A stretch of DNA of 64,000 bases from Clostridia bacterium (GTDB lineage: Bacteria > Bacillota > Clostridia > Oscillospirales > Acutalibacteraceae). Each line of letters starts with the position of its first letter. Within the stretch, counting starts at the first letter, position 1. Below are positions 1 through 64,000 of this stretch, piece by piece. The stretch lies in the NCBI GenBank assembly GCA_017624675.1, contig JAGAMO010000001.1:92633-156632 (forward strand), in the 5' to 3' direction. Below the pieces are notes generated by a model. It was not told where the DNA came from. It was given only the letters and a program-made list of their open reading frames with translations, and did no database searches. A program made the translations under genes and the position numbers.

Positions 1-462
1 AGCGGTGCTTTAATTACCGCAAGACTTGCTAACGAGCAGGGAAGAGATGTCTTTGTAATACCGGGTGCACCTGATAAAGAGGAATATAAAGGCTCAAATG
101 CTTTACTTCGTGACGGTGCTAAAGCCTTGCTCGATTTATCCGATATTTTTACGGAATATATTGTGCGTTTTCCCGATAAAATCGATATTAAAAAAGCGTA
201 TGATACTAAGATAATTGATAATAAACCTAAAAAGGACACAAAACCTGTAGAGGAAACCAAAATAATTTCAAAAAAATTCAATGTAGGTCTTTCCAAAGAG
301 GCAAAAATAGTATATAATTGTATAGATAAGCAAAAATTCCTTCCGGAGGAAATTTTAAACACCGGTCTTGATTCTTCGTCTCTGCTTTCGGCTCTTACCG
401 AGCTTGAAATGGAGTTTATGATTAAGGCTGTCCCCGGCGGAATGTATGAGTTATGTGAATAG
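1..462 (+). CDS. dprA: DNA-processing protein DprA, C-terminal part (5' end outside window)
   Basis: The frame is open from base 1, so the gene starts upstream of the window; 153 residues are visible. The first residues form the end of the Rossmann-like DprA fold (SGALITARLA, then VFVIPG and GSNALLRDGA), which in the family binds single-stranded DNA and loads RecA during transformation or recombination. A lysine-rich linker follows, then a small winged-helix-like C-terminal domain (about 95-153) seen in many DprA proteins. It lies 14 bases upstream of topA, the usual Bacillota order. An in-frame TTG at 127 could pass for a start, but the conserved family sequence before it shows that it is internal. 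Confidence 0.93.
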   Translation, partial: SGALITARLANEQGRDVFVIPGAPDKEEYKGSNALLRDGAKALLDLSDIFTEYIVRFPDKIDIKKAYDTKIIDNKPKKDTKPVEETKIISKKFNVGLSKEAKIVYNCIDKQKFLPEEILNTGLDSSSLLSALTELEMEFMIKAVPGGMYELCE

Positions 463-476
463 AACGGAGAAGATAT

Positions 477-2558
477 ATGCGAAAGCTTTTAATAGTTGAG
501 TCACCTTCAAAAATTAAGAGTATTAAGAAATACCTTGGCAGTGATTTTGATGTTATGGCTTCTATGGGTCATATCAGAGATTTACCCAAGTCTAAACTCG
601 GTATTGATGTTAAAAATAATTTTAAACTTGATTACACCAATATGCCTGACAAAAAGGATGTCATCAAAAAGCTTAAGGATGCTGTGGCTGATTATGATGC
701 AGTTTACCTTGCAACCGACCCTGATAGAGAGGGAGAGGCTATTGCGTGGCATTTGGCTCAAATTTTGGCGCTTGATATGTCAGACAAAAACCGTGTGACC
801 TTTAACGAGATTACAAAAAGCGCGGTTACTGCAGGTGTGAATGCACCTCGTGAACTTGATATTGATTTGGTTGATGCTCAACAGGCTCGTCGTGTTGTAG
901 ACCGCCTTGTGGGTTATGAGTTAAGTCCATTCCTTTGGAAAAAGGTCAAATCTGGTCTTTCAGCCGGTCGTGTTCAAAGCGTTGCTTTGCGCCTTATTGT
1001 TGAGCGTGAGCGCGAAATAGAAAAATTTGTACCAACCGAATATTGGTCGGTTGAGGCAAAGCTTTTATCTGAAAGAAAATCGTTCATTGCCCGTCTTTAC
1101 GGTTTTGCTGACGGCAAAAAAATTGAACTCATTCCCAATGAGAACGAGGCAAATACTATCGTTAATGCTTTAGAGTCAGCTGAATATACTGTTACCGAGC
1201 TTAAAAAGGGTAAACGCACCCGTCAACCTGCGCCTCCGTTTATTACTTCCACCTTGCAACAGGAAGCTTCAAGAAAGTTAGGCTTCACAGGTCAAAAGAC
1301 AATGCGAATTGCTCAACAGCTATATGAAGGTATTGAAATTCCAAACTTCGGCGTTACAGGTTTGATTACTTATATGCGTACCGACTCGCTTCGCATTTCT
1401 GAGGAAGCAAGAACTGCTGCAAAGGATTATATTACTAACAAATACGGCGAAAAATATTTGCCTGAAAAACCCAGATATTTCAAAACCAAGGGTAATGCTC
1501 AGGACGCTCACGAAGCTATAAGACCTACAGTTATCGGTCTTGAGCCCGAAACTCTTAAGGCTTCGCTTTCTAACGACCAATATAAGCTTTATAAACTTAT
1601 TTGGGAAAGATTTATCGCTTCTTTAATGGCTGCTTGTGTTCATAACACAGTTAATGCAGACATTACTGCAGGAGACTATCTATTCAAAGCAAGCGGTTAT
1701 TCGGTTGCTTTTGACGGATTTACAACCCTTTATGTTGAGGGTAAGGATGATGAGTCTGCTGACGAGGTAGCTTTGCCCGAAATGAAGAAAGGCGATGTTG
1801 TGAAGTTAAAGGAATTAAAACCATTACAACACTTTACACAGCCACTTCCCAGATACACCGAGCCTACTTTGATTAAGGCACTGGAAGAAAACGGCATCGG
1901 CAGACCTTCCACATACGCTTCAATTTTATCTAATATCTTAAATCGCGATTATATTGAAAGAGAAAAGAAATCTCTTAAACCCACTAATCTCGGTATGGTA
2001 ATTGTTGACCTTTTGGTTGAGCATTTTAATAAGATTTTTGATATTAAGTTCACCGCCGGTTTAGAAACCAAGCTTGATAAAATTGCTACCGGTGAGCTTG
2101 ACTGGATAAAGACAATTTCAACATTCTATGACGATTTTCACAAGCTTCATAAAAAGGCTGAGACCGACCTTGATGGTAAGCGTGTCAAGGTGCCTGTAAC
2201 TGAGACTGATGTGATTTGTGAAAAATGCGGAAGTAGAATGGTTGTTCGCACCGGTCGTTTTGGCAAGTTCTTGGCTTGTCCTAACTATCCTAAATGCCGT
2301 AATACCAAGCCTATGCCTGAAGATGAGGTAAAACAGCCTTGTCCAAAATGTGGAGCAAAGCTTGTCAAAAAGATTTCCAAAAAAGGAAAGAAATTTTACG
2401 GTTGCTCAAATTACCCAGAGTGCGATTTTGCTGCTCCCGGTATCCCAACGGGTGAAACTTGTAAAGAGTGTGGCGGAATTTTAGTAAAAGGTGCAAGAGG
2501 CAGAGCTTATTGTATGAATGCTGATTGCCCCACAAGAAAAACTACTAAGGAAAAATAA
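477..2558 (+). CDS. topA: DNA topoisomerase I (type IA)
   Basis: Relaxes negatively supercoiled DNA by passing a strand through a transient single-strand break. The 693-residue protein has an N-terminal Toprim domain with the ESPSK motif (8-12) and the acidic DPDREGE motif (about 81-87), then the archway carrying the catalytic tyrosine Y299 in the context TYMRTDS. From residue 581 there are three four-cysteine zinc ribbons (CEKCG.., CPKCG.., CKECG..), the usual DNA-binding tail of bacterial enzymes. Length and motifs are complete. ATG at 477 follows an AACGGAGA ribosome site. The stop codon abuts the trmFO start with no gap, so the two are probably translationally coupled. Confidence 0.97.
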   Translation: MRKLLIVESPSKIKSIKKYLGSDFDVMASMGHIRDLPKSKLGIDVKNNFKLDYTNMPDKKDVIKKLKDAVADYDAVYLATDPDREGEAIAWHLAQILALDMSDKNRVTFNEITKSAVTAGVNAPRELDIDLVDAQQARRVVDRLVGYELSPFLWKKVKSGLSAGRVQSVALRLIVEREREIEKFVPTEYWSVEAKLLSERKSFIARLYGFADGKKIELIPNENEANTIVNALESAEYTVTELKKGKRTRQPAPPFITSTLQQEASRKLGFTGQKTMRIAQQLYEGIEIPNFGVTGLITYMRTDSLRISEEARTAAKDYITNKYGEKYLPEKPRYFKTKGNAQDAHEAIRPTVIGLEPETLKASLSNDQYKLYKLIWERFIASLMAACVHNTVNADITAGDYLFKASGYSVAFDGFTTLYVEGKDDESADEVALPEMKKGDVVKLKELKPLQHFTQPLPRYTEPTLIKALEENGIGRPSTYASILSNILNRDYIEREKKSLKPTNLGMVIVDLLVEHFNKIFDIKFTAGLETKLDKIATGELDWIKTISTFYDDFHKLHKKAETDLDGKRVKVPVTETDVICEKCGSRMVVRTGRFGKFLACPNYPKCRNTKPMPEDEVKQPCPKCGAKLVKKISKKGKKFYGCSNYPECDFAAPGIPTGETCKECGGILVKGARGRAYCMNADCPTRKTTKEK

Positions 2559-3863
2559 ATGAAAAAAGCTGTTGTTTTAGGCGGAGGACTTGCAGGATGC
2601 GAAGCCGCTATGCAGTTGGCAAACAGAGGTATAAAGGTTGATTTATACGAAATGAAGCCAATTAAAAAATCCCCTGCACATAAGAGCAATTTGTTAGCTG
2701 AATTAGTTTGTTCTAATTCCCTAAAGGCAAATCGCACCGATTCTGCGGCAGGTCTTTTAAAGGAAGAAATGCGGATTTTAGGCTCGGTTTGTTTAAAGAG
2801 TTCCGATTTATCTGCTGTTCCTGCAGGTGGAGCATTGGCTGTTGACCGTGATATTTTTTCAAAACTTATTACCGAAGAAATAAACAACCACCCAAATATT
2901 ACAGTTGTAAGCGAGGTTGTTGAAAAAATACCGACGGACGCTGTTTGTGTTGTGGCAACAGGTCCTTTAACCGACGGTAAATTGGCAGAAGATATTGAGA
3001 ATTTGTGTGATAGCTCAAGCCTTAGCTTTTTTGATGCGGCGGCGCCAATTGTCACAGCTGAAAGCATTGATATGGATATTGCTTTCACTGCTTCAAGATA
3101 CGGCAAAGGCACCGATGATTACATTAACTGTCCATTTAACCGCGAGGAGTATGAGGCATTCCATAACGAGCTTATAAACGCTGAATCTGCCCCTTTAAAA
3201 GATTTTGACAGACCTTTTAAGGTGTATGAGGGTTGTATGCCTATTGAGGTTTTGGCAAAAAGGGGAGTGGACTCTATCCGCTTCGGTCCGTTGAAGCCGG
3301 TTGGTCTTACTGACCCTAGAACAGGTCACAGACCTTGGGCTGTGGTTCAGCTTAGAAAAGAAAACAAGGATGGGACACTTTACAATATAGTTGGTTTTCA
3401 AACCAACCTTAAATTTCCCGAGCAAAAAAGGGTGTTTTCAATGATACCCGGTCTTAAAAATGCAGAATTCGTGAGATACGGTGTTATGCACCGAAACTCC
3501 TTTATAAATTCCCCAAAACTTCTAAACCGAAATCTTTCACTTAAAACTAATAAGAATATTTTCTTTGCGGGTCAGTTATCAGGAGTTGAGGGTTATATGG
3601 AGTCTGCCGCAAGTGGTATAGTGGCTGGAATTAATGCGGCGGCTGAAATTTTAGGTGAAAAACCATTGGTTTTACCTGAATTTTCAATGATTGGCGCACT
3701 TCTTAATTATATTTGCGATGATTCGGTTGCTGATTTTCAACCAATGGGCGCAAATTTCGGTATTTTACCCCCCTTAGAACAAAAAATTCGAGACAAGAGG
3801 GAGCGTTATGCGGCTTTAGCCGAGCGTTCACTTAACTGGTTTAAAAACGAAAAGGAGAGTTAA
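2559..3863 (+). CDS. trmFO: Methylenetetrahydrofolate-tRNA (uracil-54-C5)-methyltransferase
   Basis: A folate- and FAD-dependent enzyme that makes ribothymidine at position 54 of tRNA. The N-terminus has the FAD-binding pattern [12 protein letters not shown] (residues 6-17). Two cysteines linked to catalysis in this family are present: C51 in ELVCSN and C226 in YEGCMP. Near the C-terminus the segment [12 protein letters not shown] completes the flavin site. Length (434) is normal. It follows topA directly and precedes plsX by 2 bases. topA-trmFO is a classical Bacillota pair (trmFO was formerly called gid). Confidence 0.96.
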
Positions 3864-3865
3864 AA

Positions 3866-4852
3866 ATGCGTGTTGTTATAGATGCTTTTGGTGGAGATAA
3901 TGCACCTTTAGAAATTGTCAAAGGTGCAGCATTAGCTTCAAATGAATTTGGTTGTGATATTACTTTGACGGGTGACGAAGTAAAAATCAATGCAGTTATC
4001 AAAGAGAATAATTTGCAGTTTAAAGGTGATTTGAAGATAGTTCACACTGAAGATGTTATTACAATGCACGATGACCCAACATCACTTTTAAAGGCACATA
4101 AGGACAGTTCTATGGCTTTAGCATTTAAGGAACTTAGCGAAGAAAGAGCAGATGCATTTGTTTCTGCAGGCTCTACGGGTGCTTTGGTTGTTGGTGGAAC
4201 TCTAATTGTTAAAAGAATTAAAGGTATTAAAAGACCGGCTCTTGGAGGTATGATACCATCTCCAAAAGGTCATTATATGCTAATGGATATGGGTGCTAAT
4301 GCTGAGTGCCGACCCGAAATGTTAGAGCAGTTTGGTATAATGGCAAGCGCTTATTTAAAGGGTGTTGAGGGAATAGATAATCCCACTATCGGTCTTTTAA
4401 ATATAGGCACTGAGGATACCAAGGGCACTGAACTTCAAAAGGAAGCATATAAGCTACTTGAGAATGCACCGATAAACTTTGTTGGCAATATCGAATCTCG
4501 TGAAATGCCCAAGGGTGTTTGCGATGCGGTTATTACTGACGGATTTACAGGTAATATTGCTCTCAAACTAATCGAGGGCACTGCAATTACATTCTTTAAA
4601 TTAATAAAAGAAGCACTTTACAAAAGCGTGTTTAATAAACTTGCGGCTTTAGTAATTAAGAAAGACCTATATGCATTAAAAGGTATGATGGATAGCTCTG
4701 AGGTTGGCGGCGCACCCTTGCTTGGTGTTAAAAAACCTGTTATTAAAGCACACGGCAACTCAGATGCTAAGGCTATCAAAAATGCAGTGAGACAAGCTAT
4801 TGCCTTCACTGAGACAAAGGTTATTGATTCTATCACTAATAATTTAAATTAA
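3866..4852 (+). CDS. plsX: Phosphate acyltransferase PlsX
   Basis: Converts acyl-ACP to acyl-phosphate, the first step of phospholipid synthesis by the PlsX/PlsY route; the family is peripheral to the membrane. The 328-residue protein opens with the family signature VIDAFGGDNAP and has the conserved AGSTGAL and MGANAECRPEML segments. It sits between trmFO and rnc. In many relatives acpP lies between plsX and rnc, but here only 11 bases separate them and no carrier-protein gene fits. AGGAGAGTTAAAA gives a good ribosome site for ATG 3866. Confidence 0.95.
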   Translation: MRVVIDAFGGDNAPLEIVKGAALASNEFGCDITLTGDEVKINAVIKENNLQFKGDLKIVHTEDVITMHDDPTSLLKAHKDSSMALAFKELSEERADAFVSAGSTGALVVGGTLIVKRIKGIKRPALGGMIPSPKGHYMLMDMGANAECRPEMLEQFGIMASAYLKGVEGIDNPTIGLLNIGTEDTKGTELQKEAYKLLENAPINFVGNIESREMPKGVCDAVITDGFTGNIALKLIEGTAITFFKLIKEALYKSVFNKLAALVIKKDLYALKGMMDSSEVGGAPLLGVKKPVIKAHGNSDAKAIKNAVRQAIAFTETKVIDSITNNLN

Positions 4853-4863
4853 GGAATTTAAAA

Positions 4864-5547
4864 ATGAATACCTTACAAGAAAAATTACAATATACTTTTA
4901 AAAATGAAGATTTACTTATAAACGCTTTAACCCATTCGTCCTATGCAAATGAAGTTCGCAACGGTGTATCTTCTAACGAGCGTTTAGAATTCTTGGGCGA
5001 CTCGGTTTTATCTATTATTGTTTCTGAGTATATCTATAAGAAATTCGGTGATTTACCCGAAGGGGAACTGACAAAAATAAGAGCATCTTTGGTTTGTGAG
5101 AAATCTCTTTGTCTATTTTCCAGAGAGATGGATTTAGGGCAGTATCTTCGTTTAGGTAAGGGCGAGGAAAAAGGCGGAGGTAGAGAACGAGATTCTATTT
5201 TAGCCGATGCCTTTGAGGCTGTTTTGGCGGCAATTTACCTTGACGGCGGCTTTGAAGTTGCAAAGAAACACGTTTTGAGATTTATAAAGGACGAACTTTA
5301 TAATCACAATGAAGCCGAAACCTTTAAAGATTATAAAACTGCTTTACAGGAAATTATTCAGCGTAATCCTGAAGAGTCGGTTACCTATATTTTGACAAAT
5401 GAAACTGGACCCGACCATGACAAGGTATTTGAGGTTGAGGTAAGACTTAATTCTAATACAATTGGCAGGGGAAAGGGCAAAAATAAAAAACAGGCAGAGC
5501 AGTTTGCCGCTAAAGAGGCGTTACAGCTTATGGGTGCAGATATATGA
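4864..5547 (+). CDS. rnc: Ribonuclease III
   Basis: Double-stranded-RNA endonuclease that processes rRNA precursors and structured mRNAs. Residues 38-49 are the RNase III signature NERLEFLGDSVL, with catalytic acidic residues E42 and D46; the second acidic cluster is in DAFEAVLAAIYLDGG. A double-stranded-RNA-binding domain occupies roughly 155-224 and ends with the typical KNKKQAEQFAAKEAL helix. 227 residues is normal. The last four bases overlap the start of the radical SAM gene (ATGA), implying translational coupling. Confidence 0.96.
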   Translation: MNTLQEKLQYTFKNEDLLINALTHSSYANEVRNGVSSNERLEFLGDSVLSIIVSEYIYKKFGDLPEGELTKIRASLVCEKSLCLFSREMDLGQYLRLGKGEEKGGGRERDSILADAFEAVLAAIYLDGGFEVAKKHVLRFIKDELYNHNEAETFKDYKTALQEIIQRNPEESVTYILTNETGPDHDKVFEVEVRLNSNTIGRGKGKNKKQAEQFAAKEALQLMGADI

Positions 5548-6539
5548 GTTTAAAACACTCTAATATCTCAATTTTTGTTCCTCATATTGGTTGTCCTAAC
5601 AAATGCAGTTTTTGTAATCAAAGATATATTACAGGTGTTTTTAAAGCACCAACAGTGCGAGATGTCGCGATTGCTGTTAAAAACGCACAGACTAATCCGA
5701 ACTATGACCCAAAAACCACCGAAATTGCCTACTTTGGCGGAAGTTTTACTGCTATAAACCGCAATTATATGTTAAGGCTTTTAAGGGTGGCACACCGTTT
5801 TGTTAAAAGCGGAGTGGTAAGCGGTATCAGAATTTCAACCCGTCCCGATGCTATTGATGACGAGATTTTGACTCTTTTGAAGAAATATTCCGTAACGGCA
5901 ATTGAACTTGGCGCACAGAGTCTTAATGACAGGGTTTTAAGGCTTAATAACAGAGGTCATAAGGTTTCTGATGTTGTTAAAGCGGCAAAAAAAATTAGGG
6001 AATACGGTTTTGAACTTGGTCTTCAAATTATGACGGGACTTTATGCAGATAGCGATGCCTCTGCATTAAAAACTGCAGATAAGGTTATTGAAATAAAACC
6101 CGATACAGTAAGAATTTATCCAACCATTGTATTAAAGGACACTGATTTAGAAGCCTTGTATCTTGATAATATATATATACCGCAATCACTTGATAGTGCA
6201 GTAAATTTGGCGTCTAAACTTTATAAGATGTTTACTGACAACGGGATTAGAGTAATCCGTTTGGGACTTCATTCAATAGAAAAGGACGCATACATTGCAG
6301 GTCCTTGGCACCCCGCTTTTAGTGAGCTGTGTCAGTCTCAAATAATGTTAAATGAAGTTTTATCCCAAATTAATGAAAAGGGAAATTATATCATTTATGT
6401 TGGAAATTCCGATGTTTCAAAAATGATAGGTCAAAAACGCAGCAATATTCTGCATTTAGAAAGTAAAGGTATTTACTGCAAGGTAAAACCTGACGATACA
6501 TTAGGCAATTTAGAAGTTAGAATAGAAAGAGAAGTGTAA
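5544..6539 (+). CDS. Elp3-like radical SAM protein (no acetyltransferase domain)
   Basis: The 331-residue protein starts with the radical SAM cysteine motif C-x3-C-x2-C at C17, C21 and C24 (CPNKCSFC), followed by YFGGSFTA and GAQSLNDRVL, typical of the Elp3/MiaB-like core. The C-terminal lysine acetyltransferase domain of true Elp3 is absent. The gene is commonly found between rnc and smc in Clostridia, where it is annotated as ELP3-family or simply radical SAM; its substrate is not established. Inference: a tRNA or other nucleic-acid modification is likelier than a metabolic role, given the neighbours. It overlaps rnc by four bases. Confidence 0.85.
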   Translation: MSLKHSNISIFVPHIGCPNKCSFCNQRYITGVFKAPTVRDVAIAVKNAQTNPNYDPKTTEIAYFGGSFTAINRNYMLRLLRVAHRFVKSGVVSGIRISTRPDAIDDEILTLLKKYSVTAIELGAQSLNDRVLRLNNRGHKVSDVVKAAKKIREYGFELGLQIMTGLYADSDASALKTADKVIEIKPDTVRIYPTIVLKDTDLEALYLDNIYIPQSLDSAVNLASKLYKMFTDNGIRVIRLGLHSIEKDAYIAGPWHPAFSELCQSQIMLNEVLSQINEKGNYIIYVGNSDVSKMIGQKRSNILHLESKGIYCKVKPDDTLGNLEVRIEREV

Positions 6540-6542
6540 AAT

Positions 6543-9500
6543 ATGCTCTTAAGCTCAATACAGGTGCAAGGCTTTAAATCTTTTGCTGATAAAACCACAC
6601 TCAAATTCGGCAAGGGTATTACAGCTGTTGTAGGACCTAACGGAAGCGGTAAAAGTAATATTTCTGATGCTGTGCGTTGGGTACTTGGTGAGCAATCTAC
6701 AAAAAGTCTTCGCGGTCAGTCAATGGAGGATGTAATTTTCGGCGGTACCGAAACCCGCCGTCCTCACGGCTTTTGCGAGGTTACTTTAAATATTGATAAC
6801 TCTGACAGAACATTGAATTTTGACAATGATGATGTTAGTATAACCCGCCGTTATTTCCGTTCTCACGAAAGCGAGTACGCAATTAACGGTGTTTCGGTGC
6901 GTCTTAAGGATATTCATGAATTGTTTATGGATACAGGTCTTGGTCGCGACGGTTATTCTATGATTGGTCAAGGTAAGATTGACAATATTATCAGTTCTAA
7001 ATCAGGTGAGAGACGCGATATTTTTGAGGAGGCCTCAGGTATTTCTAAATACCGCTATCGCAAAATTGAAGCCGAGCGTAAGCTTGTTTCTGCTGAGGAT
7101 AATTTACTTAGACTTCACGATATTTTAGACGAGCTTAAAGGCAGAGTCGGTCCCTTGAAAGAGCAGAGTGAAAAGGCTCAAAAATTCCTTGATTTAGCCG
7201 ATGAAAAGAAAAAACTTGAAATAGGTCTTTGGCTTTACACCCTTAATAATTCAAAGGAAACTTTAAGACAGCAGGAGAGCAAAATTGCTTTGGCTGAGCT
7301 GACTTATAAGGAAATTGAAAAAGACTTAGAGGAATTTGATCGCAAAACCGAGGAAAATACTGCTTATTTTGCAAAACTTACCTCTGAAATTGAGGGCGAA
7401 AGACTAAGCATTTCTTCAACAAACGAGCAAATTGTAAAGCTTGACGGTCAGGTTACACTTCTAGAAACAAATATCGCCCACAACAGTGATAATATACTCC
7501 GTTTAACTGATGAAAAATCAAACCTTGGCAAGACTGACAGTGAGGCTAAGGATGAAATTTCTCAAAAAGAAAACGAAATTGCACTTAAAAACGAAAACAA
7601 AGCGGCTTTAGTTGAAAAACTTGCTATTTTAGAAAAGGAACTCTCAGAGTTATTAAGCGACAGTGACAGTATTTCACGCCAAATTGAGTCTCAGATTAAA
7701 GAACTTAATGTGATTTCTCAACAAAGTGCTGACCTTAGAGTTAATATTGTAACAGCAGAGACTGCTACCGAGGATATTAATAATCGGGCTGAAATATTAA
7801 AAGAACAAAAGAAGAATATTGCAGACAATATCGCTTCATTAAATACCGAAGCTGATGAGACAAAATCTTTACTCAAATCTTTAGAAGATAGAGAAACCTC
7901 GGCTTCAAATATGCTTAAAGGTTATGAAATTAAGGCTACTGCTTCAAAGGAACAAATAGAAACTTTAAAGGCAGAAAACGATAATCTTACTTTAGATATC
8001 GAGGCTAAAAAACGCCGTATTCAAATTTTAAAGGACCTTGAAAATAATTTAGAAGGTTTTGGTTTTGCGGTTAAAACTGTCATTGCACAAAGTGAAACAG
8101 GTGTTTTAAAAGGAATTTGCGGTCCCGTTTCAAAGCTCATAAAGGTTGACCGTGAATACAGTATCGCTGTTGAAACCGCTTTGGGTAACGCTATTCAAAA
8201 TGTTATTACCGATACCGAAGCCGATGCTAAAAGAGCTATCAGCTACCTTAAAAACAATAAGGGCGGCAGAGCAACATTTTTACCCGTTGCAACAATTAAA
8301 GCCCGTGAATTTAAGGAATCAGGCTTTGAAAATATGTTTGGCTTTATCGGTAACGCTGCCGATTTGGTTGAATGTGATAAAAAGTATAAAGAAATCATAA
8401 GATATTTACTTGGCGGTACTGTTGTTGCTGAAGACATTGATTCTGCCGCAACTATTGCTAAGAAATTTGGTTACCGCTTTAAGGTTGTAACCCTTGACGG
8501 ACAAGTTATCAATGCGGGTGGTTCCTTAACCGGCGGTTCTTTGGCTAAAAATTCGGGAATTTTGAGCCGTTCTTCTGATATTAAGAAATTAGAAAACGAT
8601 GTTGAAAAGTTAAATGCTAAACTTAAAACCGTTTCCTTGAATTTAGATAATGCAAATCTTGATTTGGCAAAATTGGATGCCGAAATTACCTCTTTAAAGG
8701 CTGAGCTTACCACTGTAAATGAGGATAAAATCCGTGCTTTAGCCGAGCTTAGAAGATTAGAGGATTTGATTTCTACTGCTAATCAAAATATTGCGAACAT
8801 TGAAAACGAAGAAAATTTAAGTGCTGAAAAATTGGCGTTGTTGGTTTCTAAGGCTGAGGAATCTTCCAAAAAGATTTCAGAGCTTGAAATTAAGAAAACC
8901 GAATTACAGGCTGAAATTGATAGTATGACAGGTGGCAGAGACTCGCTTTCTGCAAAGCGTGAGTCTTTAGGTGATGAAATTACATCACTTAAACTCAGCA
9001 TCATTGAAACTGAAAAGGATATTGAGTCTTTAACCTCTGCTAAAACAACGATTGTTAATTTAATTTCTACCCGTGAAAAACGAGTTTTGGAAATTGATAA
9101 TGAAATTAAAGATTTAGAGCTTGCTAACACTCAGTTAGAGGCTTCAATTAACGATACAAACGCTGAAATTTCTCGCCTCAAACAATTAATAGCAGATGCC
9201 AATAAGAATATTGAGGATATGATTGATAAGAGAAACAACACTGAAAAATCCGGTGTTGAGCTTCGCGCGGGTGAGCGTGAAAAAACCGCTAAGCGTGAGC
9301 AAATCGGTGGCGAATTGGCTCGACTTGTTGAACGCAAAGAGGTTATGGTGCGTGAATACGACGAGGTTATTGCTAAGCTCTTTGACGAGTATCAGTTAAC
9401 AAGAAGCGAAGCTGAGGCTTTAGGTATTGAGATTGAAAACTTGTCCGAGGCTAAGAAGAAGCTTACCGAAATTAAGCATAAAATCAGAGCATTGGGCAAT

Positions 9501-10121
9501 GTGAATGTTGCGGCTATCGAAGAATACAAGGAAGTTAGCGAACGCTACGAGTTCTTGTCCGCTCAGGTTGAGGATGTTGAAAAAACAAGAAGCGAACTAT
9601 ACAAGCTTATTAATCAACTCACAACTCAAATGAAGGATATCTTTACAGTTGGTTTTGAGAAAATCAGCAATAATTTTTCTAAAACCTTTGTTGAGTTGTT
9701 TGGTGGCGGAAGTGCAAGTCTTAGTCTTTCTGACCCCGAAAATATTTTGGAAAGTGGAATTGATATTAATGTTAAGCTTCCGGGTAAGAATGTTCCTAGT
9801 CTTGACGGTCTTTCGGGCGGTGAGAAAGCACTTATTGCTTTGTCAATTTACTTCTCAATTATGCGTGTGAATGCGCCTCCGTTCTGCTTCCTTGACGAGG
9901 TTGACACTGCACTTGACGATATTAATGTTGAGCGTTTTGCAAACTATATGAAGGATTCAGAATTTGCAACGCAGTTTATTTGTGTCACTCACAGACGTGG
10001 CACAATGGAAGCTGCTGATATGCTTTATGGAGTTACAATGCAGGAAAAGGGTGTTACAAAGCTTTTGGAACTTAATGTTTCCGAGCTCGAAAAGAAATTA
10101 GAACTCACTGAAACTGCATAA
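6543..10121 (+). CDS. smc: Chromosome segregation ATPase SMC
   Basis: The bacterial condensin subunit, working with ScpA and ScpB to compact and separate chromosomes. In order: ATP-binding head with Walker A GPNGSGKSN (31-39), a long heptad-rich coiled coil (about 170-500), a hinge (about 505-670) with the glycine-rich segment LDGQVINAGGSLTGGSL at its end, a returning coiled coil, and the C-terminal head with signature LSGGEK (1090-1095) and Walker B FLDEVD (D1118, E1119). Length 1192 is typical. It is followed after 19 bases by ftsY, the standard Bacillota order. Confidence 0.97.
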   Translation: MLLSSIQVQGFKSFADKTTLKFGKGITAVVGPNGSGKSNISDAVRWVLGEQSTKSLRGQSMEDVIFGGTETRRPHGFCEVTLNIDNSDRTLNFDNDDVSITRRYFRSHESEYAINGVSVRLKDIHELFMDTGLGRDGYSMIGQGKIDNIISSKSGERRDIFEEASGISKYRYRKIEAERKLVSAEDNLLRLHDILDELKGRVGPLKEQSEKAQKFLDLADEKKKLEIGLWLYTLNNSKETLRQQESKIALAELTYKEIEKDLEEFDRKTEENTAYFAKLTSEIEGERLSISSTNEQIVKLDGQVTLLETNIAHNSDNILRLTDEKSNLGKTDSEAKDEISQKENEIALKNENKAALVEKLAILEKELSELLSDSDSISRQIESQIKELNVISQQSADLRVNIVTAETATEDINNRAEILKEQKKNIADNIASLNTEADETKSLLKSLEDRETSASNMLKGYEIKATASKEQIETLKAENDNLTLDIEAKKRRIQILKDLENNLEGFGFAVKTVIAQSETGVLKGICGPVSKLIKVDREYSIAVETALGNAIQNVITDTEADAKRAISYLKNNKGGRATFLPVATIKAREFKESGFENMFGFIGNAADLVECDKKYKEIIRYLLGGTVVAEDIDSAATIAKKFGYRFKVVTLDGQVINAGGSLTGGSLAKNSGILSRSSDIKKLENDVEKLNAKLKTVSLNLDNANLDLAKLDAEITSLKAELTTVNEDKIRALAELRRLEDLISTANQNIANIENEENLSAEKLALLVSKAEESSKKISELEIKKTELQAEIDSMTGGRDSLSAKRESLGDEITSLKLSIIETEKDIESLTSAKTTIVNLISTREKRVLEIDNEIKDLELANTQLEASINDTNAEISRLKQLIADANKNIEDMIDKRNNTEKSGVELRAGEREKTAKREQIGGELARLVERKEVMVREYDEVIAKLFDEYQLTRSEAEALGIEIENLSEAKKKLTEIKHKIRALGNVNVAAIEEYKEVSERYEFLSAQVEDVEKTRSELYKLINQLTTQMKDIFTVGFEKISNNFSKTFVELFGGGSASLSLSDPENILESGIDINVKLPGKNVPSLDGLSGGEKALIALSIYFSIMRVNAPPFCFLDEVDTALDDINVERFANYMKDSEFATQFICVTHRRGTMEAADMLYGVTMQEKGVTKLLELNVSELEKKLELTETA

Positions 10122-10140
10122 TAGAAATTAGGAGAATTTT

Positions 10141-11049
10141 ATGGGAATTTTCAGCAAAATTAAATCAGGACTTCAAAAAACAAGGTCTTCAATTGCTGAC
10201 AGTGTAAACAGTTTAATTAACAGTTTCACCAAGATTGATGAAGAACTATTTGAAGAATTAGAGGAAATTCTTGTTATGTCGGATATAGGTGTTGCAACCT
10301 CTACCGAAATTTGCGATGAAATGCGCAAAAAAATCAAAGAAACGGGCGAAACCGACCCTAATAACATTAAGCTTATGATGAAAGAAATCATTGTTGAAAT
10401 GTTGGGGGAGGATGAGGGTTTATCGTTGAATACAAAACCTTCGGTAATACTTGTTATAGGTGTTAACGGTGTTGGAAAAACCACATCCATTGGTAAAATT
10501 GCTTCACAGTTAAAAAACAGCGGTAAAAATGTTGTTTTGGGCGCTGCTGATACTTTCCGTGCTGCTGCTATTGACCAGCTTGAAATTTGGAGCGAGCGTG
10601 CGGGGGTTACAATGGTAAAAAGTGTTGAGGGCACAGACCCAGCTTCGGTTGTATTTGATACCATTGCTTCTGCAAAGGCAAAGGGTGCAGATGTTATCAT
10701 CTGCGACACTGCGGGCAGACTTCACAACAAGAAAAACCTTATGGACGAACTTGCCAAAATTAACCGCGTTATTGCAAGAGAGTTGCCCGACGCATCGGTT
10801 GAAACCTTGCTTGTTCTTGACTCCACAACGGGTCAGAATGCAGTAAATCAAGCAAAAGAGTTTAAAAATGTAACCGATATTACGGGTATTGTCTTAACTA
10901 AGCTTGACGGCACTGCTAAGGGCGGTATAATTATTCCCATTAAAAACGAATTGAATATTCCTGTTAAATTTATTGGTGTTGGAGAGGGAATTGACGATTT
11001 GCAGCCCTTTAGTGCTAAAGAATTTGCAGACGGAATTTTTGAGGTTTAA
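10141..11049 (+). CDS. ftsY: Signal recognition particle receptor FtsY
   Basis: GTPase that docks SRP-ribosome complexes at the membrane for co-translational insertion. This is the short form: a four-helix N domain (about 1-95) then the G domain, without the long acidic A domain of enterobacterial FtsY. GTP-binding motifs are G1 GVNGVGKTT (107-115), DTAGR and [10 protein letters not shown]. The SRP-family insertion DTFRAAA is present. TAGGAGAATTTT precedes ATG 10141. It shares the smc operon. Confidence 0.97.
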
Positions 11050-11052
11050 GAT

Positions 11053-11640
11053 ATGAAAATATTTATTGCAACAAAAAATGCAAAGAAACTTATTGAATTA
11101 GAAAGAATCTTGACTCCACTCGGATTTGAGGTTTTAAGCGAAAAGGATTTAAGCGAACCTTTTCCCGAAATTGAGGAAACAGGCACAACCTTTGCCGAAA
11201 ATGCCATTTTAAAGGCACAGGCAGGTTTGGAACTTACGGGTCTTATTTCGGTTGCTGACGATTCGGGAATTTGTGTTGATTACCTTGACGGCGCACCCGG
11301 TATTTACTCTGCCCGTTATTCAGGCGGTCACGGAAATGATGCCGAAAACAACAAGAAAATTTTAAGAGAACTTGACGGTGTGCCGATGGAAAAGAGAACC
11401 GCACACTATGCTGCTGCAATTGCTTGTGTATTTCCCGACGGTAGAAAGTTTACCGTTGAAGGCAAGTGCTATGGACACATTGCTTTTGAAGAAAGCGGCG
11501 ACCAAGGCTTTGGATATGACCCCTTATTTATTAGTGAAAACGGTTGCTTCGGTCATTTAAGTGCCGAAGAAAAGGACAAGATTAGTCATCGTGGCAAGGC
11601 TTTAAAACTATTTAAAGAAGAATTAACAAAATATATTTAG
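11053..11640 (+). CDS. rdgB: XTP/dITP pyrophosphatase (RdgB/HAM1 family)
   Basis: Hydrolyses non-canonical purine triphosphates (ITP, dITP, XTP) to monophosphates, keeping deaminated bases out of nucleic acids. Recognised from ATKNAKKLIEL at the N-terminus, the TTFAENAILKA motif, the metal- and base-binding stretch ADDSGICVD followed by APGIYSARYSG, and the C-terminal SHRGKAL. Length 195 is typical. It sits 3 bases after ftsY and its stop touches the next gene, so it is part of the long + strand operon. Confidence 0.95.
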   Translation: MKIFIATKNAKKLIELERILTPLGFEVLSEKDLSEPFPEIEETGTTFAENAILKAQAGLELTGLISVADDSGICVDYLDGAPGIYSARYSGGHGNDAENNKKILRELDGVPMEKRTAHYAAAIACVFPDGRKFTVEGKCYGHIAFEESGDQGFGYDPLFISENGCFGHLSAEEKDKISHRGKALKLFKEELTKYI

Positions 11641-11651
11641 TGAGGAAAATT

Positions 11652-11945
11652 ATGTTAAACAGCAGACAAAGAGCTCAACTTCGTGCTATGGCAAATGAAT
11701 ATGAAACCATTTTACAGATTGGTAAAGCAGGTGTTCTAGACACAACTGTAAAACAAGTTGCCGACGCACTTGAAGCCAGAGAGCTTATTAAACTTAAACT
11801 TCTTGAAACTTGTCCTACAACTGTTAAGGAAACCGCTGAGCAATTAGCTCAGGCAACAAACAGCGATGTTGTTCAGGTTATCGGAAGAAAGTTTATTTTA
11901 TACAAAGAAAGCAAAAACAATAAAACCATCAAGCTGGTGAAATAA
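11652..11945 (+). CDS. yhbY: YhbY/CRS1-domain RNA-binding protein
   Basis: A single CRM-domain protein of about 97 residues. In the family these bind pre-50S ribosomal particles. The conserved opening MLNSRQRAQLRAMAN and the QIGKAGV loop (a GxxG-type RNA contact) fit. A GTG at 11640 is in frame upstream, but ATG 11652 is chosen because TGAGG lies about six bases before it and the homologous N-terminus starts there. The stop overlaps the nadD start by one base (TAATG). Confidence 0.9.
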   Translation: MLNSRQRAQLRAMANEYETILQIGKAGVLDTTVKQVADALEARELIKLKLLETCPTTVKETAEQLAQATNSDVVQVIGRKFILYKESKNNKTIKLVK

Positions 11946-12541
11946 TGCTTACTGCAATTTTTGGCGGAACCTTTAATCCTTTCCACATAGGTCATTATAA
12001 GATTTTACAAGGCTTAAACAATGACCCTCAAATAGGCAAAATACTTTTAATGCCTGATAAATTACCGCCACATAAAACATCAAAACATTTAATTGATGAT
12101 GAAACTCGCTTACAAATGTGCCGAATGGTATCTAAAAAGTTCCAAAAGTGTGAGCTTTGCCTTATCGAGTTTGAGCGAGAGGGAAAGAGTTATACGATAG
12201 ATACCATTAAACTGTTGCAAGAAAGATACCCGAACGAGGAATTTGCTTTTGTAATGGGTGGCGATATGCTTGTTTACTTTGATAAATGGTATAAATATGA
12301 AGAACTAATGTCTTTATTGCCTTTTATCGTGTTTAGAAGAACTGCAACTGACGACGCAGAATTTGAATTTTGCATTAAGCGGTTTTCGAGTGAAGGAATG
12401 GAGATAATATTAAAGGATAATATAATTCCTAACATTTCTTCAACCGAACTTAGAGCAAACTTTAAGAATTTAAAGGAACTTGTTCCATCTGAAGTATATG
12501 AATTTTTAGCCGAAAGGGGAGTATATGATGAAAAAGTATGA
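11945..12541 (+). CDS. nadD: Nicotinate-nucleotide adenylyltransferase
   Basis: Transfers AMP from ATP to nicotinate mononucleotide in NAD synthesis. The nucleotidyltransferase signature GGTFNPFHIGH is at residues 7-17 and the C-terminal ISSTELR motif is present; 198 residues is normal. It overlaps yhbY by one base and yqeK by 17 bases. yhbY-nadD-yqeK-rsfS is a very stable Bacillota cluster, which supports each call in it. Confidence 0.96.
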   Translation: MLTAIFGGTFNPFHIGHYKILQGLNNDPQIGKILLMPDKLPPHKTSKHLIDDETRLQMCRMVSKKFQKCELCLIEFEREGKSYTIDTIKLLQERYPNEEFAFVMGGDMLVYFDKWYKYEELMSLLPFIVFRRTATDDAEFEFCIKRFSSEGMEIILKDNIIPNISSTELRANFKNLKELVPSEVYEFLAERGVYDEKV

Positions 12542-13103
12542 TGGATTTAAAGAGCTACTCTCGAAAAGGCTTGATAAGGATAGATATTATCATTCACTTT
12601 GTGTTGCTGACGAAGCTTTACGCTTGGCGGAAAAATACGGAGGAGATACCGAAAAGTGTTATTTAGCGGGTCTTTTGCACGATATAACCAAGAATGCTGA
12701 TGCAGAGGAACACTTGCAAATCTTTAAAAGCTTTGATATAATGCTATCTGTTGTTGAAAAGAGTGCGCAAAAGCTTTGGCACGCAATCTCGGGTGCGGCA
12801 TATATTGAAAATGTTTTAAAAATTGATGATGCTGAGATTTTGGATGCGATAAGATACCACACTACTGCAAAGGCTGATATGTCTTTAACAGCAAAGCTCT
12901 TGTATCTTGCGGATTTTACCTCAAAAGACCGCAATTATCCCGATGTGAGTATTATGAGACGACTTGTTGATAAATCTTTAGATGAAGCGTTTATTTACGC
13001 TCTTAAGTATTCAATCATTGACTTGACTGAACGCTCAAAAGCGATTCACCCTGATACCATTTCTGCTTTTAATCAGGCAGTTTTTAAATTGGAGGAAAAC
13101 TAA
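12525..13103 (+). CDS. yqeK: YqeK HD-domain hydrolase (probable symmetrical Ap4A hydrolase)
   Basis: HD-superfamily metal hydrolase of 192 residues. Metal ligands visible are H23 (YYHSLCVA), H52-D53 (LLHDITK) and later histidines in the KLWHAISG and YHTTAKADM segments. Characterised YqeK proteins split diadenosine tetraphosphate symmetrically. Two adjacent ATGs (12525 and 12528) are both well placed after GGGGAG. The start lies inside the nadD coding region, indicating coupled translation. Confidence 0.92.
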   Translation: MMKKYDGFKELLSKRLDKDRYYHSLCVADEALRLAEKYGGDTEKCYLAGLLHDITKNADAEEHLQIFKSFDIMLSVVEKSAQKLWHAISGAAYIENVLKIDDAEILDAIRYHTTAKADMSLTAKLLYLADFTSKDRNYPDVSIMRRLVDKSLDEAFIYALKYSIIDLTERSKAIHPDTISAFNQAVFKLEEN

Positions 13104-13468
13104 TGGAAAGTTTTGAAATTATTACTATTGCCGCAAATGCCTTAAATGAAAAAAAGGGCAGAGATATTGCTGCAATTAAAATAAGCGACCTTACAGTCTT
13201 GGCGGATTATTTTTTACTTTGCACCGCTAATTCTTCAACTCAGGTTCGTGCACTTTGTGATGAAGTTGAGGAAAAGTTAGAAGAAGCTGGTGTTCGTCCT
13301 CATCATATTGAGGGCAAAGCCACTGGTTGGGTAGCTTTAGATTATGGCTCAGTAATAATTCATGTGTTTGGCCGTAATGAACGCGAGTTCTATGACCTCG
13401 ACAAAATGTGGAGTGACGGCGAACTTATTGATTTAGATAAAATTCTTGTAAACGAAAAAGAGGTTTAA
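13103..13468 (+). CDS. rsfS: Ribosomal silencing factor RsfS
   Basis: Binds ribosomal protein uL14 and blocks joining of the subunits when nutrients are short. The 121-residue protein has the family segments [20 protein letters not shown] and [15 protein letters not shown]. It starts within the yqeK stop (TAATG) and is followed after 2 bases by leuS. No T-box or other leader separates it from leuS. Confidence 0.95.
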
Positions 13469-13470
13469 CA

Positions 13471-15882
13471 ATGGAAAATTTCTATAATTACACTCAAATT
13501 GAGAAAAAATGGCAGGATATTTGGGACGAAAAGCAAACCTTTGCCGCTAAAAATGACTATACATTGCCTAAGTTTTACGGCCTTGTAGAATTCCCTTATC
13601 CTTCGGGTCAGGGTCTTCATGTTGGACATCCCCGTTCTTACACTGCGATTGATATTGTAAGCCGTAAAAAGAGACTTGAAGGCTATAATGTTCTTTACCC
13701 AATGGGTTGGGATGCTTTTGGTCTTCCTACCGAAAACTTTGCAATTAAAAATCATATTCACCCATCCATTGTTACCGAAAACAATATTGCTAACTTTAAA
13801 AGACAGCTTAAATCTTTAGGTTTTTCTTTTGACTGGAGCCGTGAGGTTAATACTACTGACCCATCATACTATAAGTGGACTCAGTGGATTTTCTTGCAGC
13901 TTTTCAAAAAAGGTTTGGCTTATAAGAGCCAGATGGCTGTTAACTGGTGCACCTCCTGTAAGTGCGTTTTGGCTAACGAAGAGGTTGTAAACGGCGTTTG
14001 TGAGCGTTGCGGCAGCGAGGTTATTCAAAAGGAAAAAAGCCAGTGGATGCTTAAAATTACCGAGTATGCCGAGAAACTTTTGGACGGTCTTAATGATGTT
14101 GACTTTATTGACCGTGTAAAAACTCAGCAAAGAAACTGGATTGGCCGTTCTTACGGTACACAGGTAACCTTTAATACCAATATCGGCGATACATTCGATA
14201 TTTTCACAACCCGTGCCGATACATTGTTTGGTGTTACTTATATGGTTATGTCTCCCGAGCACCCATTACTTAACAAATGGGCTGACAAAATCAAAAACTT
14301 TGATGAGGTTAAGGAATATCAAGTTTCCGCTTCTAAAAAGTCAGATTTTGAGCGTACTGAACTTGCCAAAGATAAGACAGGTGTTATGCTCGACGGTGTA
14401 ACCGCTATCAACCCTGTTAATAATACAGAAATACCTATCTTTATTTCTGACTATGTACTTATTTCCTACGGCACAGGTGCCATTATGGCGGTACCCGCAC
14501 ACGATACTCGTGACTGGGAATTTGCCAAGAAATTCGGTTTGCCGATTATTGAGGTTGTTGCAGGTGGCGAGGATGTTCAGTCTGCCGCATTTACCGACTG
14601 TGCTACAGGTACTCTCGTTAACTCTGATTTCTTGAACGGCTTGTCGGTAGAAGATGCTAAGGTTAAGATTCAAGAGTGGCTCACTGAAAAGGGAATTGGC
14701 AGTGTTAAGACCAACTATAAGCTTAGAGACTGGGTATTCTCCCGTCAAAGATATTGGGGTGAACCTATCCCTGTTGTTTACTGTGAAAAGTGCGGTTATG
14801 TGCCGCTTCCTGAAAGTGAACTTCCTTTAGTTCTCCCTAATGTTGATTCTTATGAGCCTACCGATAACGGTGAATCTCCCTTGGCTAAGATGACCGACTG
14901 GGTAAATACAACTTGTCCTCATTGCGGCGCTCCCGCAAAGCGTGAGACCGATACAATGCCTCAGTGGGCAGGTTCTTCCTGGTATTTCTTAAGATACTGC
15001 GACCCCCACAATGACAAGGAGTTGGCTTCTAAGGAAGCCCTTGAATATTGGTGCCCTGTTGACTGGTATAACGGTGGTATGGAGCATACAACACTCCACC
15101 TTTTATACAGCCGTTTCTGGCACAAATTCCTTTATGATATTGGTGTTGTTCCTAATGCAGAGCCTTACTCAAAACGTACCAGCCACGGTATGATTTTGGG
15201 TGAAAACGGCGAAAAAATGTCTAAATCACGCGGCAATGTAGTTAACCCTGATGAAATTATTGAAAACTACGGTGCTGATACAATGCGTGTTTACGAAATG
15301 TTTATCGGAGACTTTGAAAAAGCTGCTCCTTGGAGCCAGTCTTCTATCAAGGGTAGTAAGCGTTTCCTTGATAAGGTTTGGGCTTTATCTAATATTTTGG
15401 TTGACGGTGGTTACCGTGAGGAAATTGAGTCTGAAATTCACAGAACAATTAAAAAGGTTACCGAAGACATTGAAGGACTTAAGATGAATACTGCTATTGC
15501 GGCATTGATGTCCTTACTTAATACCGTTCAGGCAACAGGCAAAATCACCCGTGAAGAATTTAAGACCTTTATTATTTTGCTCAACCCCTTTGCACCTCAT
15601 ATCACGGAGGAATTATGGGTGAATAACGGTTTTGATGGTATGCTTAACGAAACTAAATGGCCCACATTTGACGAGGCAAAATGCGTTGATGCAAATGTTG
15701 AAATTGTTGTTCAGATTAACGGCAAAATCAAGGCTCGTCTTAATGTTCCAGCTGATATTTCTGCTCCTGACGCTTTGGCACTTGCTAAGGGTACTGACAG
15801 CATTAAAGCTGAGATTGAAGGCAAAAATATCATAAAAGAACTCTATGTTCCTAAAAAGCTTGTAAATATTGTTGTGAAATAA
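13471..15882 (+). CDS. leuS: Leucyl-tRNA synthetase
   Basis: Class I aminoacyl-tRNA synthetase, 803 residues. The HIGH-like motif is HVGH near residue 50 ([10 protein letters not shown]) and KMSKS is at 582-586. A zinc ribbon CTSCKC...CERCG lies near 160; the CP1 editing domain follows (about 220-410) and a second set of paired cysteines (CEKCG, CPHCG) near 450-490. The leucine-specific and anticodon-binding domains close the protein. It is the last gene of the long + strand run; the next promoter lies 11 bases after its stop. Confidence 0.97.
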
Positions 15883-15892
15883 TAAAAAACTG

Positions 15893-15921
15893 TTGCAAAA
15901 TTTTTACAGATGTGATACAAT
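15893..15921 (+). promoter_or_regulatory. Sigma-A promoter for secG-rpsU
   Basis: TTGCAA (15893-15898) and TACAAT (15916-15921) are separated by exactly 17 bases. The site lies between the leuS stop and the secG ribosome site. Confidence 0.75.
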
Positions 15922-15952
15922 AACTTAAGATTTGTATACGGAGGTGATACTA

Positions 15953-16207
15953 GTGAGCGTAGTTGAATACATTATCGGCGCTGCAGTAATTATAGTTTCT
16001 TTAATTATAATTGCCGTTGTTCTTTTACAGCAAGGTCGTCGTGCCGGCATTAACGGTGCAATTTCCGGCGGTGCAGATACTTTCCTTTCTAAAAATAAGG
16101 CGAGAACTATTGATGCTTTATTAGCTCGCTGGACAAAGTATATTGCCGTCCTTTTCTTTGTACTTGCTATTGTTGCTAACTTTATAGCTATCAAATTAGG
16201 TGCATAA
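15953..16207 (+). CDS. secG: Preprotein translocase subunit SecG
   Basis: Small membrane subunit of the SecYEG channel. From GTG 15953 the protein has 84 residues with two hydrophobic helices (about 5-26 and 56-78) joined by the family's glycine-rich loop LLQQGRRAGINGAISGGADTF. The GTG start is chosen over an in-frame TTG at 15932 because a near-perfect GGAGGTGAT ribosome site (15940-15948) lies just upstream of the GTG and would be inside the coding region otherwise. Confidence 0.93.
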   Translation: MSVVEYIIGAAVIIVSLIIIAVVLLQQGRRAGINGAISGGADTFLSKNKARTIDALLARWTKYIAVLFFVLAIVANFIAIKLGA

Positions 16208-16278
16208 TAATTAAGCCTTAAGGCTTACATAAAAAATCTAATTAAACCCCTGCATTTTTGCGGAGGGAGGGAATATTA

Positions 16279-16455
16279 ATGAGTCAAGTAAGAATTAAAG
16301 AAAACGAATCTTTGGATAACGCTTTACGCCGTTTTAAGAGACAGACTGCTAAAGACGGTGTTATTCAGGAAGTTCGCAAGAGAGAGCACTATGAGAAGCC
16401 CTCTGTAAAGCGTAAGAAGAAGTCGGAAGCCGCTCGTAAGAGAAAGTTCCGCTAA
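16279..16455 (+). CDS. rpsU: 30S ribosomal protein S21
   Basis: 58 residues, very basic, with the bS21 hallmarks: [21 protein letters not shown] and a C-terminal [15 protein letters not shown] tail. ATG 16279 is chosen over an upstream in-frame ATG at 16258 because the strong GGAGGGAGGG ribosome site lies between them. A possible hairpin (CCCTGCA at 16248-16254 with TGC and AGGG at 16259-16267) could cover part of that site, but one copy of GAGG stays free. A terminator follows at once. Confidence 0.95.
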
Positions 16456-16461
16456 GTTTTT

Positions 16462-16498
16462 AGGGGCTACCGTAAAGGTTAGCCCCTTTAATTTTTTT
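16462..16498 (+). terminator. Rho-independent terminator after rpsU
   Basis: AGGGGCTA (16462-16469) pairs with TAGCCCCT (16480-16487), with extra pairing inside the loop, followed by a T-rich tract to 16498. yqeG starts 12 bases later, so some read-through may feed it. Confidence 0.8.
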
Positions 16499-16510
16499 AG
16501 GAGAAAAATT

Positions 16511-17011
16511 ATGCTTTTAAAACCCAAAATTAAATTAGAAAGAGTTACGGATATCACACCCGAAATTCTTAAAAAATATAATATAGACAGTTTGATTTTA
16601 GATGTTGATAATACTCTCTCAACCCATCACGGTGATGTTTTAACCGATGGTTTAGAGGATTGGCTTAAATTGATGCATGACAGTGGGATTAAACTTATGG
16701 TTCTATCAAATTCTAAGGAACGCCGTGTGAAACCTTTTGCTGAAAAAATCAATCTTCCCTTTATAAGTTTAGGACTTAAACCCTTGCCTTTTGGATATAT
16801 TCGTGCATTAAAGGCATTGGGTAGCAAACGCAAAAACACCGCTATTGTCGGTGACCAGATTTTTACCGATGTTTTAGGCGGTAATATTGTTGGCGTTAAA
16901 ACCTTGTTGCTAACTCCTATTTTACTTGAGAGTACTGCAGGTTTTAAATTTAAAAGAAAAATCGAGCGTTTAGTTTTTAAAATTTACAGAATAAAAAATA
17001 CGGAGGTATAG
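16511..17011 (+). CDS. yqeG: YqeG-family HAD phosphatase
   Basis: 166 residues of the HAD subfamily IIIA type, close to YqeG and to phosphatidylglycerophosphatase-like proteins. Visible motifs are the nucleophile DVDNT (in ILDVDNTLSTHHGD), VLSNSKERR with the second-motif serine, KPLPFGY with the lysine, and the metal-binding GDQIFTDVLGGN. Substrate unknown from sequence; dephosphorylation of a phospholipid or nucleotide is the family expectation. RBS TTAGGAGAAAAATT precedes ATG. Followed after 2 bases by the endonuclease IV-like gene. Confidence 0.85.
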   Translation: MLLKPKIKLERVTDITPEILKKYNIDSLILDVDNTLSTHHGDVLTDGLEDWLKLMHDSGIKLMVLSNSKERRVKPFAEKINLPFISLGLKPLPFGYIRALKALGSKRKNTAIVGDQIFTDVLGGNIVGVKTLLLTPILLESTAGFKFKRKIERLVFKIYRIKNTEV

Positions 17012-17013
17012 TT

Positions 17014-17874
17014 GTGGCTGTCAAATTCGGTCCTGCCGGTTCTGCTGATAGTTTTAAGGAAATGGGATATAAATCCAGTCTTCAAATACCTGAATATTTA
17101 ACCAAATTTGGTTTGAACGCCTTTGAATATCAATGTGGCAGAGGCGTTAACATAGGCGAAGATAAGGCGAAACAGTTAGGAATTATTGCAAAAGAAAAGG
17201 GAATAGCCCTTTCTCTTCACGCACCTTATTATATCTCTATGTCTTCTCTCGAAGAGGAAAAGAGACTTAATTCTGTAAACTATATTTTAGCGTCTGCAAG
17301 AGCAGTAAATGCTATGGGTGGAGATAGAATAATTGTCCACACAGGTTCTTGCGGTAAAATCTCTCGCGAGAAGGCACTTGAACTTGCGATTGACACAATG
17401 AAAATTTCTTTAGATGCCTTAAAAAGTGAGGGTCTTTCTCATATTCGTATTTGCCCCGAAACAATGGGTAAAGTAAACCAACTCGGCACCTTGCACGAAG
17501 TTATGGAACTTTGCAAGGCAGATGAATCTTTGATTCCTTGCATTGATTTCGGTCACCTCAATGCCCGCGATTTAGGTGTAATTAAATCTAAAGATGATTA
17601 TGACACAATATTGACTGAAATCAAAAACTCTTTGGGCAGTGAGCGTTTAAACTGCTTCCATTCTCATTTTTCAAAAATTGAGTATACAAATGGTGGAGAA
17701 AAGCGTCATTTAACCTTTGAAGACACAGTTTACGGTCCTGATTTTGAGCCACTCATGGAACTTGTATATAAATACGGCTTAAATCCAACCTATATTTGCG
17801 AATCTGCAGGAACTCAAACTGAAGATGCAAAGCAAATGATGGATTATTATAATAATTTAAAGGGTGAGGTGTAG
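17014..17874 (+). CDS. Endonuclease IV-like TIM-barrel protein
   Basis: 286 residues, GTG start after CGGAGGTATA. The protein aligns by motif with the AP endonuclease 2 (Nfo) family: H69 (SLHAPYY), H109 (IVHTGS), E149 (CPETMGK), D178 and H181 (CIDFGHLNA), H216/H218 (CFHSHFSK), H232 (KRH) and E263 (ICESAG) fall at expected zinc-ligand positions. The Asp of the usual D-x-H ligand pair is K230 here, and the neighbouring GEG-type segment is not conserved. It may be a diverged AP endonuclease or a sugar-isomerase-fold enzyme with another substrate. It belongs to the yqeG unit. Confidence 0.7.
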   Translation: MAVKFGPAGSADSFKEMGYKSSLQIPEYLTKFGLNAFEYQCGRGVNIGEDKAKQLGIIAKEKGIALSLHAPYYISMSSLEEEKRLNSVNYILASARAVNAMGGDRIIVHTGSCGKISREKALELAIDTMKISLDALKSEGLSHIRICPETMGKVNQLGTLHEVMELCKADESLIPCIDFGHLNARDLGVIKSKDDYDTILTEIKNSLGSERLNCFHSHFSKIEYTNGGEKRHLTFEDTVYGPDFEPLMELVYKYGLNPTYICESAGTQTEDAKQMMDYYNNLKGEV

Positions 17875-17876
17875 TT

Positions 17877-20462
17877 ATGATTTGGCATAGTTCGACCGCA
17901 AGGGAAGTTTTAAATCACTTTAATGTTGATGATAAAAAAGGTCTTGCTAACGGAGAATGTGAAGAAAAACTTGAAATTTACGGTAAAAATATTATTTCAA
18001 AAATTGAAAAACCGACCCTATTCAAGCGCTTTTTATCACAGCTTAACAACAAGATGGTAATTGCACTGATTGTAATTGCTTTGATTTCTTTTGTGGTATC
18101 GTTAGTATATAATGATGTTAACAGCACTTCCGCTTTGCTTATAATTGCTATTGTGTTGCTTAATGCGTTTATAAGTGCGTTTCATATTAATAACTGCGAT
18201 AATACCTTTGAGGATATTAAAAATATCACAAATCCCTCAACCACAGTTTTAAGAGACGGTATTATCAGAAGTATTAATTCTGCAAATTTGGTTGTCGGCG
18301 ATATTATTATCCTCGAAGAAGGGGACTATATCTCGGTTGATGCGAGAATTATTGAAGCTAATGAGTTTCGTTGTATTGAAACTAATCTGACCGGTGTTGA
18401 AGTTCCCGTAGTTAAAAACAGTGATGCTATCTTAGATGATATTACACCTGTTGAAGAGCGAACAAATATGGTGTTTTGCGGCTCAAGCGTTGCCCATGGA
18501 ACCGCAAAAGCTATTGTTACAGCTGTTGCGCTCAATACCGAAATGGGTAAATCTTCTGCTATTATGCAACAAACTGGAGAAGATAAACTTCCATTACAAA
18601 ACAAACTTGATGCGATTAGTAAAATAGCAAATATTTCAATTTTAGGTATTTGCGCTCTAATTTTTATAATTTCTTTGTTTTATAATTTCTCGGCAGATAA
18701 TTTTGCTTCTATGACGGTTAAGATGCTCGTCAATGCGGTTGCATTAGCAGTTGCTGCTATTCCCGAAGGTTTGCCAATGATAGTTGCTGTGGTAATTGCG
18801 CTGGGAATTAAACGCATTTTAAAAGATAATATTATTGTAAAGGATATTAGTGCCGTTGAATTACTTGGTAAGACCGATGTTCTTTGCTGTGATAAGACGG
18901 GAGTTTTAACCCGTAACAAGATGGTTGTAACCCGTATTTTTGATGGGGACAAGATTTGTGATTTTGCAAATGATGTTCCTGATGAGAAAATATTAACCGT
19001 TTTAAAACTAGCAACTGCCTGTAGCACACTACAAAACGATTCCACTGAAAATGCTATTGAAAACGCTTGTTTAACATATAATTCAATGTCTTTGCAAGAT
19101 GTTCTAAATGTTTTCCCACAAGTGACTTATGTGCCTTTTGACAGTGACAGAAAATCAATGTCAGTCATTTCAATGATTAACAAACAACCTGTTGCAATTG
19201 TTAAGGGTGCGCCCGAAAACCTGATTTCTCATTGTGTTAATTGTGATGCAGAAAAGATTTTAAAGTTAAATGTAGAAATGGCAAAACAAGGGCTTAGAAT
19301 TGTTTGTATTGCAATGAAGACCTTAGACCAGCTTCCTGCAAATCCTACTGCAGAGGAAATTGAAAACGACTTGATTTTCGTTGGCTTAATTGCTCTTAAT
19401 GACCCACCGCGAGAGGGTGTTGAAGAAGATATTAAGTCTTGTCAGTTGGCTGGAATCGACACCATTATGATAACGGGTGATAATTTAGAAACTGCGAAAG
19501 CTGTTGCTGAAAAAATTGGTATTATGCGCGAGGGTACCCTAGCTATTACAGGTGCTGAACTTTCTGCTATGACCGATGATGAGTTGTTTGAAAATATCGA
19601 GAAATACTCGGTATTCGCTCGAGTAACTCAAGGAGATAAGCTTAGAATTGTTAAAGCATGGCAGAGTTTGGGTAAGGTCGTTACAATTACAGGCGACAAT
19701 GTTGAGGATGCTGACAGCCTTGCCACTGCTGACGTTGGCTGTGCTATTGGCAAGTTTGGTGCCGATGTTGCCAAGGGAAATGCTGATATTATTATTTCAA
19801 ATAACCGCTTCCATTCAATTTTGAAAGCTATAAGAGAAAGTCGTGGACTTTTTGCTAATATTAGAAAATCGGTGATGTATTTATTTAGCTGTAACTTTGC
19901 TGAAATAGTTACTGTATTTTTTGGTTGGTTATTCTTTAAAAATATGCCTATAATGGCGGCACAGTTATTATGGATTAATTTATTGACCGATTCTGCACCC
20001 GCAATTTCTTTAAGTCTCGAAAAAGCAGAAAAGAATATAATGGAGAAAAACACAGTAAGTGTTAACCGTTTATTTAATAAAAAATCTATCATTTTAATTG
20101 CACTTGAGAGTGTTTTTATAACCGCCCTGACCCTTTTTGCTTTCTTTATAGGAAACGATTTTGGGGATACCGTACGAGCTTCTACATTTGCTTTTGCTGT
20201 TCTTGGTATGACCCAAATTCTACATTGCTTTAACTGCAAATTTGAAGGCTCAATTCGTTTTAAAAAGTTATTTAACAACAACTTTATGAATATATCTGTT
20301 TTGGTTGCTTTCTTTGTGGTGGTTTTCCTAGTACTTACACCCGCCGGTGCACTTTTCGGTTTGAAAATGTTAAGTTTTGCAGAATTCTTAATCTGCTTGG
20401 TTTTATCACTGATTATAATTCCTGCAACCGAATTGTTTAAATTAATAATTAAAAAGATATAA
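17877..20462 (+). CDS. P2A-like cation-transporting P-type ATPase with altered catalytic motifs
   Basis: 861 residues with the full P2A (SERCA/PMCA-like) plan: N-terminal cation-ATPase domain, two helices (about 55-105), actuator domain, helices 3-4 with IPEGLP, P and N domains (KGAPE present), then six C-terminal helices. Ion-site residues match calcium pumps: the IPEGLP glutamate, N and E in CNFAEIV, and N, T, D in INLLTD. Yet the actuator TGES is TGVE (172-175), the phosphorylation motif DKTGT is DKTGV (D339), and GDGVNDAP is GDNVEDAD (D607, N608, E610). The aspartate acceptor remains. Family placement is firm; ion and activity are not. It follows the endonuclease IV-like gene by 2 bases and ends at a bidirectional terminator. 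Confidence 0.85.
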   Translation: MIWHSSTAREVLNHFNVDDKKGLANGECEEKLEIYGKNIISKIEKPTLFKRFLSQLNNKMVIALIVIALISFVVSLVYNDVNSTSALLIIAIVLLNAFISAFHINNCDNTFEDIKNITNPSTTVLRDGIIRSINSANLVVGDIIILEEGDYISVDARIIEANEFRCIETNLTGVEVPVVKNSDAILDDITPVEERTNMVFCGSSVAHGTAKAIVTAVALNTEMGKSSAIMQQTGEDKLPLQNKLDAISKIANISILGICALIFIISLFYNFSADNFASMTVKMLVNAVALAVAAIPEGLPMIVAVVIALGIKRILKDNIIVKDISAVELLGKTDVLCCDKTGVLTRNKMVVTRIFDGDKICDFANDVPDEKILTVLKLATACSTLQNDSTENAIENACLTYNSMSLQDVLNVFPQVTYVPFDSDRKSMSVISMINKQPVAIVKGAPENLISHCVNCDAEKILKLNVEMAKQGLRIVCIAMKTLDQLPANPTAEEIENDLIFVGLIALNDPPREGVEEDIKSCQLAGIDTIMITGDNLETAKAVAEKIGIMREGTLAITGAELSAMTDDELFENIEKYSVFARVTQGDKLRIVKAWQSLGKVVTITGDNVEDADSLATADVGCAIGKFGADVAKGNADIIISNNRFHSILKAIRESRGLFANIRKSVMYLFSCNFAEIVTVFFGWLFFKNMPIMAAQLLWINLLTDSAPAISLSLEKAEKNIMEKNTVSVNRLFNKKSIILIALESVFITALTLFAFFIGNDFGDTVRASTFAFAVLGMTQILHCFNCKFEGSIRFKKLFNNNFMNISVLVAFFVVVFLVLTPAGALFGLKMLSFAEFLICLVLSLIIIPATELFKLIIKKI

Positions 20463-20465
20463 AAA

Positions 20466-20497
20466 AAGGACTGCCAAAAGGCAGTCCTTAATTTTTT
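20466..20497. terminator. Bidirectional terminator between P-type ATPase and EF-G-like gene
   Basis: AAGGACTGCC (20466-20475), loop AAAA, GGCAGTCCTT (20480-20489), then a T run to 20497; the opposite strand has a matching T run, so both converging genes can end here. Confidence 0.88.
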
Positions 20498-20498
20498 G

Positions 20499-22532
20499 TT
20501 ATTTAGATGCTTCAATAATTTTAGCAGTAAGGTTTGCGGGAACTTCCTCATATCTTGCAAGTTCTAAAGTAAAGGTTGCAGTACCTTGAGTGATAGAACG
20601 CATTGCAGTTGAGAAATCGGTCATCTCAGCCATGGGGACTTCGGCTGTAACCTCTTGGAGCTTATTTGCTGTGGGCTCCATTCCAATGATTCTGCCGCGG
20701 CGTTTGTTAATGTCGCCAATAACATCACCTAGCATATCGTCAGGAACCAGTACCTTAAGCGTGCCTATAGGCTCTAACAATACGGGGGAAGCTTGAGGTA
20801 TACCTTCCTTATAAGCAATAGCTGCAGCAAGTTTAAAGGACATTTCAGAGGAGTCTACGGGGTGGTAAGAACCGTCATATAAAACTGCCTTAACACCAAT
20901 GGTGGGATATCCTGCAAGAACGCCTTTTTCAGTGCACTCGCGAAGACCTTTTTCAACAGCAGGGAAGAAGTTCTTAGGAACTGCACCGCCGAAGATTTCG
21001 TCTTCGAATACCAATTCGTCACTATCGCAAGGCTCAAATCTAATCCAAACATCACCGAACTGACCGTGTCCGCCTGATTGTTTCTTGTGTCTGCCCTGAA
21101 CTTTTACGGATTTTCTAATGGTCTCTCTATAAGCAATCTTGGGGGATTTTAGTTCAACCTCTGCGCCAAATTTTGATTTTAGACGGGAAACAATAACATC
21201 AATATGTTGTTCACCAAGAGCAGAGAGAATTAATTCCTTGGTTTCCTTGTTGTGTTTAACAATAATGGTTGGGTCTTCCTCGGTTAAGCGGTTAAGCGAG
21301 GTTGCAATTTTTTCTTCGTCACCCTTAGCTTTTGGATAAACCGCCATTGAAAGTGTTGGAGCGGGGAAGTCAATAGTTTCAGCAGAAATCTTACCTTTAA
21401 GTGATAATGTGTCGCCAGTTAAAACATCACCTAGTTTTGCTACGGCACCGATATCACCTGCAGATAGCTTTTTAATGTCTTCAGATTTTCCACCCTTTAA
21501 GCAGAGGAGTTTGCCAAGCTTTTCTTCTTCGCCTGTGCGAGAGTTTATAAGTTTTGTGTCGCCCTGCAAAGTACCTGACAACACTTTGAAATATGAAAGT
21601 TTGCCAACAAATGGGTCTGCAATTGTTTTGAAAATATTGATAGCCGTTTCGCCACTCTCAGAGTAAGCAACAGTTTCGCCGTCAGCAGTCTTATAGGTTG
21701 CATCTGCTGCGGTTGGCATAATCTCTGTAATAATGTCAGCAAACATCGAAACAGCATCACCTGTCTGCTGAATACCGCAGAATACAGGACAAATATCGCC
21801 GCTCTTAACGCCCGATTTAAGGCCTTTTACAATTTCTTCTTTTGTAAACTCTTCACCGGCGAAATATTTTTCCATCAAGTCTTCGTCAGCGGAAGCAATA
21901 GCCTCTAAGAGCATATTTCGCATATTCTCAATTTCTGCACTAACGGGCATTCTGAATTCTTTAGCAGTTAAACCGTCAAAAGCATAAGCTTTGTTCTCAA
22001 TAAGATTTATGTAACAAGTAACAGCATCGTTTTCAACAAAAGGAATAACAACAGGGCAGATAACCGCACCGTAGTTAGCAACAAGCGTTGATAAAACACG
22101 GTAGAAATGAGCGTGAGTAGAATCTAATTTACCGATAAAGAAAGCGGCGGCCTTGCCATTACTTTTAAGTTTTTGGTAGCTTTGCTTAGCGCCAACTGTA
22201 ATACCGGATTTACCTGAAATTACGATTATACCGGAATCTGCAGCATTTACAGCTTCACAAACGCCGCCTGCAAAGTCAAATAGTCCTGGGGCATCAATAA
22301 GGTTTAGCTTGCTGTTATTTAATTCCAAAGAATAAACGGCGGTTGAAACTGAAACCTTGCGCTTTTTTTCTTCGGGGTCAAAATCCAGAGCAGTTGTACC
22401 GTCATTTGCCTTACCGATTCTTTCAATAGCCTTTCCGTAATATAAAATGGCGTCGGCAAGGGTGGTTTTACCCGAATTGCCGTGACCTAGCAACGCAATA
22501 TTTCTAATTTCATTTGCCAAATAGTCTTTCAT
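20499..22532 (-). CDS. EF-G-like translational GTPase (FusA2-type)
   Basis: 677 residues from ATG 22532, which follows AAAGGAGAG; an upstream in-frame ATG at 22568 would place that ribosome site inside the gene. It has the EF-G plan: GTPase domain, beta-barrel domain II, and domains III-V (including the GRGQFG-like segment SGGHGQFGDV). P-loop is GHGNSGKT (16-23). The switch II motif DTPGH is DAPGL (80-84), so the catalytic histidine is missing, and NKxD is GKLD (134-137). This resembles the second, EF-G-like paralogues of Clostridia and actinobacteria rather than the main elongation factor. Role unknown; ribosome rescue or recycling is possible. Confidence 0.88.
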   Translation of the reverse strand: MKDYLANEIRNIALLGHGNSGKTTLADAILYYGKAIERIGKANDGTTALDFDPEEKKRKVSVSTAVYSLELNNSKLNLIDAPGLFDFAGGVCEAVNAADSGIIVISGKSGITVGAKQSYQKLKSNGKAAAFFIGKLDSTHAHFYRVLSTLVANYGAVICPVVIPFVENDAVTCYINLIENKAYAFDGLTAKEFRMPVSAEIENMRNMLLEAIASADEDLMEKYFAGEEFTKEEIVKGLKSGVKSGDICPVFCGIQQTGDAVSMFADIITEIMPTAADATYKTADGETVAYSESGETAINIFKTIADPFVGKLSYFKVLSGTLQGDTKLINSRTGEEEKLGKLLCLKGGKSEDIKKLSAGDIGAVAKLGDVLTGDTLSLKGKISAETIDFPAPTLSMAVYPKAKGDEEKIATSLNRLTEEDPTIIVKHNKETKELILSALGEQHIDVIVSRLKSKFGAEVELKSPKIAYRETIRKSVKVQGRHKKQSGGHGQFGDVWIRFEPCDSDELVFEDEIFGGAVPKNFFPAVEKGLRECTEKGVLAGYPTIGVKAVLYDGSYHPVDSSEMSFKLAAAIAYKEGIPQASPVLLEPIGTLKVLVPDDMLGDVIGDINKRRGRIIGMEPTANKLQEVTAEVPMAEMTDFSTAMRSITQGTATFTLELARYEEVPANLTAKIIEASK

Positions 22533-22570
22533 GTGTGATACTCTCCTTTGAGCAATATGTTTATACAAAT

Positions 22571-22599
22571 ATTATACCATACAGCTTTGTTAAATACAA
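22571..22599 (-). promoter_or_regulatory. Sigma-A promoter for the EF-G-like gene
   Basis: On the - strand, TTGTAT (22599-22594) and TATAAT (22576-22571) are 17 bases apart, about 40 bases before the start codon. Confidence 0.72.
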
Positions 22600-22773
22600 C
22601 TAAAAGTTTTTAAATAATATCACAAAAACTATGTAAAATTAATAAAATATTACAAAACAACCTATAATTTGCAAAGATTACAAGTTTGCAAACATTTGTA
22701 ACTGATTTGTTGCTGTTATTATGTTAACTGAAAGTATATAATAGTAACAGTTGATTTTTTGGGTGGTGAAGCT

Positions 22774-23331
22774 ATGAAATACAGGGTTTTTAGAATTTTA
22801 TCTGTTGTTTTAGTTTTTGTGTTTGCATTAGCTTTAAAGCCTACAAATCTAAGCGCTCAAAAACCTGAAATTAACACAGCGATTGACTATAGTAAGGTGC
22901 TTGAAACAAGATTTTTGAATATGTTAAATCACAACTTTGTCTATTCTGAGGACTATAAGAACATTAATGACATTGTCAATAATTCTGCGGTTGCTTTGTT
23001 AGGAAAAAAGAATGGTGATTATATTGAGGCTGAGGTTTTAAATACATATCTTTTCAATATGTATGGCTTCAAGATTGATGATTTTTCGAAAATTAACGAT
23101 GGCTTTAATTTTAAAGAGGGATTTGCTTATATTTCACCTCGGGGATATGCGGTTTATAACCACACAGCCGAGAGTATAACTGAAAATCCCGATGGCACAT
23201 TTACTTTTTTGACAAATGTAGAAATTAAGACTCACGATTCACAAAGTTATAATTTAAGTTGTGAAACAGTTTTTGTTAAAAACGAAAAATCAATTTTTGG
23301 ATACAATATAGTCGTGAGTACTCTAATATAA
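22774..23331 (+). CDS. Secreted protein of unknown function
   Basis: 185 residues from ATG 22774 (preceded by GGGTGGTGAAG). The first 29 residues form a signal peptide: basic start MKYRVFR, a hydrophobic core and a likely cleavage after LSAQ or nearby. The mature part is mixed alpha/beta with no cysteines suggesting a metal site, and I recognise no family. A -10-like TATAAT lies at 22737-22742 but without a clear -35. It ends at a strong bidirectional terminator and converges with the DUF4364 gene. Confidence 0.75.
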   Translation: MKYRVFRILSVVLVFVFALALKPTNLSAQKPEINTAIDYSKVLETRFLNMLNHNFVYSEDYKNINDIVNNSAVALLGKKNGDYIEAEVLNTYLFNMYGFKIDDFSKINDGFNFKEGFAYISPRGYAVYNHTAESITENPDGTFTFLTNVEIKTHDSQSYNLSCETVFVKNEKSIFGYNIVVSTLI

Positions 23332-23357
23332 AAAAGCACTGCAAATGCAGTGCTTTT
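23332..23357. terminator. Bidirectional terminator, secreted protein / DUF4364
   Basis: AAAAGCACTGC (23332-23342), loop AAAT, GCAGTGCTTTT (23347-23357) continuing into more T; symmetric, so it serves both converging genes. Confidence 0.88.
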
Positions 23358-23360
23358 TTG

Positions 23361-23909
23361 TTATTTAAGAATAATTTCGAAGATTTTAGAGTAAATCTCA
23401 GAAGCGTGTTCTAAAAACTTCTGTTTAACAAATAACGCTTGGTCTTCATCACTTAAGAGCAACTTAACACTCATAAAAGGTTTGTTTTGGTCGAGGGCGG
23501 TGCAGTCAATAAATGTTCTGCCATCCTCCTCGTAAATTTTATATGAGGTTTCCTTGGTATTTCTTATAATTACCATAGATTTAAGAACAGCTCTGTAAGC
23601 TCGTTCTTTAACAATGCTTGAAAGGTGGTAGCCAAGGGTTTCGGCAACATTGCGACCGGCATCGGTAACAACATAATCGCCACTTTCATCAAACTCTTTA
23701 ATATGACCGCTGTTTTCTAAAAAAGCCAGTGAATCACTAACCTCAAAAATATTGGCTATGCCCTCGCTGTGTAACACTTCGCAGAGCATATTACCGGACA
23801 TTGGTTCTTCAATTGAAGACATTATATAACAAATCAGGGTACGAATATCAGCTGTTGTAAATAAACCGCCAATTTTTGATACTCCTGCAGAAATTGCATC
23901 TCTTTCCAA
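23361..23909 (-). CDS. DUF4364 family protein
   Basis: 182 residues. The N-terminal half looks like a winged-helix module (TTADIRTLICYIMSSI, then FEVSDSLAFLENSGHIKE and a DYVVTDAGR wing), typical of DUF4364 proteins, which are widespread in Clostridia. The C-terminal half is a beta-rich domain ending in a helix. Function is not established; a DNA-binding regulatory role is plausible from the fold. Its own promoter is visible upstream. Confidence 0.75.
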   Translation of the reverse strand: MERDAISAGVSKIGGLFTTADIRTLICYIMSSIEEPMSGNMLCEVLHSEGIANIFEVSDSLAFLENSGHIKEFDESGDYVVTDAGRNVAETLGYHLSSIVKERAYRAVLKSMVIIRNTKETSYKIYEEDGRTFIDCTALDQNKPFMSVKLLLSDEDQALFVKQKFLEHASEIYSKIFEIILK

Positions 23910-23939
23910 AATTAAAACTCCTTAAACTTCGTTATATTT

Positions 23940-23967
23940 ATTATATAATATTTTTCTAAAAATTCAA
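23940..23967 (-). promoter_or_regulatory. Sigma-A promoter for the DUF4364 gene
   Basis: On the - strand, TTGAAT (23967-23962) and TATAAT (23945-23940) with a 16-base spacer, about 30 bases upstream of the start. Confidence 0.65.
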
Positions 23968-24140
23968 GTGTTTGAGCGTTTTATGTCGGGCAATGTCCAA
24001 AAATATTGCAAAAAATGTTTTATTATGATATGCTTGCGCTACAATAGGGAAAATAAAATTTATTATCAATGAACCTTTCGGTATGTTTTTTCGACTATAT
24101 AAGTGAAACCGGTTTTAAAGAACTTATGGGAGGTGAGGCG

Positions 24141-25409
24141 ATGTCTAAATTTGAAGATTTGCTTTTCTGTAATCAATTGTCTGTTGAACGATTTGTGAAA
24201 TTTAGGATTCCAAATGTTTCAGATGCGGAGGATATAGTGCAAGAGGTGTTTTTAACTGCATTTAAAAACTTTGAGCAACTTAAAACAGAAGAATCTTTCA
24301 AAGCGTGGATAATAGGTATTGCACGACATAAATGTAATGATTATTTCAGGGAAAAATCTAAAGATTTAGAAATACCTATAGAAGAGTTGAACGAATTTCA
24401 ACTTTCGCAAACACGATTTGGATATGTTGAGAACAATACAGTAGGCGATGTGTTGGAGTCACTTGGTGATAAGGATAAACAAATTCTTTATCTATCATAT
24501 TGGAAAGAGTTGCCTCAAACTGAAATCGCCGCAAGGTTGGGCATACCTATAGGAACTGTCAAAAGTCGCTTGTATACAGCTAAACAGAATTTCAAAAAGA
24601 TATATCCAACAAACACTTATATTAAAAAGGTTGATGATGTTATGAATAAACTACCAGATAGATTACCTAATTATAAAATTACACCATTATCCAAAGCACC
24701 CTCTACTGTAAAATGTGAGGAACTCCAAGGTTTGAGTATTATACCAAAACTCGGAGAAAAAACAACTTGGGGATTGTATGATTTTGAAACCAAAAAATGC
24801 GATGAGTTTTCCGAGGTTAGCGTAATAGGTAAAGCAGAAATTCATGGTGTTGAAGGAGTTGAAATAATTAGTATTCAACACGATATAAAAAACAATCGAA
24901 AAAACGAAAGAGTATTTGTTGCTCAATTGACAGATACGCATTGTCGATATTTATCTGAAACTCATCAAAAAAACGATGTGAAAAAGACCATAACATTCCT
25001 TGATGGTGAGATTTTTATGAACAATTGGGGTTTTGGTGAAGATAATTGCGGTAACGAAACTGAATTAAAACCCAAGGGCATCATAAAACGTATTGGAAAC
25101 AATATTACCAAAACAGGTAATACTGAAGTAATAGACGTTGTAGGGGGGTTCAAAGTTGAAATCGGTGAAAAAACTTTCGATACAGTATGTGTAATGGAGT
25201 TGGGGCATTTTAACAATGCGGTTGCAATCGAACAGTATATTGATGCAAACGGAAGAACTATTCTTTGGCGTAGATTCAACCGTGATGATTGGGCAATAAA
25301 GCGGTATAAAAAGAAATGGAGCGAACAACTCCCCGACAACGAACAACTTATTATTAACGGAGAAACTTATGTTCATTGGTATGACTGTATAACGGACTAT
25401 ATACTTTGA
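24141..25409 (+). CDS. ECF-type sigma factor with long C-terminal extension
   Basis: 422 residues from ATG 24141, which follows GGGAGGTGAGGCG; an upstream ATG at 24069 lacks a comparable site. Region 2 is at about 12-75 (DAEDIVQEVFLTAFKNF, FKAWIIGIARHKCNDYFRE) and region 4 at about 103-155 (LYLSYWKELPQTEIAARLG, GTVKSRLYTAK). Residues 160-422 form an extra domain, apparently beta-rich and without membrane segments, that I cannot assign. In several ECF groups such C-terminal domains replace an anti-sigma factor and control activity. No anti-sigma gene is next to it. Confidence 0.85.
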   Translation: MSKFEDLLFCNQLSVERFVKFRIPNVSDAEDIVQEVFLTAFKNFEQLKTEESFKAWIIGIARHKCNDYFREKSKDLEIPIEELNEFQLSQTRFGYVENNTVGDVLESLGDKDKQILYLSYWKELPQTEIAARLGIPIGTVKSRLYTAKQNFKKIYPTNTYIKKVDDVMNKLPDRLPNYKITPLSKAPSTVKCEELQGLSIIPKLGEKTTWGLYDFETKKCDEFSEVSVIGKAEIHGVEGVEIISIQHDIKNNRKNERVFVAQLTDTHCRYLSETHQKNDVKKTITFLDGEIFMNNWGFGEDNCGNETELKPKGIIKRIGNNITKTGNTEVIDVVGGFKVEIGEKTFDTVCVMELGHFNNAVAIEQYIDANGRTILWRRFNRDDWAIKRYKKKWSEQLPDNEQLIINGETYVHWYDCITDYIL

Positions 25410-25670
25410 TTTTAAAGTCAAAACATAGCAGAGTACGGGGTAAGGCAGGAATAACTATCATACCTTTTGCAGTTTTACTGCTTAAAAACAGAGTTTTTAA
25501 CTGAATTTTCTTCAGTATGATTTTAAAGGTCACGGTATGATTTTTGTCATACCATTAAAAATAGAGTTATCTCGTAAATTCGGGATAACTCTATTCTCAT
25601 ATATAACTTGAAAATCATGATCAAAAATGTTATATTAAATATAAGAAAGTGCTTGTTGTTATGCGGAATC
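25410..25670. other. Non-coding stretch with two inverted repeats
   Basis: No gene seen. Two short hairpins occur: GGTATGA (25534-25540) with TCATACC (25547-25553), and AGAGTTATC (25563-25571) with GATAACTCT (25584-25592). Neither has a clear T run on the + strand, so their use as terminators of the sigma gene is doubtful. Confidence 0.5.
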
Positions 25671-25838
25671 TTCAACTTGTGGAAGCGACTGCCACAAGTT
25701 GAAAATAGGAGCCTCCACTTGTTAGGGGAGGTGGCAAAACGGAGTTTTGACGGAGGGGTAGTTTTCTCTCCCTCAGTCTTTTGCTACGCAAAATCCAGCT
25801 CCCTCGTCAGAGGGAGCTCCAAAGGCGATTTGTCCCTA
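25671..25838. repeat. Multi-hairpin intergenic repeat element
   Basis: A chain of perfect hairpins: TTCAACTTGTGG (25671-25682) with CCACAAGTTGAA (25692-25703); CAAAAC (25735-25740) with GTTTTG (25744-25749); TTTTGC (25779-25784) with GCAAAA (25788-25793); AGCTCCCTC (25797-25805) with GAGGGAGCT (25810-25818). Composition is richer in GC than the flanks. From memory, segments like GGGGAGGTGGC...GACGGAGGGG and AGCTCCCTCGTCAGAGGGAG recur in intergenic regions of gut Clostridia, which suggests a non-autonomous mobile or REP-like element. A 78-codon frame across it is not a gene. Confidence 0.72.
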
Positions 25839-25888
25839 ACTTAACACAAACATAATATATTTCTATTAAATATCAGAGGTTTTAAAGA

Positions 25889-27094
25889 ATGGTTAATGAT
25901 TTGATTATAGTTGGCGGCGGTGCTTCAGGACTTTGCGCTGCAGTATATTTTAAGCAAAAATACCCAAACTCTACTGTGCGTATTTTAGAAGCTTTACCGC
26001 GTGTTGGTAAGAAACTAGCACTAACGGGCAACGGCAGATGCAACATTACAAATAAAAACATAAATCTTTCCCGCTATCACGGGAAAGATACTGAATTTTG
26101 CCGATATGCCCTAGATAAATATGATGTGGGTTTCACAAAAGAGTTTTTTGAGAAAATCGGTGTCGAGATTATATTTGAAGAGGACAAGGCTTATCCGTCT
26201 TCTTTTCAAGCCTCATCCGTTGTTGACTGTTTAAGATTTGCTTGTGATGAATTGGGTGTTATTACACACACCGAAACCCCTGTTACTGATATTCAAATCT
26301 CAAATGGTAATTATAGAGTTATATCAAATCAAATGAGTTTTTTAAGCAAAAATCTAATAATTGCAACGGGCGGTCTAGCAGGTGGTGAGAGGCTTGGTTG
26401 TGACGGAAAAATGTTTAATATTCTTAAAAAAGCCGATTTTAAAGTTGCACCTCAAAAGCCTACAATCGTTCAAATTAAAACCGAAACAGATATTGTTAAA
26501 CAATTAAAGGGTATTAAAATTAATGCTGTGGCAAAACTCGGCTCTCGCAGTGATTTTGGCGAAGTTTTGTTTTGTGATTACGGTCTTTCGGGTCCCGCAA
26601 TCCTTCAAATCTCACGAGAAGCGTCATACTTAGACAAACCGCAAATTACACTTGATATTATTCCTGATATCAATTTTAACGAGCTTTGCGAACTTTTAAC
26701 CAATCGTGTAAACAGTCTTAAAGAGCGCACTTTAGATGAGTTTTTTACAGGTATGCTTCAAAAACGTGTTGGTCAAGTGTTGTTAAAGCAAATCGGTTGC
26801 AAACTTATTGAAAAGGTTTCAACTCTTGATATAAAGAAAATCAAGGCTTTGGCGGCTATTATGAAAAAGTGGGAGTTTGCAGTTACGGGCACAACAGGTT
26901 TTTCTAACGCTCAGGCAACTGCGGGTGGACTTGCTACAAAAGAATTTAATAACGAAACAATGGAGAATAAATCAACCAATAACCTTTACTGTATAGGTGA
27001 AATTTTAGATGTTGACGGTGATTGCGGCGGCTTTAATTTGCAATGGGCTTGGAGCTCCGCTTTTTGTGCTGTTGATGCCTTAAGGAATGTATAA
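25889..27094 (+). CDS. HI0933-family FAD-dependent oxidoreductase
   Basis: 401 residues. The N-terminal dinucleotide-binding motif IIVGGGASGLCAAVYF binds FAD; the family signature GNGRCNITN follows near residue 50, and the C-terminal TGTTGFSNAQATAGG and GEILDVDGDCGGFNLQWAWSS segments are typical of HI0933/BaiN-like flavoproteins. The biological substrate is generally unknown. It overlaps the next flavoprotein by one base (TAATG), so the two are probably made together. Confidence 0.88.
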   Translation: MVNDLIIVGGGASGLCAAVYFKQKYPNSTVRILEALPRVGKKLALTGNGRCNITNKNINLSRYHGKDTEFCRYALDKYDVGFTKEFFEKIGVEIIFEEDKAYPSSFQASSVVDCLRFACDELGVITHTETPVTDIQISNGNYRVISNQMSFLSKNLIIATGGLAGGERLGCDGKMFNILKKADFKVAPQKPTIVQIKTETDIVKQLKGIKINAVAKLGSRSDFGEVLFCDYGLSGPAILQISREASYLDKPQITLDIIPDINFNELCELLTNRVNSLKERTLDEFFTGMLQKRVGQVLLKQIGCKLIEKVSTLDIKKIKALAAIMKKWEFAVTGTTGFSNAQATAGGLATKEFNNETMENKSTNNLYCIGEILDVDGDCGGFNLQWAWSSAFCAVDALRNV

Positions 27095-28656
27095 TGTTAC
27101 TGATAAATAATTTGAATTTGCCGCTTGATACGGATTTTCAAAACTTGAAACCGAGTCTGGAAAAAACACTTAAATGCAAACTGAAAGAGGTTAAACTATA
27201 CCGAAAATCTGTTGACGCGAGAAGAAAACAAGATGTGCATTTTTGTTGCTCGGTTTTGGTTTCAAACGATAATGAGGATAAGATTTTAAAATTCAATAAG
27301 AATGCTATGCCTTATACCGAAAAGGAATATGTATGGCAAAAGTGTGATAAAATTCCAAATAATAGACCTGTCGTTGTGGGTTTTGGCCCTGCTGGTATGT
27401 TTTGTGCTTTAACTCTGGCACGTGCAGGTCTTAAACCACTCGTTATTGAGCGTGGCGGCAGTGTTGACGAGCGTACAAAGGCTGTAAAAGATTTTTTCAG
27501 TGGCGAAAAGCTTGACCCCGAAAACAACGTCCAATTTGGCGAGGGCGGAGCTGGTACTTTTTCTGACGGAAAACTTACAACGGGTATTAAAAATCCGAGA
27601 GCCAAGACGGTTATCAAGGTGTTAAACCAAATGGGTGCTAAGGATAATATTCTAACCGATGCAAAACCTCATATTGGCACTGACATTTTAGTTAGCGTTG
27701 TAAAAAACATACGAAAAGAAATAATTTCTCTCGGCGGCGAAATTTTATTTAACACAAGGCTAGATGATATTGAAATTGCTGACGGAAAGATTGTTTCTAT
27801 TACTGCAAATGCCAATAAAATTCCTTGTGATACAGTTGTTTTAGCAACGGGTCATTCTGCAAGGGATACCTATAAAATGATTTTATGCAAGGGTGCTGAT
27901 ATGGTACAAAAGCCCTTTGCGGTGGGTGTTAGAATAGAACATTTACAGACTGATATTAACAAGGCCTTATACGGCGAATTTCATAATCATAAAAACCTTA
28001 GTGCTGCTGACTATAAATTGGCTACCCATTTAGAAAACGGCAGGGGAGTTTATACATTTTGTATGTGCCCCGGAGGCGAGGTTATAAATGCTTCAAGCCA
28101 CTTGGGTGGTATTGCAGTGAACGGAATGAGTAACAGCAAACGTGATGCTGAGAATGCAAACAGCGCCGTCTTAGTTGGTGTTGAGCCGTCAGATTTTCCG
28201 TCAAGCGATATTCTTGCCGGATGCGAGCTACAAGAAAAAATAGAAAAAGCGGCATATAGTATTGGCGAAGGCGCTGTGCCTATCAATACAGTTGGCAACT
28301 TTGTTTTTGGCAAAGAATTTAAAATTGGCAGGGTAAAGCCATCTGTTAAACCAAGCTATGTTTATGCGGATTTCACTAAAATTCTCCCTCAGTTTGTTTG
28401 TGAAAGTTTAAAAGAGGGAATCAAAAACTTTGGCAAAAAAATATCGGGTTTTGATGACTGTGAGGCAATTTTAACAGCACCTGAAACGAGAAGTTCTGCA
28501 CCTGTGAGAATACTCAGAAGCGATGATTTCCAAAGTAATTTAAAAGGAATTTATCCTTGTGGTGAGGGCGCTGGGTATGCGGGAGGAATCGTATCCGCCG
28601 CAGTTGATGGTATGACTGTTGCCGAGAAAATCATTGAGAATTTAAATACAAATTGA
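27094..28656 (+). CDS. NAD(P)/FAD-dependent dehydrogenase (COG2509-like)
   Basis: 520 residues. A small N-terminal domain (about 1-85, with KVELYRKSVDARRK-like features) precedes an FAD-binding core VVGFGPAGMFCALTLARAG (about 92-110). Segments VQFGEGGAGTFSDGKL, MCPGGEVINASS and the C-terminal GEGAGYAGGIVSAAVDG match the uncharacterised FAD-dependent dehydrogenases common in Clostridia. The paired arrangement with an HI0933-type protein hints at a shared redox role, but this is inference. A terminator follows directly, placed inside the 3' end of the opposite gene. Confidence 0.85.
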   Translation: MLLINNLNLPLDTDFQNLKPSLEKTLKCKLKEVKLYRKSVDARRKQDVHFCCSVLVSNDNEDKILKFNKNAMPYTEKEYVWQKCDKIPNNRPVVVGFGPAGMFCALTLARAGLKPLVIERGGSVDERTKAVKDFFSGEKLDPENNVQFGEGGAGTFSDGKLTTGIKNPRAKTVIKVLNQMGAKDNILTDAKPHIGTDILVSVVKNIRKEIISLGGEILFNTRLDDIEIADGKIVSITANANKIPCDTVVLATGHSARDTYKMILCKGADMVQKPFAVGVRIEHLQTDINKALYGEFHNHKNLSAADYKLATHLENGRGVYTFCMCPGGEVINASSHLGGIAVNGMSNSKRDAENANSAVLVGVEPSDFPSSDILAGCELQEKIEKAAYSIGEGAVPINTVGNFVFGKEFKIGRVKPSVKPSYVYADFTKILPQFVCESLKEGIKNFGKKISGFDDCEAILTAPETRSSAPVRILRSDDFQSNLKGIYPCGEGAGYAGGIVSAAVDGMTVAEKIIENLNTN

Positions 28657-29176
28657 CTGGGGACAACGGGTCTATACAGTAGTAAAATGCTGTGTCAAAA
28701 TCCGTTGTCTTTTTTTGTGTTTTTTCAAAATTTAACTGAATATAGACGGTTTTCGTATTTAAAGATTTTAGCATAATACCGCCGAGTGTTCCAACCAATT
28801 TTTTGAGTATTTTGTCGGGTTTGAATTTTGATTTAATAATAATTTTTTCTTTTAAGATATACATTTTAAGAAATTCACTTTTTCTTGCAATATTTAGTAA
28901 AATGCAGGTAAGAATTTTTTGATTTACAAGGTAATTTCCCTTAATATGAAGATTGTAATTAAATTTTTTATAGAATATTACTGCATTAAAAAGTTCACTG
29001 CAAAATTCTTCTAAATTGAGTGGGGATATATTATCGGAAATTGTCGCCTCAAATTCATAAATTTTTCTCAAATTATCTAAATATTTTGGCTTAATACTAT
29101 CTTTTAATATCAGCTTTTGGTATATTAAACGCAGAGAGTTAGCGTACATCTCTAATTTATTTGGGTAATATATCAA
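28631..29176 (-). CDS. Hypothetical protein, possibly a degenerate histidine-kinase-like domain
   Basis: About 181 residues; a TTG start at 29176 is preferred because TGAGGTG lies six bases upstream, though that GTG (29185) is also in frame. Unusually rich in K, I, L, N and Y. A helical first half, then LTCILLNIARKS resembling the N-box helix of HATPase domains, then a strand-rich end. The ATP-lid glycine motifs are not convincing, so if it derives from a sensor kinase it has lost nucleotide binding. No family is recognised. Its 3' end overlaps the flavoprotein by 26 bases and contains that gene's terminator. Confidence 0.5.
   Translation of the reverse strand: MIYYPNKLEMYANSLRLIYQKLILKDSIKPKYLDNLRKIYEFEATISDNISPLNLEEFCSELFNAVIFYKKFNYNLHIKGNYLVNQKILTCILLNIARKSEFLKMYILKEKIIIKSKFKPDKILKKLVGTLGGIMLKSLNTKTVYIQLNFEKTQKKTTDFDTAFYYCIDPLSPVNLYLNSQ
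28662..28717 (+). terminator. Terminator after the COG2509-like flavoprotein
   Basis: GACAACGG (28662-28669) pairs with CCGTTGTC (28702-28709), followed by eight T. The interior can form a smaller stem (ACAG with CTGT). It lies within the 3' end of the opposite-strand gene. Confidence 0.7.
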
Positions 29177-29254
29177 TTTTAACACCTCAAATTACATATA
29201 TATTATGCCAATATACAAAAAATAAAAATGATATTAAAATTTGTCATAAATTAC

Positions 29255-29283
29255 TTGCAAAAAAATTAACAATCGGTTATAAT
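29255..29283 (+). promoter_or_regulatory. Sigma-A promoter for gap
   Basis: TTGCAA (29255-29260) and TATAAT (29278-29283) with a 17-base spacer; the AGGAGGTT ribosome site follows about 20 bases later. Strong, as expected for a glycolytic gene. Confidence 0.85.
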
Positions 29284-29313
29284 ATTTAAAGAAAATTTTA
29301 GGAGGTTATTCCA

Positions 29314-30324
29314 ATGGTTAAAGTTGCTATTAATGGTTTTGGCCGCATCGGTCGTCTTGCATTCCGCCAGATGTTCGGTGCAGAGGGTTATGAGGTTGTT
29401 GCTATTAATGACCTTACCAGCCCCAAAATGCTCGCTCACTTATTAAAGTACGACTCTGCTCAGGGCAGATATGCTCTTGCTGACACTGTTGTTGCAGGTG
29501 AGGACAGCATCACTGTTGACGGTAAAACAATCAAGATTTATGCTGAGAAAGACGCTAAGGACCTTCCTTGGGGCGAAATCGGCGTAGACGTTGTTTTAGA
29601 GTGCACAGGTTTCTATTGTTCTAAAGAAAAGTCACAGGCTCACATTGATGCCGGTGCTAAAAAGGTTGTTATCTCTGCTCCTGCAGGTTCTGACCTTAAG
29701 ACTATCGTTTACAGCGTAAACGAGCAGACTCTTTCTGCAGATGATACTATCATCTCTGCTGCATCTTGCACAACCAACTGCTTGGCTCCTATGGCTGCTA
29801 CTTTGAATAAGTATGCTCCTATCCAGAGCGGTATCATGACCACTGTTCATGCTTGGACAGGCGACCAGATGGTTCTTGACGGTCCTCACAGAAAGGGTGA
29901 CCTTCGTCGTGCACGTGCTGCTGCTTGCAACATCGTTCCTAACTCTACAGGTGCTGCTAAGGCTATCGGCCTTGTTATCCCTGAGTTAAACGGCAAGCTC
30001 ATCGGTTCTGCTCAGCGTGTTCCTGTTCCTACAGGTTCTACTACCATCCTCGTTGCTGTTGTTAAGGGCAAGGATGTTACCAAAGAGGGCATCAATGCTG
30101 CTATGAAGGCTGCTGCTTCTGATTCCTTCGGTTACACCGAGGAAGAGCTCGTTTCTTCTGACATCATCGGTATCAGATACGGTTCTTTATTCGATGCTAC
30201 TCAGACAATGGTTACTAAGATTGACGACGATACCTATCAGGTACAGGTTGTTTCTTGGTATGATAACGAGAACAGCTACACCAGCCAGATGGTTCGTACA
30301 ATTAAGTACTTCGCTGAAATCTAA
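29314..30324 (+). CDS. gap: Glyceraldehyde-3-phosphate dehydrogenase, type I
   Basis: 336 residues, phosphorylating NAD-dependent enzyme of glycolysis. NAD-binding [16 protein letters not shown] at the N-terminus and catalytic C152 in [12 protein letters not shown]. Codon choice is more biased than in neighbours (frequent GCT, CTT, GGT and AAG), as is usual for a highly expressed gene. It is monocistronic: its own promoter and a strong terminator frame it. Confidence 0.97.
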
Positions 30325-30342
30325 TAACAATAATCGTTATAT

Positions 30343-30375
30343 AAAAAACAGACATCTTACGATGTCTGTTTTTTT
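30343..30375. terminator. Terminator after gap
   Basis: ACAGACATC (30348-30356), loop TTAC, GATGTCTGT (30361-30369), then T to 30375; the A run before the stem makes it usable from the converging ABC exporter gene as well. Confidence 0.88.
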
Positions 30376-30378
30376 GGT

Positions 30379-32142
30379 TTAGGTTAATTTGTTTGCCATT
30401 TCATAGAATTTATAGTAAATTCCTTTTTTATCCATTAAGGCTTCGTGGTTGCCTTCTTCAACAATTCCATCTTCGGTCAAAACCAAAATGCGGTCGGCAT
30501 TGCGAATTGTTGAAAGTCTATGTGCTATTGTAAGGGTTGTTCTGCCCTCGCTCAAGCGTTCTAAAGATTTAGCAACGATTAACTCGCTTTCGTTATCAAG
30601 AGCGCTTGTAGCCTCATCTAAAATGATAATAGGGGGATTTTTTAGGAAAACACGGGCAATGCTTATTCTTTGCTTTTGTCCGCCCGAGAGTTTAACACCC
30701 CGTTCGCCGACATAGGTGTGATAACCGTCTTTAAGTTCACGGATAAACTCATCAGCACCCGCTTTTTTGGCGGCATCTATAATTTCTTCTTCGGTGGCGT
30801 CGGGTCTGCCATAGGCAATATTTTCGTATACAGTTCCCGAGAACAGATAAACATCCTGTTGAACAATGCCAATATTATTTCTCAAAGATTTTAACGTATA
30901 CGCTTTAACATTCTCACCGTCAAGGGTAATTTCACCGTTAGTAATTTCATAAAAACGGGGGATAAGGTTGCAAAGTGTTGTTTTGCCGCCACCCGATGGA
31001 CCGACTAAAGCCACCTTTTCACCGCTTTTTATATTGAGATTTAAATTTGTGAAAACTGTGTTAATTTCACCTGAATATTTAAAATCAACATTTTTAAATT
31101 CAATGTTGCCTTTGGGGTTAATAAGCGGTTTTGCATTAGGCTCGTCAAATATTTCAACATCAGAGTCCATAATCTGCAAAAATCTTTCAATACCAGTAAG
31201 TCCACGGTTGAATTGTTCGGAAAATTCAATAATACGCCGAACGGTTGTTATAAATGTTGTAACATAAAGAAGATATGCTACAAGGTCACCTGCGTTGATT
31301 TTGCCATCAATTAAGAATAAACTTCCCGCAATGACAACAACGGCATATATAAGACCGTCAAACAGTCTGGTAGAGGTTGAGAAAGCACCCATATATAAAT
31401 ATGAAAGCTTTTTCAGGTCGAAGAATTTTCTGTTATCTTTTTCAAATTTTGCTTCCTCAAGTTCTTCATTTGCAAATGCCTTAACAACACCTTGACCTAA
31501 GAGAGAGTCTTCAATTCGTGCATTCAATTCACCTGTAAGCACTCGGTTTTTGCGGAAGGTTTCTTTCATCTTGCGGCTTAAAAGTCCGCAAACTATAAGC
31601 ATTAAGGGAATTATTGCAAAGATAATAAGTGTTAGCGGAACATTAATGTTTATCAGAATTAAAAATGATGCAATTCCTTTAATAGCCGCAATAAAAAACT
31701 CTTCGGGACAATGGTGTGAAAATTCGGTAACATCAAAAAGGTCATTTGTAATTCGACCCATTATCTGACCAACCTTTGTGTTGTCAAAGTAGGTGTAGGA
31801 AAGTTTGTGCAAGTGACTGTAAGCGTCACGCCGCATTTGTGTTTCTATTTTCACGCCCATAACATGACCTGCATACGCCATATAGTAATAAGCGGCAGAG
31901 TCAATAAGACGAAGCGTGATATAAAGTCCGCCAATTTTTAATACATAGGCAACAGTAAGAGTTGCAAATCCATCAATACCTGCATTAGTGATTTCTCTCA
32001 TAATGAGTGGTAATACAATTTCGCAAACTGTTGTAAGCGCCGCGCAAACAAGGTCTATTACAACTGTTACAACGTTGTTTTTATAATAAGGCAAAAACCT
32101 TTTTATAAGGATGCTTGTTTTATATTGTCTGTCATTTTTCAT
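30379..32142 (-). CDS. ABC exporter, fused membrane and ATPase half-transporter
   Basis: 587 residues: six membrane helices (about 1-320, type IV exporter fold) then an ATP-binding domain with Walker A GPSGGGKTT (near 380), signature LSGGQKQR (near 485) and Walker B IIILDEATSALD. This is the MsbA/BmrA-like layout of a homodimeric exporter of lipids, peptides or drugs; the substrate cannot be told. It lies just downstream of the pyr operon terminator, with GAGG as ribosome site directly after the hairpin, and I see no promoter of its own, so it may depend on read-through. Confidence 0.9.
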   Translation of the reverse strand: MKNDRQYKTSILIKRFLPYYKNNVVTVVIDLVCAALTTVCEIVLPLIMREITNAGIDGFATLTVAYVLKIGGLYITLRLIDSAAYYYMAYAGHVMGVKIETQMRRDAYSHLHKLSYTYFDNTKVGQIMGRITNDLFDVTEFSHHCPEEFFIAAIKGIASFLILININVPLTLIIFAIIPLMLIVCGLLSRKMKETFRKNRVLTGELNARIEDSLLGQGVVKAFANEELEEAKFEKDNRKFFDLKKLSYLYMGAFSTSTRLFDGLIYAVVVIAGSLFLIDGKINAGDLVAYLLYVTTFITTVRRIIEFSEQFNRGLTGIERFLQIMDSDVEIFDEPNAKPLINPKGNIEFKNVDFKYSGEINTVFTNLNLNIKSGEKVALVGPSGGGKTTLCNLIPRFYEITNGEITLDGENVKAYTLKSLRNNIGIVQQDVYLFSGTVYENIAYGRPDATEEEIIDAAKKAGADEFIRELKDGYHTYVGERGVKLSGGQKQRISIARVFLKNPPIIILDEATSALDNESELIVAKSLERLSEGRTTLTIAHRLSTIRNADRILVLTEDGIVEEGNHEALMDKKGIYYKFYEMANKLT

Positions 32143-32153
32143 ATAAAAACCTC

Positions 32154-32177
32154 AAAGGCACCGAAGCGGTGCCTTTT
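32154..32177 (-). terminator. Terminator at the end of the pyr operon
   Basis: Arms AAAGGCACCG (32154-32163) and CGGTGCCTTT (32167-32176). Read on the - strand, the stem is followed by TTTGAGGTTTTT, which also carries the ABC exporter's ribosome site, so termination may be incomplete. Confidence 0.7.
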
Positions 32178-32186
32178 AAAATAAAA

Positions 32187-32603
32187 CTATTTTGCTTCTG
32201 CTTCACAGTAAAGACATCTGTAAACACGCTTTTCGGGGTCGGAAAGGGTGAAAATCTGTTCAAGCTCTTGCTCGGTTGTTGTGATACAGCGTGGGTTTTT
32301 ACACTTGATTACATTAACAAGTCTTTGAGGCAATTCAATGGACTTTTTTTCCACAATTTTGCCGTCTTTGATTATATTAACGGTTATATCGGGGTCAACA
32401 TAACCTAAAATATCGGTATTAACCTCAAATTCGGTATCAATTTTAATAATGTCCTTAATTCCTGTCTTGCGGCTTGGAACATTCTTAATAAGTGCAACCG
32501 AAGCGTCCAGAGAGTCTAAATTCAAAAGCTCATAAATCATCATGCCTTTTTTAGCAGTGATGTGGTCAATTACAATTCCGTTTTTAATTGAATCAATATT
32601 CAT
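32187..32603 (-). CDS. pyrI: Aspartate carbamoyltransferase regulatory chain
   Basis: 138 residues. The N-terminal part binds allosteric nucleotides; the C-terminal zinc domain contacts the catalytic chain and has the four ligands C101, C106, C130 and C133 (C-x4-C ... C-x2-C). PyrI confers feedback control by CTP/UTP in enzymes that carry it. It starts 1 base after the pyrB stop and is the last gene of the operon. Confidence 0.95.
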   Translation of the reverse strand: MNIDSIKNGIVIDHITAKKGMMIYELLNLDSLDASVALIKNVPSRKTGIKDIIKIDTEFEVNTDILGYVDPDITVNIIKDGKIVEKKSIELPQRLVNVIKCKNPRCITTTEQELEQIFTLSDPEKRVYRCLYCEAEAK

Positions 32604-32604
32604 T

Positions 32605-33516
32605 TTATTTAACCTCCAAAAGCTTTAGAATTAACGCCATACGCATATATTTGCCGTTGAGAACCTGGTCGAAATAACACGCTCTTGGGTCTTTGTCGAT
32701 TGCAACGCTAATTTCATTAACACGGGGTAGCGGATGCAAAATTATAAGGTCAGATTTTGCATTGTCAAGCTTTTCGGGTGTTAAAATGTAAGTATCTCTA
32801 AGTCTTAAATATTCCTCTTCATTAAAGAAACGCTCTTGCTGAACGCGAGTCATATATAAAATATCAAGTTCGGGCATAGCCTCCTGCAAATCGGCGGTTT
32901 CGGTAAAACCAATTCCTTTAGCTGTTAGAATATCCTTAATGTATTGAGGTAAAACAAGCTCTTTTGGAGAAATTAAAACGAAGTTCACATTTTTATAACG
33001 GCTGAGTGCCGCAATAAGTGAGTGAACGGTTCTGCCGAACTTAAGGTCACCGCAAAAACCGACAGTCAGGTTATTAAAGCGACCTTTTTTGCGGCGAATT
33101 GTAAGTAAATCTGCCAATGTTTGCGTGGGGTGGTTATGACCGCCGTCACCTGCATTTATAACAGGAATACTTGCATTCAAAGAAGCAACAAGAGGAGCGC
33201 CTTCTTTGGGGTGACGCATTGCGATTATATCAGCATAGCAGCTAACAACCTTTGCAGTATCGGCAACGCTTTCGCCCTTGGAAGCAGATGAACTTTTAGC
33301 TTCGCTAAAGCCTAAAACGTGACCGCCAAGCTCATACATAGCGGCTTCAAAGCTAAGTCTTGTACGGGTTGAAGGCTCAAAGAAAAGAGTAGCAAGTTTT
33401 TTACCCTCGCACTTGTGAGCATATTTCTGCGGATTTTCAATAATATCGTCCGCAGTGTTGAGGAGTTCGTCAAGCTCTTCGGTGGATAATTCTAAAATGT
33501 CAATTAGACTTCTCAT
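32605..33516 (-). CDS. pyrB: Aspartate carbamoyltransferase catalytic chain
   Basis: 303 residues, makes N-carbamoyl-L-aspartate. Carbamoyl-phosphate site [15 protein letters not shown] (about 47-61), a second-site loop around [12 protein letters not shown] and HPLPRVNEI near the C-terminus. Together with PyrI it should form the large regulated type of holoenzyme. Lies between pyrE and pyrI. Confidence 0.96.
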
Positions 33517-33539
33517 TATTTAAAAATCCTTTCAGTAAT

Positions 33540-34196
33540 TTATGCTTTAGCGCCGTTAACCTCTAAATATTTCTTTATGCGGTCAACATTTTCTTTGTTT
33601 TCGGGGTTTTCCTCTAAGTATTCAATAATGTCATAAACATCAACAACCGAGTAAACGGGGAAACCGTATTCCTCGCCAACCTCAGCCATAGCGCTCTTGT
33701 CAGTTTTGCCTTTTTCCTTGCGGTCAACCATAACAAATGTTGCGGCAACCCTTGTGCCCTTTAAAGAGGAGAGAATAGACATACTTTCTCTGATAGCGGT
33801 ACCTGCTGTGATAACATCTTCAACGATAACGATTTCTTCGCCCTCTTGAGGTTTGTAACCAACAAATACACCGCCTTCGCCGTGGTCTTTTTCCTCTTTG
33901 CGGTTAAAGAAGAAGGGAACATCAAGACCATTTTTAGCTAACGCTACTGCAACGGATACTGCAATCGGGATGCCTTTATAAGCAGGTCCGTAAAGTACAG
34001 TCTTTTTATTGCCAACCTTTTCAAAGTAAGCCTTAGCGTAAAATTCGCCTAATTTACATATTTGTTCGCCGGTTTTAATATCGCCTGCATTGATGAAATA
34101 GGGAATTTTTCTGCCTGATTTAGCAGTGAAATCGCCAAATTTCAAAACACCTGCAGATTCCAAAAACTCTATAAATTCTCTTTTGTAGCTTTCCAT
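33540..34196 (-). CDS. pyrE: Orotate phosphoribosyltransferase
   Basis: 218 residues, joins orotate to PRPP to give OMP. The PRPP-binding motif VIVEDVITAGTAIRESM and the mobile loop FFNRKEEKDHGEGG are clear. It lies 11 bases after pyrF in the operon. Confidence 0.96.
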   Translation of the reverse strand: MESYKREFIEFLESAGVLKFGDFTAKSGRKIPYFINAGDIKTGEQICKLGEFYAKAYFEKVGNKKTVLYGPAYKGIPIAVSVAVALAKNGLDVPFFFNRKEEKDHGEGGVFVGYKPQEGEEIVIVEDVITAGTAIRESMSILSSLKGTRVAATFVMVDRKEKGKTDKSAMAEVGEEYGFPVYSVVDVYDIIEYLEENPENKENVDRIKKYLEVNGAKA

Positions 34197-34207
34197 TTAA
34201 ATTCTCC

Positions 34208-34906
34208 TTAATCGCAAAATTCTGCAACACAACGCTCGTATGCAGCAACGGGGTCAGCGGCGGCTGTAATCGGACGGCCAACAACTATGTAATCACTGCC
34301 GATTTTCTTAGCTTCGGCAGGGGTCATAACACGCTTTTGGTCGCCAATATCGCCATCAGCAAAACGAACACCGGGAGTAACGGTTAAGAAATCTTTACCG
34401 CAAGTGTTGTGTACCTTCTCAGCCTCTAAGGGAGAGCAAACAACACCGTCAAGACCGGCTTTTGCAGCATTTGAAGCGTAATGCATAACAACTTTATCAA
34501 TGGGTTCCTTAATTAAAAGGTCGTTTTCCATTCTTTCCTGGTCGGTGGAAGTAAGCTGAGTAACCGCAATAAGCAAGGGTCTTGTACCGTCGGGACGGGT
34601 AAGACCTTCAAGAGCACCCTCCATCATTGTAATGGTGCCTGCGGCGTGTAAATTTGTCATATCAACATCAAGACGAGATAAAACAGCCATTGACTTTTTA
34701 ACTGTGTTTGGAATATCGTGAAGCTTTAAGTCAAGGAATATTTTATGACCTCTGGCTTTAATTTCTCTTACAATTTCGGGTCCTTCAGCATAGAAAAGCT
34801 CCATACCTATTTTAACGAAAGGTTTTCTGTCTGTGAATAAATCAAGGAAAGAAAATACCTGCTCTTTGCTCGCAAAATCACAAGCAACAATAACGTCCTT
34901 ACCCAT
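34208..34906 (-). CDS. pyrF: Orotidine 5'-phosphate decarboxylase
   Basis: 232 residues, decarboxylates OMP to UMP. VACDFASKEQVFSF at the N-terminus and the catalytic D-x-K-x2-D pattern in FLDLKLHDIPNTVKKS mark the bacterial type 1 family; the C-terminal phosphate loop is IVVGRPITAA. It overlaps pyrD by 8 bases. Confidence 0.96.
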   Translation of the reverse strand: MGKDVIVACDFASKEQVFSFLDLFTDRKPFVKIGMELFYAEGPEIVREIKARGHKIFLDLKLHDIPNTVKKSMAVLSRLDVDMTNLHAAGTITMMEGALEGLTRPDGTRPLLIAVTQLTSTDQERMENDLLIKEPIDKVVMHYASNAAKAGLDGVVCSPLEAEKVHNTCGKDFLTVTPGVRFADGDIGDQKRVMTPAEAKKIGSDYIVVGRPITAAADPVAAYERCVAEFCD

Positions 34907-35816
34907 TGTGTGCGCCTCCTATAATTTCTGATAAACTATTTATTTTATATTTTTCCATAACCTTTGGCAAATCCTCGATGATGTTTTTACAAGCAAAGGG
35001 GTCTACTAAGTTAGCAGCTCCAACCTCAACAGCAGTAGCGCCTGCAAGCATCATTTCAATTACATCCTCGGCAGTGGAAACACCGCCCATTCCGATAATC
35101 GGAATATTTACAGCATTATAAACCTGATAAATCATTCTAAGGGCAACAGGGAAAACAGCAGGTCCTGAAAGACCGCCGAATGTGTTGGCAAGAATTGGTT
35201 TGCGGGTTTTGGGATTAATTCTCATACCTAGCAAGGTATTAATAAGACTTACACCGTCAGCACCCTCGGCCTCGCAAGTTTTTGCGATTTCGGTAATATC
35301 TGTAACATTAGGCGAAAGCTTAATGATTACGGGTTTATTTGTAATCTTTTTAACAGCCTTGGTAACAGCTGCAACATTTTTAGGGTCGGTGCCAAATGCC
35401 AAACCGCCGCCGTGAACATTGGGGCAGGAAACATTAATCTCAAACCAACCAATTTGCTCTTCGGCGTCTAATTTTTCGCAAGTATAAGCATAATCCTCAA
35501 CCGAAAATCCGCTGACATTTGCCATTACAGGCTTTTTAAAGCAAGATTTAAGTCTTGGTAACTCTTCACTGATTACCTTATCAACACCGGGGTTTTGAAG
35601 ACCGACAGAGTTAAGCATTCCTGATGGTGTTTCAGCAATTCTAGGTGTTGGGTTGCCAAAACGGGGGTCCTTGGTGGTGCCTTTAAAGGAAAAGGTGCCA
35701 AGCATATTAATGTCATAATTATAAGCAAATTCATAACCGAAACCGAATGTGCCACTTGCAGGGATAATCGGGTTATCAATTTGAATGCCGCAAAGGTCAA
35801 CTTTTGTGTTTACCAT
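34899..35816 (-). CDS. pyrD: Dihydroorotate dehydrogenase, NAD-linked catalytic subunit (PyrDB)
   Basis: 305 residues, FMN-binding barrel. IPASGTFGFGYEF at the N-terminus and the catalytic cysteine in INVSCPNVHGGG identify the class 1B form, which works with PyrK to pass electrons to NAD+. FMN-phosphate contacts are in the C-terminal GMGGVSTAEDVIEM. It overlaps pyrK by 7 bases, consistent with a two-subunit enzyme. Confidence 0.96.
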   Translation of the reverse strand: MVNTKVDLCGIQIDNPIIPASGTFGFGYEFAYNYDINMLGTFSFKGTTKDPRFGNPTPRIAETPSGMLNSVGLQNPGVDKVISEELPRLKSCFKKPVMANVSGFSVEDYAYTCEKLDAEEQIGWFEINVSCPNVHGGGLAFGTDPKNVAAVTKAVKKITNKPVIIKLSPNVTDITEIAKTCEAEGADGVSLINTLLGMRINPKTRKPILANTFGGLSGPAVFPVALRMIYQVYNAVNIPIIGMGGVSTAEDVIEMMLAGATAVEVGAANLVDPFACKNIIEDLPKVMEKYKINSLSEIIGGAHNG

Positions 35817-36544
35817 ACGATTTCCTCCCTTTCAAGCACAGGTCCGTCTTTACAAATTCTCTTGTTGCCGTATTTTGTTTTGCAGCTGCAACCCATACAA
35901 GCACCAAACCCGCAACCCATACGCTCCTCAAAGCTGTATTGACCGCTTGTTTTTGCAATGCTTTCAATGGCCTTAAACATTGGCATTGGACCGCAAGTGT
36001 AGAAATAATCATAATCAAGATTTTTCATAACATCGGTCACGAAACCTTTTGTACCGTAGCTACCGTCAACAGTTGTTACATAAACATCTAGCCCCAAAAG
36101 CTTGAAAACCTCTTCATAGAACATTTCAGATGAAGTATTAAAACCTAAAATTACGGTTGGTTTTTTGCCGAACTTAATTAGTTCTTTACAAAGTCCGTAA
36201 AGTGGGGGAATACCAACGCCGCCACCGATAACCAAAGGATTTTTACAGTCGTTTTCGGCATTAAAGCCGTTGCCTAAACCAACTAATAGGTCAAGCTTAT
36301 CTCCTGCGGTCATTTTACTCATTTTTTCAGTGCCAACACCCACAACCTTGTAGATAATGGTTATGGTTTCCTTGTCATAATCGCACACCGAAATAGGACG
36401 GCGAAGATAAAGACCGTCTATTTTAACATTTACAAATTGACCTGGGGACAAAAGGGCGGAAGTGTCGCCCTTTAATACCATTCTGAAAACATTTGGGGCT
36501 AGTTCGAAATTGAAAAGAATTTCGTAAATTCCTTGTTTCATCAT
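35810..36544 (-). CDS. pyrK: Dihydroorotate dehydrogenase electron transfer subunit
   Basis: 244 residues with FAD- and NAD-binding halves: RRPISVCDY is the flavin motif, VIGGGVGIPPLYGL the nucleotide site. The C-terminal 2Fe-2S cluster ligands are in GCGFGACMGCSCK and RICKDGPV. This subunit moves electrons from PyrDB to NAD+. Confidence 0.95.
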   Translation of the reverse strand: MMKQGIYEILFNFELAPNVFRMVLKGDTSALLSPGQFVNVKIDGLYLRRPISVCDYDKETITIIYKVVGVGTEKMSKMTAGDKLDLLVGLGNGFNAENDCKNPLVIGGGVGIPPLYGLCKELIKFGKKPTVILGFNTSSEMFYEEVFKLLGLDVYVTTVDGSYGTKGFVTDVMKNLDYDYFYTCGPMPMFKAIESIAKTSGQYSFEERMGCGFGACMGCSCKTKYGNKRICKDGPVLEREEIVW

Positions 36545-36557
36545 AAGTTAGTTCACC

Positions 36558-39500
36558 TTAAGAATCTATAGTAGAAATTGTGATAGTGTTCTCATCTAAT
36601 ACATCTAAAAGAACTCTTACAGTGTCAAGAGATGTGAAGATGGTAACATTATTTTCGGTTGAAAGTCTGCGAATTTCATAACCGTCGGTCAAGTCGCCTG
36701 TTGAGTTGATGTCCTTTGTATTGATAACATAGGCAATATGACCTTGGCGGATAGCTTCAGGAATTTCGTCACTGCCTTCGCCGATTTTACCAAGAACATG
36801 GGTACGAATTCCATTAGCTTTAAGGAATTCTGCGGTACCCTTGGTGGCTTGAATGTTAAATCCAAGGTTATAGAAACGGCGGATTAAGGGGAGTGCTTCT
36901 TCCTTGTCGGCATCGGCAATTGTTGCAAAAACAGTTCCGTAGTTTTGAAGCTTCATACCACTTGCCTGTAAAGCCTTATACAATGCACGATTAAGTTTAT
37001 CGTCATAACCGATAGCTTCGCCTGTAGACTTCATTTCGGGTGAGAGGTAAGCATCAAGACCGTGGATTTTGTTGAAGGAGAATACAGGAACCTTTACATA
37101 GTAACGTTTTTTCTCCTCAGCATAGATATCGAAAATGCCTTGTTCTTTTAAGGATTTACCAAGGATAACCTCGGTTGCAATATCTGCCAAGCTGTAGCCT
37201 GTAGCTTTAGAAAGGAAAGGAACAGTACGAGAGGAACGGGGGTTAACCTCGATAATAAATACATTGTCATCCTTGTCAACGATAAACTGAATATTGTAAA
37301 GACCGATAATGCCGATACCGAGACCTAATTTTTTAGCGTATTGCAAAATTGTGCCCTTAACCTTATCTGAAATACTGAAGGTGGGGTATACGCTTATAGA
37401 GTCGCCCGAGTGAATACCTGTACGCTCAACAAGCTCCATAATACCGGGAACAAATACATCTCTACCGTCGCAAATAGCGTCAATTTCAACCTCTTTACCA
37501 AAGATATATTTATCAACCAAAACAGGCTTGTCTTCGTCGATTTCAACGGCGGTTTTAAGATAGTTTCTAAGCTGTGCCTCGTCAGCAACAATTTGCATTG
37601 CACGACCGCCCAAAACGAAGGAAGGACGAACTAATACGGGGTAACCGATTTCGTTTGCTGCAGCAACACCAGCCTCAATATTGGTAACAGCTTTACCTTG
37701 GGGTTGAGGAATATCAAGCGCTTTGAGTACTTTTTCAAAGCTGTCACGGTTTTCGGCACGTTCAATGGCATCACAATCGGTACCGATAATTTTAACGTTG
37801 TGCTTCATCAAAGGCTCAGCTAAGTTGATGGCAGTTTGACCGCCAAGAGAAGCAATTACACCCTCTGGCTTTTCAAACTCAATAATATTCATTACATCTT
37901 CAGTTGTAAGAGGCTCGAAATAGAGCTTGTCTGAACAAGTATAGTCGGTAGAAACTGTTTCGGGGTTGTTATTGATAATAATTGCTTCGTAACCTGAATT
38001 TTTGATGGTTGTTACAGCGTGAACGGTTGAATAGTCAAACTCAACACCTTGACCGATACGGATAGGACCTGCACCTAAAACAACAATCTTTTTTCTATCG
38101 GTTAAAACGGAAGCGTTTTCGCCTTGATAGGATGAGTAGAAATAGGGGATATATGCGTTTGTGTGGCAAGTGTCAACCATCTTGTAAACGGGGAAGATGT
38201 TGTTTGCTTTTCTAAGGTCAAATACCTCACGCTCTGCAACATCCCAAAGACTTGCGATAATCTTATCGCTAAATCCCATAACCTTTGCATCTTTAAGGAT
38301 TTTAACATCACCCTTATTGTCAGCAACAACGGTTTCCATTTTAACTATTTTTTCAAGACAAATGAGGAAATATTCAGTAATCTTGGTAGCTTCGTGAAGC
38401 TCTGCAGTGGAAACACCTAAACGCATAAGCTGAGCTACTGCAAAAATGGTATCGTCTTTAAACTGTTTGATATAGTCAAAGAGTTCTTCTTTTGACATAT
38501 TATTGAATTTAGGAAGATAGAAGTGATTTGCACCTATTTCCAAAGAACGAACTGACTTTAGTAAGCATTCTTCAAGTGTTGAGCCAATACCCATAACCTC
38601 GCCAGTAGCTTTCATCTGTGTGCCGAGAGTGTTGGGAGCCTTAGCAAATTTATCGAAGGGGAAACGGGGCATTTTAGCCACGATATAATCAAGTCTGGGC
38701 TCGAAAGCGGCGGTGGTGTTAGCAATTTCAATTTCCTCAAGCGCCATACCAACTGCAATTTTAGCGGTTACACGGGCAATGGGATAACCACTAGCCTTAG
38801 AAGCCAAAGCAGATGAACGGGAAACACGGGGGTTAACTTCAATTAGATAGTATTCAGAAGTTTCGGGGTTGAGAGCAAACTGAACGTTGCAGCCACCCTC
38901 AATTTTAAGTTCCTTAATCAAACGAATAGCACTGTCGTTCAACATTTTAAGGTCTTTGTCATTAAGGGTTAAGATGGGAGCCACAACCAAAGAGTCACCG
39001 GTGTGAACACCAACGGGGTCAATGTTTTCCATACCGCAGATGGTAATAGCATGGTCATTAGAGTCACGCATAACCTCGAACTCTATTTCTTTATATCCCT
39101 TAACGCTCTTTTCAATAAGCACCTGATTAACGGGAGAAAGCTTAAATGCGTTAAGACCAACCTCAACAAGTTCTTCTTCGTTATAAGCAAAGCCACCGCC
39201 TGTACCGCCCAAAGTAAATGCAGGACGGAGAACTACAGGGTAGCCAATTCTTTTTGCTGCTTCCTTTGCTTCATCAATGCTGTATGTGATTTCAGAAGGA
39301 ATAGTAGGTTCACCGATAGACTGGCATAGCTCTTTAAAGAGTTCACGGTCTTCGGCTCTTTCAATACTCTCACTGCTTGTGCCTAAAAGTTCAACACCAC
39401 ATTCTTTGAGAATACCTTTCTTTTCTAACTGCATTGCAAGGTTAAGACCTGTCTGACCGCCGATACCGGGAACGATAGCGTCGGGACGCTCATAACGCAA

Positions 39501-39731
39501 AATCTTTGCAACATATTCAAGGGTTAAAGGCTCCATATATACCTTGTCCGCAATAGTGGTGTCAGTCATAATGGTTGCAGGGTTTGAGTTGCAAAGTACA
39601 ACCTCGTAACCCTCTTCTTTGAGCGCTAAACAAGCTTGTGTACCTGCATAGTCAAACTCAGCAGCCTGACCGATAACGATAGGACCAGAGCCTATAATTA
39701 ATATCTTTTTAATATCCGTTCTTTTTGCCAT
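36558..39731 (-). CDS. carB: Carbamoyl-phosphate synthase, large subunit
   Basis: 1057 residues with the two homologous ATP-grasp halves (about 1-550 and 551-930) and a C-terminal allosteric domain of methylglyoxal-synthase fold. The repeated opening motif is IIGSGPIVIGQAAEFDY at the start and VLGAGPIRIGQGVEFDY near 550. It should use ammonia from the glutaminase subunit CarA, but no carA lies in the operon or anywhere in this window. Confidence 0.97.
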   Translation of the reverse strand: MAKRTDIKKILIIGSGPIVIGQAAEFDYAGTQACLALKEEGYEVVLCNSNPATIMTDTTIADKVYMEPLTLEYVAKILRYERPDAIVPGIGGQTGLNLAMQLEKKGILKECGVELLGTSSESIERAEDRELFKELCQSIGEPTIPSEITYSIDEAKEAAKRIGYPVVLRPAFTLGGTGGGFAYNEEELVEVGLNAFKLSPVNQVLIEKSVKGYKEIEFEVMRDSNDHAITICGMENIDPVGVHTGDSLVVAPILTLNDKDLKMLNDSAIRLIKELKIEGGCNVQFALNPETSEYYLIEVNPRVSRSSALASKASGYPIARVTAKIAVGMALEEIEIANTTAAFEPRLDYIVAKMPRFPFDKFAKAPNTLGTQMKATGEVMGIGSTLEECLLKSVRSLEIGANHFYLPKFNNMSKEELFDYIKQFKDDTIFAVAQLMRLGVSTAELHEATKITEYFLICLEKIVKMETVVADNKGDVKILKDAKVMGFSDKIIASLWDVAEREVFDLRKANNIFPVYKMVDTCHTNAYIPYFYSSYQGENASVLTDRKKIVVLGAGPIRIGQGVEFDYSTVHAVTTIKNSGYEAIIINNNPETVSTDYTCSDKLYFEPLTTEDVMNIIEFEKPEGVIASLGGQTAINLAEPLMKHNVKIIGTDCDAIERAENRDSFEKVLKALDIPQPQGKAVTNIEAGVAAANEIGYPVLVRPSFVLGGRAMQIVADEAQLRNYLKTAVEIDEDKPVLVDKYIFGKEVEIDAICDGRDVFVPGIMELVERTGIHSGDSISVYPTFSISDKVKGTILQYAKKLGLGIGIIGLYNIQFIVDKDDNVFIIEVNPRSSRTVPFLSKATGYSLADIATEVILGKSLKEQGIFDIYAEEKKRYYVKVPVFSFNKIHGLDAYLSPEMKSTGEAIGYDDKLNRALYKALQASGMKLQNYGTVFATIADADKEEALPLIRRFYNLGFNIQATKGTAEFLKANGIRTHVLGKIGEGSDEIPEAIRQGHIAYVINTKDINSTGDLTDGYEIRRLSTENNVTIFTSLDTVRVLLDVLDENTITISTIDS

Positions 39732-39749
39732 TTTTATTTCCTCCTGAAT

Positions 39750-40991
39750 TTAAAAAACAGATTCATAAACTATTTTGCCGTCACAGACGGTCATTTTGTT
39801 TACACCGTAAAGCTTGTGACCTTCAAAGGGTGTAAATTTTCCCATAGATAAAAACTCTTTGGGGTCAACATTATATTCAGTGTTTAAATCAAACACACAA
39901 ATATCATCATTAAGCGGCAAACCAAATCGTTTGCGTGGATTAATTGACATCAGTTCAATTAATTTTTCTAAGGTAATGATTTTAGTCTTAACCAAATAGG
40001 TGTACATAACCGAAAAAGCGGTTTCAATTCCAACAACGCCCATAAAGCTGTTTTTAAGACCGCGTGTCTTTTCCTCTTCAGAGTGGGGTGCATGGTCGGT
40101 GGCTATCATATCAATAGTACCGTCGCAAATACCTTCTATTAATGCTAATCGGTCTTCCTCGCTTCTGATTGGCGGATTCATTTTAAAGCGACCTTCGTCC
40201 TTTAAATCCATATCATTAAAGACAAGGTAGTGGGGAGCGGTTTCGCAAGTAATATCAACACCGTCCTTTTTAGCTTGTCTTATAAGCTCAACGCTTTCTT
40301 TACAAGAAATGTGGCATACATGGTATTTACAGCCTGTCTTTTTAGCAAGTGCAATATCCCGTTTAATCGGACCCCATTCACTTTCTGAGCAAATCCCTTT
40401 GTGATTGTTTAGTTTTGCATACTCGCCGTCGTGAATATAACCGCCTTTAAGTAAAGAATTGTCTTCACAGTGTGCAACAATTATCTTATCAAGCTGTTTA
40501 GCCTTTATCATTGCTTTTTCCATAAGCTCGGGAGACTGAATACCTTTGCCATCGTCAGAGAAAGCAAAGCAGTTATCTTTAAGGCTTTCAAAATCACATA
40601 ATTCCTTGCCTTCTTGATTTTTGGTAATTGAGGCATAGGGGTGAACTCGTATGACAGCATCTTTATCAATTATATCTTGCTGAACCGTAATATTCTCTAA
40701 ACTGTCGGGCACAGGTTTTAAGTTTGGCATACTGCAAACATCGGCATAACCGCCTCTGGCAGAAGCTAAAGTACCTGTTTTAATTGTCTCTTTATATGAA
40801 AAACCCGGCTCTCTGAGATGAACGTGAACATCACAAAAGGCCGGAAAAATAAAGCAATTATTAAATTTAGAAACAATACCGCTATCTAATTTAGAAAAAA
40901 ACGGACCAGCTTCGGAAATATCTAAAGAATAATTCCCGAATTGAAAAGAACTGTCCTTGAAATAATTTACATTTTGTAATGTCAATTTCAT
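39750..40991 (-). CDS. pyrC: Dihydroorotase
   Basis: 413 residues, amidohydrolase of the class I (PyrC/allantoinase-like) group. Metal-binding D-V-H-V-H in FCDVHVHLREPG, H in VAHCEDNS, and the catalytic aspartate in IATDHAPHS. It is the first gene of the pyr operon; its ATG lies about 35 bases from the predicted transcription start, too short for an anti-antiterminator leader of the PyrR type. Confidence 0.95.
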   Translation of the reverse strand: MKLTLQNVNYFKDSSFQFGNYSLDISEAGPFFSKLDSGIVSKFNNCFIFPAFCDVHVHLREPGFSYKETIKTGTLASARGGYADVCSMPNLKPVPDSLENITVQQDIIDKDAVIRVHPYASITKNQEGKELCDFESLKDNCFAFSDDGKGIQSPELMEKAMIKAKQLDKIIVAHCEDNSLLKGGYIHDGEYAKLNNHKGICSESEWGPIKRDIALAKKTGCKYHVCHISCKESVELIRQAKKDGVDITCETAPHYLVFNDMDLKDEGRFKMNPPIRSEEDRLALIEGICDGTIDMIATDHAPHSEEEKTRGLKNSFMGVVGIETAFSVMYTYLVKTKIITLEKLIELMSINPRKRFGLPLNDDICVFDLNTEYNVDPKEFLSMGKFTPFEGHKLYGVNKMTVCDGKIVYESVF

Positions 40992-41032
40992 AAATGTAAC
41001 CTACCTTTCAAAGACTCAAATTTATCTTATGT

Positions 41033-41061
41033 ATTTTATCATAATTGAAAACCCCAGTCAA
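41033..41061 (-). promoter_or_regulatory. Sigma-A promoter of the pyr operon
   Basis: On the - strand TTGACT (41061-41056) and TAAAAT (41038-41033) with a 17-base spacer. It directs transcription of all eight pyr genes; a divergent promoter for pepD lies 20 bases away. Confidence 0.8.
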
Positions 41062-41080
41062 GGGTATTTTTAAATAATTA

Positions 41081-41109
41081 TTGAAAAATATTAAATTATA
41101 TAGTATATT
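41081..41109 (+). promoter_or_regulatory. Sigma-A promoter for pepD
   Basis: TTGAAA (41081-41086) and TATATT (41104-41109), 17-base spacer, 33 bases before the start codon. Confidence 0.65.
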
Positions 41110-41142
41110 ATATACTGCATAATTTTTCTTAAAGGTGTAGTA

Positions 41143-42558
41143 ATGAAAAATAAGGTTTTTGAAAATTTTAGAAATATAACAAAAGTGCCGAGAGGGTCGG
41201 GTAACACAGTAAAAATTGCTGATTATTGTGTAGACTTTGCAAATCGTAATAATCTTAAATATTTGCGTGATGAAAACGATAATGTGATAATCTTTAAAGA
41301 CGGTGCTTTGAGTGGCAAGAACAAAGAGCCAATTATTTTACAGGGTCATACGGATATGGTATGTCAGAAAACCGCCGACAGTAACCACAATTTCACAAAA
41401 GAGGGACCTCACATTGTTGTTGATGGAGATTATCTAAAAGCAGATAAAACCACCCTCGGTGCTGACAACGGCATTGCACTTGCTTTGATTATGGCGATTT
41501 TAGAGAGTGATGATATATCACATCCGCCTATTGAAGCGGTATTTACCTCCGATGAAGAGATAGGTATGCTCGGTGCTTCGGCTCTTGATATGTCTTCTCT
41601 TAAATCAAAAAGAATGATTAACCTTGATTCTGAGGAGGATGACACGGTTACAGTTTCTTGTGCGGGTGGTAGTGACTTTTTGGTTAAGTTACCAATAGAG
41701 TTTGATGCTTACAGTGGCAAAACCTATAACATTTCTTTTAAAGGTTTAAAGGGTGGTCACAGCGGTGTTGAAATTGATAAGGGCAGAGTAAACGCTAACG
41801 TTCTTGCGGGTAGATTTCTAAATCATTTTGCACCATTAGTTGATTACAGGCTTTGCGAAATTAACGGTGGTGATAAGAGTAATGCTATTACTTTGGAGTG
41901 TTCCTTTAAACTTATTACAAACGATAAAAATTTCAAAGCAAAAGCCGAGGAATATTTAAAAGAAATCAAAAGTGAAATATCCGCTCGTGAGCCTGATTTC
42001 ACTTTTGAAATAAAAGAAACAGGGGAGACTCAAACCGCTTTTTCTAAATCGCTAACTGATAAACTTGTATTTTTACTTGTTAATGCTCCAAGCGGAATTC
42101 TTCAAATGAGTGCTGAAATTAAAGGTCTTGTTGAAACCTCACTTAATTTAGGTATTTTGAAAACCGAAAAAGATTATATTCTTTTTGATTTTTCGTTTAG
42201 AAGTAATAAACTAACCGCCCTGAAATTTTTAGAGGAACGACTTTCTTCTTTGGCAAATTCAGTTAATGCAAAAACTGAAACTATCGGTTTTTATCCGCCT
42301 TGGGAATATATGTCGGGCTCTGATTTAGAAAAAACCTATTGCCAGTGTTACGAGCGTCAGTTTGGCAAAAGCCCTAAAATTTCTGCTATTCATGCGGGAC
42401 TTGAGTGCGGTGTTTTTGCTTCTAAAATCAATGGACTAACTGCAATTTCGGTTGGTCCCCAAATGTTTGATGTTCATACAGTTAACGAGAGATTGAGTAT
42501 CAGTTCTACCGAAAAATTTGTAGAACTTATCAAAGATGTTTTAGCAAACCTTGGATAA
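41143..42558 (+). CDS. pepD: Aminoacyl-histidine dipeptidase (M20 peptidase, PepD)
   Basis: 471 residues, cytosolic zinc dipeptidase of the carnosinase type. Active-site and zinc ligands are visible in LQGHTDMVC, LGADNGIA, FTSDEEIGMLGA (catalytic Glu-Glu) and HAGLECGVF; an inserted lid domain lies at about 190-300 (GLKGGHSGVEI). The next genes import peptides, so a peptide-feeding role is likely. Confidence 0.93.
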   Translation: MKNKVFENFRNITKVPRGSGNTVKIADYCVDFANRNNLKYLRDENDNVIIFKDGALSGKNKEPIILQGHTDMVCQKTADSNHNFTKEGPHIVVDGDYLKADKTTLGADNGIALALIMAILESDDISHPPIEAVFTSDEEIGMLGASALDMSSLKSKRMINLDSEEDDTVTVSCAGGSDFLVKLPIEFDAYSGKTYNISFKGLKGGHSGVEIDKGRVNANVLAGRFLNHFAPLVDYRLCEINGGDKSNAITLECSFKLITNDKNFKAKAEEYLKEIKSEISAREPDFTFEIKETGETQTAFSKSLTDKLVFLLVNAPSGILQMSAEIKGLVETSLNLGILKTEKDYILFDFSFRSNKLTALKFLEERLSSLANSVNAKTETIGFYPPWEYMSGSDLEKTYCQCYERQFGKSPKISAIHAGLECGVFASKINGLTAISVGPQMFDVHTVNERLSISSTEKFVELIKDVLANLG

Positions 42559-42571
42559 TTGGATTTTTTTC

Positions 42572-42600
42572 TTGATTTAATCTTTAATTTATTGTATACT
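42572..42600 (+). promoter_or_regulatory. Sigma-A promoter for the OPT transporter unit
   Basis: TTGATT (42572-42577) and TATACT (42595-42600), 17-base spacer, 40 bases upstream of the start codon. Confidence 0.65.
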
Positions 42601-42640
42601 AGTTGAGTTAACTTTATCACTTTAAAGGAATGGAGATATT

Positions 42641-44545
42641 ATGGAAAACAAAAATGAATTCAAACCATATATTCCTGCCGAAAAGGTCACTCCTGAACTT
42701 ACTATTACTTCAATAGTAATGGGTGTTATTTTGGCAGTTGTATTTGGTGCTGCCAACGCTTATCTTGGCCTTCGTGTTGGTATGACCGTTTCTGCTTCAA
42801 TACCTGCGGCGGTTATTGCTATGGGTGTTATCCGCATTTTATTACGCAGAAACTCAATATTGGAAAGCAATATGGTGCAGACCATCGGCTCTGCGGGTGA
42901 ATCCTTGGCTGCGGGCGCTATCTTCACATTGCCTACATTATTTATATGGGCGGCTGAGGGTAAAGCAGATAATCCTAGTCTTTTAGAAATCACTCTTATT
43001 GCTTTAATAGGTGGTCTTTTGGGTGTATTCTTTATGATACCTTTGAGAAACGCTTTAATAGTTAAAGAGCATAACATTCTTCCTTATCCCGAAGGCACTG
43101 CTTGTGCAGAGGTGCTTTTGGCAGGTGAGGAAGGCGGTGCAAACGCTTCTACCGTTTTTGCTGGTATGGGCTTTGCTGCATTGTTTAAGTTTATAATTGA
43201 CGGTTTAAAGGTTGTATCAGGCGAGATTTCGGGCAGAGTAAAAGGCTTTGCGGGAGAAATCGGAACACAAATTTATCCCGCTGTTATGAGTGTTGGTTAC
43301 ATTTGTGGAGCCAGAATATCCTCTTATATGTTTGCAGGCGGCGTTTTGGCTTGGTTGGTACTCATCCCATTGATTGTTCTTTTTGGTGAAAATAGTGTCC
43401 TATATCCTAGTGTAGACGCTACAATCGGCGAGATTTTTGCTGAAAGTGGCGCTGGCGGTATTTGGGGCAGCTATATCCGTTATATCGGTGCAGGTGCACT
43501 TGCAGCAGGCGGTATTATAAGCCTTATTAAATCCTTGCCTTTAATTGTTAAAACTTTTAGCGGTGCCATGAAAAATCTTGGCGGTGCAGGTGCTAACAGT
43601 TCTCTTCGTACCGATAAAGATATTAGTATGAAGGTTGTTTTGATTGCAATTTTGATATTAGCTTTACTTATTTGGCTTGTTCCTGCAATTCCCGTTAATC
43701 CTATTGGTGCAGTTTTAATTGTTATATTCGGCTTCTTCTTTGCAACCGTTTCTTCCCGTATGGTAGGCTTGGTTGGAAGCAGTAACAACCCTGTTTCGGG
43801 TATGGCTATTGCAACACTTTTAATTTCAACCTTGATTTTGAAATTTACAGGTATGACCGGTATTAAGGGTATGTGCAGCGCTATTGCTATTGGCTCGGTA
43901 ATTTGTATTGTATCTGCTATTGCAGGTGATACTTCTCAAGACCTTAAAACAGGTTTCCTTTTGGGTGCTACACCTAAGAAACAGCAGATTGGCGAATGCT
44001 TTGGTGTTGTTGCTTCTGCTTTGGCTATCGGCGGAACACTTTATCTCTTAAATAGTGCTTGGGGCTTTGGCTCTGACGAACTTGCTGCTCCTCAGGCAAC
44101 ACTTATGAAACTTATAACCGAGGGTGTTATGGGCGGCGATTTGCCTTGGCCTTTGGTATTCACAGGCGTGTTTATTGCAGTTGTAGTTGAGCTTGTTGGT
44201 ATCCCTGTATTGCCATTTGCTATCGGTGTATATCTACCCGTTCAGTTAAACGCTTGTATTATGGTTGGCGGTATTGTTAGACTATTCTTCGACAAGATGA
44301 AGAAAGAAAAGGCAGAGAAAGAGAGAATCGTTAATGACGGTATCTTGTTCTGCTCGGGTATGATTGCAGGTGAGGGACTTGTTGGTATTGCACTTGCTGT
44401 TTTGGCTGTATTTGGTGTTGGCGAACTTATTGACCTTTCTAAATACATTCCAACAACAGTTTCAAATATCGGCGGTTTAGTGCTCTTTGCAGTTATCATT
44501 CTAACACTTTTGAAATTTACCGTTTGGAAAAAACGCGCTAAGTAA
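42641..44545 (+). CDS. OPT-family oligopeptide transporter
   Basis: 634 residues, about 14-16 membrane helices. The N-terminal TITSIVMGVILAVVFGAANAYLGLRVGMT and the LPYPEGTACAEVLLAGEEGG segment are typical of the bacterial OPT branch, secondary carriers of small peptides (or of metal-peptide complexes). Its stop is only 2 bases from the PqqD-like gene, so the two should be co-expressed. Confidence 0.92.
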   Translation: MENKNEFKPYIPAEKVTPELTITSIVMGVILAVVFGAANAYLGLRVGMTVSASIPAAVIAMGVIRILLRRNSILESNMVQTIGSAGESLAAGAIFTLPTLFIWAAEGKADNPSLLEITLIALIGGLLGVFFMIPLRNALIVKEHNILPYPEGTACAEVLLAGEEGGANASTVFAGMGFAALFKFIIDGLKVVSGEISGRVKGFAGEIGTQIYPAVMSVGYICGARISSYMFAGGVLAWLVLIPLIVLFGENSVLYPSVDATIGEIFAESGAGGIWGSYIRYIGAGALAAGGIISLIKSLPLIVKTFSGAMKNLGGAGANSSLRTDKDISMKVVLIAILILALLIWLVPAIPVNPIGAVLIVIFGFFFATVSSRMVGLVGSSNNPVSGMAIATLLISTLILKFTGMTGIKGMCSAIAIGSVICIVSAIAGDTSQDLKTGFLLGATPKKQQIGECFGVVASALAIGGTLYLLNSAWGFGSDELAAPQATLMKLITEGVMGGDLPWPLVFTGVFIAVVVELVGIPVLPFAIGVYLPVQLNACIMVGGIVRLFFDKMKKEKAEKERIVNDGILFCSGMIAGEGLVGIALAVLAVFGVGELIDLSKYIPTTVSNIGGLVLFAVIILTLLKFTVWKKRAK

Positions 44546-44547
44546 TT

Positions 44548-44877
44548 ATGAGTAGTAACTATTTAGATTTAGTCCCTCAAATTAATGGGGGACTAAATTG
44601 GAATAAAGATGAAAACAATATTGTAACTTTAGAAATTGAAAATACGGGACTTTTCAATAGAATTGCTCAAAAGGTTTTCAAAAAACCAAAAATCAGCTAT
44701 GTTCATTTAGATGAATTGGGAAGCTTTGTGTGGCTTTTGATAGACGGTAAAAGAAATATTTCTGATATAGGTGCTTCTGTTAAGGAGCATTTTGGTGAAG
44801 AAGCAGAGCCTTTGTATGAGAAACTAAGCAAATATTTTCAAATTCTAAAAAGTTATAACTTTGTTATTTTAAATTAG
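44548..44877 (+). CDS. PqqD-family small protein
   Basis: 109 residues. The sequence YVHLDELGSFVWLLIDGKRNISDIGASVKEHFG matches the PqqD fold (RiPP recognition element): a three-strand sheet and helical bundle that holds a precursor peptide for a radical SAM enzyme. No precursor or radical SAM peptide maturase is adjacent; the neighbours are an OPT transporter (2 bases upstream) and a sodium symporter (19 bases downstream). Confidence 0.8.
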   Translation: MSSNYLDLVPQINGGLNWNKDENNIVTLEIENTGLFNRIAQKVFKKPKISYVHLDELGSFVWLLIDGKRNISDIGASVKEHFGEEAEPLYEKLSKYFQILKSYNFVILN

Positions 44878-44896
44878 TTTTAAGGAGAGAATTTAG

Positions 44897-46444
44897 ATGG
44901 AAATATTTGCATTTGCATTTTATTTCGTTGCTATGCTTAGTGTTGGTTTGTTTTTCTTTTTTAAAGCAAAATCATCTATTAACAGCGAAAAAGAATATTT
45001 TTTAGGTAACCGTTCAATGGGTCCTTGGGTAACGGCAATGAGCGCTCAGGCTTCAGACATGTCCGGTTGGCTTTTAATGGGTTTCCCCGGAAGCATTTTG
45101 GCTTTTGGTATGGGCAAGGTTTGGATTGGTATAGGTCTTGGTCTTGGTACCGCTTTAAACTGGGTAATTGTTGCAAAGCGTCTACGCAGATTTTCACGCG
45201 CCGCTAACGATTCTATTACATTACCTCAATACTTAACAAATCGTTTTGCTTCCTCTAGCCCTATACTTAAAATTGTTTGCGCTGTAATTTTCTTAATCAG
45301 TTTCACTGTTTATGTTTCATCCGCGTTTGTTGCAGGTAAAAACGTTATGTGCGCGGTCATCCCCGGATTACAAGGAAAAGAAATGCTTGCAATGGCAATT
45401 TTTGCGGTAATTATTTTGGTTTACACCTTCCTTGGTGGATATCGTGCTGTTTGTTGGACCGACTTTTTCCAAGGATTATTAATGCTTGTAGCTCTTCTTG
45501 CTGTGCCGATTATCATGGCAACGGGAAACTTTGACCCTTCATTTAGCGGTGCTTTCAAAGAAGGTGTTTCTGCATTTGGAACAAATCCCTTTGCCGCTGA
45601 TTGGAGAGAAATTGTAACCGGTCTTTCTTGGGGTCTTGGATATTTTGGTATGCCTCACATCATAGTTCGTTTTATGTCTATTAAAAAGCCTTCTATGATT
45701 AAAACATCTGCTTCGGTGGCTGTTGTCTGGGTAATCCTTACACTTGGGGCTGCTATTGCAATTGCAATTTTAGGAAGAACCTTCCTTTTAAGCGACGGCA
45801 CTGCACTCGCGGCTTTACTTATTCCCGAAAACGCACAAAACATATTTATAACTGTTGTTCAAGATATGTTCCCAGGTGTAATTGCCGGTCTTTTACTTGC
45901 GGCTATTGTTGCTGCGGCAATGTCTACTGCTGACTCCCAACTTTTAGTTGCATCATCTTCTTTCACAAGTGATATTTACAAACCGCTTATCAGAAAAGAT
46001 AAAGCATCTGAAAAGGAAGTTTTATGGATTGGTAGAATGGTTGTATTGATTTTGTCTGCTGTTGCTTTCATGATTGCTGCTTCTGGTATCAGCAATGCAA
46101 ACAGTTGGGCAAACAGCATTATGAGTATGGTTGAGAATGCTTGGGGTCTCTTTGGTGCTTCATTTGGACCTGTTGTAATACTCTCACTCTTCTGGAAGAG
46201 ATTCAATTATGCAGGTGCTTGTGCAGGTATAGTTGCCGGTGCGGTTGTTGATATTGCTTGGTTGTTGTTGTTCACCAACACAATGATGCCTGCCGTTATC
46301 GCTAACACAGGAATTTATGAGATTCTTCCCGGATTTGTTGTAAATACCATTGTGGCTGTTGCGGTTTCACTTGTCACTAAAGCTCCCTCTAAAGAGGTTG
46401 AGGCAATTTATTTAAGTGCTACCGATTCTTCAATTGATGACTAA
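44897..46444 (+). CDS. putP: Sodium/proline symporter (SSS family, PutP-like)
   Basis: 515 residues, about 13 membrane helices. SAQASDMSGWLLMGFPG and YTFLGGYRAVCWTDFFQG are signatures of PutP-type sodium:solute symporters; sodium-site serines lie in AAMSTADSQLLVASS. Proline is the likely substrate by family resemblance. With pepD, OPT and the PqqD-like gene it makes a peptide and amino-acid uptake block, ended by a strong terminator. Confidence 0.9.
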   Translation: MEIFAFAFYFVAMLSVGLFFFFKAKSSINSEKEYFLGNRSMGPWVTAMSAQASDMSGWLLMGFPGSILAFGMGKVWIGIGLGLGTALNWVIVAKRLRRFSRAANDSITLPQYLTNRFASSSPILKIVCAVIFLISFTVYVSSAFVAGKNVMCAVIPGLQGKEMLAMAIFAVIILVYTFLGGYRAVCWTDFFQGLLMLVALLAVPIIMATGNFDPSFSGAFKEGVSAFGTNPFAADWREIVTGLSWGLGYFGMPHIIVRFMSIKKPSMIKTSASVAVVWVILTLGAAIAIAILGRTFLLSDGTALAALLIPENAQNIFITVVQDMFPGVIAGLLLAAIVAAAMSTADSQLLVASSSFTSDIYKPLIRKDKASEKEVLWIGRMVVLILSAVAFMIAASGISNANSWANSIMSMVENAWGLFGASFGPVVILSLFWKRFNYAGACAGIVAGAVVDIAWLLLFTNTMMPAVIANTGIYEILPGFVVNTIVAVAVSLVTKAPSKEVEAIYLSATDSSIDD

Positions 46445-46450
46445 ATATGT

Positions 46451-46486
46451 AAATCACCTAACTAATTAAAGTTAGGTGATTTTTTT
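46451..46486 (+). terminator. Terminator after putP
   Basis: AAATCACCTAAC (46451-46462), loop TAATTAAA, GTTAGGTGAT (46471-46480) and T to 46486. The last bases touch the 3' end of the convergent DUF378 gene. Confidence 0.9.
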
Positions 46487-46688
46487 AATCGTCCATTACT
46501 GCATTATTTCTAAATAATAGGGAAATGCACCATACACCTGCTAAGGCTATGACTGTGTAAACAATTCGGCTGATAATGGCTGTGGGTCCGCCAAAAGCCC
46601 AGGCAACAAGGTCAAATTCAAAAAGACCTACAAGACCCCAGTTGAGACAACCGATAATGCTTAAAATCAAGCAAATTCTATCAAACAT
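46485..46688 (-). CDS. DUF378 membrane protein
   Basis: 67 residues with two hydrophobic helices. CLNWGLVGLFEFDLVAWAFG and RIVYTVIALAGVWCISLLF are the hallmark of DUF378 proteins, widespread small inner-membrane proteins without known function. GAGTGAGAAAAGT provides its ribosome site. Confidence 0.88.
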   Translation of the reverse strand: MFDRICLILSIIGCLNWGLVGLFEFDLVAWAFGGPTAIISRIVYTVIALAGVWCISLLFRNNAVMDD

Positions 46689-46760
46689 ACTTTTCTCACT
46701 CCTTTAAAGTTTAGAGTACGCTTATATTATTTATGGAAAATTTAAAAATATACAAAAAAA

Positions 46761-46782
46761 CAGCACCCGAATTTGGGTGCTG
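46761..46782 (-). terminator. Terminator after dapB
   Basis: Arms CAGCACCC (46761-46768) and GGGTGCTG (46775-46782); on the - strand the stem is followed by seven T. Confidence 0.88.
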
Positions 46783-46788
46783 AAAATT

Positions 46789-47544
46789 TTATTCAAAATT
46801 CATTATTGAATTCATATCATACATACCGGCTTTTTTACCGAAAACAAATTTTGCGGCTTTAACCGAGCCTACTGCAAAAACCTCTTTCGAAGCAGCCGAA
46901 TGAGAAATTGTAATTGTTTCATCGTGACCTGCAAAAATAACATCGTGCTCGCCAACAATTGTTCCACCTCTGATAGAGTGAATTCCTATCTCGTTATTTG
47001 AACGCTTCTGGCGTTTTGAGTGGCGGTCATATTCGTATACCTTTTGATTATCAAAACAGCTGTTAACGGCATTTGCAAGCATTATAGCGGTGCCCGAAGG
47101 AGCGTCAATTTTTGAATTGTGATGTTTTTCAATAATTTCAATGTCAAAACCGTTTCCTAAAATGGAAGCCGCTTTTTTTGCAAGACTGCAAATTAAGTTA
47201 ACGCCTAAAGACATATTAAACGTGAAGAAAACAGGTATGCTTTTTGATGCATTATTTATTTGCTCAATTTGAGCTTGGCTATAACCTGTGGTTGCAAGAA
47301 CAACGGGGGTGTTATTTGTAACAGCATAATTTAAAATATCGTCAAGTAAAGCGGGGTTTGAAAAATCAATAATAACATCAGCTTCGCAATTTACTTTTGA
47401 AAAAGAATCAAAAATAGGGAAGTATTGACCGATGTTAACCTTATCAATACCTGCTACAACCTGAATTTCACCGTCTTCTTTACAAGCGTTTGCGACAAAT
47501 CCGCCCATTTTACCACTGGCTCCGCAAATTATTGCTTTAATCAT
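46789..47544 (-). CDS. dapB: 4-hydroxy-tetrahydrodipicolinate reductase
   Basis: 251 residues, NAD(P)H-dependent step of lysine and diaminopimelate synthesis. GASGKMGGFV at the N-terminus and the catalytic EIIEKHHNSKIDAPSGTA motif are clear. It follows asd but is separated from it by a terminator-like hairpin; dapA, the enzyme between asd and dapB in the pathway, is not nearby. Confidence 0.95.
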   Translation of the reverse strand: MIKAIICGASGKMGGFVANACKEDGEIQVVAGIDKVNIGQYFPIFDSFSKVNCEADVIIDFSNPALLDDILNYAVTNNTPVVLATTGYSQAQIEQINNASKSIPVFFTFNMSLGVNLICSLAKKAASILGNGFDIEIIEKHHNSKIDAPSGTAIMLANAVNSCFDNQKVYEYDRHSKRQKRSNNEIGIHSIRGGTIVGEHDVIFAGHDETITISHSAASKEVFAVGSVKAAKFVFGKKAGMYDMNSIMNFE

Positions 47545-47564
47545 AATTACACTTCCTTTGAAAA

Positions 47565-47586
47565 ACGGCAGAAATTAATCTGCCGT
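47565..47586 (-). terminator. Hairpin between asd and dapB
   Basis: ACGGCAGA (47565-47572) and TCTGCCGT (47579-47586). On the - strand it is followed by TTTTTC, so it can end the asd transcript or lower dapB expression. Confidence 0.65.
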
Positions 47587-47591
47587 AAATT

Positions 47592-48674
47592 TTAGTCCAT
47601 ATATCCTTTAGCGCAAAGTAACTCAGCCAAAAGAACCGCACCGCCTGCGGCACCTCTTAAGGTATTGTGAGAAACACAAACGAATTTGTAATCATATTGT
47701 GTGTCTTCTCTGAGACGGCCTACTGAAACAGCCATACCGTTTTCTAATGTGCGGCAAAGCTTGGTTTGGGGCATATCATCTTCGGTATAGTAGTTGAGGA
47801 ACTGCTTGGGAGCGTTGGGTAACTCTAATGACTGAGGTTCGCCTGCAAAGTTCTTCCAAATATCTAAAATTTCATCCTTAGAGGGCTTGTTTTTAAAAGT
47901 CACATATACAGCGGCTAAATGACCGTCAGAAACGGGAACACGGATACACTGTGCGGTAAATTTGGGAGAATCGGCAAGTTTAATTTCGTCGTCTTTAACT
48001 TCACCCCAAATTTTAAGAGGCTCTTTTTCACTTTTTTCTTCTTCGCCGCCGATGTAGGGAATTACATTATCAACAATCTCAGGCCAACGGTCAAAGGTTT
48101 TACCAGCACCGGAAATTGCCTGATATGTACAAACAAGAACCTTATCAATTCCAAACTTTTCATCTAAGGGATATAAAGCGGGAACATAAGACTGCAAAGA
48201 ACAGTTAGACTTAACAGCGATAAAGCCTTTCTTTGTGCCAAGACGCTTTTTCTGAGCCTCGATAACCTCAGCGTGCTGAGGGTTAATTTCGGGGATAATC
48301 ATAGGAACATCTGCTGTAAATCTGTGAGCAGAGTTGTTAGAAATTACAGGGCACTCTTTTTTAGCATATTTTTCTTCAAGAGCCTTGATTTCATCCTTTT
48401 TCATATTAACAGCGCAGAAAACAAAATCGACCTTAGAAACAATTTCGTCAATATCCTTTTCAGCGTCAAAAATTACCATATCCCTTAAGTTTTGGGGGAT
48501 TTCCTCGGTCATAGCCCATCTGCCGCTCACTGCAGTTTCAAAGGTTTTACCTGCAGAAGATGCACTTGCAGCCAAAGCGGTTACATTAAACCAAGGGTGG
48601 TTTGCAAGTAAGAGAGAAAATCTCTGACCTACCATACCGGTAGCGCCGATAATACCTACATTGTATTTTTTCAT
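47592..48674 (-). CDS. asd: Aspartate-semialdehyde dehydrogenase
   Basis: 360 residues, reduces aspartyl phosphate at the branch to lysine, methionine and threonine. NADP motif IIGATGMVGQRF and catalytic cysteine in VKSNCSLQ. The length and the SNCSLQ context resemble the archaeal/fungal-type enzyme more than the classical E. coli type, a form also found in some Clostridia. Its own promoter is visible upstream. Confidence 0.94.
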   Translation of the reverse strand: MKKYNVGIIGATGMVGQRFSLLLANHPWFNVTALAASASSAGKTFETAVSGRWAMTEEIPQNLRDMVIFDAEKDIDEIVSKVDFVFCAVNMKKDEIKALEEKYAKKECPVISNNSAHRFTADVPMIIPEINPQHAEVIEAQKKRLGTKKGFIAVKSNCSLQSYVPALYPLDEKFGIDKVLVCTYQAISGAGKTFDRWPEIVDNVIPYIGGEEEKSEKEPLKIWGEVKDDEIKLADSPKFTAQCIRVPVSDGHLAAVYVTFKNKPSKDEILDIWKNFAGEPQSLELPNAPKQFLNYYTEDDMPQTKLCRTLENGMAVSVGRLREDTQYDYKFVCVSHNTLRGAAGGAVLLAELLCAKGYMD

Positions 48675-48736
48675 TAAAAATCATCCTTTCGGGGAAAATA
48701 AACTTGATTTTTAGTCCCATATAAATATAATATATT

Positions 48737-48765
48737 ATGATACCATTACTACTTTAGTTTGTCAA
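48737..48765 (-). promoter_or_regulatory. Sigma-A promoter for asd-dapB
   Basis: On the - strand TTGACA (48765-48760) and TATCAT (48742-48737), 17-base spacer. The roughly 55-base leader shows no lysine riboswitch. Confidence 0.75.
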
Positions 48766-48815
48766 ACAATTTTATGTAGAAAAATACTATAAAATGCCGG
48801 AAGATTTTGGTGAAA

Positions 48816-49838
48816 ATGAAAACAAGTGATTTTTATTATGATTTGCCTGAGGAATTAATTGCTCAGACCCCCTTAGAAAAACGCGATAATTCAAGACTGC
48901 TTAATCTAGACCGCCAAAGCGGAGAAATTGAACATAAGAATTTTTTTGATATCAAATCTTATCTTAAAAAGGGCGACTGCTTAGTTCTTAACAATACAAG
49001 GGTTTTACCCGCGCGAATTTTTGGTCTTCGTACCGATACTGGCTCGGTTGTTGAGTTTTTGCTTTTAAAACAAAAGGATACCGATGTTTGGGAGTGTCTT
49101 GCAGGACCTGGTAAAAAGGCTAAAATAGGGAAGTTTTTTAAGTTTTCCGATAAACTTTCTTGCGAGGTTATAGATATTACTGAAGAGGGTAACCGCATTG
49201 TGAAATTTATTCACGATGGTGAGTTTTACGCGGTACTCAGTGAAATCGGTCAAATGCCTTTGCCACCTTATATCAAGGAAAAACTTAAGGATAACGAGCG
49301 TTATCAAACGGTATATTCTAAAGAGACAGGCTCAGCCGCCGCACCCACAGCGGGACTTCATTTTACCGAAGAATTATTAGATGAATTAAGAGCAAAAGGC
49401 GTTAAAATTGCATTTATAACACTTCATGTGGGGCTTGGAACATTCAGACCTGTCAAGGTTGATGATGTTAAAAACCACAAAATGCATACTGAGGAGTATT
49501 TTGTAACCAAAGAAGCTGCTGATATTATTAATACAACTAAAGAAAATGGTGGCCGTGTGATTTGTGTTGGAACAACCGCTTGCAGAACTGTTGAAAGCGT
49601 TGCTAAAAAATACGGCAAAATGGTCGAGTGTTCGGGTGATACCGATATTTTTATTTACCCTGGCTTTGAATTTAAGGTGATGGACGGACTTATTACTAAT
49701 TTTCATTTGCCCGAAAGCACACTCATTATGCTTGTTTCTGCCTTTGCGGGTTACGAAAATGTTATGAACGCATACAAAATTGCCGTTAGGGAGAGATACC
49801 GTTTCTTTAGTTTTGGCGATGCAATGATAATATTATAA
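48816..49838 (+). CDS. queA: S-adenosylmethionine:tRNA ribosyltransferase-isomerase
   Basis: About 340 residues; makes epoxyqueuosine in tRNA wobble position 34. Family segments [32 protein letters not shown] and [10 protein letters not shown] are present. ATG 48816 gives the usual MK-TSDF start; GTG 48810 is better spaced from GGAAG and cannot be excluded. First of a queuosine-related group with tgt. Confidence 0.95.
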
Positions 49839-49847
49839 GGTTGAAAT

Positions 49848-50498
49848 ATGTATAAATACATTTTATTCGATTTAGACGGAACGCTGACCAACCCTGAAAT
49901 TGGCATTACTAATGGTATTATGTATGCCTTAAATAAATTTGGAATTGAGGTAAGCGACCGCAAGGAACTACACTGTTTCATCGGTCCTCCGCTAGTTGAT
50001 GCTTTTATGAAATATTACGGTTTTTCTGAAAGCAATGCAAAACAGGCAGTGGCATATTACCGTGAATTTTTCAGAGAAACGGGTATATATGAAAACCGTG
50101 TTTTTGATGGTATTGACGAGTTGCTTAAAAATCTTAAAAAAGAGGGTAAAAACTTGATTTTAGCCACCTCTAAGCCGCAGGAATTTGCTGAGATAGTGTT
50201 AAATTATTTTGACCTTTCAAAGTATTTTGACTGTGTGGTTGGCGCTACATTTGACGGCTCACTTAACTATAAAGTCGATATTATTAAAGTGGCTCTTGAG
50301 CGTGGAAATGTAAATGATATTAAAAACGCTGTTATGATAGGCGACCGCTATCACGACATTGAGGGCGCTAAACAAAATAATCTTAAATCTATTGGTGTTT
50401 TGTACGGCTTTGGAGACCGCGAGGAGTTAGAACAAGCGGGTGCCGATTATATTGCCGAAACACCGCACCAATTACTTGAAATTTTAATTAAAAATTAG
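49848..50498 (+). CDS. HAD hydrolase, phosphoglycolate phosphatase-like
   Basis: 216 residues. Nucleophile motif LFDLDGTLTNPE, threonine motif LATSKPQ, lysine and aspartate motif VMIGDRYHDIEGAKQN, with a helical cap between. The gph/PpaX-like group acts on small phosphates; substrate not determined. Sits between queA and tgt, 9 bases from each. Confidence 0.85.
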   Translation: MYKYILFDLDGTLTNPEIGITNGIMYALNKFGIEVSDRKELHCFIGPPLVDAFMKYYGFSESNAKQAVAYYREFFRETGIYENRVFDGIDELLKNLKKEGKNLILATSKPQEFAEIVLNYFDLSKYFDCVVGATFDGSLNYKVDIIKVALERGNVNDIKNAVMIGDRYHDIEGAKQNNLKSIGVLYGFGDREELEQAGADYIAETPHQLLEILIKN

Positions 50499-50506
50499 GA
50501 GATAAA

Positions 50507-51637
50507 ATGTTTAAAGTTTTAAAACAAGAGGGAAGTGCCCGAAGAGGCGAATTTGCAACTAACAGAGGTACAGTTCAAACTCCCGCATTTATGAATGTTG
50601 CCACTGCGGCGGCTATAAAAGGCGGTCTTTCTGCCGAGGATTTGAAAACCGTTAACTGTCAGGTTATGCTTTCAAACACCTATCATTTGCATTTAAGACC
50701 CTCGGACACTGTTATTAAAGACTGTGGTGGATTACACAAATTTACCACTTGGGACGGACCAATTTTAACCGACAGCGGCGGTTTTCAGGTGTTTTCTTTG
50801 TCGAGCCTTAGAAAAATCGCCGAAGAGGGCGTAACTTTCCAAAGCCATATTGACGGTAAAAAGATTTTTATGGGACCCGAGGAAAGTATGCAAATACAGT
50901 CAAACCTTGGCTCTACTATTGCTATGGCTTTTGACGAATGTGTTGAAAACCCCGCCGAATATGCTTATTCAAAGGCTTCTTGTGATAGAACAACCCGTTG
51001 GCTTAAGCGTTGTCAGGCAAAGATGAAAGAACTTAATATGCGTGACGATACCGTTAACCCTGAACAACTTTTATTCGGTATAAATCAAGGTTGCACTTAC
51101 AAAGATTTGCGAATTAACCATATGAAAGAAATTGCAGATTTAAATCTTGACGGATATGCTATCGGCGGTTTGGCGGTTGGTGAGCCGGCAGAGGTTATGT
51201 ATGAGATAATCGAAAATGTAACCCCGCATATGCCGACCGATAAAATCCGTTATTTAATGGGTGTTGGAACACCTGTAAATATCTTGAATGCGGTTGAGCG
51301 TGGCGTTGATTTGTTCGACTGTGTAATGCCTTCAAGAAATGCCCGACACGGACATTTATTTACTACAAAAGGTATAATTAATATTAACAACCATAAGTAT
51401 GAGCGAGACATGACTCCTATCGACGAAAACTGCGATTGTCCCGTTTGTAGACAGTACAGCAAGGCTTATATCAGACATCTTTTAAAGGCTAAAGAAATGC
51501 TTTCGCAAAGACTTCTTGTAATGCATAATTTATGGTTTTACAATAAGCTTATGGAGGATATCAGAAAGGCTCTTGACGAGGGCAGATTTGCTGAATTTAA
51601 GAAAGAAAAAGAAGAAATTTACGGCAAGAGAATTTAA
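50507..51637 (+). CDS. tgt: Queuine tRNA-ribosyltransferase
   Basis: 376 residues; swaps guanine 34 of tRNA for preQ1. TWDGPILTDSGGFQVFSL carries the base-contacting aspartate, DCVMPSRNARHG the nucleophile region, and CDCPVCRQY with a later histidine binds zinc. Order queA-(HAD)-tgt-yajC is common in Bacillota. Confidence 0.96.
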   Translation: MFKVLKQEGSARRGEFATNRGTVQTPAFMNVATAAAIKGGLSAEDLKTVNCQVMLSNTYHLHLRPSDTVIKDCGGLHKFTTWDGPILTDSGGFQVFSLSSLRKIAEEGVTFQSHIDGKKIFMGPEESMQIQSNLGSTIAMAFDECVENPAEYAYSKASCDRTTRWLKRCQAKMKELNMRDDTVNPEQLLFGINQGCTYKDLRINHMKEIADLNLDGYAIGGLAVGEPAEVMYEIIENVTPHMPTDKIRYLMGVGTPVNILNAVERGVDLFDCVMPSRNARHGHLFTTKGIININNHKYERDMTPIDENCDCPVCRQYSKAYIRHLLKAKEMLSQRLLVMHNLWFYNKLMEDIRKALDEGRFAEFKKEKEEIYGKRI

Positions 51638-51649
51638 TTTATATTTTAC

Positions 51650-51678
51650 TTGCAAAATACTTCAGTTTGGGGTATAAT
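51650..51678 (+). promoter_or_regulatory. Sigma-A promoter for yajC
   Basis: TTGCAA (51650-51655) and TATAAT (51673-51678), 17-base spacer, just after tgt and 30 bases before ATG. Confidence 0.85.
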
Positions 51679-51707
51679 CTTATTTAGTAATTTTTGGAGG
51701 ATTCATT

Positions 51708-52052
51708 ATGTTAGATTTAAACGCTAATTTATTAGCAAAACAGGCAGAAGCTACTCAAGGTGGCATCGGTGGTTTCTTACCCATCATTGTTATTTATGGA
51801 CTTTTGTTCTTTGCTTTATGGTTCTTTATGATCCGTCCTCAGAAGAAAAAGCAAAAAGAAGAGCAAAAAATGCGTGAAAATTTACAGGTTGGCGATGAAA
51901 TCGTTACCATCGGCGGTATTTACGGCAGAGTAATCTCTTTAAAAGAGGATACCATTGTTATTGAGTCTCAAAGTGACCACAGCAAAATCACAATTGCTCG
52001 TTGGGCATTGCAGTCTAACTTAACCGTTCACGACGACGCTCCCATTAAATAA
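51708..52052 (+). CDS. yajC: Preprotein translocase subunit YajC
   Basis: 114 residues, one N-terminal membrane helix (about 21-44), then the family segment FMIRPQKKKQKEEQKMRENLQVGDEIVTIGGIYG. Accessory to the SecDF part of the Sec machinery; secDF itself is not present here. TGGAGG is its ribosome site. Confidence 0.94.
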   Translation: MLDLNANLLAKQAEATQGGIGGFLPIIVIYGLLFFALWFFMIRPQKKKQKEEQKMRENLQVGDEIVTIGGIYGRVISLKEDTIVIESQSDHSKITIARWALQSNLTVHDDAPIK

Positions 52053-52069
52053 GCTAGTACTAAAAAATA

Positions 52070-52107
52070 AACCTCTCGCATACCTTTTGGTATGTGGGAG
52101 GTTTTAA
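52070..52107 (+). terminator. Terminator after yajC that overlaps the next ribosome site
   Basis: Fifteen paired positions: 52070-52084 with 52089-52103, loop TTTT, two G-U wobbles, then T and AA. The 3' arm contains GGGAGG, the ribosome site of the gene starting at 52110. Confidence 0.8.
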
Positions 52108-52109
52108 TT

Positions 52110-52496
52110 ATGGAAAATAAAAAAATTAATTATATAAACATTTTAATGGCGTTATTAGTACAAGTTGGTATAACTCTTCTTGCAGTTTCTCTTTTTTCAA
52201 TTACTATGAATTTAATGGATATTGACTATAAATATTCTCCTGTATTTGGCAGCGTTGCCGTGGCTTTGGGGGCATTTGCTAATGCTTACTTTTTATCACG
52301 CAAAAAGAAAAGCAAGGGATATGCTTTAGGCGGCGCAGTAGGACTTATAACCTTTATAATCATTACACTTATCGGTCTTATTATTAATGATGGTGGTATG
52401 ACGGTTAACACAATATTTCATTTGATAATTATTATGTTGTCATCCCTAACGGGCGGTATTTTAGGTGTCAACAAAAAGTCAAAAAAATATGTTTAA
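52110..52496 (+). CDS. TIGR04086-type four-helix membrane protein
   Basis: 128 residues with four hydrophobic helices (about 8-35, 40-60, 68-90, 99-120) and a basic loop RKKKSKGY. ATG 52110 is used because GGGAGG (52096-52101) precedes it. Composition and length match the TIGR04086 family of Clostridia, function unknown, frequently next to yajC. Its end overlaps rsmA on the other strand by four bases. Confidence 0.8.
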   Translation: MENKKINYINILMALLVQVGITLLAVSLFSITMNLMDIDYKYSPVFGSVAVALGAFANAYFLSRKKKSKGYALGGAVGLITFIIITLIGLIINDGGMTVNTIFHLIIIMLSSLTGGILGVNKKSKKYV

Positions 52497-53338
52497 ATTC
52501 TCTCTGATATTTGTGCCAACTGTTCCATTGTCAGTTCTTCACCGCGCACGGTTTCTTTAATAGAAAGTTCTGATAAAACAGTTCTTAATTTATCTTTGGG
52601 AATATTTAAAGTACTGCTTACAGTATTTAAAAGTGTTTTTCTGCGTTGTGCGAAAGCGGATTTCACAAACTTGAAAAACTTTTCTTCATTTGCCACGGTA
52701 ATAGGTGGATTTTCTCTGATATTCAGCTTAATTACTGCCGAATCAACATTCGGAGGCGGCATAAATGAACTACGGTCTACCTCAAATAAAATTTCTTTTT
52801 CGGCATAGTAGGTAACTGCAACTGTAACGGCACCGGCATTTCTTGAACCCACCTCGGCACAAAGCCTTTCGGCGGCTTCCTTTTGCACCATGACTGTTAT
52901 AGATGTAATAGGTAAACACTTTTCAAGAAGCATCATAATTATAGGGGAAGTTATATAATAGGGAAGATTTGCGCAAACGCTGACACTTTCGCAGTCGGCA
53001 AAATGCTCTTTTATAATTTCTTCTAAATCAAGCTTCATAGCATCGCCGAAAATAACCTCTACGTTGTCCAAATCTCCAAGAGTTTTGGGCAATATTTTTT
53101 TAAGTCTTTCGTCAAGCTCAATGGCTACAACTTTCTTTGCAACCTTCGAAAGCTCACGGGTCAAAACGCCAACACCGGGGCCTATTTCTAATACACCTGT
53201 ATTTTTATCAGCAGAGTTTTCTGCCATTGCAGGACAAACTGTAGGGTCAATTAGAAAGTTTTGTCCAAGACTCTTTTTAAAAGAAAATCCCTCTTTGCTA
53301 AGGAGTGATTTTAAAGTGTTAATATCAGCTAAATTCAT
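52493..53338 (-). CDS. rsmA: 16S rRNA (A1518/A1519) dimethyltransferase
   Basis: 281 residues, also called KsgA. SAM site LEIGPGVGVLTREL, the GQNFLIDPTV N-terminus and the target-base motif NLPYYITSPII are all present. Dimethylates two adjacent adenines in the 16S 3' hairpin. It has its own promoter. Confidence 0.97.
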   Translation of the reverse strand: MNLADINTLKSLLSKEGFSFKKSLGQNFLIDPTVCPAMAENSADKNTGVLEIGPGVGVLTRELSKVAKKVVAIELDERLKKILPKTLGDLDNVEVIFGDAMKLDLEEIIKEHFADCESVSVCANLPYYITSPIIMMLLEKCLPITSITVMVQKEAAERLCAEVGSRNAGAVTVAVTYYAEKEILFEVDRSSFMPPPNVDSAVIKLNIRENPPITVANEEKFFKFVKSAFAQRRKTLLNTVSSTLNIPKDKLRTVLSELSIKETVRGEELTMEQLAQISERI

Positions 53339-53366
53339 AATTTTCTCCTAACTTTAAATCACTAAC

Positions 53367-53395
53367 ATTATAAATCAAATCTTGAGTTTTTTCAA
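53367..53395 (-). promoter_or_regulatory. Sigma-A promoter for rsmA
   Basis: On the - strand TTGAAA (53395-53390) and TATAAT (53372-53367), 17-base spacer, 29 bases from the start. Confidence 0.75.
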
Positions 53396-53419
53396 TTAAA
53401 ATTTAAAGTATATAAAAAA

Positions 53420-53447
53420 CACCTCGGTTTAAAATAAGACTGAGGTG
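53420..53447 (+). promoter_or_regulatory. Hairpin covering the spoVAD ribosome site
   Basis: CACCTCGGT (53420-53428) can pair over nine positions (one G-U) with ACTGAGGTG (53439-53447), which holds the GAGGTG ribosome site five bases before ATG 53453. Confidence 0.55.
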
Positions 53448-53452
53448 ATTTT

Positions 53453-54460
53453 ATGCCTAAAATGTTAGGTGACAGAACAATAATTTTCGAAAACAAGCCG
53501 AGGATTATAAGCTATGGCTCGGTTGTCGGCAAAAAGGAACACGAGGGTCCTTTGAGTGAGGAGTTTGATGAATATACCATAGACAGTTATTTTGGTGAAG
53601 ATAGTTACGAAAAAGCAGAAAGCAAACTGCAAAAAACTGCTGTTCAAATTGCCCTTGATAAAGTGGGGTTAGAAGACAGTGACATTGACAAAATGTTTGC
53701 GGGAGATTTATTAAATCAGTGTATAGGTAGTTCTTTCGGTAACAAAGAAAGAGGAATACCGTTTATCGGTTTATACGGCGCGTGTTCTACAATGGCGTTG
53801 TCTACTGCATTAGCGTCTCTATTTGTTGACTGTGGTGCCGCAAATAATGCTATTGCGGTCACTTCATCGCATTTTTGTTCAGCAGAAAGACAATACCGCT
53901 TCCCGTTAAACTACGGCTCACAGCGACCCCAAACAGCTCAATGGACGGTTACAGGCTCGGGTGCTTTGATAATCTCAAATGAGGGAAAAGGACCGTATAT
54001 TGATAGTGCACTATTCGGCAAAATTGTTGATATGAATATTACAGACACAAATAATATGGGTGCGGCAATGGCACCTGCGGCGGCAGATACTATTATGCGA
54101 TTTTTAAAAGACACAAAGACAACTCCCGAGGATTATGACCTTATTTTTACAGGTGATTTAGGGTATGTTGGAAAACACTGTCTTTACGAACTATTAGACA
54201 AAGAGGGAATTGATATTAAGTGCCGACATACCGACTGCGGTTGTATGATTTTTGATAAAGACGCTCAGGATACACACTCAGGTGGCTCGGGTTGCGGCTG
54301 TAGTGCAACGGTTTTAGCATCCTATGTTATGCACAGAATGGAAGAGGGAAAACTTAATAATATTCTCTTTATTTCGACAGGTGCTTTAATGTCTCCAACG
54401 TCAAGTTATCAAGGCGAAAGCATACCGGGTATAGCACATCTGATAAATATTAAAATTTAG
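53453..54460 (+). CDS. spoVAD: Stage V sporulation protein AD
   Basis: 335 residues with a thiolase-like fold. SpoVAD is part of the SpoVA channel that carries dipicolinic acid into the forespore and binds it. Conserved segments: GDLLNQCIGSSFG, the active-site-like cysteine in YGACSTMA, SSHFCSAERQYRFPL and GSGCGCSATVLASY. In most spore formers it sits between spoVAC and spoVAE; here both are missing and it stands alone between rsmA and mgtE. This is the only clear sporulation gene in the window. Confidence 0.92.
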   Translation: MPKMLGDRTIIFENKPRIISYGSVVGKKEHEGPLSEEFDEYTIDSYFGEDSYEKAESKLQKTAVQIALDKVGLEDSDIDKMFAGDLLNQCIGSSFGNKERGIPFIGLYGACSTMALSTALASLFVDCGAANNAIAVTSSHFCSAERQYRFPLNYGSQRPQTAQWTVTGSGALIISNEGKGPYIDSALFGKIVDMNITDTNNMGAAMAPAAADTIMRFLKDTKTTPEDYDLIFTGDLGYVGKHCLYELLDKEGIDIKCRHTDCGCMIFDKDAQDTHSGGSGCGCSATVLASYVMHRMEEGKLNNILFISTGALMSPTSSYQGESIPGIAHLINIKI

Positions 54461-54461
54461 T

Positions 54462-54490
54462 TTGACCCTAGGGCTATAATTTGTTATAAT
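54462..54490 (+). promoter_or_regulatory. Sigma-A promoter for mgtE
   Basis: TTGACC (54462-54467) and TATAAT (54485-54490), 17-base spacer. The leader is only about 25 bases, too short for an M-box magnesium riboswitch. Confidence 0.85.
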
Positions 54491-54522
54491 ATAATAAATA
54501 TTGGCGAAAGGCGGGAGTGTTA

Positions 54523-55881
54523 ATGGAAAAGCAAATTTTATCTCTAATTGAAAGTAAAAGTTTTTCTAAACTTAGGCAAACTCTTTCAGAATTAAATCCT
54601 GCCGATATAGCCCTTATTTTGGAGGAAACTGAGAAACGCGATTTACCCTTGGTTTTTAGAATTTTACCAAAAGAACTTGCGGCTGAGGCTTTCGTTAAAA
54701 TGGAAAGCGATATGCAGCAGCACCTTATAGAATCTTTCAGCGATGCCGAGCTTAAAGGTGTTATGGATGAGCTATTTATGGATGACGCTGTTGACATTAT
54801 TGAAGAAATGCCTGCTATTGTTGCTAAAAGAATTTTAAAGCAGACCGATTCTAAAACACGACAAATGATTAATAAACTTTTGGCGTATCCTGACACAAGT
54901 GCCGGAAGTGTTATGACCACCGAGTATCTCAGCGTTAAGCGTAGTATGACTGTTGACGAGGCCTTTCAGCATATTCGTAAAAACGCTGTTGATACCGAGT
55001 CGATATATACTTGCTATGTTACCGACAGAAGCCGTAAACTTTTGGGTGTTGTTACTGTAAAAGAACTTCTTTTAAGTCCGCACGATGCTATTATAGAAGA
55101 CTTGATGGAAACCAATATAATTTCTGCAGGTACTCTTGACGACAAAGAGGAAGTAGTGGGCTTATTTGAAAAATATGACCTTTACTCTTTACCTATAGTT
55201 GACACCGAAAATCGCCTTGTTGGTATAATCACAGTTGACGACGCTATTGATGTTATGCAAGAAGAAGCATCTGAAGATATTGAAAAGATGGCGGCTATTT
55301 TACCTAGCGAAAAGAGTTATTTAAAAACAGGTGTTTTTGAGACCTTTAAGTCACGTATACCTTGGCTTTTGTTCCTTATGATTTCCGCTACCTTTACGGG
55401 TGCAATTATCACTTCATTTGAAAGTCGCTTGGCACAGTGGATAGGCCTTATTGCCTTTATCCCAATGCTTATGGGTACCGGTGGTAACTCGGGTAGTCAG
55501 TCTTCGGTTACTGTTATTCGTGCTTTATCGCTCGGCGATATTGAGTTTAGCGATATTTGGCGCGTTATTTGGAAGGAGCTTAGAGTTTCGGTTATTTGCG
55601 GCATCGTGCTTGGTGTTATCAACTTTGTAAAACTATATTTAATTGATTATCTGTTGCTTCACAGTTTTGACGATGGGGTACATTTTATTGAAATGACCGC
55701 CGTTTCTTTGACTCTGGTTTTAGTTGTTATTATTGCAAAACTCGTTGGTTGCACCTTGCCGATTATAGCCAAAAGATTTGGTTTTGACCCTGCCGTTATG
55801 GCAAGTCCTTTGGTTACAACCATTCTCGATGCGTTTTCACTTATAATTTATTTTACAATAGCAATTCTGCTTTTAATGTAA
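54523..55881 (+). CDS. mgtE: Magnesium transporter MgtE
   Basis: 452 residues from ATG 54523; an in-frame GTG at 54517 directly abuts the GGGAG ribosome site and is less likely. Order of domains: MgtE N domain of helical repeats (about 20-125), paired CBS domains (about 130-255, sensing cytosolic magnesium), a long plug helix, and five membrane helices (about 285-450) with the GTGGNSGSQ pore motif. Confidence 0.95.
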   Translation: MEKQILSLIESKSFSKLRQTLSELNPADIALILEETEKRDLPLVFRILPKELAAEAFVKMESDMQQHLIESFSDAELKGVMDELFMDDAVDIIEEMPAIVAKRILKQTDSKTRQMINKLLAYPDTSAGSVMTTEYLSVKRSMTVDEAFQHIRKNAVDTESIYTCYVTDRSRKLLGVVTVKELLLSPHDAIIEDLMETNIISAGTLDDKEEVVGLFEKYDLYSLPIVDTENRLVGIITVDDAIDVMQEEASEDIEKMAAILPSEKSYLKTGVFETFKSRIPWLLFLMISATFTGAIITSFESRLAQWIGLIAFIPMLMGTGGNSGSQSSVTVIRALSLGDIEFSDIWRVIWKELRVSVICGIVLGVINFVKLYLIDYLLLHSFDDGVHFIEMTAVSLTLVLVVIIAKLVGCTLPIIAKRFGFDPAVMASPLVTTILDAFSLIIYFTIAILLLM

Positions 55882-55899
55882 TTCTTTGGAGGTTTAACT

Positions 55900-56550
55900 A
55901 TGTCAATTAAAATTTCCCCCTCGGTTTTAACTTCAGACTTTTTATCACTTAAAGATGATATTAAGAAGCTTGAAGTGGCAGGAACTGATATGCTTCATTT
56001 AGATGTTATGGACGGTATTTTTGTTCCAAACATTTCCTTTGGAGTTCCTGTTATCAAGTCTATCAAAAAGCATTCGACTGTGCCGCTTGATGTTCATTTG
56101 ATGATTGACAGACCTCACCGTTACATAAAAGAATTTGCTGAATTTGCTGATGTTTTAGGCTTTCATTATGAGGCTGGCAGTGATGTTGCTATGACTTTAA
56201 AGGAAATTAGAAATTTGGGATGTAAATCTTGCCTTACAATTAAGCCTTGTACTGAACCTGAGGAGATTTTTGAATTTTTACCTCTTTGCGATATGGTGCT
56301 TGTTATGTCGGTTGAGCCCGGCTTTGGCGGTCAAAGTTTTATGCCTTCGGCATTGCCCAAGCTTGAGAAATTAAGAAAAGAGATTGACCGTTTAGGCTTA
56401 GATATTGATTTGGAAGTTGACGGCGGAATTAACCGCGAAACAGCACCTTTGGCTGTTAAAGCGGGTGCTAATGTTTTGGTTGCGGGAAACTATGTATTCT
56501 CGGCTGAGGATATGTCTGCAGTTATAAAGGAAATTAAAAACTTAAAATAA
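55900..56550 (+). CDS. rpe: Ribulose-phosphate 3-epimerase
   Basis: 216 residues, interconverts ribulose- and xylulose-5-phosphate. Metal and catalytic residues lie in HLDVMDGIFVPNISFG, the flexible loop is MSVEPGFGGQSF, and the phosphate site is EVDGGINRE. It is close to mgtE (18 bases) and to the hexose mutase (10 bases). Confidence 0.96.
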   Translation: MSIKISPSVLTSDFLSLKDDIKKLEVAGTDMLHLDVMDGIFVPNISFGVPVIKSIKKHSTVPLDVHLMIDRPHRYIKEFAEFADVLGFHYEAGSDVAMTLKEIRNLGCKSCLTIKPCTEPEEIFEFLPLCDMVLVMSVEPGFGGQSFMPSALPKLEKLRKEIDRLGLDIDLEVDGGINRETAPLAVKAGANVLVAGNYVFSAEDMSAVIKEIKNLK

Positions 56551-56560
56551 GGAGTTCGAA

Positions 56561-58033
56561 ATGAGTTATATAGTTCTTAAGAGCGGTACCGATATTAGAG
56601 GTATTGCATCTGATTTAGGCGGCAAAGAAGTTAATTTAACAAGAGAAGCGGTATATGACATTACCGCTGCTTTTGTTGTTTGGTATACAAATAAGTTTTC
56701 AGTTAATTCTGCAGATTTGAAAATCGCTGTTGGTAGAGATTCGAGAATTACAGGCAAAAGCATTGTCGACACTGTGATTAAAGCACTTACCGATTCAGGT
56801 GTTACGGTTTACAACTGCGGTATGTCTTCAACACCCTCTATGTTTATGACAACAGTTGATATGAAGACCGACGGTGCAATTCAAATTACTGCAAGTCATC
56901 ATCCATTTGACCGCAACGGTCTTAAATTCTTCATTCCCTCAGGTGGTTTGGAGAGTGAAGATATTGGCGAAATTGTGGCTTTAGCTGATAATTGTGAGTC
57001 TGTTATTTGTGAATCCAGTGGCATTGTAATTCCCGTTGACTTTATGTCGGGTTATTCTGAGAGACTTAAAAGAATGATTTGCAAAGGCGTTAATAAAACT
57101 GCAGAAGAATTGCCTTTGAAAGGTTTAAAAATTGTCGTTGATGCAGGAAACGGCGCGGGCGGTTTTTATGAAAAGGTTTTAAACGATTTAGGTGCTGATA
57201 CAAACGGTAGTCAGTTTTTAGACCCTGACGGTATGTTCCCAAATCATATTCCTAATCCCGAAGATAAAGGTGCAATGCAGAGCATTTGCAACGCTGTTTT
57301 AAATGCAAAGGCTGATTTAGGTATTATATTTGATACCGATGTTGACAGAGCAGGTTGTGTTGGTGCTGATGGTACTGAAATTAACCGCAACCGTCTTATT
57401 GCTTTGTCTTCATACATTGCTTGTGACGGTAAAAAAGACGCTGTAATTGTTACCGATTCGGTTACAAGCGATGGATTAAAAACATTCATTGAGGAAGATT
57501 TAGGTTGCAAACATTACCGTTACCGCAGAGGTTATAAGAATGTAATAAATAAAGCTATTGAGTTGACTGAGAAAGGCGAATTTTGTCCTTTGGCAATTGA
57601 AACCTCGGGTCACGCTGCTTTAGCGGAGAACTATTTCCTTGATGACGGCGCATATTTGGTAACAAAAATTGTTATTGAACTTGCAAAGGGTAAGAAGTTA
57701 GAGAAAATTACCGAGACTCTTAAAACTCCTGTTGAGGAAAGGGAAGTGCGCTTTAACATTAAGGCCGAAGATTTTAAATCTTACGGACAGATGGTTATTG
57801 ATAAACTTAACGAATTTGCCCTTTTAAAACCCGAGTTCAAGGTTGCAGATGATAATCGCGAGGGTATTCGTGTTTCAACTGAAAACGGGTGGTTCTTGTT
57901 AAGACTTAGCGTTCACGACCCCGTAATGCCAATGAACTTTGAAAGCGATGTTGTTGGCGGAATCGATAAAGATATTGCAGCTATTAAGGATTTCTTTACA
58001 CAGTTTGAAGAACTTGATATTTCAGCTTTATAA
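56561..58033 (+). CDS. Phosphomannomutase/phosphoglucomutase family enzyme
   Basis: 490 residues with the four-domain alpha-D-phosphohexomutase fold. Phosphoserine loop TASHHPFDRNG (most members have SHNP), magnesium loop DTDVDRAG, sugar-specificity loop ETSGHAA, and the C-terminal phosphate loop DNREGIRVS. Substrate (glucose, mannose or glucosamine phosphates) not resolved. Last gene of the mgtE unit; a bidirectional terminator follows. Confidence 0.88.
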   Translation: MSYIVLKSGTDIRGIASDLGGKEVNLTREAVYDITAAFVVWYTNKFSVNSADLKIAVGRDSRITGKSIVDTVIKALTDSGVTVYNCGMSSTPSMFMTTVDMKTDGAIQITASHHPFDRNGLKFFIPSGGLESEDIGEIVALADNCESVICESSGIVIPVDFMSGYSERLKRMICKGVNKTAEELPLKGLKIVVDAGNGAGGFYEKVLNDLGADTNGSQFLDPDGMFPNHIPNPEDKGAMQSICNAVLNAKADLGIIFDTDVDRAGCVGADGTEINRNRLIALSSYIACDGKKDAVIVTDSVTSDGLKTFIEEDLGCKHYRYRRGYKNVINKAIELTEKGEFCPLAIETSGHAALAENYFLDDGAYLVTKIVIELAKGKKLEKITETLKTPVEEREVRFNIKAEDFKSYGQMVIDKLNEFALLKPEFKVADDNREGIRVSTENGWFLLRLSVHDPVMPMNFESDVVGGIDKDIAAIKDFFTQFEELDISAL

Positions 58034-58042
58034 AATGAAAAA

Positions 58043-58067
58043 GCACCCTTTTAAGGGTGCTTTTTTT
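58043..58067. terminator. Bidirectional terminator, hexose mutase / Cys-rich gene
   Basis: GCACCCTT (58043-58050), loop TT, AAGGGTGC (58053-58060), then seven T; on the other strand five T follow. Confidence 0.88.
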
Positions 58068-58074
58068 GTGCTGA

Positions 58075-58215
58075 TTAGCAGCAACCACAGTTGTTGTCGC
58101 AACCGCAACCACAGCCGTTGTTAGCAGTGTTAGTGCCGCAAGAGCCGCCGCAGCAGAAGAGAATGAGGATAAGGATGATTATCCAAGAGCAGTTATTTCC
58201 ACCGAAGTTACACAT
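58075..58215 (-). CDS. Very cysteine-rich 46-residue protein
   Basis: Translation from ATG 58215 gives 46 residues with 11 cysteines (positions 2, 9, 21, 22, 26, 35, 37, 39, 43, 45, 46), a short hydrophobic helix WIIILILILF (11-20), and a C-terminal tail of C-G-C and C-G-C-C clusters. A textbook AAAGGAGGTC ribosome site precedes it. Small proteins of this kind in Oscillospiraceae are annotated as 'chorion class high-cysteine protein'; the function is unknown. Structure suggests a membrane- or surface-attached peptide able to cross-link or bind metal. A spore-coat role is inferred only from the promoter. Confidence 0.85.
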   Translation of the reverse strand: MCNFGGNNCSWIIILILILFCCGGSCGTNTANNGCGCGCDNNCGCC

Positions 58216-58245
58216 TTTCTTGACCTCCTTTGCCTGTTTTCATCA

Positions 58246-58273
58246 CATACTATGCTGTTGGTCTAATGGATGT
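58246..58273 (-). promoter_or_regulatory. Possible sigma-K-like promoter for the Cys-rich gene
   Basis: On the - strand AC (58273-58272), 17 bases, then CATAGTATG (58254-58246), which fits the AC-N17-CATANNNT pattern of mother-cell sigma-K promoters; no good sigma-A pair is seen. Tentative, because this pattern is short. Confidence 0.35.
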
Positions 58274-58279
58274 TACAAA

Positions 58280-58720
58280 AAAATGATATTAATCAAAATT
58301 ACATATTAATGATATACATTTTTAAATACTATTTTTTCTGCAAAATGAAAGTTAGATTTAAATGGAATTTTTTGGGATTCAAACTTATATTACAAATTTT
58401 TGACTTAAAAACAATTAGATTTTTGCGTCAAAATTTTGGCAATTAAGAGACCTAAGTTTTATAATTTTTTTGGCGGTATGTATATATGTATTGTCTATTA
58501 TTATCAAAATTATTGTTGAAATTGCTTTGTTTTTTTAATTTATTCTGATTTTTACTTATTTTTAATCACAAATTGTTTTCCATACTTTTTGAATTGTATT
58601 CCTTATTTTCTTATCAATGGTCATAAAGTATAATAATTGTGTATTATTGTATCCTTGTGATTTTGTTGTTATTTTATAATCTCAGGATATCATTAAAAAA
58701 TATTTGAAAGGAAAAAGTAT
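58280..58720. other. AT-rich intergenic region
   Basis: About 440 bases, clearly richer in A and T than the rest of the window. No gene, convincing hairpin or repeat seen. A TATAAT at 58629-58634 could be the -10 for the GH16 gene, but its -35 is poor. The AAAGGAAAAAG ribosome site is at the right end. Confidence 0.5.
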
Positions 58721-60187
58721 ATGGGCATTGTGAAAAAGACAACTTGTTTATTATTAGTTCTGGCACTTTGCGTCTCAATGGGAGGTTGCAAGAAAAAGAA
58801 AAAGCAAATCGTTATTATTAAACGACCTTCTTCCCAAGTTTCTGACACAACTGATAATACCGATCTTGATGAGGTTATAGATTCAGATATTGTTGTCGAT
58901 GAGGAAAGTTACGAATCTTTCCGTGAACTTGCTGAAAAGGATGATGATACTGTTACGGTCCGCGAAAAAGAATACAGTGTCAAGTCGGTTAGCTTCAGCT
59001 TAAACAACGAATATACTGTTGTATATCCAAACGGAGATACTCAGTTAAAACAAGCAGCACAAAAGCTTGTTGATTATTTTACAGAGAACGGAGTAAAGCT
59101 TACAATCGCTTCCGACTCATCAGCTGCTAAAGAAAAGGAAATTCTTGTTGGTAATACCAACCGTCTCAAATCTTCCTTGGCTGAAAATAAATATGCAGTT
59201 TCTGTTGTTGATAAAAAGTTGTTTTTCGAAAGCGGAAACTTCAACGGTGTAATTAAGGCTGTTTCGTGGTTTATCTCTTTAAAATACGAAGAGGGAAGTG
59301 TGAACACCCTAACCGGTGAGTACGAATTCTCCTCTACAATAAAAAGAGATGACGGTACATACAACTTCGTTTGGGGTGACGAGTTCGACGGTAATGCTCT
59401 TGATATGAATAAATGGAGTCTTACCACAAGTATTAGCGCCGAAAGTTCATTTAAGCTTTCCCGTGACCCTGCTGCTTTAAATGTATCGGATGGACTTTTA
59501 AAATTATCAGCTTTACGTTGGTTTGATGCTGATAATAACCAAATTCAGGCGATTGCTCCTTACACAGTAGAAGGAAAACGTTATATGAACTTCCAATATG
59601 GTTATTTGGAAATGAAAGCTCGAATTCCGTTTGGTGGTGGCGCATGGCCGTCATTATGGCTTTCGGGTGCTTGCAGACAAGATTCTCCTGTTGCTACCTT
59701 GTTTGAAAGAGGCGATATAATTCCTTCAAACTTCTCTGCTGAAATTGATATAATTGAGTACACATCACTTCAACCTAATTTACATAAATGGTTCTATGAT
59801 GATGCTGCTGGTCTTGAAAACTCATCGCTGATTAAGGATAAACATTCTTCTCTTGGTGGAGTTACAAAGCTCACGACAAGCGATTTGGGTATTGACCCTA
59901 AAGAATCATTTGTATATCAAACAATTGGATTTGAATGGACTCCTAAGGATATGACAGTTTACATCAATGGTGAAAAATATTTCAATTATAACTGGACTGA
60001 AAGTGTTCAACTTGATGAATTGAATGATATGAGTGATTTCATGAATCCTGTATTCATTCGTTTGAACAATCACCTTATTCCAAAAAATATCCCAAGTGAT
60101 TTCTCTTCATTGCCTTGCGAATTCTTCGTAGAGTATGTAAGACTTTATCAAAAACCCAATACCGGCGGTCTTTGGCTTGCTGAGTAA
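58721..60187 (+). CDS. GH16-family glycoside hydrolase lipoprotein
   Basis: 488 residues. A lipoprotein signal ends at C23 (SMGGC), followed by a charged, low-complexity linker (about 24-75). Residues 80-205 form a domain with the EILVGNTNR segment, as seen N-terminal to several clostridial carbohydrate enzymes. The GH16 jellyroll (about 215-480) has the catalytic motif E-x-D-x2-E at E341, D343 and E346 in SAEIDIIEYTS, so it should be active on a beta-1,3/1,4-glucan-type polysaccharide; substrate unresolved. It is cell-surface anchored. A sugar-binding lipoprotein gene follows after 32 bases. Confidence 0.88.
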   Translation: MGIVKKTTCLLLVLALCVSMGGCKKKKKQIVIIKRPSSQVSDTTDNTDLDEVIDSDIVVDEESYESFRELAEKDDDTVTVREKEYSVKSVSFSLNNEYTVVYPNGDTQLKQAAQKLVDYFTENGVKLTIASDSSAAKEKEILVGNTNRLKSSLAENKYAVSVVDKKLFFESGNFNGVIKAVSWFISLKYEEGSVNTLTGEYEFSSTIKRDDGTYNFVWGDEFDGNALDMNKWSLTTSISAESSFKLSRDPAALNVSDGLLKLSALRWFDADNNQIQAIAPYTVEGKRYMNFQYGYLEMKARIPFGGGAWPSLWLSGACRQDSPVATLFERGDIIPSNFSAEIDIIEYTSLQPNLHKWFYDDAAGLENSSLIKDKHSSLGGVTKLTTSDLGIDPKESFVYQTIGFEWTPKDMTVYINGEKYFNYNWTESVQLDELNDMSDFMNPVFIRLNNHLIPKNIPSDFSSLPCEFFVEYVRLYQKPNTGGLWLAE

Positions 60188-60219
60188 AAAAATATAACAT
60201 AAATTTAAGGAGAACGATT

Positions 60220-61632
60220 ATGAAAAGTACAATTGTTAAAATCTTAGCATTAGTCCTTGCAATGGTTATGACGGTGTTTGTTGCCGGTTGTGGCGAGGAT
60301 GAGGTAGAAATCGTATATCAATACGAAGATGAATCACAAACCACTTCGGTTGACGATGGCGCAGAAGCTTCTAAAAACGAGAGTGTAGCTTCAAACAATG
60401 CTAGCACTTCATCAACTAAAAAGCCCGGTTCAAAAGTTGAAAGCGTTGTTAACGACAATGTAAATCCTGCTGATTACAGAAACACTACTATTACATACGC
60501 TACATGGCGTAACCCTAAACAGTATGAAGACGGTCCTGTTGTAGCAGCATTTGAGAAAAAGTATGGCATTAAAGTTAAAGTTGACTTGATGACCGAATCT
60601 GAATATACACAAAAGGTTGTAGCAAACATTTCTTCAGGCAATTCTCCTGACATATATTTCTCAACATACACATTCCCTTACTGCATTAAGGCTCTTCAAC
60701 CTATTGATGCTGCTAAACTTAATTTAAAAGAACCCATTTGGGATAAATCCCTTATTGATATAGCTACTGTTAATGGCAAAACTTATCTTGTTGATACAGT
60801 TGGTAACATTTGGAAAGACGAAGATATGGTTTTCTATAACAAGAAAATTTTCCGCGACAATGGTATTACCACTCCTGAGCAATATCAAGCAGCAGGCAAG
60901 TGGACTTTCGAAACCATGGAAAAATGCATGAAGGAAGTAGCTGCTTTAGGTACTAAATATGTTGGCGGTGCAATTCATCTTGAAGGTTTAATTCACTCTG
61001 CGGGCGGCAGTGTAATCGGCTTAAAGAACGGCAAGTTCTACAACGGTACTCAAAACGCTGTTACTCAAAAGGTTATGCAATGGGCATCTACCGGTTTAAA
61101 AGAAGGCTGGTTAAGCACAACTTCTATTTACACCGCTCTTAATGAATTCCCCTCAGGTAATGTTGGTGTTGCTATTCTACATTCATTCGGTCTTAAGAAA
61201 ACAGGTTATTTAAGAAATATGAAAGCTAGTGACATTGGCTTTACATACTTACCTTCTTGGGAACAAAATCAATATACACCTACTTCGTTTGTACGTGGTT
61301 GGGGTCTTTGCACAGGTGCTAAAAATCCTGTTGCTGCAGGTATCTTCTTGCGTTACTATCTTGATGTTAACAACTATGATACAGGTTCTGCATTTATTTC
61401 TAAAGAAGCAGAAAACTTCTTCTTCAAGCTTACATCAACTGCTACTCAGAATAAGAACTTCTATTTCTGCTATGGCTCTGGTGTAAACGGTGTTACAGGT
61501 AAAGAATCTGCTGTTGGCGATTATATCAGCACTCCTGCTCATGGTGACCCTCTCCAGGTTATACCTACTATTAAAGCATATCAAGGTCAAATAGAGGCAG
61601 ATATTGCTAAACTTAACGATATACTTAAATAG
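60220..61632 (+). CDS. Extracellular sugar-binding lipoprotein (ABC transporter family 1)
   Basis: 470 residues. Lipobox VAGC with C24; a Ser/Asn/Lys linker (about 35-80), then a family 1 solute-binding domain: ITYATWRNPKQYEDGPVVAAFEKKYGIKVKVD, ANISSGNSPDIYFS and DEDMVFYNKKIFRDNGI. Most likely binds an oligosaccharide. Unlike usual systems no permease gene lies beside it; the next gene is a surface protein. Its AAGGAGAACGATT site is strong. Confidence 0.88.
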   Translation: MKSTIVKILALVLAMVMTVFVAGCGEDEVEIVYQYEDESQTTSVDDGAEASKNESVASNNASTSSTKKPGSKVESVVNDNVNPADYRNTTITYATWRNPKQYEDGPVVAAFEKKYGIKVKVDLMTESEYTQKVVANISSGNSPDIYFSTYTFPYCIKALQPIDAAKLNLKEPIWDKSLIDIATVNGKTYLVDTVGNIWKDEDMVFYNKKIFRDNGITTPEQYQAAGKWTFETMEKCMKEVAALGTKYVGGAIHLEGLIHSAGGSVIGLKNGKFYNGTQNAVTQKVMQWASTGLKEGWLSTTSIYTALNEFPSGNVGVAILHSFGLKKTGYLRNMKASDIGFTYLPSWEQNQYTPTSFVRGWGLCTGAKNPVAAGIFLRYYLDVNNYDTGSAFISKEAENFFFKLTSTATQNKNFYFCYGSGVNGVTGKESAVGDYISTPAHGDPLQVIPTIKAYQGQIEADIAKLNDILK

Positions 61633-61669
61633 GATTCATCTTGAATTAAATTCGTGAAAGGAATAGAAG

Positions 61670-64000
61670 ATGGATATATTAAAAACATTTAAAAATAAAT
61701 CAATTTTCCATAAAGCCCTTTCATTGTTTGTTTGCGCTGTAATGATACTTTCGGTATTTGCCGTTAGTATCGTTGCATATGCAGATAGTACTAATGTTTG
61801 GGATGGTACAAAGGCTTCAAGCTTCGCCGGTGGTGAAGGTACAAAGGATAAGCCTTATGAAATTGAAAATGGTGCTCAGCTATATAAAATGGTTGCCGAA
61901 AACTCGGCTACCGCTTATGCTGATTTAAGCACAGCTACACCTAAATATTTTAAGATTACAAAAGATATTTATTTGAATGACGTTTCTGCTGATGATATGC
62001 AAGCTGCTGTAACTGCTGCTGCAGATAGTACAGACGGTAATGTGGCTTCTTGGAATACAAAAAACTTTAATAAATGGTATACACACAGTGCACAAAAATC
62101 AGGTTTTTATGGTGTTGTTGACGGCGGTGGACATACCATTTACGGCTTATATGTTAACGGCGGCACCTATTCAGGTTTGATAGGTAATGCTGTTGGAAAC
62201 ACAAAAATCTCTGACTTAAAATTGCAAAATTCTTATGTTTACGGTAAATGTGTTGGTGGTATTGTAGGTTCTGCTTATGGTGCCAACACAACTCTTACTG
62301 TATCTTATTGCTCAACTGATAATGTTGTTGTTGAGTGTAAGGGTGGTTCAGATAAAGGTGTTCGCGTTGCTGGTATAGTAGGTGGCGGCGAATCTACAGG
62401 TAAAATCACCTTAGAGAATTGTTCAACAACAAATTCCACAATAAAATCTCATCATAGCGGATATCCTGGCATTGAATCAGGCCTTTTAGGTTATATTGGT
62501 TCTGCGGGTCAAGGTCACGAGGTTAAAAATTGCTTTGTTGATGATTCAGCACACCCACTTTCTAATGCAACTAATTCTACCCATTTTGAAACAAATATGG
62601 GTGCAAATGTTACATATAGTAATGTATATTATATTCGTAGAGAAGCTGATTCAACAAGAACTTTCTTATCTACAAGTACAGTTGAAAAACAATTTACAGT
62701 TCTTACAGCCGACAAAATGAAAGGCGAGGCTGCAAAAACAAATATGTCAGGCCTCGATTTTGATACTGTTTGGCAAACTGTTGAAAATGGTTATCCTGTA
62801 ATCAATCTTAGAGAAGCAGCTTCCAAGGAAATTTGGGACGGTACAAAGGCTACAAGCTTAAATCAATTAGAAGGTAAGGGTACTGTTACCGAGCCTTACC
62901 TTATTAAAACAGGTGCTCAGTTAGCTTATGTGGTTTCCACTAACCTTGACGACGGTTTACATTTTAAACTTGCTAACGATATCTATCTTAACGATACATC
63001 AAAGGACGATTGGAAAACTACTGCACGCAATTGGGTATGGGGCAATATTCGTTTTGTAGGTACATTTGACGGTGACGGACATACAATTGATGGTCTTTAC
63101 TATAACGGTTCACAAAATAAATTTGGTTTGTTCTCCTATACAGGAGATTCACTAATTAAGAACATTAAGTTTACAAACGCTTATGTTTATGACACTACAT
63201 CTGACCAAGGTGTAGCAATCGTTGCAGGTCAATCTTCCGCAACTACAAACTTTGAGTATATTTACATTGATGCAACTTGTTATATTGATGCACCTAATGC
63301 CACGGGCGTTGCCGCAATTACTGCAAGAGGTTACGATAACGGTAAGAATGCTGATACAAGTATTTCAAACTGTGCTGTATTAGCAACAATCAACGGTAAA
63401 TCTGCAGTTGGAGCATTTGCAGGTACTTATTATGCTGCTGATGCTGATGTTACTATTAAAAACTGCTTTACTACAACAGAACTTCCAATTTTTGGTTATC
63501 AACACAAGTCGTTAACCAGTGAATCTACTAATAACTACGGTGTAGTAACAGATATATTTAACACAACAGTTTTAACACCCGACAAAATGAAGGGTGAGGA
63601 TGCAAAAACAAATATGTCAGGCCTTGATTTTGACACTATTTGGCAAACTGTTGAGAACAGTTATCCTGTAATCAACCTCAGAGAAGCTGCTCCCAAAGAT
63701 ATTTGGGATGGCTCAAAGGCTACTGGTTTAAATGAATTTGAAGGTAAAGGTACTGCTACTGAGCCTTATCTTATTAAAACAGGTGCCGAGTTAGCTTATG
63801 TGGTTTCCACTGACCTTGAAGACGGTTTGTATTTTAAACTTGCTAACGATATCAAGCTTAACGATACTTCTAAAGCAGATTGGAAAACTACTGCACGCAA
63901 TTGGGTATGGGGTGATGTTCGTTTTGTAGGTACATTTGACGGTGACGGACATACTATTGAAGGTCTCTACTTTAATGGAAATCAAAAGAGAATGGGTCTC
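61670..64000 (+). CDS. Large surface protein with tandem GLUG-like repeats (3' end outside window)
   Basis: Open from ATG 61670 (GAAAGGAATAGAAG upstream) to the window end: 777 codons with no stop. A signal peptide (cleavage probably after IVAYA, near residue 38) is followed by repeated units that begin with W-D-G-(T/S)-K-A and a PY-I-GAQL segment, contain GTFDGDGHTI-GLY and GL(I/F) motifs, and end in KMKGE-AKTNMSGLDFDT-WQTVEN-YPVINL. These resemble GLUG-type beta-helix repeats of adhesins and surface glycan-binding proteins. The C-terminal anchor or dockerin is not visible. Confidence 0.85.
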   Translation, partial: MDILKTFKNKSIFHKALSLFVCAVMILSVFAVSIVAYADSTNVWDGTKASSFAGGEGTKDKPYEIENGAQLYKMVAENSATAYADLSTATPKYFKITKDIYLNDVSADDMQAAVTAAADSTDGNVASWNTKNFNKWYTHSAQKSGFYGVVDGGGHTIYGLYVNGGTYSGLIGNAVGNTKISDLKLQNSYVYGKCVGGIVGSAYGANTTLTVSYCSTDNVVVECKGGSDKGVRVAGIVGGGESTGKITLENCSTTNSTIKSHHSGYPGIESGLLGYIGSAGQGHEVKNCFVDDSAHPLSNATNSTHFETNMGANVTYSNVYYIRREADSTRTFLSTSTVEKQFTVLTADKMKGEAAKTNMSGLDFDTVWQTVENGYPVINLREAASKEIWDGTKATSLNQLEGKGTVTEPYLIKTGAQLAYVVSTNLDDGLHFKLANDIYLNDTSKDDWKTTARNWVWGNIRFVGTFDGDGHTIDGLYYNGSQNKFGLFSYTGDSLIKNIKFTNAYVYDTTSDQGVAIVAGQSSATTNFEYIYIDATCYIDAPNATGVAAITARGYDNGKNADTSISNCAVLATINGKSAVGAFAGTYYAADADVTIKNCFTTTELPIFGYQHKSLTSESTNNYGVVTDIFNTTVLTPDKMKGEDAKTNMSGLDFDTIWQTVENSYPVINLREAAPKDIWDGSKATGLNEFEGKGTATEPYLIKTGAELAYVVSTDLEDGLYFKLANDIKLNDTSKADWKTTARNWVWGDVRFVGTFDGDGHTIEGLYFNGNQKRMGL
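61796..62830 (+). repeat. Adhesin repeat unit 1 (345 codons)
   Basis: First unit, from VWDGTKA to REAASKE. It is longer than the next and more diverged in its centre, including a segment rich in Gly and Asn. Confidence 0.7.
62831..63700 (+). repeat. Adhesin repeat unit 2 (290 codons)
   Basis: From IWDGTKA to the next IWDGSKA. Its ends are nearly identical to those of units 1 and 3, also at the DNA level (for example the stretch around 62740-62800 and 63600-63670). Confidence 0.75.
63701..64000 (+). repeat. Adhesin repeat unit 3 (cut by window end)
   Basis: Begins IWDGSKA; its first hundred codons copy unit 2 closely (LNDTSK, DWKTTARNWVWG, FVGTFDGDGHTI). Confidence 0.75.

Follow-up and report, generated by a model that had tools for sequence, protein, structure and literature searches.

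The open reading frame at positions 17877..20462 of the window (the whole stretch of 64,000 nucleotides that was analysed; all coordinates given below are for features on its + strand) raises the question of what a relative of the P2A-type ATPases with altered catalytic motifs may do in the cell. The frame encodes a protein of 861 aa with an ATG start and no internal stop, and both its integrity and the three motif readings made in the preliminary description were confirmed. The actuator loop reads TGVE instead of TGES (residues 172-175, 18390..18401), and the phosphorylation motif reads DKTGV (residues 339-343, 18891..18905), keeping the nucleophile D339 with the fifth residue changed from Thr to Val. 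In place of GDGVNDAP, the sequence GDNVEDAD was found (residues 606-613, 19692..19715), in which D607 and D611 are kept and the equivalents of N610 and P613 are Glu and Asp. The motif scan also located KGAPE (residues 443-447, 19203..19217) with K443 kept, IPEGLP (residues 295-300, 18759..18776) with the M4 ligand E297, CNFAEIV (residues 672-678, 19890..19910) with the M5 ligands N673 and E676, and NLLTD (residues 701-705, 19977..19991) with the M6 ligands N701 and D705. TGVE, DKTGV, GDNVEDAD, IPEGLP, CNFAEIV and NLLTD each occur once in the protein. By their roles in SERCA, we take E297, N673, E676, N701 and D705 to be the ion ligands and D607 to be a Mg2+ ligand, and the roles of N610 and K588 are likewise assumed from SERCA. 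All five ligands of M4, M5 and M6 expected of a P2 pump are thus present in this protein. Neither the TGES dephosphorylation loop nor the GDGxND loop was found, the corresponding stretches reading TGVE and GDNVED. The phosphorylation consensus DKTG[T,S][L,I,V,M][T,I], as worded in the available part of PMC6592433, is not matched by DKTGVLT, the fifth residue being Val.

The family of the protein was established from domain models. The Pfam domains Cation_ATPase_N, E1-E2_ATPase, Cation_ATPase, Hydrolase and Cation_ATPase_C were all above their cut-offs, as was TIGR01494 at 225.4 bits (cut-off 62.3). The top relative of solved structure was LMCA1 (E 1e-141), with an alignment spanning nearly the whole length. 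The more specific models were not reached: TIGR01522 gave 483.2 (cut-off 798.3), TIGR01116 gave 422.8 (703.4) and TIGR01517 gave 380.9 (507.05). Three canonical bacterial rows that were tested also fell below the TIGR01522 and TIGR01116 cut-offs; for TIGR01517, two of them passed (L066, 515; L073, 511.2) and one did not (L065, 494.7). L066 is a canonical P2 paralog in the same genome (G000:C15:48940-51513), 39% identical to the window protein over nearly the full length; it has standard motifs and scored 685.7 bits with TIGR01522, compared to 483.2 for the window protein. We place the window protein on an ancient side branch of the bacterial P2A (SPCA/LMCA1-like) ATPases.

To place the alterations in context, relatives were collected from 99 related genomes and from 84,980 species genomes (the best 80 of 243 relatives). 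Sixty-six sequences proved to form one clade, altered at shared sites although the letters differ. Of these, 59 were full length; seven fragments below 850 aa (L030, L034, L047, L048, L051, L064 and L093) were omitted from the 59-member set, in which near-copies remain (L032 and L119 are 98% identical). Canonical rows below 840 aa were omitted from both canonical comparison sets (n=50 and n=61). Of 70 genus genomes, 64 carried the altered protein, as did 38 of the 40 that were at least 90% complete. Two of the 64 carriers were counted on partial evidence, G044 by the identity of two fragments whose motifs were unread and G029 by a fragment showing the actuator loop only. Three further members, L153, L155 and L164, lay outside the genus genomes at 36-41% identity and are probably from other genera, since they matched no genome fetched from the genus. 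The genus consists of uncultured bacteria of the gut. Record titles named Oscillospiraceae, Ruminococcaceae, Clostridiaceae, Eubacteriales or Clostridia bacterium, nearly all being metagenome-assembled genomes, and many titles named sheep, goat, deer, horse, buffalo or rumen. At the DNA level, the pattern C-x-D-K-T-G-[V/I/M]-[L/F]-T was matched in 46 of the 70 genus genomes and gave three matches in a sample of 398 phylum genomes: the genome of the window itself, a match judged to be chance (L196) and a P-type ATPase piece keeping GDGPNDA (L194). A plasmid search returned at least 5000 records, all below 60% identity and, among the matches listed, at 32-35%.

In a tree of 31 clade and 32 canonical rows built without the motif columns, all 31 clade rows formed one branch with an SH-aLRT of 100 (other trees comprised 59 clade rows plus L183, or 60 clade rows). 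L183 joined next to the clade stem, and the remaining 31 canonical rows separated from the clade plus L183 at an SH-aLRT of 95. This nearest canonical relative belongs to the same family but to a different genus, has standard motifs and keeps all eight dephosphorylation sites considered below, and it starts with MIWH as the clade does. At 41.5% identity, it was the closest homologue with standard motifs among the loci read, so that the preliminary description was not contradicted there by close homologues of the standard kind. The tree itself is unrooted; were the root to fall within the canonical part, which holds the sequences from other phyla, the altered motifs would be derived. The distinct group raised as a possibility in the preliminary description is thus supported: it is a single clade in which every full-length member is altered at no fewer than five of the eight sites.

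Residue counts were then compared site by site. T343, E174, S175, D607, N610 and P613 were invariant in 50 canonical relatives. In the 59 clade members, residue 343 was I in 29, V in 28, and T and L in one each; residue 174 was E (29), D (14), V (8), S (4), A (2), N (1) or T (1); and residue 175 was mostly E (22), I (12) or D (10), with the canonical S in only three. Residue 607 was D in 38, N in 15, S in 2, T in 2, and E and G in one each. At 610, the canonical N was found in four members, the commonest residues being Q (20), E (16) and D (10), and at 613 a residue other than P was found in 58 of 59 (D in 40, E in 11). The preliminary description had asked whether homologues share V174, V343, N608 and E610; the sites are shared, but the exact letters recur in only 8, 28, 7 and 16 of the 59, respectively. 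The clade also has signatures of its own. E447 is uniform in the 59 members, compared to D in all 50 canonical relatives, and the residues following the initial Met in the MIWH N-terminus (17877..17888), I2, W3 and H4, occur in every full-length member compared to 4, 12 and 26% of the 50 canonical sequences.

Other positions did not change. K340, T341, G342, T345, K443, the T533-G534-D535 triplet, T605-G606 and D611 were kept in 59/59 members, and the nucleophile D339 and K588 in 58/59, N replacing the nucleophile in L028. Of 148 positions conserved at 98% or more in the canonical set, 59 were kept at 95% or more in the clade. Median pairwise identity was 0.50 in the clade and 0.47 in the canonical set; with the diversity of the two sets being similar, the losses in the clade exceed simple divergence. 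Two site lists, both chosen post hoc after the residue counts were seen, summarize the pattern. All 15 ATP-binding and phosphorylation sites were kept in 54/59 members and 14 in the other five. Of eight sites serving dephosphorylation or the E2P interface, 0-3 were kept in each of the 59 members, whereas 60 of 61 canonical sequences kept all eight and the other kept seven.

On this pattern, the half of the cycle comprising ATP binding and aspartyl-phosphate formation would be retained. The rewritten half would comprise the docking of the actuator on the phosphorylated P domain and the hydrolysis of the phosphate, with changes in TGES and GDGVNDAP, at the last position of DKTGT and in some of the hydrophobic A-P contacts. 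The protein was therefore tentatively postulated, at slightly less than even confidence, to be a phosphorylatable but poorly dephosphorylated switch or a very slow transporter, and not a housekeeping Ca2+ pump. Its conformation would be set by ATP, and perhaps by the phosphoenzyme, together with a cation in the M4-M5-M6 site. The phosphoenzyme would exit very slowly, or only in reverse to ADP, so that the protein would act as a phosphorylation-dependent switch or a very slow transporter, with bulk Ca2+ export usually carried out by another protein. The earlier suggestion of a pump stalled after phosphorylation, or of a sensor, is consistent with the kept phosphorylation sites, the rewritten dephosphorylation half and the exporters found alongside it.

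The A-P interface was examined with reference to LMCA1 (lmo0841), a bacterial P2A Ca2+-ATPase from Listeria. Its ATP-site residues and nucleophile are as in the window protein, but TGES, DKTGT and GDGVNDAP are all intact. In LMCA1, Ile218 and Pro629 are among the hydrophobic A-P contacts that persist from [Ca]E2P to E2P, according to the available part of PMC11977196, and the contacts Ile218/Pro601/Val625/Pro629 given there correspond to S226/Q585/V609/D613 in the window protein. The equivalent of Ile218 (S226, 18552..18554, by alignment to LMCA1) was I in 60/61 canonical sequences and T, S, Q or N in 49/59 clade members, and the equivalent of Pro629 (residue 613) was D or E in 51/59; both belong to the eight sites above. 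The rewriting of these residues suggests that the E1P to E2P step is changed besides hydrolysis. The interface is nevertheless partly kept, which counts against the favoured reading: the Pro601 equivalent is still P in 53/59 members (Q in the window protein) and the Leu221 equivalent is I in 47/59. The Val625 equivalent is mostly hydrophobic.

The strongest alternative is that the protein works as a cation pump whose chemistry has been relocated: an acid at 174 or 175 would replace the TGES glutamate, D611 and D613 would aid Mg2+ binding, and turnover would be ordinary or moderately slow, perhaps with a cation other than Ca2+. An acid was found at 174 or 175 in 58/59 members, and of the 16 members without one at 174, 15 had one at 175 (Fisher p 2.4e-4, the members being related). 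Only four independent pairs were available for this association, and nothing significant was obtained from them. The exception, with TGAT and no acid in the loop, is L005, the closest relative of the window protein (73% identical). The glutamate relocated to E175 that had been suggested earlier is thus weakly supported by the near-universal acid, with the independent pairs and L005 standing against it. Furthermore, the letters at 174 and 610 wander, requiring at least 14 and 16 changes on the tree, unlike those of a re-optimized active site.

Loss of the acid at 174 (16 members) and loss of D607 (21 members) never coincided among the 59. This suggests that some turnover is selected, in favour of the working pump and against the switch, and the mutual exclusion looks like a floor on how much catalysis could be lost; however, few changes on the tree are needed (at least four for the acid at 174, three for that at 175 and four for D607), and L005 reads TGAT. 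The loss of D607 in 21/59 also threatens phosphorylation and so counts against the favoured reading. D or E at 613, present in 51/59, was considered as a stand-in for the lost D607, but this was not supported, the frequency being similar with D607 (34/38) and without it (17/21).

All five ion ligands were present in 51/59 members, which agrees with a working pump and counts against a pure switch, as a switch need not keep them. The claim that the ion-site residues are intact accordingly holds for the window protein and for these 51; the other eight lack one to four. L050 and L052 lack four of the five (E297A, N673C/S, E676I/V, D705N) while keeping D339 and an omega of 0.070, so classical Ca2+ transport is unlikely in that sublineage.

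The other calcium exporters of the same genomes were also counted. A Cation_ATPase_C match was found in 65 of the 70 genus genomes, a canonical P2 ATPase in 17 and a CaCA exchanger in 32; in 50, the altered protein was present and no canonical P2-type ATPase was found. A canonical P2 paralog accompanied the altered protein in 14 of 64 carriers. Among the 38 near-complete carriers, a canonical P2 ATPase occurred in nine and CaCA alone in a further 23, giving 32 with another exporter. This suggests that a single dedicated protein usually takes care of calcium export, the altered protein being present besides, and it speaks against the working pump. The remaining six (G025, G027, G032, G034, G041 and G044) had neither, and since GDT1 was above its cut-off in none of the 70 genomes, it does not account for them; in these six, the altered protein may be the sole exporter of the kinds searched, as a working pump would be. 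Canonical P2 and CaCA occurred together in one of 70 genomes (Fisher p 1.5e-4), but eight independent pairs on the tree gave nothing significant, so the alternation is suggestive only. It was rejected as proof of role for that reason, the six exceptions also standing. CaCA was present in 13 of 18 cases where D607 is lost, compared to 14/41 with D607 (Fisher p 0.010, uncorrected for kinship), which agrees with the favoured reading.

Two human proteins are in keeping with activity despite such changes. The patient mutation ATP7A T1048I (DKTGT to DKTGI) leads to a mild form of Menkes disease, from which its authors conclude, in the available part of PMC3489546, that function is lost in part; the mutant seems to retain partial activity, and the case agrees with the favoured reading too. 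ERMA is reported to move Mg2+ despite DKQGI, GSSANL and no TGES, in the part of PMC13322241 available. Taken with the points against it, a working pump is considered rather unlikely.

The switch or slow transporter postulated above must also be weighed against a full pseudo-pump, in which there would be no phosphoryl transfer and the protein would be kept as a scaffold that binds nucleotide or cation, or as a regulator, perhaps acting on a second membrane protein. Overall conservation was nearly the same in the clade (0.509) and the canonical set (0.512). Regionally, the N domain (+0.11) and the N-terminus (+0.13) were more conserved in the clade, and the P segments (-0.17, -0.08), M1-M2 (-0.07) and M3-M4 (-0.09) were less so, a comparison that is indicative only because the canonical set is taxonomically broader. 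This distribution is in line with the favoured switch; it would also suit a scaffold, as would the replaced nucleophile of L028, the 21 losses of D607 and the report of one laboratory that TMEM94 bound AMPPCP yet had no ATPase activity (PMC12134183). However, D339 in 58/59 members and the 15 core sites kept in 54/59, at a median identity of 50%, are hard to explain without phosphorylation. A constant partner gene was also looked for, and none was seen in the neighbourhoods of the two parts of the clade. A full pseudo-pump is thus regarded as improbable.

The neighbourhoods themselves differed between these two parts. In the window, a sequence resembling a ribosome-binding site, GGGTGAGGTG, was noted by eye ahead of the ATG (17862..17871), which lies 2 bases past the stop of the upstream gene. 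That gene encodes an AP_endonuc_2 TIM barrel (17014..17874) and is preceded by genes for a HAD phosphatase (16511..17011) and SecG (15932..16207), all three assigned by Pfam domain, the names nfo-like and yqeG-like for the first two being given by eye. Directly past the stop of the ATPase gene is a terminator-like hairpin, GGACTGCC-AAAA-GGCAGTCC, with a T run (20468..20497, by eye). The 2-base gap and the hairpin make the ATPase gene look operon-terminal, and its operon partners look like the SecG, HAD phosphatase and nuclease genes upstream. This leuS-secG-yqeG-nfo neighbourhood (leuS, yqeG and nfo named by eye) was kept in one part of the clade, and the second part had purB/glyA-type neighbours. 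Of the 30 loci without leuS-secG-yqeG-nfo, 18 had a member of an SHMT-type family (F1) and 12 one of a PurB-type family (F2), each name resting on one Pfam-tested member. In 8 of these 30, a gene of MgtE type (F7, named from one tested member) lay downstream on the opposite strand.

Selection on the gene was estimated with the Nei-Gojobori method and Jukes-Cantor correction, using our own script. Of the 25 closest clade pairs, one was saturated and the other 24 gave an omega of 0.036-0.108; for canonical pairs from the genus, omega was 0.054-0.123 in the 20 computable of 28. The clade is therefore under purifying selection. Seven genomes allowed 21 pairwise comparisons, and in each of them the identity of the altered protein was below that of the canonical paralog, indicating faster divergence. 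A decaying gene or an assembly artefact, to which this divergence and the in-frame TAG in two members (G013 and G016) might point, was rejected as a general account and is barely credible, as the same sites are altered with open frames across dozens of separate assemblies, omega is far below 1 (0.04-0.11) and the protein is present in 64/70 genomes.

Among known systems, TMEM94/ERMA comes closest in kind. Three motifs are changed under a retained Asp: the fifth residue of DKQGI is I, GDGVND is replaced and TGES is absent, as described in PMC12134183 and in the available part of PMC13322241, and the fold is P-type, closest to SPCA in E2P. It differs in that the nucleotide pocket is reported to be occluded, the T of DKT is changed and GSSANL lacks both aspartates, whereas the clade keeps the D (58/59), KTG (59/59), K443 and D611. 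The letters of the window protein also differ from DKQGI and GSSANL, which mark TMEM94/ERMA together with a GMN motif, so that the resemblance is in kind only. The likeness is probably convergent, because the clade branches next to canonical bacterial pumps and keeps DKTG. In E. coli KdpB, a phosphoserine in TGES blocks the pump from reaching E2 (PMC9651954, in the part available). Negative charge at the serine of this loop is shared with 32/59 clade members, which have E or D there, but KdpB is of the P1A family and its modification is reversible. Plasmodium guanylate cyclases retain degenerate P4-ATPase signatures in a signalling protein, according to the available part of PMC6592433; they differ in being eukaryotic, cyclase-fused and of the P4 type.

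Of the readings weighed, a slow or arrested phospho-switch is favoured over a rewired pump, and the latter over a dead scaffold. A broader account is possible, though it is put forward with low confidence. A P2A pump may have turned once, before the genus radiated, into a nucleotide- and cation-gated phospho-switch that almost all species have retained, the true calcium exporter (P2 or CaCA) being exchanged around it. The clade would then be a prokaryotic, convergent counterpart of TMEM94/ERMA, and would form a graded series from the canonical L183 to L050/L052, in which little of the ion site is left. We know of no earlier bacterial lineage of P-type pseudo-pumps. A bacterial group with such alterations was not found in the open-licence literature, among the matches listed, nor in the available part of the P-type ATPase review PMC10654040. 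For human TMEM94/ERMA, it is disputed whether a P-type ATPase lacking TGES, GDGVND and the complete DKTGT can function, its activity being contested between PMC12134183 and the available part of PMC13322241. As a naturally occurring series, the clade comprises no fewer than 59 full-length bacterial proteins; L183 adds a canonical sister, and 14 of the 64 carriers have a canonical P2 paralog as well. The series allows one to ask which residues serve phosphorylation, turnover and transport, and whether pumps evolve into switches.

Among the clade members that share the altered sites of the window protein, eight (L050, L052, L151, L015, L019, L026, L029 and L110) were found to lack at least one of the five ion ligands in the membrane (E297, N673, E676, N701 and D705 in window numbering); the losses range from one ligand to four, with four gone in each of L050 and L052. 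The nucleophile Asp of the DKTG motif, D339, was retained in 8/8 of these ligand-losing sequences.

Unusual catalytic motifs were also observed within the clade. The member L028/L116 reads NKTGI, placing Asn at the nucleophile Asp site, together with an actuator motif of TGES in an open frame. The nearest relative of the window protein, L005/L105 (73%), has the actuator loop TGAT, which carries no acid. A single case of DKTGV beyond the clade was L194 (G507:C12, from another family of the phylum), a piece of a P-type ATPase of a different family that reads CFDKTGV but keeps GDGPNDA.

In the window, a gene identified by eye as elongation-factor-G-like (20499-22568, minus strand) is convergent with the ATPase gene, and the terminator-like hairpin at 20468-20497 could serve as the transcription stop for both. 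Lineages lacking the AP-endonuclease-type neighbour nfo were represented by 30 loci, including L120, L122 and L124. Upstream of the ATPase gene these often have a gene of SHMT type, of PurB type or one of each, and an MgtE-type gene lay downstream on the opposite strand at 8 of the 30 loci.

Across 70 genomes of the window's genus, a canonical P2-type ATPase was present in 17 and a CaCA exchanger in 32, with both in only one. This near-exclusion looks as if one calcium exporter had been swapped for the other, but independent pairs gave no proof of such a swap.
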